Assembly (NCBI GenBank): GCA_013140605.1
Contig: JABFSL010000086.1
Location: 1-40,135, forward strand
Direction of reading: 5' to 3'
DNA from: Anaerolineales bacterium
GTDB lineage: Bacteria; Chloroflexota; Anaerolineae; Anaerolineales; Villigracilaceae
Length of the DNA stretch: 40,135 nucleotides
Within the stretch, counting starts at the first letter, position 1. Every line of letters starts with the position of its first letter. Below, piece by piece: positions 1-40,135 of this stretch. A program made the position numbers and the translations under genes. The notes beneath the pieces were generated by a model that made no database searches, was not told where the DNA came from, and saw only the letters and a list, made by a program, of their open reading frames with translations.

Positions 1-379
1 CAACGAGCGAGGCAACGCAAATGGCGCGATCATACACCGATTGCATCGCCCCGGCCAGCCGCACCACATCCCCGCCGATTGTTGTCGGCAAAAAATTGGA
101 TGAAAAATTTCCCGTGAAGGTTAACATGATCGAGCGAAGGAAAGGAATCTCCACGCCCGCTGAATTGAGCAGGATATGCCAGCGCAAAGCTGCAAACAGA
201 CGAGAGATGGATAATGCGACAACCGCCGCCAGAAAATATCCGATGGAAACACGCCGCAGCGCGGAGAAAAGCTGGCCATCCCCTTCTTCTTCAAGCAAAA
301 TGATTAAGAGTACCAACGCCAGAATGCTGCCAAACACACGCACGATGGTCTGGCGATTCTGGCTGAACCACTTAGTCAC
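1..379 (-). CDS. Flippase-like membrane protein (LPG synthase TM / UPF0104 family), 3' part outside the window
   Basis: Only the first 126 codons are present; the gene runs off the left edge. Reading the minus strand from a GTG at 379 gives a basic N-terminus, a hydrophobic segment at about residues 14-30, a second one, then the family-typical stretch SNFLPTTIGGDVVRL. That stretch is characteristic of the YbhN/AglD/MprF-type membrane domain (lysylphosphatidylglycerol synthase TM family), whose members handle lipids or lipid-linked sugars in the inner membrane. The GTG start overlaps the end of the upstream glycosyltransferase gene by 8 nt (GTGACTAA), which suggests translational coupling. Its place at the end of a glycan operon fits a role in lipid-linked sugar or lipid transport. 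The family call is good; the substrate is unknown. Confidence 0.75.
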   Translation of the reverse strand, partial: MTKWFSQNRQTIVRVFGSILALVLLIILLEEEGDGQLFSALRRVSIGYFLAAVVALSISRLFAALRWHILLNSAGVEIPFLRSIMLTFTGNFSSNFLPTTIGGDVVRLAGAMQSVYDRAICVASLV

Positions 380-1334
380 GAGGGTCCTGTTCCAGGTTGA
401 CCGTGGTGCGAATGGTATAGGTGGGTTTGCGCTGAGATTCGTGATAGGTGCGGACGAGCAATTCCGCGATCAAGCCCATCAACATGGATTGAAAGCCAAG
501 AATAAAGAACATGGTGCTGACGAGGAAAAGCGGTGAACCTGTCACACCGACTAAAAAGAAAATGCGGCGGACGAACAGGTAGATCATAATCACAGCGCTC
601 ATGACCATAAGAAGTCCGCCGGTGCCGCCGAAGAGATAGATCGGCTTTGAAGCAAAGGCAACCAGGAACTTCACAGTGAACAGGTCGAGCACCACTTTCG
701 CGGTACGTTCGAGGCCGTACTTGGTCTTCCCAAATTTGCGCGGATAATGGCGGACAGGCACTTCCGTAATATTTGCGCCAACAGAACTGGCATAAACTGG
801 AATGAAGCGGTGCATTTCACCGTACAAGCGGAATCCCTCAAGCACATCACGACGATACACTTTGAGCGTACAGCCATAATCATGCAGGTGAACGCCAGTG
901 ACACGCGAGATGAGCCAGTTCGCGAGCATGGATGGGAAATTACGAGTGACCGCATTATCCATGCGTACCTTGCGCCAGCCGCTGACAAGGTCATAGCCTT
1001 CATTCAGTTTGGCGAGCATCATTGGAATGTCGGCGGGATCATTCTGCATGTCGGCATCCAGCAAGATTATGATCTCGCCCTGGGCATAATCCAGTCCGGC
1101 GGCAATGGCGGCTGTCTGCCCGAAATTACGGCGGAATGAGATCACGCGAACATGTTTGGGATCCATTTCCGCATATTGCCTAAGGACGGACAAGCTTTTA
1201 TCGCGGCTGCCATCGTCCACCAGGATCGCCTCCCAGGACTGGTTGACCTCGGTCATGGTTTTTTGGATGGCCTCGAAAAGAAACGGCAGATTCTCCTGCT
1301 CGTTATAGACTGGGATTACAAGTGATAGATTCAT
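372..1334 (-). CDS. Family 2 polyprenyl-phosphate glycosyltransferase (DPM1/ArnC/GtrB type)
   Basis: About 320 residues. The N-terminal GT2 domain opens with SLVIPVYNEQENLP and carries the DAD of ILLDADMQND, the metal/nucleotide-sugar site of GT-A enzymes. Two C-terminal hydrophobic segments (about 220-250 and 265-295) match the two-helix anchor of ArnC/GtrB proteins. Such enzymes move a sugar from a nucleotide donor to undecaprenyl phosphate at the cytoplasmic face; the product feeds GT-C transferases such as the neighbour at 1331-3193. I chose the ATG at 1334 because it overlaps the upstream stop as ATGA and starts exactly at the family N-terminus. A longer frame reaches 1376 but adds 14 unrelated residues. 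The sugar is not predictable from sequence alone. Confidence 0.85.
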   Translation of the reverse strand: MNLSLVIPVYNEQENLPFLFEAIQKTMTEVNQSWEAILVDDGSRDKSLSVLRQYAEMDPKHVRVISFRRNFGQTAAIAAGLDYAQGEIIILLDADMQNDPADIPMMLAKLNEGYDLVSGWRKVRMDNAVTRNFPSMLANWLISRVTGVHLHDYGCTLKVYRRDVLEGFRLYGEMHRFIPVYASSVGANITEVPVRHYPRKFGKTKYGLERTAKVVLDLFTVKFLVAFASKPIYLFGGTGGLLMVMSAVIMIYLFVRRIFFLVGVTGSPLFLVSTMFFILGFQSMLMGLIAELLVRTYHESQRKPTYTIRTTVNLEQDPRD

Positions 1335-3193
1335 GGTAATCTGTGAAATATCCTTATGCCTGCCCCATCCAAACAAGAGGGAGCCATTAATGGTTTTTGG
1401 TACTCTTCAAATTCCTGCGGATTCATGAAATCCTTCCAGGTTGAATAGCGTTTGGCTTCAATAATAAATATATCGGCGCTGTTTTTCCACTGCTCATTTA
1501 GTTCGCTATTCCAGTGACTTAGGCGGTAGACAGTATCCGCATCACCACCGTTCCAAAAGGTATAGCCGCTATTGATCTGCGGTGGGAAGATACGCACCTG
1601 CGGAACATAGATCATGGGGGTGAAGGATAATCCGCCATCCCAATATACCAGACTATTTGACGGGATGATATTTGCAAGATACGCGCCAAGCTGTTCATTC
1701 GCGGTGAGCAGATCCTGTTCACATTCAATGCGGCCACCCCTCAAATTCACAATGGGCGCGAACACAAACCCCAGCACAAGAAATGAATTGATCAAAACAT
1801 GGGCGAAGTCAGGTTTTGCGCGGCGCCAGATTAGGAATGCGGCCAGTAAAGCTGCAAGCCCAACGATCAATCCCATCCCAGCAGAAACGCCTCTCTTGAT
1901 CACGGTTAATGTCAGGCCAAATCTGTTGGTGAGGATTTCCACCAGGCTGGCTGTACCGGGCAAAAATTGACCGTCACGCATGCGCGGAACGGGGATTTCG
2001 TAAATCCATCGGCCGATGGATTCGAATAACGAGAAGCCGATCCCTGTGGAGAGAATCAGAACCAGCAAAATGACGAAGGCCTTCATCACGGGTGATGATG
2101 TACGCTTTTCTGATCCAGAAAAAACGATGACCAACAAAATGATACCCAATGGGTCAAAAAATGACAGGTAATTTGAAAAGCAATAAACACAACTATAGCT
2201 TTCGTATTGGCTCGCCAAGGCCGCCCACGCGTGCATGCTGAACAGGATGAAATACAACAGGGCGAGGAAAACAGCCGCTCGCATACCCGAAGCAGATTTC
2301 CAGTCAGGTCGACGCGGCCAAAAGGTTAAGGCAAAAATACTTCCGACGATAATCACAAAGTGGTAGCGAATCCCCTGAAAGAAGGCGTTCACCCGATTCC
2401 AAGAACTAATGGAAGGATCCCAAAAAGGAATCGCATCCTTGGGCATTCGAAATGGGTCAAGAAAAGGAGTGAGGTTTTCGGGAAGCCACGGCGCCCAGAT
2501 CGTCAGGATGTTCGGCCAGTAATACACATGAACTACGAGGAAAAACACCGCGCCAACAACGAAGGCCCAGATCCCTTTTTGTTTGCCTTGCTGCCAGAAA
2601 ATATACAGGATCAACAAGGCCAGCACCGGCGCCATGTTCTGACGTGTGAGCACTGCAAGAGTGGCCAATAATGTGCCAAGAATGATCTGCCAAAGCGGAC
2701 GGTCATCGCCGAGCACGCAGACACACATCCACGCGAGCAGACAGGCAATGATCACTTCGGAAACAGCCACTGAATAAGTCTTGATGACCATCGAACTAAG
2801 CGCAAAGACCCAGACCGCACCGGCCGCGGACCACTTCCCGCCCCAGCGGCATGCGGTGATCCAAACACCAAGCAAAGTAAGCAGGCCGAGAAAGATCGCA
2901 AAGAAACGCCCGGTGCGCAAGCCCGCGCCAAATAAATATTGAACGAAGCCCGGTATCAAAAATGCAAATGGCGCTTTATTGGTAAGCGGACCGTAAGGCT
3001 CGAACGGTTCATAGACTCGGCGCAGGTATAAAATCCCCTTCAAGAGATAGGATCCTTCATCCAGACCGGGCGCGGTCGTATACGCATAAATCACAGCCTG
3101 GATTAAATAGAGAAGCGCCCCCAGAGCTGCCACCACGATCGGCGCCCATGAAGGCCACTCTCTATTTTTTAAACTTTCGAACTTTTTCATCAT
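1331..3193 (-). CDS. GT-C superfamily membrane glycosyltransferase (PMT/ArnT-like)
   Basis: 620 residues with about a dozen hydrophobic helices. The first periplasmic loop contains an acidic pair in APGLDEGSYLLKG, the position at which GT-C (GT39/GT83) enzymes carry catalytic acidic residues. A soluble C-terminal region follows the last helix at about 490-510. Enzymes of this type use polyprenyl-phosphate sugars at the outer face of the membrane. The adjacent, coupled GT2 gene is the natural donor-synthesising partner. Stop and next start overlap as ATGA at 1331-1334. The start could be either of two adjacent ATGs (3193 or 3190); neither has a clear ribosome binding site. The acceptor is unknown: it may be a glycan, a lipid or protein. 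Confidence 0.75.
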   Translation of the reverse strand: MMKKFESLKNREWPSWAPIVVAALGALLYLIQAVIYAYTTAPGLDEGSYLLKGILYLRRVYEPFEPYGPLTNKAPFAFLIPGFVQYLFGAGLRTGRFFAIFLGLLTLLGVWITACRWGGKWSAAGAVWVFALSSMVIKTYSVAVSEVIIACLLAWMCVCVLGDDRPLWQIILGTLLATLAVLTRQNMAPVLALLILYIFWQQGKQKGIWAFVVGAVFFLVVHVYYWPNILTIWAPWLPENLTPFLDPFRMPKDAIPFWDPSISSWNRVNAFFQGIRYHFVIIVGSIFALTFWPRRPDWKSASGMRAAVFLALLYFILFSMHAWAALASQYESYSCVYCFSNYLSFFDPLGIILLVIVFSGSEKRTSSPVMKAFVILLVLILSTGIGFSLFESIGRWIYEIPVPRMRDGQFLPGTASLVEILTNRFGLTLTVIKRGVSAGMGLIVGLAALLAAFLIWRRAKPDFAHVLINSFLVLGFVFAPIVNLRGGRIECEQDLLTANEQLGAYLANIIPSNSLVYWDGGLSFTPMIYVPQVRIFPPQINSGYTFWNGGDADTVYRLSHWNSELNEQWKNSADIFIIEAKRYSTWKDFMNPQEFEEYQKPLMAPSCLDGAGIRIFHRLP

Positions 3194-3223
3194 AAGGGAT
3201 CAAATCTCAAGTGATGAAAGATT

Positions 3224-4195
<972 letters not shown>

Positions 4196-4217
4196 TTAAT
4201 CAAAATTCAGTCGTTGA

Positions 4218-4223
4218 ATTATA
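4218..4223 (-). promoter_or_regulatory. Candidate -10 box for gmd, overlapping the upstream stop codon
   Basis: A perfect TATAAT on the minus strand reads through the TAA stop of the upstream membrane protein, 32 nt before the gmd ATG, and an AAGGAG ribosome binding site follows. No good -35 is visible. It suggests that gmd can be transcribed separately from the upstream gene. Confidence 0.4.
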
Positions 4224-5868
4224 CACTACGTTTTCTGTCGCGCCATAATCCCCAAAAAAAGATCACAGCCCAAAATGCGGCGATACATATCACCATTAAT
4301 GCGAACGGCAATTGCGGCCCAAAATGAATATATCGATTCGCGTACCATTGTCCAAAAAAAATCAGGAAGACGAGTTCCATCGCAAACACGCGCTGGAACC
4401 AGGCATTCTTCGATTCCCGCCACCAGACCCAAACATTCCCAGCCAAAATGGCCTGCCACAAAAACAAGATCGTGCGGTAACGCGGATTGTCCCATGAATC
4501 GCCGCCGCCGCGCAAAGCCGTGATGATGATCCACATCCACACGATAAAACTTAACCAGAGGAAAAGCCTGCGCTTCGACTCTACGCTCTGGCCTGCCGCC
4601 GCTCCAACAGACAGGATCAGCGCCGGCAGCATCGTGTACCAACCCACAGCGCGCAAGATCGCAATAATCCGCCAGATCAATTTCGTCGGCTCGAAAAATG
4701 CAGCGGGCAATACAGGCTGAAAAATCCCATAGACTGTGACGAAGGGCAAACGCATCCACTCGGGCATTTCATCGAAAAGTTTTTGCACCCAGCCCGAATC
4801 TCGTTCCAGTTGATACACATCCCATTTGACCGCTTCGCGCATGAAATTATTGATGATGCCGATCGGCGACCCGCCGCCCAATTCTCCGTTACGATCCAAA
4901 GCGGATGAAAGCAAAAATAAGCCGGCAATGAATACAACGACAACAGCTATAGCCAGCCACCACGAAACGCGACCATGTCCGCTTGAAATATAAAACCATC
5001 CCACCAATATGATGATTGTAGCCAATGCGACAATTGGCGAAAGAAGCAACATCCCGCCAATTCCAAGCGCCAGCCACACTCTGGAGTACAAAGTCTCCTG
5101 ACTTTGTATGGGAGTACGATTTACAAAATTCACAAATCCCCATAACGCAAATGCGCTGAACGCCCAAAAATACGGCTCACGCATGGCGGAACCGCCCAGC
5201 AAAAGGCTTTCGGGATAAAGCGCATAAATCCAGCCAGAAGCCAATGCGACCTTCGCTCCCCATTGTTGATTCGTCGCCTTCCATAAAAATGGCAAAGCCA
5301 GTGCTGCCATAAACGCGGACAGCAGCACCAGCATCAGCGGACGATGCACATCGGGCGATAGATAGCGATACACCAATGCGCTGAATGCCAGCAGACCGCC
5401 ATATTGATCATAAGCATAAGTTTTGTTGAACGCATCATAGATGGGCAAATCTGAACTCGCCAAGTCCCAAGCCTGGGCGTCACGGCGATGCGCATCGGTG
5501 TAGGCAAAGCCCGCGCTTTGATCTTCATCGTCCACATAACCGTAGACTGGTAACGCAAGATACGTGACAACTCCGCCCACGAAGCGCAAAGTGAAAGCGA
5601 GGATGACCATCCATGCTAGTGGCTTTTGGTGGTCGAGTAGCCCCGAGCGTTTTTCGAGGGGCGTATCGCGAAGTCCCCGTAGGGGGAGACCACCACCATT
5701 TGCCCATTTTGTGGAAAGTGTGAGAAGTGAGAAGGAAAGAAGAAAGAGGAAAGAGAATCCCAGCCAGCCGATCAGCCAATTACCCAGTTGCAGTGACGAT
5801 AAAACTGCCCCAAGCCCGAGGGAAAGAGGCAGAATCCAGAGGAAATCTCGTTGGGAAAAAATCTTCAT
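4219..5868 (-). CDS. Multi-spanning membrane protein, probable GT-C glycosyltransferase
   Basis: 549 residues with about ten to twelve hydrophobic helices. A loop after the second helix holds an acidic cluster (VDDEDQSAGFAY, about residues 113-124) where GT-C enzymes place their catalytic acids, so a polyprenyl-linked glycosyltransferase or a polymerase/ligase-type membrane protein is likely; no specific family is certain. Residues around 58-80 (LPLRGLRDTPLEKRSGLLDH) are encoded by a hairpin repeat element inserted in frame (see 5628-5697). The region from the 5' untranslated stretch to about codon 10 is duplicated at 6586-6650 beyond the inserted toxin-antitoxin genes, so the gene probably once lay next to sequence now found upstream of 6650. 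The stop is part of a TATAAT for gmd. Confidence 0.65.
   Translation of the reverse strand: MKIFSQRDFLWILPLSLGLGAVLSSLQLGNWLIGWLGFSFLFLLSFSLLTLSTKWANGGGLPLRGLRDTPLEKRSGLLDHQKPLAWMVILAFTLRFVGGVVTYLALPVYGYVDDEDQSAGFAYTDAHRRDAQAWDLASSDLPIYDAFNKTYAYDQYGGLLAFSALVYRYLSPDVHRPLMLVLLSAFMAALALPFLWKATNQQWGAKVALASGWIYALYPESLLLGGSAMREPYFWAFSAFALWGFVNFVNRTPIQSQETLYSRVWLALGIGGMLLLSPIVALATIIILVGWFYISSGHGRVSWWLAIAVVVVFIAGLFLLSSALDRNGELGGGSPIGIINNFMREAVKWDVYQLERDSGWVQKLFDEMPEWMRLPFVTVYGIFQPVLPAAFFEPTKLIWRIIAILRAVGWYTMLPALILSVGAAAGQSVESKRRLFLWLSFIVWMWIIITALRGGGDSWDNPRYRTILFLWQAILAGNVWVWWRESKNAWFQRVFAMELVFLIFFGQWYANRYIHFGPQLPFALMVICIAAFWAVIFFWGLWRDRKRSV
5628..5697 (+). repeat. Hairpin repeat element (GGTGGTCGAG family), copy A, inside a coding region
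   Basis: Begins GGTGGTCGAGTAGCCCC and contains GGGGCGTATCG, then a TCCCCGTAGGGGGA palindrome, and ends GAGACCACCACC. The outer ends (GGTGGT / ACCACC) are complementary. A second copy in opposite orientation lies at 31757-31802 between two genes. It resembles the short dispersed REP-type repeats of many bacterial genomes. Here it stays in frame and adds roughly 23 codons to the membrane glycosyltransferase. Confidence 0.75.
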
Positions 5869-5899
5869 ATCCCACTTTTACCACGAAGTGATGAAGAGT
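5836..5899 (+). repeat. Direct repeat copy 1 (5' end of the membrane glycosyltransferase gene), flanking the toxin-antitoxin pair
   Basis: 64 bp that reappear at 6586-6650 with one substitution and one inserted C. This copy holds the real start codon (5866-5868), the upstream region and about the first ten codons of the 4219-5868 gene. The two copies enclose exactly the DUF433/DUF5615 module. Near identity suggests a recent event. Confidence 0.9.
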
Positions 5900-5922
5900 C
5901 AAAACCTTTTACCTGAAGTATT

Positions 5923-6300
5923 CTACAACTGCCTGACCCTAATTTTTACCGTATCGCCTGTTCGTTCTGCGACAAGAATAAATGGCGGCGTGACATCAGG
6001 AGCGCTTTCTCGAACAGCTTGTAAAGTTTTCTTTGTAAATTCCGTGCGGATGTGACCCGGGCGTATGTAAATGATCCCAATAAATTTTGCGCCCATTAGT
6101 GCAAGACCGCCAAAATCGCTATCATGGGTTAAAACAACCCTACCCGTCTGCGTGGCTTGTTGCAAAACATTGGTATCGGGAAGCCCCAAACTACCCTGTT
6201 CAGCAATGGATTCAACATCCAACCCTGTCTCGCGCAAAAAAGAAATCACATCGGGATGAACATTCTCATCCGCGAGTAATGGAAAATCAAGAGCCTTCAC
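5923..6300 (-). CDS. DUF5615 PIN-like toxin
   Basis: 125 residues, the usual size of DUF5615 proteins. The family pattern is present: LLADENV with Asp11/Glu12 near the N-terminus and LTHDSDFGG with Asp60 and Asp62. These acidic residues are those expected of a PIN-like (Mut7-C related) nuclease fold. DUF5615 proteins are routinely paired with DUF433 antitoxins, and here the antitoxin gene lies directly upstream with a 4-nt overlap (6297-6300). RNase activity is therefore likely but inferred. The pair sits alone inside a polysaccharide operon, between two copies of a 64-bp repeat, so it is a recently inserted cassette. Confidence 0.82.
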   Translation of the reverse strand: MKALDFPLLADENVHPDVISFLRETGLDVESIAEQGSLGLPDTNVLQQATQTGRVVLTHDSDFGGLALMGAKFIGIIYIRPGHIRTEFTKKTLQAVRESAPDVTPPFILVAERTGDTVKIRVRQL

Positions 6301-6527
6301 GCCCCAACCTTTACATCCAACAGAACTTCATTCTTTACAGATTGCGCGGCATATTTCAACGATTCTTCCACCGCTTCAGCGGTCAACTGCGGATACGCTT
6401 TAAGAACCTCATCCTTGTTTGCTCCACTGGCAAACAATTCAAGAATAAACTCAATGCTAAGGCGTGTGCCTGCAATATGCGGTTTGCCGCTTAAGATTTC
6501 GGGGTTATAAGCAATATGGTTAAACAT
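6297..6527 (-). CDS. DUF433 family antitoxin
   Basis: 76 residues. The family signature is seen at the N-terminus: NPEILSGKPHIAGTRLSIEFIL, with the G-P-x-I-x-G-T-R core at about 14-21. The rest forms a small helical domain (ELFASGANKDEVLKAYPQL), as in winged-helix DUF433 proteins. It probably binds and neutralises the DUF5615 nuclease and may repress its own promoter. The start at 6527 has TAGGAGC 6 nt upstream and a TATAAT at 6553-6558. The stop overlaps the toxin start by 4 nt, the standard order antitoxin then toxin. Confidence 0.82.
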   Translation of the reverse strand: MFNHIAYNPEILSGKPHIAGTRLSIEFILELFASGANKDEVLKAYPQLTAEAVEESLKYAAQSVKNEVLLDVKVGA

Positions 6528-6533
6528 GGTTTT

Positions 6534-6558
6534 GCTCCTACACTATTCAACAATTATA
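6534..6558 (-). promoter_or_regulatory. Promoter -10 and ribosome binding site of the toxin-antitoxin pair
   Basis: TATAAT at 6558-6553 (minus strand) is followed by TAGGAGC at 6540-6534, six nt before the DUF433 ATG. No convincing -35 is visible. The module thus carries its own expression signals. Confidence 0.55.
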
Positions 6559-6585
6559 CTCTCCCAAAACAATACATGAAGAACA

Positions 6586-6650
6586 CCAGAGGAAATCTCG
6601 TTGGGAAAAAATCTTCATATCCCCACTTTTACCACAAAGTGATGAAGAGT
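6586..6650 (+). repeat. Direct repeat copy 2: duplicated 5' fragment of the membrane glycosyltransferase gene
   Basis: 65 bp matching 5836-5899. It contains the duplicated start codon (6616-6618, minus strand) and about ten codons before homology stops abruptly. It marks the upstream edge of the toxin-antitoxin insertion. The rest of the gap 6651-6787 shows only a TATAAT on the plus strand at 6707-6712, without a good -35, as a possible promoter of the ATPase gene. Confidence 0.88.
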
Positions 6651-6787
6651 GCAGAGTAAAATTCCTTATAACAAACCATTTAACTACGGCAACCAGTGAA
6701 TGAGACTATAATCCACAAATTGGTTTGGTTACATGGAGAAGAGACCATCTTTTCCAATTTGTTATGAGAATATAAGGGACTATGAAG

Positions 6788-8617
6788 ATGCGTATCGACA
6801 GAATTAGCCTTAAAGATTTTCCTCCAATCAAAAACATTGATATTCAAACCTCATCTAATTTAGTAATTATTGCCGGAGCAAATGGATCTGGAAAAACTCG
6901 TTTGAAAGAAGCGATAGTTTATTCATTTGTAAAGCCTAACGAACCTCAGGTATCACTTTCACTAAAAACAACTAGAACAGAAGAAGAGATTGACTGGCGG
7001 GCAAATTCTCTACAAGTAGTAGCAGGAAATGATTGTCCAGAATTACGAAAATACTTATCAACTCGCACGGGAAACAACTCGTTTTTAGGAACTTTAGTGC
7101 AAGTTGAATCTAACAGAAAAATTGGGACTGTTCAGTTTCAAAGTATTACATCAACAACACCCGACCCTGATGAGCAAGGTTTAGATCACTCTTGGCATTT
7201 AGATACTATCGCAAATCGTTGGAACAAGTTAGTTAATAATATTTTTGCAAAATCAGCAATTCGCAATGAAAAAATAGCAAGATTTACAAAAGAAAACCCA
7301 GACAAAACTGGAGCAGATGCACATGAAGCAATTCCAGACCCCTTTCTTCCATATCAAAAACTCTTCAACAGTCTTCTGCCCGATAAAATGCTTGAACCTA
7401 TAGACACAAGATTCCTTCGGGATTTTGAATATCGCACAGCAAGTTCACAACCTCTTTCCTTCGGATCTCTTAGTTCAGGCGAGCGAGAAGTAGTTACAAT
7501 GGTTTTCGACCTTGCTTATAAAAAAATAGCGCATTCCATTATTCTTATTGACGAACCTGAACTACATCTGCATCCATCCTTAACTTTTCGATTCGTTGAA
7601 ACGTTAAAAGGTTTAGGAGGAGGAACAAATCAAATAATCTTGTTTACTCATTCTGCTGATCTAATATCTACTTATTATTCAACTGGAAATGTATTTGTAC
7701 TTAATTCAGAGTCTACAGAAACAAATCAAGCTCTCAAACTAAGCACGCTGGACGAAAACCACTCAACTGTTGCGCGTGTCATTAGTTCAAGCCTTGGAAT
7801 GTTCGCAACTGGAAAAAAGCTAGTTTTTGTAGAGGGAAGAAATGATAGCGCTGACAGACTTATTTTTAATAATATTGTACAAAACAGCTTTCCACACTTT
7901 CAAATAGTTCCTATTGGGTCTGTGGGAAACATTACTATGCTACGATCTGTAGTTGATGAACTGACCAATACTATATTTGGTATAGACTTGTTTTTCATAA
8001 GGGACCGTGATGGCCTTTCAGACAAAATCGTTTCGTCTCTTGAAACAAACAGTCATTTTCGATGTCTTCCACGACGGCATATCGAAAATTATTTGCTTGA
8101 CCCAGAAATACTGAGTGCCGTTGCAAATAATTTGAATATAGATCCTAAGAAGGCAGAATCCTCAAAAATCGAAGGGCTTTTATTTGAAATCGCATCCCAA
8201 AACCTGATGAGAGGTGTTTTGTGGAATATTCGTGAGTATATCCGTATAGAAGGTATATTGTCGCAGCCTGAAATAAATAAAAGCGAAATAGATCAAATAC
8301 CCTATGAACAACTCGCAGAAAATATTGCAAAGCAATTAGAAAAATCACTCAATGATGCATCTAAAAAATTCAACACCAAAACTATTCAGGAACTCATTCT
8401 TGAAGAGCATAAAAAGCTGAAGGATTCATTGTCATCGAATAATTGGGGAAAACTTTTACCTGGCAAACCTATATTTAATCGCTTTTGCAGTGACTTTTTC
8501 CACAAAAAGCCTGAAATAATAAGAGAACTATACATGAACTTAGCATTTAGTATTAAACCAGAAGTGTTTCAAGACATCTCGGAAATATTTCAATCATTCT
8601 CAACATTAGAATCATGA
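6788..8617 (+). CDS. AAA ATPase with C-terminal Toprim/DUF4435-like domain (OLD or fused PARIS-like defence protein)
   Basis: 609 residues. N-terminal SMC/ABC-type ATPase: Walker A GANGSGKT (30-37), signature LSSGE (228-232), Walker B ILIDEPELHLHP (Asp255, Glu256). The C-terminal part has a Toprim-like pattern: VFVEGRND with Glu349, then FIRDRDG with Asp406 and Asp408, followed by PRRHIENYLLDPE, which recalls DUF4435. OLD nucleases join these two activities in one chain; in PARIS the ATPase (AriA) and the DUF4435 Toprim effector (AriB) are usually separate but can be fused. Base composition is far more AT-rich than the neighbours and the gene opposes the operon, so it was probably acquired. 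Of two in-frame ATGs (6782, 6788), the second is 8 nt from AAGGGA and is preferred. The stop overlaps the convergent glycosyltransferase stop by 6 nt. Confidence 0.8.
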   Translation: MRIDRISLKDFPPIKNIDIQTSSNLVIIAGANGSGKTRLKEAIVYSFVKPNEPQVSLSLKTTRTEEEIDWRANSLQVVAGNDCPELRKYLSTRTGNNSFLGTLVQVESNRKIGTVQFQSITSTTPDPDEQGLDHSWHLDTIANRWNKLVNNIFAKSAIRNEKIARFTKENPDKTGADAHEAIPDPFLPYQKLFNSLLPDKMLEPIDTRFLRDFEYRTASSQPLSFGSLSSGEREVVTMVFDLAYKKIAHSIILIDEPELHLHPSLTFRFVETLKGLGGGTNQIILFTHSADLISTYYSTGNVFVLNSESTETNQALKLSTLDENHSTVARVISSSLGMFATGKKLVFVEGRNDSADRLIFNNIVQNSFPHFQIVPIGSVGNITMLRSVVDELTNTIFGIDLFFIRDRDGLSDKIVSSLETNSHFRCLPRRHIENYLLDPEILSAVANNLNIDPKKAESSKIEGLLFEIASQNLMRGVLWNIREYIRIEGILSQPEINKSEIDQIPYEQLAENIAKQLEKSLNDASKKFNTKTIQELILEEHKKLKDSLSSNNWGKLLPGKPIFNRFCSDFFHKKPEIIRELYMNLAFSIKPEVFQDISEIFQSFSTLES

Positions 8618-9778
8618 TACTGGTTTATTAAAATCCAATTTCTCCATCAACTTCTCTTCCCTCTTCACCCAAGTCAAACGTTCGACATCTTTTCGTGCTT
8701 GACTCCCCAACTCATGTCTGCGCGCTTCATCCGCAAGCAAAGACTCAATCGCCAACCGCCACTCCCTAATTACCAATTCCCAATTACCTGCTTCCCCTGC
8801 GGGGCAAAATACTGCATTCCTCTCATTCAACACTTCGCGAATCGATGGCAAATCCGCTGAAACGATGGCACGGCCTGAAGCCATATACTCGAACATCTTC
8901 ATTGGGTTGATGACCTCGGCAATGTCCTGTCCGCTGCTGGCTTCAATCGAACGGCTGTATGGCATGAGCAGCACATCCGATGCAGCCTGATACAACGCGA
9001 TGCGTTCATGCTTCACAAAACCCGTCATCGTCACATTTGTCAGTTTGGCCTCAATCAATTTGCCGCGCCAAAACTCCACCAGCTCAGGCGTGCCGCCCAC
9101 CCACAAAAAATTCACCCGCGGCATTTGTTTCGCAAGTTCAAATAATAAATCCGCGCCTCTGCCCGGATAAATATGACCCGTGAATCCAACCGTCAGCCCT
9201 TCAGGCAGATCTAATTGATGTCTTGCTTCAGACGGATTCGGCAGCCCGGCATATTTTTCCAACTCGACACCGTTCGGCGCGATGAGCAGCGATTCATTCC
9301 TAAACTGGAATTTGGCCGAGCGTTCCAAGGCATTTCTCAACGCTGACGTAGTGACCGTCATCAACCTTTTTCCATTTGCTTTCCAAAATTGACGCAGCCA
9401 CCACGCGCCCATTTTCCCTGATACATCCGCGTGCATTTCGAGCACAACAGGATAGCCTGCCCACAGCCCAATCACTGCGGATTGCGGCAGCCATGTGTAG
9501 ATCAAATCAGCATTGAATTTTTTCGCGGCGCGCTGGGCATGGAAGATAAAGTCAAAGCGTTTGAGTCTCTTGATGGACGGGAGCAGTTCCAGGTCAGGGA
9601 TGAGGCGCAGACCGTAGTGTGAGAGCAGAGTCTCCTTTAAGGCAGGCTCAGACTCTGCGGGCGCGAACATCTTCACGTCGTGATCCAATTGCATCAACGC
9701 CTGAGCCACCTTCATGGCCTGAATCGAATTGGCGGTAAGCGATGGAATTCGTGAGTTAGTAATGACTGCGATTTTCAT
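8612..9778 (-). CDS. GT4-type glycosyltransferase (GT-B fold)
   Basis: 388 residues. The N-terminal Rossmann domain begins KIAVITNSRIPS with a NSIQAMKVAQAL helix, as in many polysaccharide GT4 enzymes. The C-terminal Glycos_transf_1 domain shows VGFTGHIYPGRG, then the donor-binding EX7E-like region around EVINPMKMFEYMASGRAIVSAD. It should add one sugar from a nucleotide donor to a lipid-linked chain in the cytoplasm. Its start lies 23 nt inside the end of the flippase gene, so the two are co-translated. Residues near the C-terminus (GNWELVIREWRLAIE) come from a GGTAATT-type repeat (see 8762-8793). The 3' end overlaps the opposing ATPase gene by 6 nt. Confidence 0.87.
   Translation of the reverse strand: MKIAVITNSRIPSLTANSIQAMKVAQALMQLDHDVKMFAPAESEPALKETLLSHYGLRLIPDLELLPSIKRLKRFDFIFHAQRAAKKFNADLIYTWLPQSAVIGLWAGYPVVLEMHADVSGKMGAWWLRQFWKANGKRLMTVTTSALRNALERSAKFQFRNESLLIAPNGVELEKYAGLPNPSEARHQLDLPEGLTVGFTGHIYPGRGADLLFELAKQMPRVNFLWVGGTPELVEFWRGKLIEAKLTNVTMTGFVKHERIALYQAASDVLLMPYSRSIEASSGQDIAEVINPMKMFEYMASGRAIVSADLPSIREVLNERNAVFCPAGEAGNWELVIREWRLAIESLLADEARRHELGSQARKDVERLTWVKREEKLMEKLDFNKPVS
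8762..8793 (-). repeat. Degenerate GGTAATT-type short repeat inside the glycosyltransferase gene
   Basis: On the minus strand the units AGGTAATTGGGA and TTGGTAATTAGGGA follow one another. They encode GNWELVIRE. A similar run (AGGTAATTAGGAATCAGGGATTAGG) lies in non-coding DNA at 19470-19494. It looks like a simple repeat that has been accommodated in frame near the C-terminus. Confidence 0.5.
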
Positions 9779-11084
9779 TTTGTCGAATCTCTTTCAAGCC
9801 GCGAATGACAATTGCGCCAACCGAAGCAATGTAATAGAACGAAAGCAATCCGCCTGCGGCGATGAGGCCATAGCGCGGAAAGAGCGGGAAGGCCAGCGCG
9901 AGTTTAATCAAGCCGACGATCAGTGTGACATAAATTGGAAATTGAGGCAGACCAAGTGAAAGCAGGAGGGGACGATTCCAATAGAGAATGTAGTTAAATG
10001 TAAAACCCACAAGAAGCACAAGAAGAACAGGGTAGGCGGCCACATATTGCCCGCCATAAATGGACAACAGCCATTTTCCAAAAATAACAAAGCCCGCCGC
10101 CAATGCAAGGTTGTAAACCGCGGAAAATGTTGTGATCTTTTTTAGAAAATCCTTTAGGCGCGGCCAGGCTTTTTGCGTCACAAGTTTATTGATCTCAGGA
10201 TAAGTGGTGAGAATGAACGGATTCGAGGCGACAGAAAACAAACTGATAATGCCATACGCAACTTTGTATAACCCCGCCTCTGTACTGGTGAAGAAATATC
10301 CCACCCACAAGATATCGCTTTCACGAAACACGAGAATGGCAGTGGCGCTTAAATTAGTGCTGATCGCAAAATGAGTGAGTTCCTTGATCTTTGGAATCGA
10401 GTTGATCTTTGCCTTCCACCAATTGTCGCCAAGTTTTTTATTAAGTTGAAATAGCGCGGTGAAGAAGGTACCAAGCCCTAAAACAATTTTCCCTGTGAGA
10501 TAGGCATATAAAATAAACTGCAAACTTCCATTTGTGAAGTAGGCAAAGGTGATCATCCCTGCCGTGATAATGCTTTGCACAAGATTGATGACGCCCTGAT
10601 ATTTTATTTTCCCCAACATCTGCAAAACGCCCGTGGATGTTTCAGTGTTGAAATTTGCCAGCAAGCCGAGGCTGTAAATGATAAAGAGAATTGCCGTGTT
10701 GGGAATTTTGGCAAGATGTTGGGAAGCAAGCGCCGCAGTAATCGTCACGACTAAAAATGCCAGCAGGGAAACTGCCGCTTCGCTCAATGCGGCGGCCTTG
10801 ACCAATGCCGCCGTTTTTTCCTTTTCTCCCCTTTCAAGATATTCGCCGCCATAGCGCACCACCAACTCACTCATGCGAAAGGATAATAATCCGTTCACTG
10901 TGGAGGCGTAACTCATAATGATGGCAACCAGGCCAAATTCCAGAGGTTCAAGCAAGCGTGCGGCAAGGACGCTCTGCACCACACTTAATCCCAGGCTGAT
11001 GGTGTTCGTACTAAGTAATGCTCCGCTGGAACGGAGCACTTTGGAAAGCAGAGGATCGTCTTTGAGTTTTGAAAGAAGGGACAT
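9756..11084 (-). CDS. Oligosaccharide flippase, Wzx/MOP superfamily
   Basis: 442 residues with about 12 hydrophobic segments and the N-terminal pattern of MOP exporters: SSGALLSTNTISLGLSVVQ then AARLLEPLEFGLVAII. Such proteins move undecaprenyl-linked repeat units across the inner membrane. Position between the GT4 gene (downstream, overlapping by 23 nt) and nucleotide-sugar genes fits this role. No ribosome binding site precedes the ATG; instead a TATAAT ends 7 nt before it, which implies a leaderless transcript. A 15-bp stem hairpin (11112-11162) separates it from the upstream epimerase gene. The polymer exported is unknown. Confidence 0.85.
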   Translation of the reverse strand: MSLLSKLKDDPLLSKVLRSSGALLSTNTISLGLSVVQSVLAARLLEPLEFGLVAIIMSYASTVNGLLSFRMSELVVRYGGEYLERGEKEKTAALVKAAALSEAAVSLLAFLVVTITAALASQHLAKIPNTAILFIIYSLGLLANFNTETSTGVLQMLGKIKYQGVINLVQSIITAGMITFAYFTNGSLQFILYAYLTGKIVLGLGTFFTALFQLNKKLGDNWWKAKINSIPKIKELTHFAISTNLSATAILVFRESDILWVGYFFTSTEAGLYKVAYGIISLFSVASNPFILTTYPEINKLVTQKAWPRLKDFLKKITTFSAVYNLALAAGFVIFGKWLLSIYGGQYVAAYPVLLVLLVGFTFNYILYWNRPLLLSLGLPQFPIYVTLIVGLIKLALAFPLFPRYGLIAAGGLLSFYYIASVGAIVIRGLKEIRQNENRSHY

Positions 11085-11091
11085 GGGTGGA

Positions 11092-11097
11092 ATTATA
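11092..11097 (-). promoter_or_regulatory. -10 box 7 nt before the flippase start (leaderless promoter)
   Basis: TATAAT on the minus strand, then TCCACCC, then ATG. With transcription usually starting about 7 nt past the -10, the mRNA would begin at or next to the start codon. No Shine-Dalgarno sequence fits between. No clear -35 is seen. Confidence 0.6.
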
Positions 11098-11111
11098 AAC
11101 GCTCTATAAAA

Positions 11112-11162
11112 AGACCTCGGAGTTCTTTCCCCTACGGGGACTATGTGAGAACTCCGAGGTCT
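11112..11162 (+). repeat. Perfect 15-bp inverted repeat with a nested hairpin
   Basis: AGACCTCGGAGTTCT and its exact complement enclose a 21-nt loop that itself holds TCCCC-TAC-GGGGA. The inner CCCCTACGGGGACT motif also occurs, inverted, in the repeat at 5628-5697. It lies between the epimerase stop and the flippase promoter. No U tract follows on the minus strand, so a dispersed repeat is likelier than a simple terminator. Confidence 0.7.
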
Positions 11163-11168
11163 GCATCG

Positions 11169-12140
11169 CTACGGCATCAAAATATCTTTTGCCCAATCGC
11201 GTTCGGCGTAATACCACTTGATCAGATTCCCAATGCCTTCACGCAGATTAACTTGCGGGTCCCAGCCGAGCATTTCGCGGGCCTTGGTCACATTGGCTTG
11301 ATTCATGAACATGTCCGCAAGATTGGGGGGGCCATATTGCACATTGGCTTTCTTGCCAGTTAAATCCTCGACCAAGTCAACGAGGCCATTGATGGAAATC
11401 ACTTCATGGCCGCCGAGGTTGATTACTTCATATCCCAACGGTTTCAAAGCGGCAATCGTTCCGCCGGCAATATCGTCCACGTAGGTAAATCCGCGTGATT
11501 GCTTTCCGTCGCCGTTAATGCGGATGGGTTCGCCCTCAATGATCCATTTCACAAAACGAAAGATGGCAAGGTCAGGTCTGCCTGCGGGGCCATAGACCGT
11601 GAAGTAGCGGACAATGGTCACATCAATATCATAAAGATGATGATAGGAATGCGCCAGCGCCTCCGCGCCTTTTTTACTGGCAGCATACGGCTGCATCGGT
11701 TCGCTGCTCGAAGCCGTTTCAGGCGTCGGGTATTCTGGATTCTCGCCATAGATGCTGGAGGTGGACGCGAGAATAAACTTCTTGCATCCAAACTGACGGC
11801 ACACTTCAAGCATGTTCAACGTCCCGGTGACATTTGATTCCAAAAACACCCAGGGATTTTCCACGCTGTAGCGCACACCCGCACGCGCCGCGAGATTAAT
11901 TACCCCATCAAGCTTTTCGTTCTTGAAAAGATCAATGGCCGACTTTTCGGAAATATCATGTTTATGAAAAGTAAAACCCTCCATGGCCTGGAGTTTTTTT
12001 AAGCGATAATCCTTCATGCGCGGGTCGTACGCATCGTTCATGTTGTCAATACCGACAACGGTATGACCCTGCTCGATCAGCATTTGTGAAGTCCGCGCGC
12101 CGATAAATCCTGCCGCGCCTGTTACCAAATAATGTGACAT
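11169..12140 (-). CDS. NAD-dependent epimerase, UDP-glucuronate 4-epimerase-like
   Basis: 323-residue extended SDR. NAD site GAAGFIG at residues 8-14; catalytic Ser/Thr in STSSIYG and YxxxK in PYAASKKGAE; RYFTVYGPAGRPD is typical of UDP-glucuronate/UDP-galacturonate epimerases. These interconvert UDP-glucuronate and UDP-galacturonate in the cytoplasm. The upstream gene encodes a nucleotide-sugar dehydrogenase that would supply a UDP-uronic acid, so the two form a plausible short pathway. GGAGATGG lies just before the ATG. UDP-glucose 4-epimerase or UDP-GlcNAcA epimerase remain alternatives. Confidence 0.82.
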   Translation of the reverse strand: MSHYLVTGAAGFIGARTSQMLIEQGHTVVGIDNMNDAYDPRMKDYRLKKLQAMEGFTFHKHDISEKSAIDLFKNEKLDGVINLAARAGVRYSVENPWVFLESNVTGTLNMLEVCRQFGCKKFILASTSSIYGENPEYPTPETASSSEPMQPYAASKKGAEALAHSYHHLYDIDVTIVRYFTVYGPAGRPDLAIFRFVKWIIEGEPIRINGDGKQSRGFTYVDDIAGGTIAALKPLGYEVINLGGHEVISINGLVDLVEDLTGKKANVQYGPPNLADMFMNQANVTKAREMLGWDPQVNLREGIGNLIKWYYAERDWAKDILMP

Positions 12141-12174
12141 GCCATCTCCAAATAAAAAGTATCAAGGTGTCGAT

Positions 12175-12222
12175 GTGTCAAAAGTGTCAGCGACACCATC
12201 GACACTCTGACACTTTCGACAC
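12175..12222 (+). repeat. Intergenic 16-bp inverted repeat built of GTGTCGA/GTGTCA units
   Basis: GTGTCAAAAGTGTCAG pairs with CTGACACTTTCGACAC (one mismatch) around a 16-nt loop. Further ATCGACAC/GTGTCGAT pairs occur outside and inside the stem. It fills the gap between the dehydrogenase and epimerase genes and could be a transcript-processing or attenuating hairpin, or a dispersed repeat. Confidence 0.65.
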
Positions 12223-12225
12223 TTA

Positions 12226-13548
12226 TTACAGCCTTTCAACCTTTTCGTGATATTTCCCCAGTTTGCCCGTTGCGTTGCGGGAATCAAATACAAATTTTGC
12301 CGATTCAATGATCGCCTTGTAATCATAATTCTTGTGATTGGTGATGATCACCACCGCGTCCGCTTCCTTCACAGACTTCATCAAATCCTTGACGCTGTCC
12401 ATTTGCCAGCCGTCATACTCGTGATGAATATGCGGAATATATGGGTCATGATATTCCACCTGCGCGCCTTTGTTTTTCAGCAGACCGATCACATCCATGG
12501 CCGGGGATTCGCGCACATCATCAATGTCGGGTTTGTAAGCCGCGCCCAGCACAAGCACTTTCGAGCCTTTCAACAACATGTTGCGATCGTTCATCGCTTC
12601 AAGGATGCGACTCACTACATAACGCGGCATATTGGTATTGATCTCGGAAGCCAGCTCAATAAAGCGCGCGTTGTAATTAAACGATTTCATCTTCCACGAA
12701 AGATATAACGGATCAATTGGGATACAGTGCCCGCCGAGACCGGGGCCGGGCGTAAACTTCATAAACCCAAACGGTTTGGAGGCGGCCGCATCGATCACTT
12801 CCCACACATCCACGCCAAGGCGCTGACACATGATCGCGAGTTCATTGACCAGACCAATATTGATCATGCGAAATGTATTCTCAAGCAATTTGGACATCTC
12901 AGCCGCTTCAGCAGTTGAAACGCGATGCACGGTCTTGATCGCGCCTTCATACCAGGCGCTGGCAACTTCACCGCAGGCTTCGGTAATTCCGCCCACCACT
13001 TTGGGTGTGTTGATGGTGGTGTAATCTTCACGGCCCGGGTCAACACGTTCAGGAGAGAAGGCCAGGAACCAATCCTCGCCAACTTTCAGATCATGCTCCA
13101 ATCCAAGTTTGGGGAGCAGCACCTCGCGTGTCGTACCGGGATAGGTGGTTGATTCCAGAACGACAACCATTCCCTTGTGCATATATTTCCCCAATTCTTC
13201 GGTGGCGGAAATAATGAACGACATATCCGGGTCGCCGGTCTGACGCAGCGGAGTTGGCACGCAAATACTGACAGCGTCCATCTCTTTCAGAATCGCAAAA
13301 TCAGTTGTCGCGGTGAAATGACCGCTCTTTACCAATTTCGCAACGGCCTCTGATTTCACATCGGGAATATAGGATTCACCTTTCTTCAGCGAATCCACTT
13401 TGCGTAAATCGGGATCCACCCCGGTGACGTGAAAACCCGCTTCGCCAAAAACAACAGCGAGCGGCAAGCCCACATAACCAAGCCCAAGAATGGCAATTGT
13501 GGCGTTCTTATCTTTCAGTTTTTTTATGAGATCTTCTTTGATGGACAT
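12226..13548 (-). CDS. Nucleotide-sugar 6-dehydrogenase (UDP-Glc/UDP-GlcNAc/GDP-Man DH family)
   Basis: 440 residues with the three domains of the family. NAD site ILGLGYVGLPLAV (about 21-33); central helical domain; catalytic cysteine in GLGGHCIPIDP (about residue 263). The enzyme oxidises the C6 of a nucleotide-sugar twice, giving a uronic acid. The GLGGHCIPIDP form and overall length are closer to WbpA/TviB-type UDP-N-acetylhexosamine dehydrogenases than to UDP-glucose enzymes, but substrate choice is uncertain. I start at the ATG at 13548, which has AAGGAAG 3 nt upstream; a longer frame to 13578 adds ten residues. It is followed by the epimerase gene. Confidence 0.85.
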   Translation of the reverse strand: MSIKEDLIKKLKDKNATIAILGLGYVGLPLAVVFGEAGFHVTGVDPDLRKVDSLKKGESYIPDVKSEAVAKLVKSGHFTATTDFAILKEMDAVSICVPTPLRQTGDPDMSFIISATEELGKYMHKGMVVVLESTTYPGTTREVLLPKLGLEHDLKVGEDWFLAFSPERVDPGREDYTTINTPKVVGGITEACGEVASAWYEGAIKTVHRVSTAEAAEMSKLLENTFRMINIGLVNELAIMCQRLGVDVWEVIDAAASKPFGFMKFTPGPGLGGHCIPIDPLYLSWKMKSFNYNARFIELASEINTNMPRYVVSRILEAMNDRNMLLKGSKVLVLGAAYKPDIDDVRESPAMDVIGLLKNKGAQVEYHDPYIPHIHHEYDGWQMDSVKDLMKSVKEADAVVIITNHKNYDYKAIIESAKFVFDSRNATGKLGKYHEKVERL

Positions 13549-13583
13549 TTTCTTCCTTTCGCCAGATCGGGCTGGCATTTTAT

Positions 13584-14225
13584 TTAAAATAAACTTAATT
13601 GCTTAGGTTTATCTTGATTTTCTTCTACAATCTTTTCCTTAATGATTACAGGTTTTCCCAAAGCCGCACGCGCCTCATTAAGCTGATCTGGCAGCCGGGC
13701 AAAATCAGCCAGAATGGACGGCTTGAGCGCGGCCTGATGCAATGCCGCCGCAGGGTGGAACATGGGGATCACGAATCGATCATCAACTTTTCGCATTTGC
13801 CCGTGAACAGCGGTGATCTTCGCGCCGGGAATAAACTTGTTCATCGAGATGCGCCCAAGCGTCACAATAATACTCGGATTAATAATTTTGATCTGCGCCT
13901 CAAGGTGGGCATCGCAGGCCGTTATCTCATCCGGCAAAGGATCACGATTGCCGGGCGGACGGCACTTGACGATGTTACAAATAAAAACTTCTGAGCGGGT
14001 TACATTAGCCTGTGCCAGTAATTGATCGAGGAATTTTCCTGATGCCCCCACAAACGGATGTCCCTGTTCGTTCTCGTGAAAGCCCGGGCCTTCGCCAATG
14101 AACATAATCTCGGCATTTGCAGGGCCATCGCCCGGCACCGACATCTTACGGGTTTCATGCAGAACGCAGTGTGTGCAGGCGGAAATTTCCTGCGCAAGTT
14201 GATTCAAGGTTTCTTCTGCAGTCAT
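13584..14225 (-). CDS. Uracil-DNA glycosylase family 4 with C-terminal clamp-binding-like motif
   Basis: 213 residues. Family 4 features: the cysteine pair in CTHCVLHE (Cys17, Cys20) and two later cysteines (VFICNIVKCRPPGNRDP) that bind a 4Fe-4S cluster; the active-site motif GEGPG (48-52) with GHPFVGASGK; and the second motif MFHPAAAL. It removes uracil from DNA in base-excision repair. The last six residues are KQLSLF, preceded by a charged linker. QLSLF fits the bacterial beta-sliding-clamp binding consensus, so the enzyme probably docks on the replisome clamp (inferred). The start directly follows the rimI stop (TAGATG) with GGAG inside rimI. Confidence 0.92.
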   Translation of the reverse strand: MTAEETLNQLAQEISACTHCVLHETRKMSVPGDGPANAEIMFIGEGPGFHENEQGHPFVGASGKFLDQLLAQANVTRSEVFICNIVKCRPPGNRDPLPDEITACDAHLEAQIKIINPSIIVTLGRISMNKFIPGAKITAVHGQMRKVDDRFVIPMFHPAAALHQAALKPSILADFARLPDQLNEARAALGKPVIIKEKIVEENQDKPKQLSLF

Positions 14226-14708
14226 CTATTCTCCGGGTAAACTTTCGAGTGTCATCAGGATCGCATCCTCACCATTATCCTTGTAATAACCTGAGCGGCG
14301 ACCACTTTCTGTATAACCAAACTGGCGGTACATTTCAATTGCGACAAGGTTGCTCTCGCGCACTTCCAAAAACGAAGTCAGCGCGCCTTCTTCCTTTGCA
14401 CAGCGCAGAGTATGTAAAAGTAAATTCTTCCCAACACCCTGTTTGCGAAAATCAGGATGCGTCGCAATGGTCGCGATGTGGATCTCGTCCACGATTAGCC
14501 ACGCAACCATGATGGCAAGTACGCGGCCATCCAATTCCGCCACCCAACAGCGCGAAACAGGGTTGTCGGTCAATTCAAGTTGAAATGAACGCGCGGGCCA
14601 CGGCAAACTAAAAGACGCCTGATCAATGGCAATCACCTGCTCCAGATCGTCCTGCGTCATTTTACGAATTTTTATCAGACCAGAATTACGCGGTGAATAA
14701 TCATCCAT
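14226..14708 (-). CDS. rimI: Ribosomal protein S18-alanine N-acetyltransferase
   Basis: 160-residue GNAT. The acetyl-CoA loop is visible as RKQGVGKNLL (about 87-96), followed by the RimI-typical LEVRESNLVAIEMYRQFGY. The function in the family is acetylation of the N-terminal alanine of ribosomal protein S18. Its place directly after tsaE and tsaB is the classic bacterial arrangement and strengthens the assignment over generic GNATs. It precedes udg with no gap. An N-terminal extension of about a dozen residues is longer than in E. coli. Confidence 0.9.
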   Translation of the reverse strand: MDDYSPRNSGLIKIRKMTQDDLEQVIAIDQASFSLPWPARSFQLELTDNPVSRCWVAELDGRVLAIMVAWLIVDEIHIATIATHPDFRKQGVGKNLLLHTLRCAKEEGALTSFLEVRESNLVAIEMYRQFGYTESGRRSGYYKDNGEDAILMTLESLPGE

Positions 14709-14748
14709 ATTTATAAAATCTTTTCAATTGAGCGAAAGGCACAATCGT

Positions 14749-15423
14749 CTATTGTATTGGCGTTCCCGCAACATGCAAATAAACAGGCGCAAGCGACGCA
14801 ACATCGTCCACCTGATTTTCCTGCCAGCGCGCCCAGGCCAGTTCCGCGAGGATGGATGGACGGCGCACACATTTCACCGGCGAAGCCAGCAGAATATTGA
14901 CACGTTTCCGCGCCAAACGTCCGCGTTCCTCGGTTGTAAATTCGCCAGCCACATAAGTTGGATTCTCGATCTCGTCTGCCAGCTCGTCGACAGTTGCGCC
15001 TCGGACCCCGCCCTCGGCCTGCCACTCGTTCTTTGTGTTTTTATACCAGCCCAAAGCGATTCGCGCCCGCCCGGCACGCACCACCGCCACAAGCCGCGAA
15101 GCGTGTTTCCCTACAGGCTGGGCTGCGGCGATAATATCCAAAGTTGGAATGCCAACAACCGGTATATGGCGCGCAAGCGCGATCCCTTTTACCAGAGACA
15201 ACCCAACACGTAAACTTGTAAATGAACCCGGGCCGATTGCCACACCCAAAGCGCCGACCATGTCCATAGTCACGCCAGACCGTTTCAAAAGTCCAGAAAG
15301 AGCCGGGGCTAATTCAGTGGTGTGGTGCTGTAGCGTTGTCCACGTCATTTCGCCGAGGACTTGAGTCCCGTCATATAAAGCCAGGCCTACTTGCGCGGTT
15401 GAGGTATCCACTGCGAGTAACAT
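14749..15423 (-). CDS. tsaB: tRNA threonylcarbamoyladenosine synthesis protein TsaB
   Basis: 224 residues, the usual TsaB length. The ASKHA-type N-terminus LLAVDTSTAQVGLALYD and the family signature IGPGSFTSLRVGLSLVKGIA are both present. TsaB pairs with TsaD as a non-catalytic partner in the t6A37 modification complex, with TsaE. The ATG overlaps the tsaE stop as TAATG, so the two are translationally coupled. tsaD and tsaC are not in this window. Confidence 0.93.
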   Translation of the reverse strand: MLLAVDTSTAQVGLALYDGTQVLGEMTWTTLQHHTTELAPALSGLLKRSGVTMDMVGALGVAIGPGSFTSLRVGLSLVKGIALARHIPVVGIPTLDIIAAAQPVGKHASRLVAVVRAGRARIALGWYKNTKNEWQAEGGVRGATVDELADEIENPTYVAGEFTTEERGRLARKRVNILLASPVKCVRRPSILAELAWARWQENQVDDVASLAPVYLHVAGTPIQ

Positions 15424-15920
15424 TACGCGCCTCCAAACATGGACTGGCGAATGCCATCCAATAGATCATCATAGCGTTTGCCATGCGCCTTGAAACTCAT
15501 CTGACGTTGTTCTTCGCTTATGTGCTCAAGGTTGATCCATAAACGATAATTGGGGATGAGGCCATTTAATTTCTCAGGCCATTCGATGATAACCACACCT
15601 TCTGAAAGCATGGCATCAAGATCAAGCTCTTCCGCTTCCGGCGTGGATTCAAGCCGATACGCGTCGAGGTGAAATATTTGTCCGCCAGTTGCGCGGCGAT
15701 ATTCATTGACGATGATAAAAGTTGGGCTTGATACTGAATCTATTGAACCCCAGCCTTGCGCAAGTCCCTGCACGAAAGTTGTTTTTCCCGCGCCGAGATT
15801 TCCCTGCAAACAAATCACATCACCAGTTTTGAGTTCGCCGCCGAGGCGCATTCCAATGCGGCGTGTTTGCTCAGGGCTTCGGCTAAAAAATTCAATGGTG
15901 TGAGAATCGAGGATGGGCAT
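15423..15920 (-). CDS. tsaE: tRNA threonylcarbamoyladenosine synthesis ATPase TsaE
   Basis: 165 residues from the ATG at 15920. P-loop GNLGAGKTTF (about 40-49), SPTFIIVNEY and the HLDAYRLE and IIEWPEKL segments are diagnostic of TsaE, which hydrolyses ATP to reset the TsaB-TsaD complex. A longer frame reaches 15950 but would start upstream of the -10 box TATAAT at 15930-15935; the ATG at 15920 lies 9 nt past that box and matches the family N-terminus. There is no Shine-Dalgarno sequence, so translation from a (nearly) leaderless mRNA is likely. It heads the operon tsaE-tsaB-rimI-udg. Confidence 0.92.
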   Translation of the reverse strand: MPILDSHTIEFFSRSPEQTRRIGMRLGGELKTGDVICLQGNLGAGKTTFVQGLAQGWGSIDSVSSPTFIIVNEYRRATGGQIFHLDAYRLESTPEAEELDLDAMLSEGVVIIEWPEKLNGLIPNYRLWINLEHISEEQRQMSFKAHGKRYDDLLDGIRQSMFGGA

Positions 15921-15929
15921 CGCGGGAGA

Positions 15930-15935
15930 ATTATA
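15930..15935 (-). promoter_or_regulatory. -10 box 9 nt before the tsaE start
   Basis: TATAAT followed by TCTCCCGCG and ATG on the minus strand. A transcript from here would have a leader of only a few bases. It decides for the start at 15920. Confidence 0.6.
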
Positions 15936-15961
15936 CCCTTGATAAATCAATGGGAAGGACA

Positions 15962-15997
15962 GACGATAGACCGTGGACGATAGACGGTCTATCGTCC
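15962..15997 (+). repeat. Overlapping inverted repeats with two alternative pairings
   Basis: GACGATAGACCGT (15962-15974) is exactly complementary to 15984-15996. GGACGATAGAC (15975-15985) is exactly complementary to 15987-15997. The two hairpins share the same right arm and exclude each other. It lies between the GT4 gene and the tsaE promoter. No U tract is seen; its role is unknown. Confidence 0.7.
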
Positions 15998-16004
15998 ATA
16001 TGCA

Positions 16005-17249
16005 CTAGAATTTCAATCTCGCGGAAATGCGCGAAACAAAACTTCCGCGCCAATTTTGTAGAATGGCTCCAAAGTAAAGATTTTCAAGCGTACGCACCTG
16101 GCCTTCAATGGAAAACTTTTCGCTCAACTCGCTCGAACGTTTTCCATAGTGTTCAAGTTTTTTAGGATCAGATAACAGCTTCACCAATGTATCGCTAAAT
16201 GTACCCACATCCAGCGGAGTCAAATGACCGTTCTCATTCTCCACGATCATGCCTTCGAAGGCTTCATCCTGTACTGCCACCAATGGCAAACCAGAAGCGA
16301 TGGCCTCGATCACCGAAATGGGATGCACCTCTGTTGTGGACGCGGAAAGAAAGACAGTTGCGTCGTGCAGCAAATCGGGAAGTTCAACACGATTGACCAT
16401 GCCGAGAAAATGAATTCGATCATTTACATTCGTGGTTGCCGCATGAGCTTCCAATTTTTTGCGCGCACTGCCATCTCCAGCAAAGACAAGATGCGCATTT
16501 GGAATTCGATCTGCCAGCCGTGCAAATGCATCGATCAGAAAATCGAGACGTTTCTCCGGGTCAACCCTGCCCACGGATAACAAAATCGGCGCATCGGGCT
16601 TTAACCCGAGCCTGTTTCTGAAACTACCGGGATTCTTCGCCGCTTTGAAATGACTCAGATCAATTCCGTTTGGAATAGTATGGATCGGTTTCGTGACCTT
16701 CTGCTCCAAAAGCAGACGCTGAAATTTCGGGGACGGGACAACGATTTGATCGCCAAGATTAGTGGATGTGGTGCTGAACCAGCGCGCCGCGTGACGGATC
16801 ACGCCTGTACCGCCAATCACTTTTAAGTAATGGGTATAGTCTGTAATGGATGTGTGATAGGTGTAAATAAGCGGCAGGTTTTTGGTTGAAGCTGTGAAAT
16901 ACGCCAGCAGTCCCACGGTCAACGGGCTGTGAGCGTGAAGCACATCAAAATGTTTTCGCGTTAACGACCAGGTACTGCGCGGCGTGCCCAACACAGCGAC
17001 ATAAATGGGCGGGTCGTTCAAATATTTTAGGGAAGGAAGCCGCACCACGCCCGCTTTATCGTCTGTGTAACCGGGGATGCGTGGCGCAAAAATAGTGACT
17101 TGATGACCCGCGCGTTGTAATCCCTCCGAGACCAATTGCAGTGAAATGGAAACGCCATTCACCTGCGGCGCATATGTATCTGTGAATAACCCGATGCGAA
17201 GTGACCCCACGTTCAGCTTTGGATTTGATTCTGCTACAGCTTCTGCCAT
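16005..17249 (-). CDS. GT4 glycosyltransferase, diacylglycerol/lipid glycosyltransferase-like
   Basis: 414 residues, GT-B fold. The N-terminal domain reads RIGLFTDTYAPQVNGVSIS, the pattern of glucosyl-diacylglycerol and phosphatidylinositol-type mannosyltransferases. The C-terminal donor domain has LLSVGRVDPEKRLDFLI and the EX7E motif in STTEVHPISVIEAIASGLPLV. The likely role is glycolipid synthesis at the cytoplasmic membrane face. It stands apart from the main polysaccharide operon, downstream of the DUF951 gene. AGGAG lies 9 nt before the start. Acceptor and sugar are not determined. Confidence 0.85.
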   Translation of the reverse strand: MAEAVAESNPKLNVGSLRIGLFTDTYAPQVNGVSISLQLVSEGLQRAGHQVTIFAPRIPGYTDDKAGVVRLPSLKYLNDPPIYVAVLGTPRSTWSLTRKHFDVLHAHSPLTVGLLAYFTASTKNLPLIYTYHTSITDYTHYLKVIGGTGVIRHAARWFSTTSTNLGDQIVVPSPKFQRLLLEQKVTKPIHTIPNGIDLSHFKAAKNPGSFRNRLGLKPDAPILLSVGRVDPEKRLDFLIDAFARLADRIPNAHLVFAGDGSARKKLEAHAATTNVNDRIHFLGMVNRVELPDLLHDATVFLSASTTEVHPISVIEAIASGLPLVAVQDEAFEGMIVENENGHLTPLDVGTFSDTLVKLLSDPKKLEHYGKRSSELSEKFSIEGQVRTLENLYFGAILQNWRGSFVSRISARLKF

Positions 17250-17273
17250 GTTGAATTTCTCCTGAAGTTAATT

Positions 17274-17308
17274 TAGGTGACAGTCAATTCGCAATTGACT
17301 GTCACCTA
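17274..17308 (+). terminator. Perfect 16-bp hairpin between the DUF951 and GT4 genes
   Basis: TAGGTGACAGTCAATT, loop CGC, and the exact complement. It follows the DUF951 stop directly. The T-rich flank is on the plus-strand side, so it is a weak terminator candidate for the minus strand; a dispersed repeat is also possible. Confidence 0.5.
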
Positions 17309-17521
17309 TTATTTTGTTTCTTCTTTATTTTCTTCATGCTTCGTTAGATTCGCCTTCATGCGCTTCGCCAGTTCGCGGCGGGTAAGCAGAACGCGATGCT
17401 GACACCCATTACATTCCAGCCCAATATCCGCGCCAAGACGCACCACTGTCCATTCATAAGATCCGCATGGATGCGGTTTACGCAATCGTAAGTGATCTTT
17501 CAATTGCAAATCGGGAAGCAT
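17309..17521 (-). CDS. DUF951 family protein
   Basis: 70 residues, the normal length. The pattern DLQLKDHLRLRKPHPCGSYEW followed by RLGADIGLECNGC and VLLTRRELAKR is that of DUF951, a small basic protein with conserved cysteines found in Firmicutes and Chloroflexota; its function is unknown, possibly nucleic-acid or translation related. Residues after 50 form a charged tail. The frame extends upstream to 17746, but the ATG at 17521 matches the family start and lies 7 nt after a TATAAT, again a leaderless layout. It is divergent from the MBL-fold gene. Confidence 0.85.
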   Translation of the reverse strand: MLPDLQLKDHLRLRKPHPCGSYEWTVVRLGADIGLECNGCQHRVLLTRRELAKRMKANLTKHEENKEETK

Positions 17522-17528
17522 GGATAAG

Positions 17529-17534
17529 ATTATA
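17529..17534 (-). promoter_or_regulatory. -10 box 7 nt before the DUF951 start (leaderless promoter)
   Basis: TATAAT, then CTTATCC, then ATG on the minus strand, with no Shine-Dalgarno sequence. It decides the start of the 70-residue protein. Confidence 0.6.
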
Positions 17535-17561
17535 CCGCCATGAGATATTAAGGTTTGTTCC

Positions 17562-17618
17562 CGGAGCGCGGACTTCAGTCCGCTTGTTGGAAAATTGCGG
17601 ACTGAAGTCCGCACTCCG
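17562..17618 (+). repeat. Nested hairpin repeat of the GCGGACTTCAGTCCGC type
   Basis: GCGGACTTCAGTCCGC (17568-17583) and its exact complement (17597-17612) are flanked by CGGAG/CTCCG. Each arm is itself nearly palindromic, so the stretch can form one long stem or two small ones. It sits in the divergent intergenic space between the DUF951 and MBL genes and looks like a dispersed REP-type element. Confidence 0.75.
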
Positions 17619-17720
17619 TTTTTATGTGTGACATATTTCCCAGCCTGTGTGCGAAAACTTTCCTTGAGAAAGAATCCAAACCGAAGATAATAAGAGTGTA
17701 AATTGAATAACGGAGGTGGC

Positions 17721-18731
17721 ATGATGAACGAAGAATTCACAATCAAATTCTGGGGTGTGCGCGGAAGTTATCCTACGCCCGGCGCGGAAACTGTCAAGTA
17801 TGGCGGCAATACTGCTTGTGTTGAAATCCGTGCTGGCGAGCGCACGATCATTTTGGATGCCGGCACCGGCATTATTCCGCTGGGGCGCGAGCTATTAAAA
17901 AGAAAATCTTCGGAAATGATTCTGCTTTTCAGCCACTTGCATCACGATCACACGCAGGGCTTTCCGTTTTTTGTGCCAGCTTACATACCCAATACACGTC
18001 TGCACATTTTTGGTCCGGGCGGAACGCCTGAAACTTTGAAGCGTGTTTTGGAACACAATCAATCGGCGGAGACTTTCCCGATCAGCTTGCGGGATATGCC
18101 TGCCATGAAAAGAATTCGATCAGTGCGCGAGTCGCAGGTCATTGTTTGGGACGAGGAAAATATTCGGGTAACTGAATCAAGCAGCAGACCCGCCCTGAAC
18201 CGCGTCGAAGGGTTAAGTCCAGATGCGCTGGTCATCCGCATTTACAAATCGCACGCGCATCCCGGCGGAGTCTATATCTATCGCATCGCGTGGCGCGGCA
18301 AATCGGTTGTGTATGCAACGGATACCGAAGGTTATGTTGGCATGGATCGCAAGCTGGTCGCGTTTGCGCGTGACGCGGATGTATTGATCCACGATGCGCA
18401 ATACAGCGAAGAACATTATCGCGGACAGTTGGCGGGATTCCCATCCACACAGGGATGGGGACACTCGACAACGGCCATGGCTTGTGAAGTAGCCGCTTCA
18501 GCCGAGACGGGTGAACTGGTCCTGTTCCATCATGAACCTTCCTACGCTGACGAATTGGTCGCCGCGCAGGAAGCAGCCGCGAAAAATTTATTCGCTGATT
18601 CGCGCGCGGCTTATGAAGGTTTGGAAATTAATTTGACGCCCTCCCGTCATTGCGAGGGCGATCTTGCCCGAAGCAATCCCCTCAACAATCAGAAGATTGC
18701 TTCGTCGGGAAGTACACCCTCCTCGCAATGA
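17721..18731 (+). CDS. MBL-fold metallo-hydrolase
   Basis: 336 residues. The N-terminus FWGVRGSYPTPG with YGGNTACVEI and the metal motif FSHLHHDHTQGFPF (HxHxDH) place it among the beta-lactamase-fold hydrolases related to cyclic-phosphodiesterase/RNase Z-like proteins. Further metal ligands are expected at SHAHPGG, YATDTEG and GWGHST. The substrate is unknown. GGAGG lies 4 nt before ATG 17721 and 7 nt before ATG 17724; either may be used. The last about 27 residues (from RHCEGDLARSNP) are encoded by a hairpin repeat, so the ancestral stop has been lost and the protein carries a repeat-derived tail. Confidence 0.83.
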   Translation: MMNEEFTIKFWGVRGSYPTPGAETVKYGGNTACVEIRAGERTIILDAGTGIIPLGRELLKRKSSEMILLFSHLHHDHTQGFPFFVPAYIPNTRLHIFGPGGTPETLKRVLEHNQSAETFPISLRDMPAMKRIRSVRESQVIVWDEENIRVTESSSRPALNRVEGLSPDALVIRIYKSHAHPGGVYIYRIAWRGKSVVYATDTEGYVGMDRKLVAFARDADVLIHDAQYSEEHYRGQLAGFPSTQGWGHSTTAMACEVAASAETGELVLFHHEPSYADELVAAQEAAAKNLFADSRAAYEGLEINLTPSRHCEGDLARSNPLNNQKIASSGSTPSSQ

Positions 18732-18734
18732 CGG
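18644..18734 (+). repeat. REP/MITE-like hairpin element forming the 3' end of the MBL gene
   Basis: 91 bp. CCGTCATTGCGAGG at the left end is exactly complementary to the right end; an inner pair GAAGCAATC (18670-18678) / GATTGCTTC (18695-18703) continues the stem. Elements with these ends are scattered in many bacterial genomes. It supplies the stop codon of the MBL-fold gene. Confidence 0.85.
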
Positions 18735-18768
18735 AAACCTTGATGAATGGATGTAAAATATGTTGATA

Positions 18769-19464
18769 ATGGATGAAAGAAAATTCGACACACGCAATTT
18801 GCTTTCGGACATAAAACTGTTCGAAGGATTAACGCCCGCGCAATTGGATTGGGTTGCAAAGAACGCGCATCGGCGAGTCTTCGCGGCTGGGATGAATGTG
18901 ATAACCATCGAGCAACCGGGCGAGGCGGTGTTTATCATTTTGCACGGTACGGTGAAGATCCACATTGAGCAAGGTGGGCGCGACGTGATCCTGTCCATTT
19001 TGGGCGGCGGCGACCTGCTCGGCGAGATGAGTTTGATAGACAGCGTGGGGCGTTCTGCGAGCGCGTTGACCCTTGAAAGTTCGCTCATGCTTTGGATGGA
19101 TAAAAACACGTTCAACTATATACTGGATAACTTCCCGCCTGTGGCGCGTAATTTGGTAAGGATATTATCCGCGCGCGTGAGGCTTTCAGACCAAGTCATC
19201 CAATCTCTCGCGACTTTGGATGTGAATGGAAGAGTGGCGCGCCAACTACTGGCATTCTCGGAACGCTACGGCCGCGAAGTGAGCGGCGGTGTGCAAGTCC
19301 GTATTGTGTTGACGCAAAGCGACCTTGCCGATCTGGTCGGTGCTTCGCGCAAACGTGTCAACCAGGCGATGGTGTTTTTCAAGGAACAGAGTCTCGCCAG
19401 TACAGATGCGGATGGACGATTCATCATCCACGATAAGGAAGGGCTGGCGCGATTCTGCGATTAG
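18769..19464 (+). CDS. Crp/Fnr family transcriptional regulator
   Basis: 231 residues (234 from ATG 18760). N-terminal cyclic-nucleotide-binding fold: LFEGLTPAQLDWVAKNA, then the beta-roll with HGTVKIHIEQGG and LGGGDLLGEMSLID, the phosphate-binding-cassette region. The C-terminal winged helix reads LTQSDLADLVGASRKRVNQAM, the typical Crp recognition helix. No cysteines for an Fnr-type iron-sulfur cluster are visible at the N-terminus, so a nucleotide or no ligand is more likely. No ribosome binding site; TAAAAT at 18754-18759 lies 9 nt before ATG 18769, which favours this start. Target genes cannot be told. Confidence 0.87.
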   Translation: MDERKFDTRNLLSDIKLFEGLTPAQLDWVAKNAHRRVFAAGMNVITIEQPGEAVFIILHGTVKIHIEQGGRDVILSILGGGDLLGEMSLIDSVGRSASALTLESSLMLWMDKNTFNYILDNFPPVARNLVRILSARVRLSDQVIQSLATLDVNGRVARQLLAFSERYGREVSGGVQVRIVLTQSDLADLVGASRKRVNQAMVFFKEQSLASTDADGRFIIHDKEGLARFCD

Positions 19465-19495
19465 TAAATAGGTAATTAGGAATCAGGGATTAGGT

Positions 19496-19526
19496 GTCGC
19501 CAGTTGATCGGTCTTCAACTGGCGAC
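19496..19526 (+). terminator. 12-bp stem hairpin after the Crp/Fnr gene
   Basis: GTCGCCAGTTGA and its exact complement around a 7-nt loop, followed by a moderately T-rich TATTCGAC. It is a possible terminator or dispersed repeat. A GGTAATTAGG-like repeat precedes it at 19470-19494. Confidence 0.45.
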
Positions 19527-19549
19527 TATTCGACTAAGAACTATTTGAC

Positions 19550-19555
19550 TATAAT
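19550..19555 (+). promoter_or_regulatory. -10 box 6 nt before the thioesterase start (leaderless promoter)
   Basis: TATAAT, then TCCGCC, then ATG. No Shine-Dalgarno sequence. The layout matches those at 11092, 17529, 23055 and 32811. Confidence 0.62.
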
Positions 19556-19561
19556 TCCGCC

Positions 19562-19981
19562 ATGACCGAATTCAAATTCTTTCACCCAACTGAAGTCCGT
19601 TACGGGGATTTGGACCCGCAGGGACATGTCAACAACGCGAAACACCTGACTTATTTCGAACAGGCGCGCATTGCCTACATGATCGAGCTGGGATTGTTCA
19701 TAAAAGACCAATCCTTTATGGAGATCGGAGTAATTCTGGCGGATGTCCACATCACCTATCATGCGCCGGTATATTTTGGCGAACATATCAAAGTTGGAGT
19801 TCACATTTCAAAACTGGGAACCAAGTCCATGACTTGGGAGCAGAATATCGTGGATGCAAAGACGGGTAAAGTATTAGCCAAAGGGGAAGTGATCATGGTG
19901 ACGTATGATTACCGTGAAGAAAAAACAGTTAATATTCCGCACGAGTGGCGCGAGAAGATAAAGGCGTTTGAAGGAATATAA
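19562..19981 (+). CDS. Acyl-CoA thioesterase, 4-hydroxybenzoyl-CoA thioesterase (hotdog) family
   Basis: 139 residues, the typical single-hotdog length. The active-site segment VRYGDLDPQGHVNNAKHLTYFEQAR (read here in pieces: YGDLDPQGHVNN then YFEQAR) contains the catalytic Asp of the YbgC/4HBT type. Later strands (ADVHITYHAPVYFGE) complete the fold. It should hydrolyse an acyl-CoA thioester in the cytosol; the acyl chain is unknown. It has its own leaderless-looking promoter and is followed by a repeat element and the M42 peptidase gene. Confidence 0.88.
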   Translation: MTEFKFFHPTEVRYGDLDPQGHVNNAKHLTYFEQARIAYMIELGLFIKDQSFMEIGVILADVHITYHAPVYFGEHIKVGVHISKLGTKSMTWEQNIVDAKTGKVLAKGEVIMVTYDYREEKTVNIPHEWREKIKAFEGI

Positions 19982-19989
19982 TTCTTTAT

Positions 19990-20062
19990 GTCATGCTGAG
20001 CCGTTTTTTGGCGAAGCATCTCTACGGCTATCCTAGAGACCCTTCGCTACTCTCAGGGTGAC
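19990..20062 (+). repeat. Dispersed hairpin repeat (GTCATGCTGAG family)
   Basis: GTCATGCTGAG at one end pairs with CTCAGGGTGAC at the other, and GCGAAGCATCTCTA pairs imperfectly with TAGAGACCCTTCGC inside. This kind of element is common between genes in many bacterial phyla. It separates the thioesterase and peptidase genes. Confidence 0.75.
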
Positions 20063-20083
20063 ACGAACATTTAAGGAGCAACC

Positions 20084-21133
20084 ATGTCCCTACCCCCAAT
20101 TAATGAAGCATACTTCATCACCTTTCTCGTTGACCTGCTCAACATCGCATCACCTACCGGGTTTGCAGAACCTGCCATTGCTTTCGTGGAAAAGGAATTA
20201 TCCAAATACAAACAATTGGAATTATCAAGGACGCGCAAAGGCGCGTTGGTGGCAAAATGGGAAGTTAAATCTGACCTGCCTCCTGTTGCATTGACCGCGC
20301 ATGTGGATACGCTTGGCGCAGTCGTCAAGGAGATCAAGTCCAATGGACGCTTGAAATTGAGTCGCATTGGCGGAATCCAATGGCCGACTGTCGAAACAGA
20401 AGGCGTGTGGGTCATCACATCCAAAGGCAAGCGGATTCGCGGCTCGGTGTTAATTGATACAGCTTCAGGTCATATCTACAGCGGAGCGGGCGGCGAGACT
20501 CCGCGCAATGATGCTCACATGGAAGTCCGCATTGATGCGCGCACAACTTCTGAAAAAGAAACACGCGCACTGGGAATCAATATCGGCGATTGCGTGGCGT
20601 TCGATCCGCGTGTGGAAGTGACCAATGGCTTCATCCGCTCGCGATTCCTCGACGACAAGGCTTGCGTCGCAAATCTCGTCGCGGCGATCAAGTCAATGGC
20701 AGAGACAGGCCGAAGTCCAGAACGAAGCGTGTATTTCCACATCTCCAACTATGAAGAAGTCGGTCACGGCGCGGCGGCGGGAATCCCATCTGATGTCGCT
20801 GAATTAATTTCAGTTGACATGGCAGTCGTTGGCGAGGGTCAGGAGTCCGATGAATTCCATGCCACGCTTTGCATCAAGGACAGCGGTGGGCCGTATCACT
20901 TTGACTTGAATAATAAATTGCGCGCGCTGGCTGAAAAAAATAATATTCCGTATAAAACGGATGTGTATCCATTTTACGGTTCGGACGGCGAAGCCTTTTG
21001 GCGCGCGGGCGGCGATGTGGCTTTGTCGCTGATCGGCCCCGGCATTGACGCCTCGCACAATTACGAACGCGCACACATGGAAGGCTTGAACGCCACAACA
21101 AATTGGATCATGGCTTATCTCTTAAATGATTAA
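20084..21133 (+). CDS. M42 family metallopeptidase (glutamyl aminopeptidase/FrvX type)
   Basis: 349 residues, the usual M42 size. Metal and catalytic residues are visible in order: His/Asp in LTAHVDTLG (about 66-74), the bridging Asp in RFLDDKACVAN, the Glu pair in NYEEVGHG, Asp in SVDMAVVG and the final His in GIDASHNYERAH. M42 enzymes are cobalt/zinc aminopeptidases that often form large tetrahedral complexes and degrade short peptides. AAGGAG lies 6 nt before the ATG. The following LLM gene starts 14 nt after the stop, so they are probably co-transcribed. Confidence 0.92.
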   Translation: MSLPPINEAYFITFLVDLLNIASPTGFAEPAIAFVEKELSKYKQLELSRTRKGALVAKWEVKSDLPPVALTAHVDTLGAVVKEIKSNGRLKLSRIGGIQWPTVETEGVWVITSKGKRIRGSVLIDTASGHIYSGAGGETPRNDAHMEVRIDARTTSEKETRALGINIGDCVAFDPRVEVTNGFIRSRFLDDKACVANLVAAIKSMAETGRSPERSVYFHISNYEEVGHGAAAGIPSDVAELISVDMAVVGEGQESDEFHATLCIKDSGGPYHFDLNNKLRALAEKNNIPYKTDVYPFYGSDGEAFWRAGGDVALSLIGPGIDASHNYERAHMEGLNATTNWIMAYLLND

Positions 21134-21147
21134 ACACAAAGGACACT

Positions 21148-22149
21148 ATGAAATTCGACGCCGCTTTTCCACCCATTCAATTGAAGGATGTCCCTGCGAT
21201 TGCGAAAGCCGCGCAGGAAATTGGATTCGACGCGTTGTGGACTCAGGAAACGCAGCACGATCCTTTTCTGCCCTGTGCGCTGGTCGCTGAACATTCAGAG
21301 ACTCTGCGCTTTGGCACAGCCATCGCCGTGTCGTTTGCGCGTTCACCTGCCAACCTCGCCTATACCGCCTGGGACTTGTCCGCGCAGTCTGGCGGGCGAT
21401 TCATTTTGGGATTAGGTACGCAGGTCAAGGCGCATATCGAGCGGCGCTTTGGCATGGCATGGCCCGAGTCAGTGACGGGAAAATTGCGCGAGCAAATTCA
21501 AGTCATCCGCGCCTTTTGGGATTGCTGGCAGAATGGTACAAAATTAAATTTCCGCGGCGAATATTACAAGGCGACTCTGATGTCGCCGTTCTTTAATCCG
21601 GGCGCAATCGAACATCCAAATATTCCGATCTATATTGCTGGTGTCAATTCGGGACTCGCAAAATTGGCCGGTGAAATGTGCGAGGGATTCCACGCCCACC
21701 CGTTCAACAGTCCGCGTTATATGAATGAAGTTCTTTTACCCGCCATTGAAGACGGTCTGCAAAAGAGTGGAAGAACTCGAAAAAATATTACAGTATCAAT
21801 GACTCCGTTCATTGCGACCTCGCCCGAAGAGGAAGGTTTCGCGCGGATGCAGATCGCATTCTACGCATCCACGCCATCCTATCAAGCCGTGATGGAAATG
21901 CATGGCTGGGGCGAAACCGCCCAGCAACTTTCAGGCTTTGCTGCCAAAGGCGAATGGGCCGAAATGCCAATGCTCATCACCGATGAAATGCTAAATGAGT
22001 TTTGTCTGGTCACCACGCAGGAAAAACTGGCCGAGGATCTAAAGAAACGCTTTGAAGGAATCGCGGATCGGATTACTTTGTATACTCCATTCGTTCCAAA
22101 AGAAAAGGATGATTGGTGGAAAGAACTGGCAAGAGCGTTTAATTATTAG
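21148..22149 (+). CDS. LLM-class F420-dependent oxidoreductase
   Basis: 333 residues, TIM-barrel luciferase-like family. Seen: KFDAAFPPIQLKDVPAIAKA, GFDALWTQETQHDPFLP, TAIAVSFARSPANLAYTAWDL and GGRFILGLGTQVKAH, the pattern of the TIGR03617-type F420-related subgroup. Such enzymes use reduced F420 (less often FMN) to reduce or oxidise small molecules; the substrate is unknown. AAAGGA precedes the start. It marks the last conserved gene before the insertion region that ends at the MazG-like gene. Confidence 0.88.
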   Translation: MKFDAAFPPIQLKDVPAIAKAAQEIGFDALWTQETQHDPFLPCALVAEHSETLRFGTAIAVSFARSPANLAYTAWDLSAQSGGRFILGLGTQVKAHIERRFGMAWPESVTGKLREQIQVIRAFWDCWQNGTKLNFRGEYYKATLMSPFFNPGAIEHPNIPIYIAGVNSGLAKLAGEMCEGFHAHPFNSPRYMNEVLLPAIEDGLQKSGRTRKNITVSMTPFIATSPEEEGFARMQIAFYASTPSYQAVMEMHGWGETAQQLSGFAAKGEWAEMPMLITDEMLNEFCLVTTQEKLAEDLKKRFEGIADRITLYTPFVPKEKDDWWKELARAFNY

Positions 22150-22172
22150 CATGCAGACAAAGGTATTTTATT

Positions 22173-22862
22173 GTGGAATCAAAAAAAGAAATCTTAGCTA
22201 AGATCGACAAGACAAACGAACAAATTTCAAACTCCCCAATTATCAAAGGATTAATTGATGGGGGACTTTCACTGATTCCGTTTCTTGGCTCAGCAATTTC
22301 GTCTTCACTAGACACTCGCGCCTTTCAGTTATTTGAAGAAAATTCCCGAAAATTTGCAGAGGAAATCCAACAGATAATTGGTGGTTTAGATGAAAACAAA
22401 ATAGATAAAGAATTCCTTGAATCACCAGAATTCACTTCAATACTAATAGCAACTCTTAGTCGGAATGCCCACACTTATCAACAAGAAAAAATTAAAGTTT
22501 TTGCGAAAATTTTCGTTTCATTTTTCACACTCCCAGAATCAAAAGCTTCATACAAAGAAGGTTTTATTCAAATAATTGAAGAACTAGATATAGATCATAT
22601 TCGTATTCTCGGTTTTATTTTTGAACGAGCGAACAACCCTATCGAAAATGACGAGAGATTAGTAGACAGAGTGCTTGCTGATGACATTAGCTCAAATCTA
22701 CAAATTCCTTTGGGTAGAACATTAGCCTATTGTCAACAATTACTAAAATTTGGTTTAGTTCGTGACTGGGGAGTTGGCAAGTTTGGGCAATACAAACCCG
22801 ATAAATTTGCTATTACAGATTATGGTAGTGAATTAGCTCAACTACTAATTTCCAATAAATAA
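22173..22862 (+). CDS. AT-rich protein of unknown function with a C-terminal winged-helix-like region
   Basis: 229 residues from a GTG, with AAAGG about 10 nt upstream. I do not recognise a family. Residues 22-43 form a glycine-rich hydrophobic hairpin (GGLSLIPFLGSAISSSLDTR) that could insert into a membrane or form an amphipathic pair. The middle (50-145) is charged and helical. The C-terminal region (PLGRTLAYCQQLLKFGLVRDWG to FAITDYGSELAQLL) looks like a winged helix. Base composition is clearly more AT-rich than its neighbours, like the ATPase at 6788-8617, and a truncated copy of the MazG gene follows 14 nt later. It is probably an acquired accessory (possibly defence) gene; that function is inference. 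Confidence 0.7.
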   Translation: MESKKEILAKIDKTNEQISNSPIIKGLIDGGLSLIPFLGSAISSSLDTRAFQLFEENSRKFAEEIQQIIGGLDENKIDKEFLESPEFTSILIATLSRNAHTYQQEKIKVFAKIFVSFFTLPESKASYKEGFIQIIEELDIDHIRILGFIFERANNPIENDERLVDRVLADDISSNLQIPLGRTLAYCQQLLKFGLVRDWGVGKFGQYKPDKFAITDYGSELAQLLISNK

Positions 22863-22876
22863 ATTAAGGATAACTT

Positions 22877-22999
22877 ATGAATTTCACCGACTACCAAACC
22901 AAATCCCGCGCCACCGCAAAATATCCCGCCATCGGGCATGGGGTCATCTACCCCACCCTGGGACTTGTCAGCGAGGCGAGTGAACTCAAAACAGGTTAA
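22877..22999 (+). pseudogene. Truncated 5' copy of the MazG-like gene (remnant 1)
   Basis: About 109 bp (22877-22985) match the start of the intact gene at 24918. The first 31 codons differ at eight positions, all synonymous third bases; homology fades after SEASE and a stop follows at 22997-22999. Synonymous-only differences mean this copy diverged as a working gene before it was cut, so it probably came from another strain rather than from a local duplication. Confidence 0.88.
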
Positions 23000-23002
23000 A
23001 TC

Positions 23003-23060
23003 AAAAAACAAGGAGTTGAACTCCTTGTTTTTTGACAAAAACAAGGAGTTGATGTATAGT
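23003..23060 (+). promoter_or_regulatory. Promoter and triple half-site operator of the DUF4143 ATPase gene
   Basis: A 31-bp perfect palindrome (AAAAAACAAGGAGTT, central G, complement; 23003-23033) abuts TTGACA (23032-23037). A third half-site, AAAACAAGGAGTTGATG, is the whole 17-nt spacer, and TATAGT (23055-23060) is the -10. The start codon lies 6 nt after the -10, so the mRNA should be leaderless. A repressor on these sites would block the polymerase. The palindrome could instead act as a hairpin insulating the cassette from upstream transcription. Confidence 0.75.
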
Positions 23061-23066
23061 GACCTC

Positions 23067-24197
23067 ATGTTCAAACGATCCTACGAGCCTCTTTCAGAAT
23101 ATCTTCAAGCTGGAAAAGCCCTGCTTATATATGGTCCGCGCCGGGTGGGCAAAACCACCCTGCTCCAAAATTTCCTAAAAAGCACACCCTTCAAATACAA
23201 ACTGGATTCAGGGGATAATATTCGTACACAACAAATATTGGGATCACAGGATTTTTCTCAAATCCTCCCTTATATTGAGGGATACGAACTGCTTGCCATT
23301 GACGAGGCGCAAAACATTCCCAACATCGGAATGGCCGTAAAAATCATTGTTGACCAAAGACCCGATATTCGCGTTATCCTGACTGGCTCATCCTCCTTTG
23401 AGCTGGCCGGGCAGGTGGGAGAGCCGCTGACAGGCAGAAAACAAACTCTCACCCTCTATTCTTTATCACAGTCAGAGTTGTTATCCTCCTATAATAAATT
23501 TGAATTAAAGGAGAAGCTGGAAGATTTCCTGGTTTATGGCTCATACCCGGAAGTTATTCAAGCATCCACGTATAAACAAAAAGTGGAAGTTATCACTGAA
23601 ATATCAAATTCCTATCTGGTCAAAGATATCCTTGCCTTTGACCGCGTAAAAAACTCAAAAACACTACTGGACCTGCTAAAACTGCTGGCTTTTCAAGTTG
23701 GTTCTGAAGTGTCCCTTTCCGAAATCGGCACAAAAATTGGTGTGGACTATAAAACCGTTCAGAGATATTTGGATCTGCTTGAAAAAGCTTTTGTGATTGT
23801 CCGCCTTGGCGGATTCAGCCGAAACTTGCGGAATGAAGTAACCAACAAGGCGAAATATTATTTTTTGGACAATGGCATTCGCAACTCATTGATAGCCCAG
23901 TTCAATGGAATTTCACAACGAAATGATATCGGCCAGCTTTGGGAAAACTTTATTTTTATTGAACGATTAAAGCACAGGGCTTATCAAGCCATTTATGCAA
24001 ACATGTATTTCTGGCGGACATACAATCAGCAGGAAATCGATCTTGTGGAAGATCGCGACGGAAAGTTACATGGCTACGAAATGAAATGGTCAGCGTCAAA
24101 GACACAAAACGCCCCCCAACAATGGGCCGAAGCATATTCAAACTCAAGCTATGAAATTATCACGCCAGATACATATCAAAAATTTATAATGTCATAG
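23067..24197 (+). CDS. ATPase of the AAA_14/DUF4143 family
   Basis: 376 residues from ATG 23067; the frame is open to 22938 but that part overlaps the promoter and the MazG remnant. Walker A GPRRVGKT (23-30), Walker B LLAIDEAQ (about 80-87), sensor ILTGSSSFEL. A winged-helix region with a DYKTVQRYLDLLEKAF helix follows, then the DUF4143 domain with LWENFIFIERL and EIDLVEDRDG...YEMKWS, a PD-(D/E)xK-like arrangement (Asp, then ExK). The family is widespread, often mobile, and of unknown role. It brings its own promoter and lies between two remnants of the MazG gene. Confidence 0.88.
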   Translation: MFKRSYEPLSEYLQAGKALLIYGPRRVGKTTLLQNFLKSTPFKYKLDSGDNIRTQQILGSQDFSQILPYIEGYELLAIDEAQNIPNIGMAVKIIVDQRPDIRVILTGSSSFELAGQVGEPLTGRKQTLTLYSLSQSELLSSYNKFELKEKLEDFLVYGSYPEVIQASTYKQKVEVITEISNSYLVKDILAFDRVKNSKTLLDLLKLLAFQVGSEVSLSEIGTKIGVDYKTVQRYLDLLEKAFVIVRLGGFSRNLRNEVTNKAKYYFLDNGIRNSLIAQFNGISQRNDIGQLWENFIFIERLKHRAYQAIYANMYFWRTYNQQEIDLVEDRDGKLHGYEMKWSASKTQNAPQQWAEAYSNSSYEIITPDTYQKFIMS

Positions 24198-24212
24198 ACC
24201 TACGGAGCTTCA

Positions 24213-24268
24213 ATAAACTTCACCAACTACTAAACCATAGATCAAATTCCGCGCCAATAGCTAAAATT
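24213..24268 (+). pseudogene. Decayed 5' copy of the MazG-like gene (remnant 2)
   Basis: ATAAACTTCACCAACTACTA then AACC, AAATTCCGCGCCA and AAAAT align to the first 45 bases of the MazG-like gene with substitutions, two small insertions and in-frame stops. It shares AACTAC and CCGCGCC with remnant 1 more than with the intact gene. It lies 16 nt after the ATPase stop and just before the methyltransferase gene. Confidence 0.7.
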
Positions 24269-24284
24269 CACATAAGGAGAAGCG

Positions 24285-24908
24285 ATGAACATTTTCAACT
24301 GGATTGCCGCAAGCATTGTCATCGTCACATTGATCTATGTAAGTTTTGTCCTCACTCTGGCTGATTGGTTCAAAGCCCTCCGCAGAGGAGAAGCTGTCAC
24401 CTTATTGCCCGAACGTGGGGGAAGGAAATGGCCGCTATGGACTCAGGTTGTCATAATCATCATCGGTATGGGGCTTTGCATTCCGCTTTTCTACTTCGGC
24501 TGGATCCCATTGTTTCATGTCCCGTCCAACATCACATTCACTCTTGGCTTGATCGGTCTGCTTTTGTATCTATTTGGTCTGATCTTTATGTTATGGGCAC
24601 GGCGCACACTTGGTAAATACTGGGGATTAAGCACAAGCACAAACGTTAAATTACTCGATGACCATCAGCTCATTCAAAGCGGACCCTTCGCCTTTATCCG
24701 CCACCCGATGTACTTTGGCGCATGGGTTCTCTTTTTAGGGTTGACCTTGCTTTATCCGGTTTGGGCCATATTTATTCTGTTTCTCTCCGCCCTGATCGCT
24801 TTTAGCGGGCGCGCCCGTCGCGAGGAAGCTGCACTTGCAGAACGATTTGGGAATAGTTGGGTAGAATACAGGAAGCGAACCAAACTTATCATTCCATTTA
24901 TTTACTGA
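24285..24908 (+). CDS. Isoprenylcysteine carboxyl methyltransferase-like membrane protein
   Basis: 207 residues with four to five hydrophobic segments (about 5-25, 47-68, 80-105, 147-175). The family signature GPFAFIRHPMYFGAW (about 128-142) binds S-adenosylmethionine in ICMT/PEMT-type enzymes, and the C-terminal RREEAALAERFGNSWVEYRKRT is typical of bacterial members. The bacterial substrate is unknown; lipid or small-molecule methylation is likely. AAGGAG lies 5 nt before the start. It sits between remnant 2 and the intact MazG gene, so it too was probably inserted. Confidence 0.85.
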   Translation: MNIFNWIAASIVIVTLIYVSFVLTLADWFKALRRGEAVTLLPERGGRKWPLWTQVVIIIIGMGLCIPLFYFGWIPLFHVPSNITFTLGLIGLLLYLFGLIFMLWARRTLGKYWGLSTSTNVKLLDDHQLIQSGPFAFIRHPMYFGAWVLFLGLTLLYPVWAIFILFLSALIAFSGRARREEAALAERFGNSWVEYRKRTKLIIPFIY

Positions 24909-24917
24909 GGACTCCAA

Positions 24918-25247
24918 ATGAATTTCACCGATTACCAAACCAAATCACGCGCCACCGCAAAATACCCCGCCATTGGGCACGGCGTCATCTACCCCACGCT
25001 TGGACTTGTCAACGAGGCGGGCGAAGTGGCGGGCAAGATCAAGAAAGTCTTCCGCGATAAAAGCGGAGAGATCAGCGCCGAAACACGCGAAGCGCTCCAG
25101 GCAGAATTAGGTGATGTACTCTGGTATCTGGCGCAGGTCGCAACGGAACTTGACCTGTCACTGGATGAGATCGCGGAACATAACATCTCCAAATTATTAG
25201 ACAGGCAGTCACGCGGAAAAATTCAGGGCGATGGCGACAACCGTTAA
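24918..25247 (+). CDS. MazG-like nucleotide pyrophosphohydrolase
   Basis: 109 residues, the length of single-domain MazG-like proteins. The metal motif is visible as NEAGEVAGKIKK (about 32-43) and ELGDVLWYLAQVA (about 64-76), giving the ExxE(12-28)ExxD pattern. These enzymes hydrolyse NTPs or dNTPs to monophosphates and diphosphate, in house-cleaning or stress control. The start codon lies 9 nt after the methyltransferase stop with GAGGACT in front. Its 5' end exists in two further damaged copies upstream, so it is the stable anchor at an insertion hotspot. Confidence 0.88.
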   Translation: MNFTDYQTKSRATAKYPAIGHGVIYPTLGLVNEAGEVAGKIKKVFRDKSGEISAETREALQAELGDVLWYLAQVATELDLSLDEIAEHNISKLLDRQSRGKIQGDGDNR

Positions 25248-25253
25248 AGAGTC

Positions 25254-25706
25254 ATGATGAAATTCCAGTGTGTCAGTTGCGGAGCCGCACTTGACTCCAC
25301 CTCAGGCATGGTCAAATGCCCATATTGCGGGAGCATGAATCAGGTCGCGCCGATCGTGTTGGCTGAATCCCTGCGGATCGAGACCATCAACGATGTCGCA
25401 TCCATCCTGATCCCCAAATGGACCTCCCTGCCGACCAGCATCACCGAAGTGTTTTCTACCGGGTTGGATAACCAAAGTTCGGTCAGCGTGCATATCGTTC
25501 AGGGAGAATCTGACCACATTTCGCAAAACCGCAACGTGGGGAATTTTACGTTTGACGGTATTCCGCCCGCCCCGCGCGCCAAGCCGCGCATCCAATTTAC
25601 ACTTGAAGTTGGAAGCGATGGCCGTTTGATCGTCACAGCTTTGAATCTTGAAACACAAAAAGAACAAACCTTCCCCGCCATGCAATTGGAAATTATTCAA
25701 CGGTAA
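25254..25706 (+). CDS. Zinc ribbon fused to a stand-alone DnaK-type substrate-binding domain
   Basis: 150 residues. N-terminal zinc ribbon with two CxxC pairs (Cys6, Cys9, Cys22, Cys25). From about residue 34 to 146 the sequence aligns with the beta-sandwich substrate-binding domain of Hsp70/DnaK: LRIETINDV matches LGIETMGGV; LPTSITEVFSTGLDNQSS matches the segment around IPTKHSQVFSTAEDNQSA; VHIVQGE, FTFDGIPPAPR, and TQKEQT follow in the same order. The Hsp70 ATPase domain and the helical lid are absent. The hydrophobic pocket valine is kept; the arch residues differ (Ile for Met, Gly for Ala). It probably binds unfolded peptides without ATP. It ends 215 nt before clpC on the same strand, which suggests a chaperone or adaptor role; that is inference. 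Confidence 0.8.
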   Translation: MMKFQCVSCGAALDSTSGMVKCPYCGSMNQVAPIVLAESLRIETINDVASILIPKWTSLPTSITEVFSTGLDNQSSVSVHIVQGESDHISQNRNVGNFTFDGIPPAPRAKPRIQFTLEVGSDGRLIVTALNLETQKEQTFPAMQLEIIQR

Positions 25707-25891
25707 ATCAAAAACCCGCAAAAATTGGGCGTTTTCTTCGAAATACCACCCTATCCATCCAACTACACTTATGGCTAGGCAGCGTACAGTAAGATTCAAG
25801 CACAAGGAAACAACAAGTAGCTATTGGCTTTGACTAAAACTTGTACGGAAACTCTAACCTTTTTCCAACGCTGAGTCGCCTGCCTTTTTGG

Positions 25892-25915
25892 TACAATGCC
25901 TCAGTATATTAGGAG
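25892..25915 (+). promoter_or_regulatory. Candidate clpC promoter -10 and ribosome binding site
   Basis: TACAAT at 25892-25897, then AGGAG at 25911-25915, six nt before the clpC ATG. I see no CtsR- or CIRCE-like inverted repeat in the 215-nt gap, and no convincing -35. The rest of the gap holds nothing I recognise. Confidence 0.45.
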
Positions 25916-25921
25916 ATTATT

Positions 25922-28411
25922 ATGGCTGGCATGGAAAGATTTACACAGCGAGCAAGGCGTGTACTCAGTCTCGCCCATCAAGAGGCAGAGCGCGCTCGCC
26001 AAAACAACATTGGAACCGAACACCTTCTTCTTGGCTTAATGGACGAAGAAGGCGGCGTGGCGGGCCGTGTCCTGCGCGACCTCGGTATGACCCCTGAACG
26101 CGTCCGTGAAGTGGTTCTGCGTGTCTCAGGCGGCATTACAGATTTTGACCCCAACCGCATCGAACTCGCCCCCGAAACACAACAAGTCCTCGAATTTGCA
26201 GTGGATGAAGCCCGTCGGCTCGGCCATCACTATATTGGTACTGAACACATCCTGCTGGCTCTCGTACGTGTCGAGTCAACCGGGATGGAAGCCCTGCGCA
26301 GACTCGGCGTCACAGGCGACCAGATCCGCCGCCAGACCCGCCGCGTGCTGAACGAGACCGCATCATCCTCACCGACGCCTGCCGGCACGCAACCGGGCAA
26401 AGGTGGCGCTGCGGCAAATGCTCCCAAAACCCCTCTCGTCGACCAACTCGCCTCCGATCTAACTTCGAAGGCTGAAGAGAAAAAACTCGACCCCGTCATC
26501 GGGCGTCAAATGGAAATCGAGCGCGTCATTCAAATTTTGGCGCGCCGCACCAAGAACAACCCCGCCCTCATCGGCGAACCCGGTGTCGGCAAGACCGCCA
26601 TTGTTGAAGGACTCGCCCAACGCATCGTTGACGGCGATGTCCCCGCTCCGCTCATGAATAAGCGTGTGCTTCAACTCGACGTGGGCTCGCTCGTTGCCGG
26701 GACCATGTACCGTGGTCAGTTCGAGGAAAGACTCAAACGGATCATTGATGAGTTAAAGTCATCAGGGGCGATCCTGTTCATTGACGAGGTTCATATGCTA
26801 GTCGGGGCGGGAGCCGCAGGTTCCTCCGTCGATGCGGCCAACATCCTCAAGCCCGCATTATCGCGTGGCGAATTGCAAGTCATCGGCGCAACCACGTTGG
26901 ATGAATATCGCAAACATATTGAATCCGACGCGGCACTCGAACGCCGTTTCCAACCCGTGCAGGTGGATGAACCCTCTGAAGAAGAGACCATCCAAATCCT
27001 CAAAGGCATTCGCGGAGCATACGAAGAACATCATCATCTGGTGATCTCCGATGAAGCGCTTGAAGCCGCGACGCATTTATCCTCGCGCTATGTCACTGAA
27101 AGATTCCTGCCTGACAAGGCCATTGACCTGATCGATGAATCATCGTCACGTGTACGCATGTACAAGAGTCCCGCCGCGAAACATGCCAAGGATTTGTTTG
27201 GTCAATTACGAGCGGCACGCCAGAATCGTACTCTTGCTCAGGAAGAAGGCAACTCTGAAGACATCAAAGAATGGGAAGAGCGCGAGACAGATCTCGGCCA
27301 GCAGATTGAACGTCTGCGCACAGGCTGGGATCGCGCCAATAGCCCGGTAGTTACCGCGGAAGATATTGCCGAAGTCGTCTCCATGTGGACGGGTGTTCCG
27401 CTCATGCAGCTTGCTGAAGCAGAATCACAGCGCCTGCTCAAAATGGAAGATGAATTACGCAAGGGAATTATCGGTCAGGAAGACGCCATCGTCGCCATCT
27501 CACGCGCAGTCCGCCGTGCGCGCGCTGGTTTGAAAGATCCCAAACGCCCGATCGGTTCATTTATGTTCCTCGGCCCCACAGGCGTTGGCAAGACCGAGTT
27601 GACCAAGACCCTCGCCAAATTCATGTTTGGCAGTGAAGAAGCCGCCATTCAATTGGATATGTCCGAGTTCATGGAACGTCACACCGCCGCTCGTTTGGTG
27701 GGCGCTCCTCCCGGATATGTCGGCTACGAAGACGCAGGTCAACTTACCGAAGCCCTGCGCCGCAGACCGTATTCCATCGTTGTATTCGACGAGATCGAAA
27801 AGGCGCATCCCGAAGTACATAACATGCTTTTGCAGATCATGGAAGAAGGCCACCTCAGCGACGCCAAAGGCCGCAAAGTGGATTTCCGCAACGCGATCAT
27901 TGTCATGACATCCAACATCGGCGCGGACATGATCAAGAATCAAACTTCATTCGGCTTTGCAATGAAACGTGATGAGGTCACCGAAGAACGCCTATCTTAC
28001 GATGATATGCGCAAGAAACTGAACGAATCGCTCAAGCGCGCCTTCCGCCCCGAGTTCATCAACCGCATGGATTCTGTAGTCATCTTCCGCTCGCTGAACA
28101 AGGATGATATTAAGCAGATCGTCTCGCTTGAATTGAGCAAGGTTTCTGAACGTCTCAAGGATCACAACCTCGTGCTCACAGCCACGGAAGAAGCGCTCGC
28201 TGTCCTTGCCGAACTGGGATACGATTCCGAATTCGGCGCACGCCCATTACGCCGCGTCATTCAGCAAAAAGTGGAAGACCCATTATCCGATCGTGTATTG
28301 GCCGGTGAATTTGTGAACGGAGATGCGGTCAAAGTGGATGTGAACGAAGACGGCGAACTGGTTCTCGATAAAGCGAAAGCTGAAGAGAAACTCCCCGAAC
28401 CAAGTATTTAG
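25922..28411 (+). CDS. clpC: ATP-dependent Clp protease ATP-binding subunit ClpC
   Basis: 829 residues, full length. Two Clp_N repeats (about 3-145), a Gly/Pro-rich linker (about 148-170), AAA-1 with Walker A GEPGVGKT (218-225) and FIDEVHML, a coiled M-domain (about 415-475) with EEWxxRE-like helices, AAA-2 with Walker A GPTGVGKT (551-558) and VFDEIEKAH, and a ClpP-docking loop with GF in SFGFAMKRD (about 677-680). It unfolds substrates and feeds them to ClpP; no clpP is in this window. The M-domain and ClpP loop separate it from ClpB. It is followed by a strong intrinsic terminator. Confidence 0.95.
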
Positions 28412-28423
28412 GAAAAAAACATT

Positions 28424-28456
28424 AAACCCTAAAGGTCATAATGACCTTTAGGGTTT
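28424..28456 (+). terminator. Intrinsic terminator of clpC
   Basis: AAACCCTAAAGGTCAT, one base, and the exact complement, ending in a GGGTTTTT run: a 16-bp stem with a T tract. The next start codon lies only 8 nt after the stem, so the next gene's 5' region contains the whole terminator. Confidence 0.85.
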
Positions 28457-28463
28457 TTACACC

Positions 28464-29513
28464 ATGAATAAACAAGAACTCCTTAAGCAAGCCGATTACA
28501 CCTTCCAACGCGGGAATCGCGAGCTGGCTAAAAAATATCTGGCCGAACTGCTCACCAAATACCCCAACGAGGAATCCGCGTGGATGTTGATGGCGCGCAT
28601 GGTGGAAGAGAAAGAGCGTAAAGCGGAATGTTATGAACGCGTGCTCAAGATCAACCCCGGTAATAACGAAGCCAAGCTCGGACTTGTACGTTTAAAATCC
28701 CCAGACAAAACCCTGCCCTTGCGCGGCTTTGCAAATTCCACATCATTCCCTGTTTCCAACCCAATTAAAAAAGTTTTACGCAGCTTTGCCATTGTCGCGG
28801 TACTTGTGACGATCTTCGCAACAAGTACTTATGTGGTTGCATTGAACAACCCCGAATCCGATGTTGCAAAAATGATCATCCCCGCCACCCCCACTCCGCT
28901 GGCCCAACCTCTGGCAGATGACATCGCCGCACAGACTCGCGCTGAAATCAGCGCCTCATATCCGCAGTATTCATCCCTGGTGGATGCGTTGATCAGTCTG
29001 GCGGTCAGCAACGCAGAGAACGGCATGGAAGGCGCACCGGAACGCCCCGGCGCACAGATCGTTCCATCAGAAGCGGCTGGAGCGCAAGCCAAAAAGGCGC
29101 TTGAAAGCGCCATCCCTGACCCAGGTTCATTGAACACAGCGACACTAACCGAACTGCAAATCACTTCATGGCTTGCCATGGAAATGAAAAACAGCCCCGA
29201 CCTGCCTTTGCAGGATGTCCAGGTCTATTTGCGCAATGGAAGTATTCAGATCTGGGGAATCGTAAAGGGAAGCGATAGTGAAACTTCCGCGCTTGTGAGT
29301 GGAGCGATCAACCTCGACTCAAACGGGCAACCCACTTTTGAGATCGAATCATTACAGATCGGCCAGCAGGTGATCCCAAACATATTGCTTTCACAGGCAG
29401 AGGCGTGGCTCAACCAATTTCTCTCTGAAAAGATAAACGAGCAAACACCCGGGCTGGAAGTGATGAACATCAATATCAGCAACGGCTTAATCACGATCTC
29501 AGGCATGAGATAA
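28464..29513 (+). CDS. TPR-containing single-span membrane protein of unknown function
   Basis: 349 residues. Residues 1-75 form about two TPR-like helix pairs (QADYTFQRGNRELAKKYLAEL, then AECYERVLKINPGNNEAKLGL). One transmembrane helix lies at about 97-118 (VLRSFAIVAVLVTIFATSTY). The outer C-terminal part (about 140-349) has no motif I recognise; its end alternates beta-strand-like stretches. The N-terminus would be cytoplasmic, where TPRs could bind a partner; adjacency to ClpC is suggestive only. No Shine-Dalgarno sequence precedes the ATG, which lies just after the clpC terminator; its promoter is not visible. Confidence 0.72.
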   Translation: MNKQELLKQADYTFQRGNRELAKKYLAELLTKYPNEESAWMLMARMVEEKERKAECYERVLKINPGNNEAKLGLVRLKSPDKTLPLRGFANSTSFPVSNPIKKVLRSFAIVAVLVTIFATSTYVVALNNPESDVAKMIIPATPTPLAQPLADDIAAQTRAEISASYPQYSSLVDALISLAVSNAENGMEGAPERPGAQIVPSEAAGAQAKKALESAIPDPGSLNTATLTELQITSWLAMEMKNSPDLPLQDVQVYLRNGSIQIWGIVKGSDSETSALVSGAINLDSNGQPTFEIESLQIGQQVIPNILLSQAEAWLNQFLSEKINEQTPGLEVMNINISNGLITISGMR

Positions 29514-29525
29514 GATCCCAAGAGA

Positions 29526-29553
29526 GGCCGCCGTCAGGCGGTCTTTTTATTTT
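29526..29553 (+). terminator. Intrinsic terminator after the TPR membrane protein gene
   Basis: GGCCGCC, loop GTCA, GGCGGTC, then TTTTTATTTT. It ends the 28464-29513 transcript. Confidence 0.85.
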
Positions 29554-29561
29554 ACGATGAC

Positions 29562-29607
29562 CCCGAAGGAGTGTCATAGCTCATAAAATCCATATCATCC
29601 CTTCGGG
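29562..29607 (+). repeat. CCCGAAGG / CCTTCGGG inverted repeat upstream of msrA
   Basis: 8-bp exact arms separated by 30 nt in the 150-nt gap before msrA. It could be a dispersed hairpin element. Nothing else is recognisable in the gap apart from AAAGGAG 8 nt before the msrA start. Confidence 0.4.
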
Positions 29608-29702
29608 ATTGAGAACTGTAATCTTCCCTTAATAATATTTTCCGCTCACAGCGCATCATAGTATTACGAAACCCTGAGTCATTTAGAAAAGGAGACTTTA
29701 TT

Positions 29703-30254
29703 ATGAGCAATCAATTTGAAACTGCCACGCTGGCCGGGGGATGTTTCTGGTGTCTCGAAGCTGTATTCGATGAAGTAAAAGGCGTCATATCCGTTGAATC
29801 AGGTTATTCAAACGGACACGTTGCCAACCCCACATATCGGCAAGTCTGTGGAGGAGATACAGGTCACGCGGAAGTGACTCGAGTAACGTTTGATCCATCC
29901 ATTCTCTCATTCCGTGACCTGTTGAATGTCTTCTTTGCCATCCATGATCCTACTACCATGAATCGTCAGGGCGCGGATGTGGGCACACAGTATCGCTCGG
30001 CAATTTTCCATCACACCCCGGAGCAGAAGGCCATCGCCGAACAAACCATCAGCGAGTTGAATGCCCAGGGAATCTGGAACAGCCCCATTGTTACGGAGGT
30101 GGAAGCGATCAAGGATTTCTATATCGCCGAAAATTATCATCAGGAATATTTTGCGCGCAATCAGAACCAGCCATATTGTCAGGCTGTGGTCGCGCCGAAA
30201 GTGGCAAAATTCCGCAAGCATTATCTGGAGCTGTTGAAGAAACAGCCTGCATAA
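29703..30254 (+). CDS. msrA: Peptide methionine sulfoxide reductase A
   Basis: 183 residues. The catalytic motif [11 protein letters not shown] has the active Cys14; [37 protein letters not shown] and [17 protein letters not shown] (possible resolving Cys) are all classic MsrA stretches. It reduces the S-form of methionine sulfoxide with thioredoxin. AAAGGAG lies 8 nt upstream of the ATG. A strong terminator follows the stop. No msrB domain is fused and none is seen nearby. Confidence 0.96.
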
Positions 30255-30269
30255 ACCAAGTTATACTTG

Positions 30270-30297
30270 GGGCGGACGAAATGTCCGCCCTTTTTTT
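30270..30297 (+). terminator. Intrinsic terminator of msrA touching the next start codon
   Basis: GGGCGGAC, loop GAAAT, GTCCGCCC, then seven T. The dus ATG begins at the very next base (30298), so the terminator fills the position where a ribosome binding site would be. Confidence 0.9.
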
Positions 30298-31260
30298 ATG
30301 AACAACACTTCCACTCCCACTTTCTACATCCACGACATTCCCATTTATGGAGATGCAATTCTCGCGCCCATGGACGGCTACTCCGACTGGCCGTTCCGTT
30401 CGCTTTGCCGTGAACTCGGCTCTGCCATGAGTTATACCGAATTCGTTCAAGTGGAAAAAATATTAAGCAGGTCAAAACAACCCGCCGCAAAACTGCATTA
30501 CGAAGAAGTGGAACGCCCGATCACCTTCCAACTTTACGGCGATGACCCCAATAAAATTTTGGAAGCCGCATTGCGTGTGCAGGAGTGGGGGCCAAACATT
30601 ATTGACATCAACATGGGTTGCCCCGCCAAGAGCGTATCTGATCGCGGTGCGGGCGTGGGCATGATGAAATCGCCGCTAAAGATCGCGCGCACATTTACAA
30701 AACTCAGCGCAAAACTGAAAGTGCCCATTACTGGCAAAATTCGTTTGGGCTGGGAAAGAAATAAAAACTACAAACTCATCGCGCGCATTGTTGAAGAATG
30801 CGGCGGCTCACTCATCGCCATTCACGGCCGCACCAAGGAACAAAGCTACAGCGGCAATGCAAATTGGGACGCCATCGCCGAAGTCAAAGCCGCAGTTAAG
30901 ATTCCCGTCATCGGTAATGGCGATGTAAAACGCGTGGAAGATATTGAAAAAATAAAAAACTACACTGGCTGCGATGCCGTAATGATCGGCCGTGCCGCGC
31001 TCGCGAACCCGTGGATATTTTCAAGGCTTGACCGTGAACATGTAACACCTGGGCAGGTACGGGAAACCGTTCGCACACATCTTGCAAAGAGCATCAAATT
31101 TTATGGCGAAGAAGATGGCCAAAGACTTTTCCGCAAATACGCTGTACAATATTTATTGTTACGCACTCTCACACGCGAAACCCGCAAACAGATTCTCAAA
31201 CCAATGCCCTCGGGCGAATTCCTCGAACTACTCAATCAGGTATATGCAGTCACAGCATAA
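30298..31260 (+). CDS. dus: tRNA-dihydrouridine synthase
   Basis: 320-residue FMN-dependent TIM barrel. Seen: AILAPMDGYSDWPFR at the N-terminus, the catalytic Cys in DINMGCPAKSV, IRLGWE, IHGRTKEQSYSG, VIGNGDV and DAVMIGRAALANPWIF. It reduces uridines in the tRNA D-loop. The motifs are closest to DusB/NifR3 types, but subtype is not certain. The start cannot move downstream because the family N-terminus begins at about residue 9. The start abuts the msrA terminator with no ribosome binding site, so it needs read-through or an unusual promoter. The DUF6391 gene follows after 11 nt. Confidence 0.93.
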   Translation: MNNTSTPTFYIHDIPIYGDAILAPMDGYSDWPFRSLCRELGSAMSYTEFVQVEKILSRSKQPAAKLHYEEVERPITFQLYGDDPNKILEAALRVQEWGPNIIDINMGCPAKSVSDRGAGVGMMKSPLKIARTFTKLSAKLKVPITGKIRLGWERNKNYKLIARIVEECGGSLIAIHGRTKEQSYSGNANWDAIAEVKAAVKIPVIGNGDVKRVEDIEKIKNYTGCDAVMIGRAALANPWIFSRLDREHVTPGQVRETVRTHLAKSIKFYGEEDGQRLFRKYAVQYLLLRTLTRETRKQILKPMPSGEFLELLNQVYAVTA

Positions 31261-31271
31261 CGGATGAAACC

Positions 31272-31757
31272 ATGATCCTCGATCTCCCACTCGTTCTTGA
31301 AACACGGCGCAACCATGCGCTCGAACACGCCACACTCCACATGCTTGCCCGTACTTACAAAGGCAACATGGCGGGACATTCCAACCCAACTGGATTTTTC
31401 TTACTCGGGAATTTTTCCACACAGGATGTTTGGAGCAACGCAACCGAAGCGCTGGAAAGATTACGCGGCGGTGAAAGCGGATTAGCCATCCATGCAGGCT
31501 GCGGTACCAACCTGGCCACCACCACGCTTCTTGCCGGGACTTTGGCCTGGCTCCCGCTTCGAGGAACAAAATCCACCCTCTGGCGGATTCTGCTCCTGCC
31601 CATCGCAATTGCCTTTGGCGTGATAGGCTACACTCTCAGCCGTCCGCTTGGACCGTGGCTTCAAAAAAACATCACCACCGAAGCAGCCATGAGCGCCGTG
31701 CAGATCATTGATATCATCCCAGTCCGCAATGGCGTACATCGGGTTATCACCCGCTAG
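31272..31757 (+). CDS. DUF6391-like membrane protein
   Basis: 161 residues. The N-terminal ETRRNHALEHATLHML (about 9-24) with its HxxEH arrangement is the pattern I associate with DUF6391; it resembles a metal-binding motif but no enzyme activity is established. Gly/Ala-rich HAGCGTNLATTTLLAGTLAWL (about 74-94) and a second hydrophobic stretch (about 105-122) suggest two membrane helices. It follows dus closely and precedes holA, from which it is separated by a repeat whose first base is the last base of this gene's stop codon. Confidence 0.6.
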   Translation: MILDLPLVLETRRNHALEHATLHMLARTYKGNMAGHSNPTGFFLLGNFSTQDVWSNATEALERLRGGESGLAIHAGCGTNLATTTLLAGTLAWLPLRGTKSTLWRILLLPIAIAFGVIGYTLSRPLGPWLQKNITTEAAMSAVQIIDIIPVRNGVHRVITR

Positions 31758-31802
31758 GTCTCGATACGCCCTTCGACAATCACTCAGGGCTACTCGACCA
31801 CC
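31757..31802 (-). repeat. Hairpin repeat element (GGTGGTCGAG family), copy B
   Basis: On the minus strand it reads GGTGGTCGAGTAGCCCTGAG, then GAAGGGCGTATCGAGACC, matching copy A at 5628-5697 in opposite orientation. It lies between the DUF6391 stop and the holA start. Confidence 0.75.
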
Positions 31803-31813
31803 ATCTTCCTTCA

Positions 31814-32779
31814 ATGTCAAACGTAATCTTCCTCTACGGCAACGATGAATTTGCCATCGCGCGAAAGCTTAAGGATTTTGAGTCTGATTTTGCAGACCCA
31901 ACCACCGCAGGCATGAATACCGCGCGCCTCGAAGCGCGCTCCATGAGCGAAGACGAATTGAACAATGCCATTAACGCCATGCCGTTCCTTGCGCCAAAAC
32001 GGCTGGTTATCCTTTCCAACCCATCGGCAAAATATAACAACCCCGGCACACGCAAAAAATTTGAAACATACATCAGCAATGTTCCCGACAGCGCGCGTTT
32101 GGTCATCCATGAATTGGTTGAATCAAAGGAAGCTGAAAAACACTGGCTGATCAAATGGTCAAAGAACAGCACAGCCATAAAAACGCAAGGCTTCATGCTG
32201 CCAAAACAAAGGGACATGTCTGGCTGGATCGTGAATGAAGTAAAAAATCAAAACGGAAAGATCGAACCGCAAGCCGCTGCAAAACTTGCGGAGATGGTCG
32301 GCGTGGATACCCGCCAGGCAGGGATGGAAATTGCCAAATTGCTGGCCTATGTCAATTGGGTCAGACCAGTTCAAGGGTCCGATGTGGAAGCGGTCTGTAT
32401 CGTCACATCCCAGCAAAGCGTGTTTGAGTTCGCAGACGCATTGTCACAGGGAAATGGAAAAGTCGCCCAAAGGCTTTTGCATCGCCTGCTCGAGAACGAA
32501 GATGCATTTGCATTGTGGGGCATGGTGGTGCGTCAATTCCGTTTGCTGATACAGGCGCGTGAGATTTTGGATGGTCGCGGCAACAAGGATGATGTGGCGC
32601 GCGCATTGGGCGTGCATCCATTTGTCGCTGAAAAAACAACGGGGCAGGCGGCACGGTTCTCGATTGAATCGCTTGAAAGCATTTATCGCAAATTATTGGG
32701 GATCGATGAAATGGTCAAAACCAGCCAAATCACTCTGGAACTGGCCATGGATACGCTCGTGGTTGAGCTTACACGCTAA
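31814..32779 (+). CDS. holA: DNA polymerase III subunit delta
   Basis: 321 residues. NVIFLYGNDEFAIARKL at the N-terminus, FLAPKRLVILSN, LPKQRDMSGWIVNEVK, KLAEMVGVDTRQAGMEIAKLLAYV and the C-terminal HRLLENEDAFALWGMVVRQFRLLIQ are the conserved run of HolA. Delta opens the beta clamp in the clamp loader. Length and domain order are normal. No Shine-Dalgarno sequence precedes the ATG. It ends 43 nt before the divergent-looking but same-strand tetR gene. Confidence 0.93.
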   Translation: MSNVIFLYGNDEFAIARKLKDFESDFADPTTAGMNTARLEARSMSEDELNNAINAMPFLAPKRLVILSNPSAKYNNPGTRKKFETYISNVPDSARLVIHELVESKEAEKHWLIKWSKNSTAIKTQGFMLPKQRDMSGWIVNEVKNQNGKIEPQAAAKLAEMVGVDTRQAGMEIAKLLAYVNWVRPVQGSDVEAVCIVTSQQSVFEFADALSQGNGKVAQRLLHRLLENEDAFALWGMVVRQFRLLIQAREILDGRGNKDDVARALGVHPFVAEKTTGQAARFSIESLESIYRKLLGIDEMVKTSQITLELAMDTLVVELTR

Positions 32780-32787
32780 GAATTCCC

Positions 32788-32820
32788 TTGACAATCTTAT
32801 ACATACCGATTAGTATGTAT
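32788..32820 (+). promoter_or_regulatory. Promoter and operator of the tetR-type gene
   Basis: TTGACA (32788-32793), 17-nt spacer, TAGTAT (32811-32816). The palindrome ATACATAC-CGATTA-GTATGTAT (32799-32820) covers spacer and -10. The ATG at 32823 lies 6 nt past the -10, so the mRNA should be leaderless. The overlap predicts self-repression. Confidence 0.82.
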
Positions 32821-32822
32821 AT

Positions 32823-33437
32823 ATGAAACGCACAAAAGAAGAAGCAGCGGTCACCCGCTCAACTTTATTAAAGGCCGCCTTGACCGTTTTCAGTACAAAA
32901 GGCTACGCAGGCACCTCCATTGACGCCATCACCAAAACAGCAAAGGTCACACGCGGCGCGCTTTATCACCATTTCGAGAGCAAAGCCGATCTGTATAATA
33001 CCCTGCTGAAGGAAGTCTCCGCAAAAGGCGCAACCATCGTTCAGCAGGCAGTGGCTGAAGGAGGCACGTTTACCGAGATATTGCAGCGAGTGTTTACACG
33101 CCAGCTCGCATACATTGAAGATGATAAGGAAGCGCGCGAGATCATGGAACTGGCGCTTTTTAAGACAGGCACACACCCGGAACTACAGACCGGACGAAGG
33201 AAGCAGATCGAAGCTGGCCAGGCGTTGATCGAAGGCATTGCGCAATCCATGCAAATTGGAATCGCAAGCGGTGAGTTACGAAATGATATTTCGCCAATGG
33301 ATATGGCCCGTTCTTTTATCGCATTCCAGAATGGTGTTCTTCAAATGTGGCTGGCATCACCCAAATCTTTTTCCCTCAAAGATAGTTCAGAAGCCTTTGC
33401 AGACGTGCTGATCGCAGGTCTCAGGTCTAAAGCATAA
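32823..33437 (+). CDS. TetR/AcrR family transcriptional repressor
   Basis: 204 residues. The N-terminal helix-turn-helix reads RSTLLKAALTVFSTKGYAGTSIDAI, then AKVTRGALYHHFESKADLY, the classic TetR recognition helix. The C-terminal ligand domain is divergent, with TetR_C-type EREIMEL-like stretches. Its own promoter and the start of the next gene carry the same 8-bp palindromic arms, so it very probably represses itself and the two CPBP protease genes. The inducing ligand is unknown. It is translated from a leaderless-looking start. Confidence 0.92.
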   Translation: MKRTKEEAAVTRSTLLKAALTVFSTKGYAGTSIDAITKTAKVTRGALYHHFESKADLYNTLLKEVSAKGATIVQQAVAEGGTFTEILQRVFTRQLAYIEDDKEAREIMELALFKTGTHPELQTGRRKQIEAGQALIEGIAQSMQIGIASGELRNDISPMDMARSFIAFQNGVLQMWLASPKSFSLKDSSEAFADVLIAGLRSKA

Positions 33438-33451
33438 TTTTTTTATTTATT

Positions 33452-33473
33452 ATACATACTAATTAGTATGTAT
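33452..33473 (+). promoter_or_regulatory. Second operator for the TetR regulator, before the CPBP genes
   Basis: A perfect 22-bp palindrome, ATACATACTAA-TTAGTATGTAT, with the same 8-bp arms as the first operator. AAAGGAG follows at once (33474-33480), so bound repressor could block both initiation at a local promoter and the ribosome site region. A TAGTAT -10-like hexamer lies within it. Confidence 0.85.
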
Positions 33474-33485
33474 AAAGGAGAAGCC

Positions 33486-34205
33486 ATGAACGACCAACAT
33501 TCAATCTCAAAGTCCATCATTTTACATTTACTGCCAGGGGCAATTGGCACACTCGTCTACACCCTGCTGGGACCCCTGTTCCTGCGGAATGGTTACCCGG
33601 CCATTTTCGCGCTGCTGGTCGGGGCAGGCGTCGTCATTATGCCAATCGAATTGGTTTATTTGTTAATTCAAGCGAAAAAAAATGGCTCTTTTGGAAAACT
33701 TATTAATTATCGTGAAGCACTGCCATACTGGCAGTATGTTGCCTGGCCATTGGGAATGATCATTTGGGGATTTCTTGCTTCAGGCGCATTGTCCATATTG
33801 GATATTGTTATTGCAAAACAGATTTTCAACTGGCTGCCAGATTGGTTCTTCATCTTTGACGCGGAACAATTCAAAGCGTTTCCGCGTGAAGCATTGCTAA
33901 CGACTTTTTGGGCCGGGCTGTTTGTCAACGGGTTGGTCGGACCGATCATCGAAGAATTATATTTCCGCGGATATTTGCTCCCGCGTCTTTCCAGATTGGG
34001 AAATTGGTCGCCATTAATAAACATTGCGCTGTTCTCGCTCTATCACTTCTGGACACCATGGCAGGTTCTTTCAAGGATCATCTGGATCCTGCCGTGGGGA
34101 TACATTGTATACAAAAAGAAAAATATATATTTGATGATGATCGCCCACTGCACAGGCAACATCCTTGGATGGATATTGACCTGGGCATTGATCCTCGGAA
34201 AATAG
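33486..34205 (+). CDS. CPBP family intramembrane protease (1 of 2)
   Basis: 239 residues from ATG 33486, which has AAAGGAG 5 nt upstream; the in-frame start at 33468 lies in the operator. About six to seven hydrophobic segments. Catalytic motif EELYFRG (EExxxR, about 154-160), then a His in LYHFW and HCTGN near the end, the residues of the Rce1/CPBP (ABI) glutamic protease fold. Bacterial members are linked to bacteriocin immunity, peptide processing or unknown roles. It forms an operon with the next gene (9-nt gap) under the TetR regulator. Confidence 0.86.
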   Translation: MNDQHSISKSIILHLLPGAIGTLVYTLLGPLFLRNGYPAIFALLVGAGVVIMPIELVYLLIQAKKNGSFGKLINYREALPYWQYVAWPLGMIIWGFLASGALSILDIVIAKQIFNWLPDWFFIFDAEQFKAFPREALLTTFWAGLFVNGLVGPIIEELYFRGYLLPRLSRLGNWSPLINIALFSLYHFWTPWQVLSRIIWILPWGYIVYKKKNIYLMMIAHCTGNILGWILTWALILGK

Positions 34206-34214
34206 GAGATAACC

Positions 34215-35036
34215 ATGTTCAAATCACTTTCAGACTGGGTAAAGAAACATCCAATCCCAATGTTCTTCCTTCTTACATTCATAATCGCCTGGTCGCTTTG
34301 GCTACCCATTGGTTTTATTGCGCCAAAACTATTTCTGTTGATGGTTATTCCGGGGTTATGGTCGCCAACTATGGCTGCAATATTGTTGACAGGTCTTGCA
34401 GAAGGAAAGACTGGAGTCCGTATATTTCTGGAAAGAGTATTGAAATGGCGCGTTGGATTCAAATGGTATCTTGTTGTACTATTTGGAACTGCATTTATCG
34501 CTTACGCGGCGGTTGGAATCAGCCTGTTGTTCGAAGGTAATATCCCTGAAATTTCCCTGCCAGAAGGCACGCCACGTGAGGCATGGTTTATCGTGCTCCC
34601 CATTGTATTTATTGTCAACATCTTCTTTGGTGGTCCGCTTGCAGAGGATATCGGCTGGCGAGGATACATTCTGCCCAAGTTAAAGGAACGAACAAATGCG
34701 CTGAATGCGAGCCTGATCATTGGCTTTGCATGGGTGTTATGGCATGTCCCATTTTTCATTTTCCCCGAGGGCTATACCGCTGTCGGCAGTATTCCGTTTG
34801 TATGGTTCGCTTTGATGACCATTGCATGGTCAGTATTATTCGCATGGGTATATGTCAACACAGAGAGTATATTAATGCCTGTGTTGTTCCACGCATCGAT
34901 CAACACAACTCTCGGATCACTGGGCGTATTGGGTCAATCCAGTGGAAACTTACTACCGATCATCTTGAATACGATCATTATGTGGCTGGCGGTCATGATC
35001 ATCATTGTCTTTTTTGGAAAAGATCTGAAACACTAA
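34215..35036 (+). CDS. CPBP family intramembrane protease (2 of 2)
   Basis: 273 residues with about eight hydrophobic segments. Motif AEDIGWRGYILPKL (about 141-154; the E-D variant of EExxxR), then WHVPFF and HASINTTLGS carry the expected His residues. It is a different subgroup from its neighbour, so the pair is not a recent duplication. AGGAG precedes the start. Two CPBP genes under one TetR regulator suggest a shared membrane task such as immunity or signalling-peptide cleavage; the substrate is unknown. A 26-bp palindrome follows the stop. Confidence 0.86.
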   Translation: MFKSLSDWVKKHPIPMFFLLTFIIAWSLWLPIGFIAPKLFLLMVIPGLWSPTMAAILLTGLAEGKTGVRIFLERVLKWRVGFKWYLVVLFGTAFIAYAAVGISLLFEGNIPEISLPEGTPREAWFIVLPIVFIVNIFFGGPLAEDIGWRGYILPKLKERTNALNASLIIGFAWVLWHVPFFIFPEGYTAVGSIPFVWFALMTIAWSVLFAWVYVNTESILMPVLFHASINTTLGSLGVLGQSSGNLLPIILNTIIMWLAVMIIIVFFGKDLKH

Positions 35037-35039
35037 ACA

Positions 35040-35065
35040 TAGCCAGGTCAAATTTGACCTGGCTA
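35040..35065 (+). terminator. Perfect 26-bp palindrome after the CPBP genes
   Basis: TAGCCAGGTCAAA and its exact complement with no loop beyond the folded centre. It lacks a T tract; it may act as a factor-assisted terminator or a protein site between convergent genes. Confidence 0.55.
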
Positions 35066-35098
35066 ACTAACCCGACTTAAAAAGTACCAAACAACCGG

Positions 35099-35413
35099 CT
35101 ATTCATTTTTCCAGAAGCTTTCTTCAGGATAGAGAACAATGAATTCATCCCCGCTGCCTTTGTGATCTTGTGTTCGTAAATAAACATCACGCCATGTTTT
35201 GAAATGTTCGGTCTCCAGGTGCAAGTCACGCGCCGCGAGATCGCGATAGATTTCCAACAAACTGAAATGACCGGGATTGGTGGCGTCCTGAAACACATCA
35301 AAACGGATGATGCCCGGTTCCTGAATCGTTTTCCGCGCATTTTCAAGCGTGGCGGCTTTGTAGGCTTCGATCTGATCGGGCTTTATATAATGATGGACTT
35401 GAAAAATATACAT
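35099..35413 (-). CDS. Antibiotic-biosynthesis-monooxygenase (ABM) domain protein
   Basis: 104 residues, the length of one ABM ferredoxin-like domain. Seen: HHYIKPDQIEAYKAATLENARKT (read in part), EPGIIRFDVFQD, HFSLLEIYRD and HLETEHFKTWRD, the spacing of the YgiN/ABM family. Members are small quinol oxidases, haem oxygenases or have unknown roles. No haem or metal ligand is clear. GAGGAAA precedes the ATG. It stands alone between the palindrome at 35040 and the terminator at 35481. Confidence 0.8.
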   Translation of the reverse strand: MYIFQVHHYIKPDQIEAYKAATLENARKTIQEPGIIRFDVFQDATNPGHFSLLEIYRDLAARDLHLETEHFKTWRDVYLRTQDHKGSGDEFIVLYPEESFWKNE

Positions 35414-35480
35414 GAAATTATTTCCTCATTTGCAAAATGGAACGCGCTCAATTTCAATAAAGTATATTCTCGAGTGCTAA

Positions 35481-35522
35481 AAAACAAAGTGCCAAATCCA
35501 TTACGATTTGGCACTTTGTTTT
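35481..35522 (-). terminator. Intrinsic terminator of the alkyltransferase-like operon
   Basis: 18-bp perfect stem (AAAACAAAGTGCCAAATC and complement) with a 6-nt loop. On the minus strand it ends in GTTTTTTAG. It overlaps the stop codon of the 35521-35907 gene. Confidence 0.85.
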
Positions 35523-35907
35523 AGAACAAACTTGGCTGCTGCGGCGTATCATCACTTTTACCGCTCCAGCCGTATTTTTTCAGGTCGATGCGGTCTTTGG
35601 CGTCAAAGATAATCCCTTCTTCTTCCAGTAGTTGACGCTGCTTCTCCGCTCCTGCGCGTTCACTGATCTTGCCCTGCGAGTTGATGACTCTCTGCCAGGG
35701 AACATCATCGGGGCAGGCTGCCATTGCGCCTCCCACCCAACGAGGGGCGAAGGCGGCGTAGGTTTCAATTTCCACACCGTTTGGCGGGGGAATCATTTTT
35801 GCGATCTGTCCGTATGCGGCAACCTTGCCAGCAGGTATCTGGCGCACAATGTTCCAAACTTGTTCGTAGTAGGCTTGCGGGTTGGGAGGAGAAGCGAAGG
35901 AAGGCAT
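35521..35907 (-). CDS. Alkyltransferase-like protein (ATL), MGMT fold without active cysteine, copy 1
   Basis: 128 residues. The DNA-binding part of O6-methylguanine-DNA methyltransferase is present: VWNIVRQIPAGKVAAYGQIAKM with the helix-turn-helix and arginine-finger region. The active-site PCHRV is replaced by PWQRV, so it cannot accept an alkyl group; this is the mark of ATL proteins, which bind alkylated guanine and hand it to nucleotide excision repair. A C-terminal tail ends in QQPSLF, close to a beta-clamp-binding peptide. AAGGAG lies 6 nt before the ATG. It is the downstream member of a tandem pair with the 35927 gene. Confidence 0.9.
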   Translation of the reverse strand: MPSFASPPNPQAYYEQVWNIVRQIPAGKVAAYGQIAKMIPPPNGVEIETYAAFAPRWVGGAMAACPDDVPWQRVINSQGKISERAGAEKQRQLLEEEGIIFDAKDRIDLKKYGWSGKSDDTPQQPSLF

Positions 35908-35926
35908 GGAAATCTCCTTATGAATA

Positions 35927-36316
35927 TCAATCCAGTTGTTGTGGAATATCTTTTTTGAGCTTTCCGCTCCAGCCGAATTTCTTCATGTCGATGCGGCCTC
36001 GCACGCCAAACTGGACACCCTCTTCCTCAAGCAGGAGTTTATGCCTTTTTGCCTCAAGCCCATCCCGTTCGGTGATCTCACCTTTTGAGTTGACAACTCT
36101 CTGCCAGGGCACATCATTGGGGCTGGCTGCGAGCGCTCCGCTGACCCAAAGCCCACCAAACTCCAGGTATGTTTCAGCGTCCACGCCATCAGGCGGCGGG
36201 AGCATTTTTGCGATCTGTCCATAGGAGGCTACTCGCGAGTAAGGGATCTGGCGGACGATATCCCAGACCTGGGCATAAAAGGCTTGCGGGTTGGGCGGGG
36301 AGGTAAATTCAGGCAT
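35927..36316 (-). CDS. Alkyltransferase-like protein (ATL), copy 2
   Basis: 129 residues, about 60 percent identical to copy 1 by eye. It shares PPNPQAFYAQVWDIVRQIP, the YGQIAKMLPPPDGV segment and DVPWQRVVNS, again without the catalytic Cys. The differences lie mostly in the recognition region (FGGLWVSGALAASPND for FAPRWVGGAMAACPDD) and the tail, which ends IPQQLD and lacks the SLF end. Two ATLs side by side may recognise different alkyl lesions (inference). GGAG precedes the start; the gap to copy 1 is 19 nt and to the upstream glycosyltransferase gene 15 nt. Confidence 0.88.
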   Translation of the reverse strand: MPEFTSPPNPQAFYAQVWDIVRQIPYSRVASYGQIAKMLPPPDGVDAETYLEFGGLWVSGALAASPNDVPWQRVVNSKGEITERDGLEAKRHKLLLEEEGVQFGVRGRIDMKKFGWSGKLKKDIPQQLD

Positions 36317-36331
36317 GGCGATTCTCCAAGT

Positions 36332-37816
36332 TTAGTGGGGTGACAGATAACGATAATACAACGATTGCCGAACATTGGCAATAAAGTTTTTAGAGAGTTT
36401 ATCGTTCATAAATTTAAAAGTTTGGATTTCATCCGCGACCAGCATGTTGGGATGTTCGCTTTCGGGCGCGCCGGGTTGTTCAAGATGTGTGGTTACTTCG
36501 AAGGTTGGCTGCGCGCGTTGACTATCATCCAGCAAAAAGTAATATTCAAATGTACGATAAGCTGAACGGTTGATCTCATATAGCGGGGTGAAGGAGCCGA
36601 GGAGGAGTAAGAAGTAAATAGTAAATAGTAAAATGCGGTTCGATGTTTTCTGAAAGATCGTTTCGCCAACCATGATCATTAAGTACAACAATGGAGCAAT
36701 GGATGCCCGCATAACGAAATCCCGTCCACTGCCGAATTGGATGAAGGGAATGCAACAGAGAAGCAGACCAGTTACAGCCCAGAGCGGATCGCGCCAAAGA
36801 CGGGGAGCAAGCAAAAGCCAGAGAATCCCGCCTTCGAGCAGGAAAAACACAAGGAAATCCTTGGGCGCAATGGATTGAAATCCACGTTCCTGCGCGGCTG
36901 GGTTGGACGAGAAAAAAAGGTAGGAAATAAGAACAACTACTCCGCCAGCAAGGAGAAGATCAAAGCGGAGATTTTTGAGCGGAGATTTTATGTCAGTCTG
37001 CCTGATCCACTCGACGAGCACATAAGGAATCAAACCAATGGAGGCAAGGGGTGCGAAGAAGAAACATAAAGCCCAAGCCAATGCAGACTCTCCACGCTTT
37101 AGGCCATTCATAATGAGCGCAATACATAACCAGGCAGGGACGGCTTGATTGAATACCCAGAATAATTGAGTGGTAAAGGATGAATACTGTAAACTGCCAC
37201 TCCAAATTTCAAGGTGGGCAATGGGAGGCCAAAGTGTTGGGTAATCTTGCGCGAAAAAGAGAGTTCCGAGCACATCCATTCCACTAAAGAAGATGAACAG
37301 AAGTATTGTTTTGAATAACGATGTTTTTTGTTTGAGATTGAGATGCAGGACGGTCAATACAACGCCGAGCCATGTCCATAGGAACAGAATGAAATTCGCA
37401 AATTTCCATCCAAGTAATTTTCCTGCCAGCGCGGCGGGAAGCCAATATCCCAAATAATAGACAAGTACATTGATCGGGCCTTTATCGGGAGCTGAATATA
37501 CAACAGGCCAGTCATACGAGATGAGATCGTGTAGAACTGCGTTGCGCCAATGATGATCCCAATTTTGGAAGGCATATCCGCCCACGCCGGAGAGGAAAAC
37601 CCAGATTCCAGCGGCGAGTAATACGTAAAAAGTAGAACGTGAAAAGCGAATCGAAGATTGATCTGCGGAAGCTTGTTTAAGAAGCTGCCATAGTGCCCAA
37701 AGAATAACGGCAACCAGTGGAAGCGCGATTGTCAAGCGCAGCCAGCCCATGCAAAAGATGATGAATGGGAGAGTTAGATATAACCAGGTAATGCGTGTGA
37801 GCCAGCGAGTTTGCAT
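36332..37816 (-). CDS. Multi-spanning membrane protein, possible GT-C glycosyltransferase
   Basis: 494 residues with about ten to eleven hydrophobic helices from residue 10 on and a soluble C-terminal tail of about 60 residues. The first large loop (AFQNWDHHWRNAVLHDLISYDWPVVY) has an Asp-His pair and a DLISYDWP stretch, reminiscent of GT-C-like O-mannosyl or DUF2029-type proteins, but I cannot place it in a family. It starts 5 nt after the stop of the GT39-like gene at 37822 and is probably co-transcribed, so a joint role in glycan assembly is likely. Confidence 0.6.
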   Translation of the reverse strand: MQTRWLTRITWLYLTLPFIIFCMGWLRLTIALPLVAVILWALWQLLKQASADQSSIRFSRSTFYVLLAAGIWVFLSGVGGYAFQNWDHHWRNAVLHDLISYDWPVVYSAPDKGPINVLVYYLGYWLPAALAGKLLGWKFANFILFLWTWLGVVLTVLHLNLKQKTSLFKTILLFIFFSGMDVLGTLFFAQDYPTLWPPIAHLEIWSGSLQYSSFTTQLFWVFNQAVPAWLCIALIMNGLKRGESALAWALCFFFAPLASIGLIPYVLVEWIRQTDIKSPLKNLRFDLLLAGGVVVLISYLFFSSNPAAQERGFQSIAPKDFLVFFLLEGGILWLLLAPRLWRDPLWAVTGLLLCCIPFIQFGSGRDFVMRASIAPLLYLMIMVGETIFQKTSNRILLFTIYFLLLLGSFTPLYEINRSAYRTFEYYFLLDDSQRAQPTFEVTTHLEQPGAPESEHPNMLVADEIQTFKFMNDKLSKNFIANVRQSLYYRYLSPH

Positions 37817-37821
37817 AATAT

Positions 37822-39315
37822 TTAATATCTTTCATAAATCGCATAATCATCTTTTTGAATTTTAATGGAATAGTTCTCTCTCAAAAATTTGCGGAACTCT
37901 GGAAACTCCCGCGAGGTATCTTCGCCGATGACCCAGGGCTTGTCTATTGCGGTGACTTCGATAATGAAACGAGGGCGCGCAATTCGCATTCGATCCAGAA
38001 AATCCATGCGAAGGCTTTGGATGTATGGACTGGACACATGATGATAAAAATAAAAATCAAACACGTAGGGTGTGGCGATGCGCGTGTGGGTTTCAAGCAT
38101 GGCCAGCAGTGTGCCGCCTGTCCAATCCAGCGGCTGAATGGTATCACCCTCATGCAAATTTCCTTCGAGGAAGCTCGCGATCTCATTTGCGCGATAGGTT
38201 GAAGTAATAACAGGTTTTCCTTCGAGTTGCCGAAGGAACGCGGATGATGGACGGATATCTAAAAGGACAGCCGCAAAAAAGATAATGAATAAAAGATAAA
38301 CATTAATGGTTGAAGGTCGAAGGTCAAGCGTCGAGATGGACAATGATGCCAAAAGGATGATGAAATAAATAAATGGGATGTAGTGATATTGAAAGAATTG
38401 ACCCGAGAGCGCGGGGTAGATCGCATAACACAAGGCGAGACTTGCCAGCAGAACTATCCTTTTATTTTGATTGAGATAAACGCCGAGCATCGCAGGAAGA
38501 AGCCACAACCCGCTTCCGCCCAGACGCCAGACCTGATTCAGCAAAAAGGGGATTCGCTGCGCTGTGGGTGTGATCTCCATCAGCCCGTTGATCTGTGAAT
38601 ATAGCGGCCAGTAATTCATGGCGATCTTAAGAAATGGAGTCAATGCGTTGTTAAACGAAAGCCACGCGATGACCACCATGATCGGGACGAATAATCCTGC
38701 CGAGGCGGGGAGAATGCTTCTCGCGGCGGCGTTTAGCAGAGTCAACTTGCGGCGTTTGATCATGTCTGCGATGTCAAAGAGCAGGATGGGGATAAGTCCG
38801 ATCGCTGCGTGGGGTTTGATGATTGCCGATAGACCAAACAAAAGCCCCAGGGCGAATCTATGTTTGGGAGTCAGAATATCCCGCATTGAAATCCAAACTG
38901 CGAGCGCGATGAAGATCAGAAAAAGATATTCGCGTTGAAGCGCCATGGATGGGCCGCCTTGTAAATATTTCAAACCAAATAAAATTGCGGCGGCGAATGC
39001 GGACATTTTTCCAAAACGCCGCATGAAAATAAATGTGATGACAATAAGACTTAAGAGGATCAACAGATCCAAAATGCGGACGCCAATAGCATTGAAGCCG
39101 CTCAATGTTCCCAGCGCATAATAAGCCGCGAAACTGCCCGGCATTTGAAAATCGAAAATGTCAAGATAGGGGATGCGACCTTCGCTGCGCATGAGGAAGG
39201 CTTCGTAAAAAAGCGGGGCCTCATCATGCGCGATGGGCCATTGCAGGGAAAACCACGCTTGCACAATTAAAAGCAGGGCAAGGATGCCAAGAAGTATTTT
39301 CAGGAGGAGTCGCAT
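37822..39315 (-). CDS. Family 39-like membrane glycosyltransferase (GT-C)
   Basis: 497 residues with about ten to twelve helices. The first periplasmic loop begins WPIAHDEAPLFYEAFLMRSEGRIPYLDIFDFQMPGSF (read here in parts), where HDEAP gives the acidic pair and YLDIFDFQ the second conserved piece of PMT_2/GT39-type enzymes. It should move a sugar from polyprenyl phosphate to an acceptor on the outer face of the membrane. Its ATG overlaps the stop of the ASCH gene by one base (TAATG). AGGAGG-like GGAGGA lies inside the ASCH gene end region. The acceptor is unknown. Confidence 0.78.
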   Translation of the reverse strand: MRLLLKILLGILALLLIVQAWFSLQWPIAHDEAPLFYEAFLMRSEGRIPYLDIFDFQMPGSFAAYYALGTLSGFNAIGVRILDLLILLSLIVITFIFMRRFGKMSAFAAAILFGLKYLQGGPSMALQREYLFLIFIALAVWISMRDILTPKHRFALGLLFGLSAIIKPHAAIGLIPILLFDIADMIKRRKLTLLNAAARSILPASAGLFVPIMVVIAWLSFNNALTPFLKIAMNYWPLYSQINGLMEITPTAQRIPFLLNQVWRLGGSGLWLLPAMLGVYLNQNKRIVLLASLALCYAIYPALSGQFFQYHYIPFIYFIILLASLSISTLDLRPSTINVYLLFIIFFAAVLLDIRPSSAFLRQLEGKPVITSTYRANEIASFLEGNLHEGDTIQPLDWTGGTLLAMLETHTRIATPYVFDFYFYHHVSSPYIQSLRMDFLDRMRIARPRFIIEVTAIDKPWVIGEDTSREFPEFRKFLRENYSIKIQKDDYAIYERY

Positions 39316-39782
39316 TATTTATAGATGATTTTAAACAGCCCGCATACCAAAGGCATATCTTCGCTAAATTCTTTTCCAATTTTGGGAAGTCTGCGTGAGA
39401 AGAATTCCTTATTGGCCTTGCGCCAATATTCAAGTGAAAGATCACCCTCGCCTTCGGTCTGCGCAAATTCTTCATCCACGTTTTTGAAACGACAAACATA
39501 TACTTCCGTAATTTCAATGATGCACAGGGGCTGATCCTGACTGTCGAGCACGATCGAGACCAGGCCGGGGTGCGGCAGAACGTGTCCATCCGCTTCCCAT
39601 TCCCACAACGCGGAACATGTGCTTGTTTTTATTCCCTTGACAACCAGTTGTCCAAACTCATCGGCCAATTCAGGCGTATCACCGAATTTTTCAGTAACAT
39701 AGAACTTGCCAAAATAAAACGAAGTGGGCGGCAGGCTGGCGAGAAAAGAATTCCAATATTCTCCAATGCTGGGGACAGACAT
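39315..39782 (-). CDS. ASCH domain protein
   Basis: 155 residues, the usual size. The motif KTSTCSALWEWEADG (about 51-65), then PGLVSIVLDSQDQPLCIIEITEVYVCRF and DLSLEYWRKANKEFF are those of ASCH proteins, a PUA-related RNA-binding fold. Some members hydrolyse N4-acetylcytidine; a role in RNA or nucleoside metabolism is plausible. GGAGAG lies inside the previous gene just before this start. It overlaps the next gene by one base. Confidence 0.85.
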   Translation of the reverse strand: MSVPSIGEYWNSFLASLPPTSFYFGKFYVTEKFGDTPELADEFGQLVVKGIKTSTCSALWEWEADGHVLPHPGLVSIVLDSQDQPLCIIEITEVYVCRFKNVDEEFAQTEGEGDLSLEYWRKANKEFFSRRLPKIGKEFSEDMPLVCGLFKIIYK

Positions 39783-39783
39783 A

Positions 39784-40065
39784 TTAAATGAACTCTCCGC
39801 CTGTAATTTGTTTTTCGATCAGTTCGCGCGCAGAGGAAAACTTAAGCTCCACTTCCACCCGTTGAAAACAAATGCTGCTTCCCATTAAAACTTTGCGGCT
39901 GTAAAACACATCACCGCCCTCTTCGTATTCAACACTAAGATCGTTATCCAGATCCACGCGGCCAATGATGGTTTCGCCGCAGCGCAGGCATTTGGTTGAG
40001 AAGGTGTAATATCGTTTTTCAGGTTTGGCAGGGGAACCGCCGAAAAGCTTTTGAAGAAAGTTCAT
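39784..40065 (-). CDS. Small protein of unknown function with a CxxC pair
   Basis: 93 residues. I do not recognise a family. Residues 25-30 hold CLRCGE (one CxxC) and a further Cys lies near residue 66 (SSICFQRVEVE); the rest alternates short strands, including EYEEGGDVFYSRKVLMG. The N-terminus NFLQKLFGG is amphipathic. The start has a GGAG 9 nt upstream. It begins the minus-strand run through the ASCH, glycosyltransferase and ATL genes, right after a terminator for a gene beyond the window. Confidence 0.6.
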   Translation of the reverse strand: MNFLQKLFGGSPAKPEKRYYTFSTKCLRCGETIIGRVDLDNDLSVEYEEGGDVFYSRKVLMGSSICFQRVEVELKFSSARELIEKQITGGEFI

Positions 40066-40086
40066 GGGGAGGCTCCATAATTTCTC

Positions 40087-40131
40087 AAAAAAATGCCCGC
40101 CGCTAGGATGAGGGGGGCATCCTAACGACGG
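40087..40131 (-). terminator. Intrinsic terminator of a minus-strand gene outside the window
   Basis: On the minus strand CCGTCGTTAGGAT pairs with ATCCTAGCGGCGG (two G-U pairs) around a C-rich loop, followed by GGCA and seven T. It separates the unknown upstream gene from the 40065 start. Confidence 0.85.
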
Positions 40132-40135
40132 ACAA

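Follow-up and report, generated by a model that had tools for sequence, protein, structure and literature searches.

Short gene-end scars and candidate anchored insertion of cargo genes beside mazG and other conserved genes in a genus of Anaerolineales

The 5′ end of a mazG-like gene is a hotspot for cargo insertion in a genus of uncultured Chloroflexota (Anaerolineales). The process extends beyond mazG: a second scar lies in the same window (the 40,135 nt stretch of DNA analysed here), and a gene resembling pyruvate dehydrogenase E2 has a mirror-image hotspot at its 3′ end. We lean, with somewhat better than even confidence, towards a reading in which cargo is imported by recombination that uses the end of a conserved gene as its anchor, an older gene end being left behind as a scar.

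The mazG locus and its remnants

Among the 57 genomes of the genus that formed our comparison set, a mazG DNA match was found in 54, and at 43 of these 54 loci an LLM (luciferase-like) oxidoreductase gene lies upstream. In the window, the intact mazG-like gene that anchors the hotspot occupies 24918..25247 (PF03819, 39.4 bits) and the LLM gene that forms its left flank occupies 21148..22149 (PF00296, E 1e-60), both on the plus strand. The interval between the two ranges from 19 to 2982 bp across the 43 genomes; 12 of them have an empty site (160 bp or less) and the rest carry varied small genes. The preliminary description, made from the window alone, had proposed comparing sister strains for empty sites and for mazG fragments beside other cargo, and both exist.

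Two remnants of mazG precede the intact gene, and all three 5′ ends are on the plus strand, as originally described. Remnant 1 (R1, 22877..22984) corresponds to nucleotides 1–108 of a mazG allele, with 90% identity to the intact copy. The eight synonymous differences reported over the first 31 codons were verified, and all are at third positions; codons 32–36 hold three further nucleotide differences in two codons, both residue-changing. The mazG of a sister genome, G017, is about equally close to R1 (99/108) and to the intact gene (101/108). Remnant 2 (R2, 24213..24267) is a decayed mazG 5′ end whose alignment to mazG is weak but above chance: its local score is 40, whereas 300 dinucleotide shuffles reached at most 33, and with the mazG, R1 and R2 stretches excluded from the background, 40 was reached by one of 1335 window steps (87 nt), the step at 22824, which overlaps R1. 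In the alignment the ATG has become ATA, a Gln codon has become a stop and 7 nt have been inserted. R2 begins 15 nt past the DUF4143 stop codon, the place that intact mazG occupies in four other genomes. The decayed remnant of about 55 bp first proposed here is upheld as a match, although its last third resembles by eye the region upstream of the ICMT gene in genome G037, so that the true mazG part may be only about 38–46 nt.

The genes between the flanks were also correctly named at the outset. The AT-rich gene before R1 (22173..22862, plus strand) has a sub-threshold match to Abi_alpha (PF14337, 20.8 bits against a cut-off of 29) and no PADLOC match. A terminator-like inverted repeat at 23008..23028, which may act as a terminator, marks the left end of the DUF4143 module; its exact pattern, ACAAGGAGTTSAACTCCTTGT, occurs in five of the 57 genomes, at one place in each and every time at the mazG locus. 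The DUF4143/AAA_14 ATPase gene (23067..24197, plus strand; PF13635 and PF13173) matches the PADLOC candidate PDC-S01 (E 7e-146); its reading frame is open from 22938, with 23067 the likely start by eye. An ICMT/PEMT-like methyltransferase gene (24285..24908, plus strand; PF04140 and PF04191) completes the set.

Junctions between cargo and mazG are kept in several families, which supports an anchored homologous end. The distance from ICMT to mazG is equal in G000, G015 and G037 (3/3), in four other genomes DUF4143 ends 9–13 nt ahead of mazG, and the mazG-side junction is kept in a 562-aa family (3/3), in a glyoxalase family (3/3) and, for a MazE-PIN pair, in G016 and G049. This support does not extend to the MazE-PIN copy of G054, which lies about 120 nt from mazG, or to GNAT cargo, whose distance from mazG varies from about 1 to 700 nt over eight genomes, and the junction is likewise not kept in a 271/272-aa pair. 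The far ends of MazE-PIN are three different ones in G016, G054 and G049. Two cargo families are confined to the mazG locus: all four DNA relatives of DUF4143 at 74% or more are at mazG, and near-full-length MazE-PIN copies occur only there, except for one that sits at the edge of a contig in G043. Some cargo is more similar between genomes than core genes are, as with the PIN gene of G049 and G054 (90%, against 80% for LLM and mazG). DUF4143, ICMT and GNAT show divergence about equal to or above that of core genes, and at the E2 locus described below most F3 and all FRG pairs do not exceed rpoB in similarity, so old inheritance followed by loss may explain part of the pattern.

Outside the window, mazG scars of 33 nt (G047) and 37 nt (G049) start from nucleotide 1 of mazG, on the same strand, beside other cargo. 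Scars were detected at only three of the 54 mazG loci, with none in 28 of the 31 LLM-containing intervals longer than 160 bp, and their lengths are 33, 37, about 38 (by eye) and 108 nt. By eye, the intact mazG of G049 resembles that of its sister G026 and is not donor-like. Upstream of the G047 scar are ORFs with HTH_33/HTH_29 domains, which we take to be IS-like. A search of 400 kb of G047 gave no clear scar, and the sole mazG scar among 80 named loci (846 kb) was the G049 one again (L096). A 37-nt repeat lies just after mazG in L142. Direct repeats in L187, L192 and L354 were considered as scars and rejected as apparent tandem paralogues or dispersed repeats; the ambiguous ones at L212 and others were left out of the scar count. 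We also dropped the idea that frequent exchange shows itself as raised synonymous conservation: mazG codons 1–12 gave 0.67 against 0.50–0.58 in the other bins, but the first M42 interval is also raised (0.61), the first LLM and ClpC intervals fall within their own ranges and the last 36 E2 codons are not raised.

Scars at other conserved genes

The second scar in the window (6586..6650, minus strand) is a 65-nt copy, with 97% identity, of the intact 5′ end of a minus-strand ORF at 4219..5868 that reads as a membrane protein and has no Pfam match. The intact end (5836..5899, minus strand) comprises the upstream region and the start of this ORF, and the scar holds about 34 nt of upstream DNA and about 31–33 nt of coding sequence. 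Between the copies, also on the minus strand, lie DUF5615 and DUF433 genes (5923..6527; PF18480 and PF04255), a pair that presumably has a toxin-antitoxin role. The segment 5500–5899 has a DNA match in 54 of the 57 genomes, many of the matches being to an internal repeat. In G043, too, a DUF433-DUF5615 relative is found near this gene.

At the 3′ end of the E2-like gene we counted 23 fragments in 16 of 48 genomes, after merging by hand the BLAST pieces of single decayed fragments and excluding as chance-like the weak matches in G040 and G041 (−80 to −28, E 1e-4). Breakpoints fall within −126 to −91 in 16 of the 23, the other seven fragments being shorter, and scar lengths overall are 33–126 nt. 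Such clustered breakpoints and short scars are not predicted by random joining. In G000 and G055 the F3 cargo is 91% identical and the E2 end 88.5%, against 82.7% for rpoB, and on these identities the E2 end and the cargo appear to have travelled together between the two genomes. Similarity exceeds that of rpoB in three of the ten F3 pairs with rpoB data, in none of three FRG pairs and, slightly, in all six F6 pairs.

A model of anchored arrival and its alternatives

In the model that we favour, small cargo genes from related bacteria, probably acquired by natural transformation (ComEC is present in 54 of the 57 genomes), would land repeatedly at the mazG 5′ end. The incoming DNA would carry the cargo and then the donor copy of the conserved gene end, which would recombine with the resident copy as an anchor, presumably through RecA, such that the gene remains intact and an older gene end is stranded beyond the cargo as a short scar. 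The far end would be closed by an illegitimate join, at least at the first formation of a scar, and repeated arrivals would give rise to stacks. Because the inner remnant, R2, is more decayed than the outer R1, stacking one by one beside mazG does not fit, and a block, DUF4143-R2-ICMT-mazG, probably came last, entering a genome with abi-mazG and creating R1. The early proposal of repeated cargo arrival with a homologous flank is supported in part by the hotspot, the empty sites, the other scars and the E2 end that seemingly moved with its cargo; three points amend it, namely the more decayed inner remnant, the scars at genes other than mazG and the ancestry shared by E2 scars of different cargo.

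The most serious competitor, to which we give perhaps a minority chance, treats the scar as a reusable homology arm: each cargo would bear a short gene-end copy on its far side and, needing no dedicated recombinase, would move by RecA recombination between that copy and any intact gene end, and new scars need not come from the recipient. E2 scars behind different cargo have private insertions in common, so they share ancestry, were not always made afresh from the recipient gene and may be reused as arms. Motif B, at three or fewer mismatches, has nine sites in the 57 genomes, seven of them at E2-end fragments, with two in a single locus in G006, and motif A was at the E2 locus in 4/4 cases in the sampled DNA; by eye, the last 40 nt or so of most E2 scars can still be read as E2 codons, with the upstream part often broken. 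However, two motif B sites lie elsewhere (G013:C138 and G026:C59), the shared insertions could stem from a single old scar inherited within part of the genus, no circular or free form was seen, and the origin of the first scar is left unexplained.

Anchored arrival must also be set against site-specific integrative elements attached in gene ends, with integrases lost or acting in trans, which we regard as improbable. Restoration of the gene end resembles integrase sites, breakpoints cluster both at E2 and at mazG (33 and 37 nt), and tyrosine recombinase (PF00589) matches occur in 56 of the 57 genomes. Yet Pfam scans found no integrase among the eight proteins of the window interval, in 30 representative mazG cargo proteins or among the proteins scanned at the E2 and L180 loci of G000, the one genome covered for E2 cargo; among the matches listed, no integrase is at a mazG or E2 locus, and the two listed of the four PF00589 matches in G000 include none on C71 or C20. 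R1 breaks at nucleotide 108, and scars differ from intact copies by species-level changes. The same eight proteins included no transposase, and inverted repeats with arms of at least 20 nt were 70–80% matches only, none bounding cargo, in agreement with the original view that the interval has no integrase or terminal repeats and did not arise by transposition. That mazG was duplicated locally in tandem and then truncated, with cargo arriving separately, would account for close copies in one orientation, but it is very unlikely: R1 and the intact gene are about 10% apart, as between species, with only synonymous changes in 31 codons, cargo sits between each mazG pair, and the pattern recurs at ORF 4219-5868 and E2. 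Least credible of all is a function for the fragments as small ORFs or leader elements; R1 keeps its reading frame over 36 codons, but R2 lacks start and frame, no fragment was detected at 51 of 54 mazG loci and several E2 scars are broken.

Relation to known systems and significance

Integron cassette arrays are stacks of small cargo genes, mostly on one strand. The cargo described here is similar in all three respects, with the difference that mazG and E2 in this genome lack an attC-like site: none was found at 22150-25260 of the window or at L179 5400-7400 by a scan that detected one in L351. Integrase islands in gene ends restore their target gene, and in homology-facilitated illegitimate recombination the illegitimate junction shows microhomology of a few base pairs. 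The islands at trmE (SGI1) and dusA, as far as the sources drawn on describe them, likewise place an element at a gene end; here, the scanned cargo has no integrase and the scars have diverged between species. Homology-facilitated illegitimate recombination, cited for Acinetobacter, P. stutzeri and S. pneumoniae in passages of PMC2884548 and PMC5361080, shares one homologous join and one join without homology, whereas our case is deduced from scars, with duplications of 33–126 nt and clustered breakpoints. For the orphan-immunity arrays of the Vibrio cholerae T6SS, the relevant passages of PMC5361080 propose a process akin to it, with modules successively anchored in a conserved gene part and older pieces displaced outward, much as here. 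The anchor in those passages is the upstream region of the effector module, part of the exchanged system; our anchors are conserved genes unrelated to the cargo, at a 5′ or 3′ end. Rhs/CDI C-terminal displacement, as the same passages present it, also has a constant part that anchors and orphan pieces that accumulate, unlike our loci in that here no polymorphic toxin is involved and the anchor gene stays whole. Our literature searches turned up integrase islands and no close match to gene-end scar hotspots.

It is an open question by what route small genes lacking mobile-element machinery come to occupy the same sites across species. Scars at gene ends offer a readable record of such arrivals: their order, their polarity and the divergence of the donor can be taken from them, and scars lend themselves to counting over many genomes. 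More tentatively, conserved genes may serve as shared landing pads across this genus of Anaerolineales, with copies of both 5′ and 3′ gene ends acting as portable homology arms in a recombinase-free cassette system, through which cargo, some of it defence-like, would spread, stack and be lost by ordinary homologous recombination. If scars do act as homology arms, this would help to explain hotspots without integrases.

The mazG-like gene and its remnants in the window

The window lies on contig C71 of a genome assembled in 132 contigs. Between its luciferase-like oxidoreductase (LLM) gene (21148-22149, + strand) and its intact mazG-like gene (24918-25247, + strand) stand, in order, a weak Abi_alpha match, remnant 1 (R1, 22877-22984), a DUF4143 ATPase gene, remnant 2 (R2, from 24213) and an ICMT-like methyltransferase gene, all on the + strand. 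The closest named relatives of the MazG protein, among the matches listed, belong to Chloroflexota/Anaerolineales metagenome-assembled genomes. The preliminary description had seen both remnants as 5′ ends of mazG, and our analysis confirmed this: R1 represents nt 1-108 of a mazG allele with 90% identity to the intact copy, and R2 is decayed yet above chance, with a local score of 40 against a maximum of 33 in 300 shuffles. The same score was reached at one of 1335 window steps, which overlaps R1. The eight synonymous differences described for R1 over 31 codons were confirmed, all at third positions; two later codons encode a changed residue.

Repeated arrival of cargo, as proposed in that description, fits the presence of remnants, but stacking one by one beside mazG does not fit their condition. 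If each arrival had landed next to mazG, R1 would be older than R2, whereas R1 is almost pristine and R2 is broken. For this reason we infer a simpler history, in which a block of DUF4143, R2, ICMT and mazG would have been assembled elsewhere and then imported, cutting the resident mazG down to R1. The DUF4143 stop lies 15 nt before R2 here and 9-13 nt before intact mazG in four other genomes (G019, G033, G035 and G036), a spacing that makes R2 look as if it were the old mazG partner of DUF4143.

A variable interval across the genus

The mazG gene is present in 54 of the 57 genus genomes compared, including our own (G000), and LLM lies upstream in 43 of these 54 loci; none was found in the sequence examined at the other 11. 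The LLM-mazG interval spans 19-2982 bp: ≤160 bp at 12 of the 43 loci, 161-600 bp at five and >600 bp at 26, so that the empty sites sought in sister genomes exist alongside sites with various cargo. Control intervals of the same loci were ≤160 bp in 25/33 cases (AcThE-M42), ≤600 bp in 28/32 (mazG-ClpC), >600 bp in 2/15 (CRP-AcThE) and two-peaked for M42-LLM (17/37 ≤160 bp, 19/37 about 600-800 bp, one 3352 bp). By this comparison LLM-mazG is the most variable interval, though not the sole variable one. We mapped the loci onto a quick 48-genome rpoB tree, from which G020 and G034 were dropped, and scored G052 (288 bp) and G055 (488 bp without a long ORF) as empty: the empty or occupied state needs at least seven changes, and MazE-PIN, DUF4143 and ICMT at least three each. 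The mazG site is well supported as a hotspot.

Pfam matches in the cargo include MazE-PIN, HigB-HTH, TIR, GNAT, Mrr, Fic, glyoxalase, SAP/DUF6434 and N6/N4 methylase with BglII-like domains, and PADLOC places DUF4143 in candidate family PDC-S01. As 10 of 30 representative cargo proteins lacked a Pfam match and five of the ten scanned with PADLOC lacked a match there, the cargo is only partly defence-like. Three cargo ORFs (≥70 aa) lie on the - strand among the 43 loci with LLM, all in G047; loci without LLM do carry such - strand ORFs.

The distance to mazG is identical for ICMT in G000, G015 and G037, and is likewise shared for a 562-aa family (G008, G021, G028) and the glyoxalase (G002, G005, G044). 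The junction is not constant for GNAT cargo (eight genomes), which ends ~1 to 700 nt from mazG, and the distance also differs for a 271/272-aa pair. In G016 and G049, MazE-PIN runs into the start of mazG and the two sequences are similar, but in G054 it lies ~120 nt away; its far ends differ, with an apparent DUF4143 terminator/promoter leftover in G016, a shorter piece in G054 and mazG nt 37 in G049. Near-full-length relatives of the G049 MazE-PIN sit at mazG in G016 and G054 and at a contig edge in G043. The DUF4143 inverted repeat occurs in 5/57 genomes, at a single place in each and always at mazG. All four DNA relatives of DUF4143 at ≥74% identity (query excluded) are at mazG; two remoter relatives (71% and 68%) sit elsewhere, as do short partial matches.

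Scars at mazG and at other genes

Scars, short leftover copies of a conserved gene end on the far side of cargo, were found at 3/54 mazG loci. The clearly significant copies in the 54 intervals searched were R1 and, answering the question of whether mazG fragments adjoin cargo in other genomes, 33 nt in G047 (E=1.5e-11) and 37 nt in G049 (E=4e-12); no scar was found in 28 of the 31 intervals >160 bp. In this search R2 reached E=0.007. These four copies all begin at mazG nt 1 on the same strand, and five further matches (E=0.002-0.007) were to other parts of mazG. G047 is a single-contig genome, so assembly error is an unlikely cause of its scar. Between that scar and intact mazG (L062, about -173 to -23 from mazG) lie repeats with no clear gene. 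Four LLM-gene matches were also seen, in G006 and G056; two fall at one place in G006, about -3333 to -3299 from mazG, as a short match to either strand (E=1.8e-7 and 9e-5).

Scars are not confined to mazG. A 65-nt repeat (97%) in the window (5836-6650) takes in ~34 nt upstream of ORF 4219-5868 (- strand) and 31-33 nt of its coding sequence, and a DUF433-DUF5615 pair stands between both copies, upstream of the ORF. The pair has a strong DNA match in 15 other genomes and adjoins the same gene in G043 only (contig C109, with ~0.65 kb between the two matches). In the remaining genomes the match is on another contig or, in G005, 0.55 Mb off; in G023 the gene itself has no clear position. A short stretch (5627-5693) inside the 5′ part of the ORF is a dispersed repeat matching many places in many genomes.

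Samples of 328 kb and 346 kb from our own genome revealed mirror-image 3′ scars at two genes; a 400-kb sample of G047 gave no clear scar. A pyruvate dehydrogenase E2-like gene (E2) is followed by two 3′-end fragments, the first 81% identical to the gene, behind DUF6036-like and FRG (PADLOC PDC-S15) genes (L179 4197-7225, contig C20). At a cyclase-like gene, a 126-nt scar (78%) follows genes for a phosphonate-binding protein and an HD/GAF/PAS protein (L180 5415-9798, contig C25). Separately, L350 4250-8420 (contig C118) holds a displacement-array-like series of related, putatively TIR-like genes (no Pfam match), interspersed with truncated 5′ gene ends from that family.

The E2 site is a hotspot across the genus. 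Among 50 sequences (from 48 genomes, with two extra second-contig pieces) in which the E2 end is followed by ≥500 bp, 23 E2 3′-end fragments lie downstream on the same strand, in 16/48 genomes; the G038 contig begins within an E2-like end. With 240-nt queries, 16/23 fragments have left ends between -126 and -91 relative to the stop, seven are shorter and none is longer. They follow small + strand cargo: F3 (DUF6036-like) in 6/6 cases, F16 (FRG) in 2/3, F6 in 2/4 and F32 in 2/2.

Possible import, inheritance and reuse of gene ends

Homologous import is supported for some cargo. The PIN gene of G049 and G054 is 90% identical, against 80% for LLM and mazG, and the glyoxalase of G002 is 88% identical to those of G005 and G044, against 80% for LLM. 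For DUF4143, ICMT and GNAT, divergence is similar to that of core genes or greater, and old inheritance with loss is therefore possible for these. The strongest case for an intact gene end having arrived with its cargo is the likeness of G000 and G055 (F3 91%, E2 end 88.5%, rpoB 82.7%); with a 529-nt query, the best match of the G000 E2 gene is G055, narrowly above the sister genome G017. F6 pairs exceed rpoB in 6/6 cases, by 1 to 7 points, but the pairs above rpoB number 3/10 for F3 (pairs with rpoB data) and 0/3 for FRG, which counts against the gene end travelling with cargo.

ComEC occurs in 54/57 genomes, our own among them, making DNA uptake possible as a prediction. Tyrosine recombinase matches occur in 56/57 genomes, with none at the mazG or E2 loci among the matches listed. 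An attC-like scan found no site at mazG or E2 of our own genome and was positive in L351. There (14863-16740, contig C123), repeats, one of which (15856-15985) passes the scan, lie between small genes, and the locus is possibly a chromosomal integron cassette array. Our literature search, partial in coverage, found no description of such scars beside conserved genes in Chloroflexota. The nearest published parallel that it turned up is the T6SS immunity array of V. cholerae, whose authors suggest that something like homology-facilitated illegitimate recombination is at work (PMC5361080); such a process is likewise proposed for variable segments in E. coli in PMC2884548.

Several E2 scars have common insertions that E2 itself lacks, a result against fresh scar formation at every event. 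One insertion motif (≤3 mismatches) occurs at nine places in the 57 genomes, two elsewhere and seven at E2-end fragments (G006 twice, G000, G018, G031, G033 and G034, the last on a piece without the E2 gene), and these fragments stand behind differing cargo. Such scars thus have a common ancestry, and cargo may carry them along or they may serve again. Their shared ancestry motivates a reading in which scar copies of a gene end would be reused as RecA recombination arms that move cargo.
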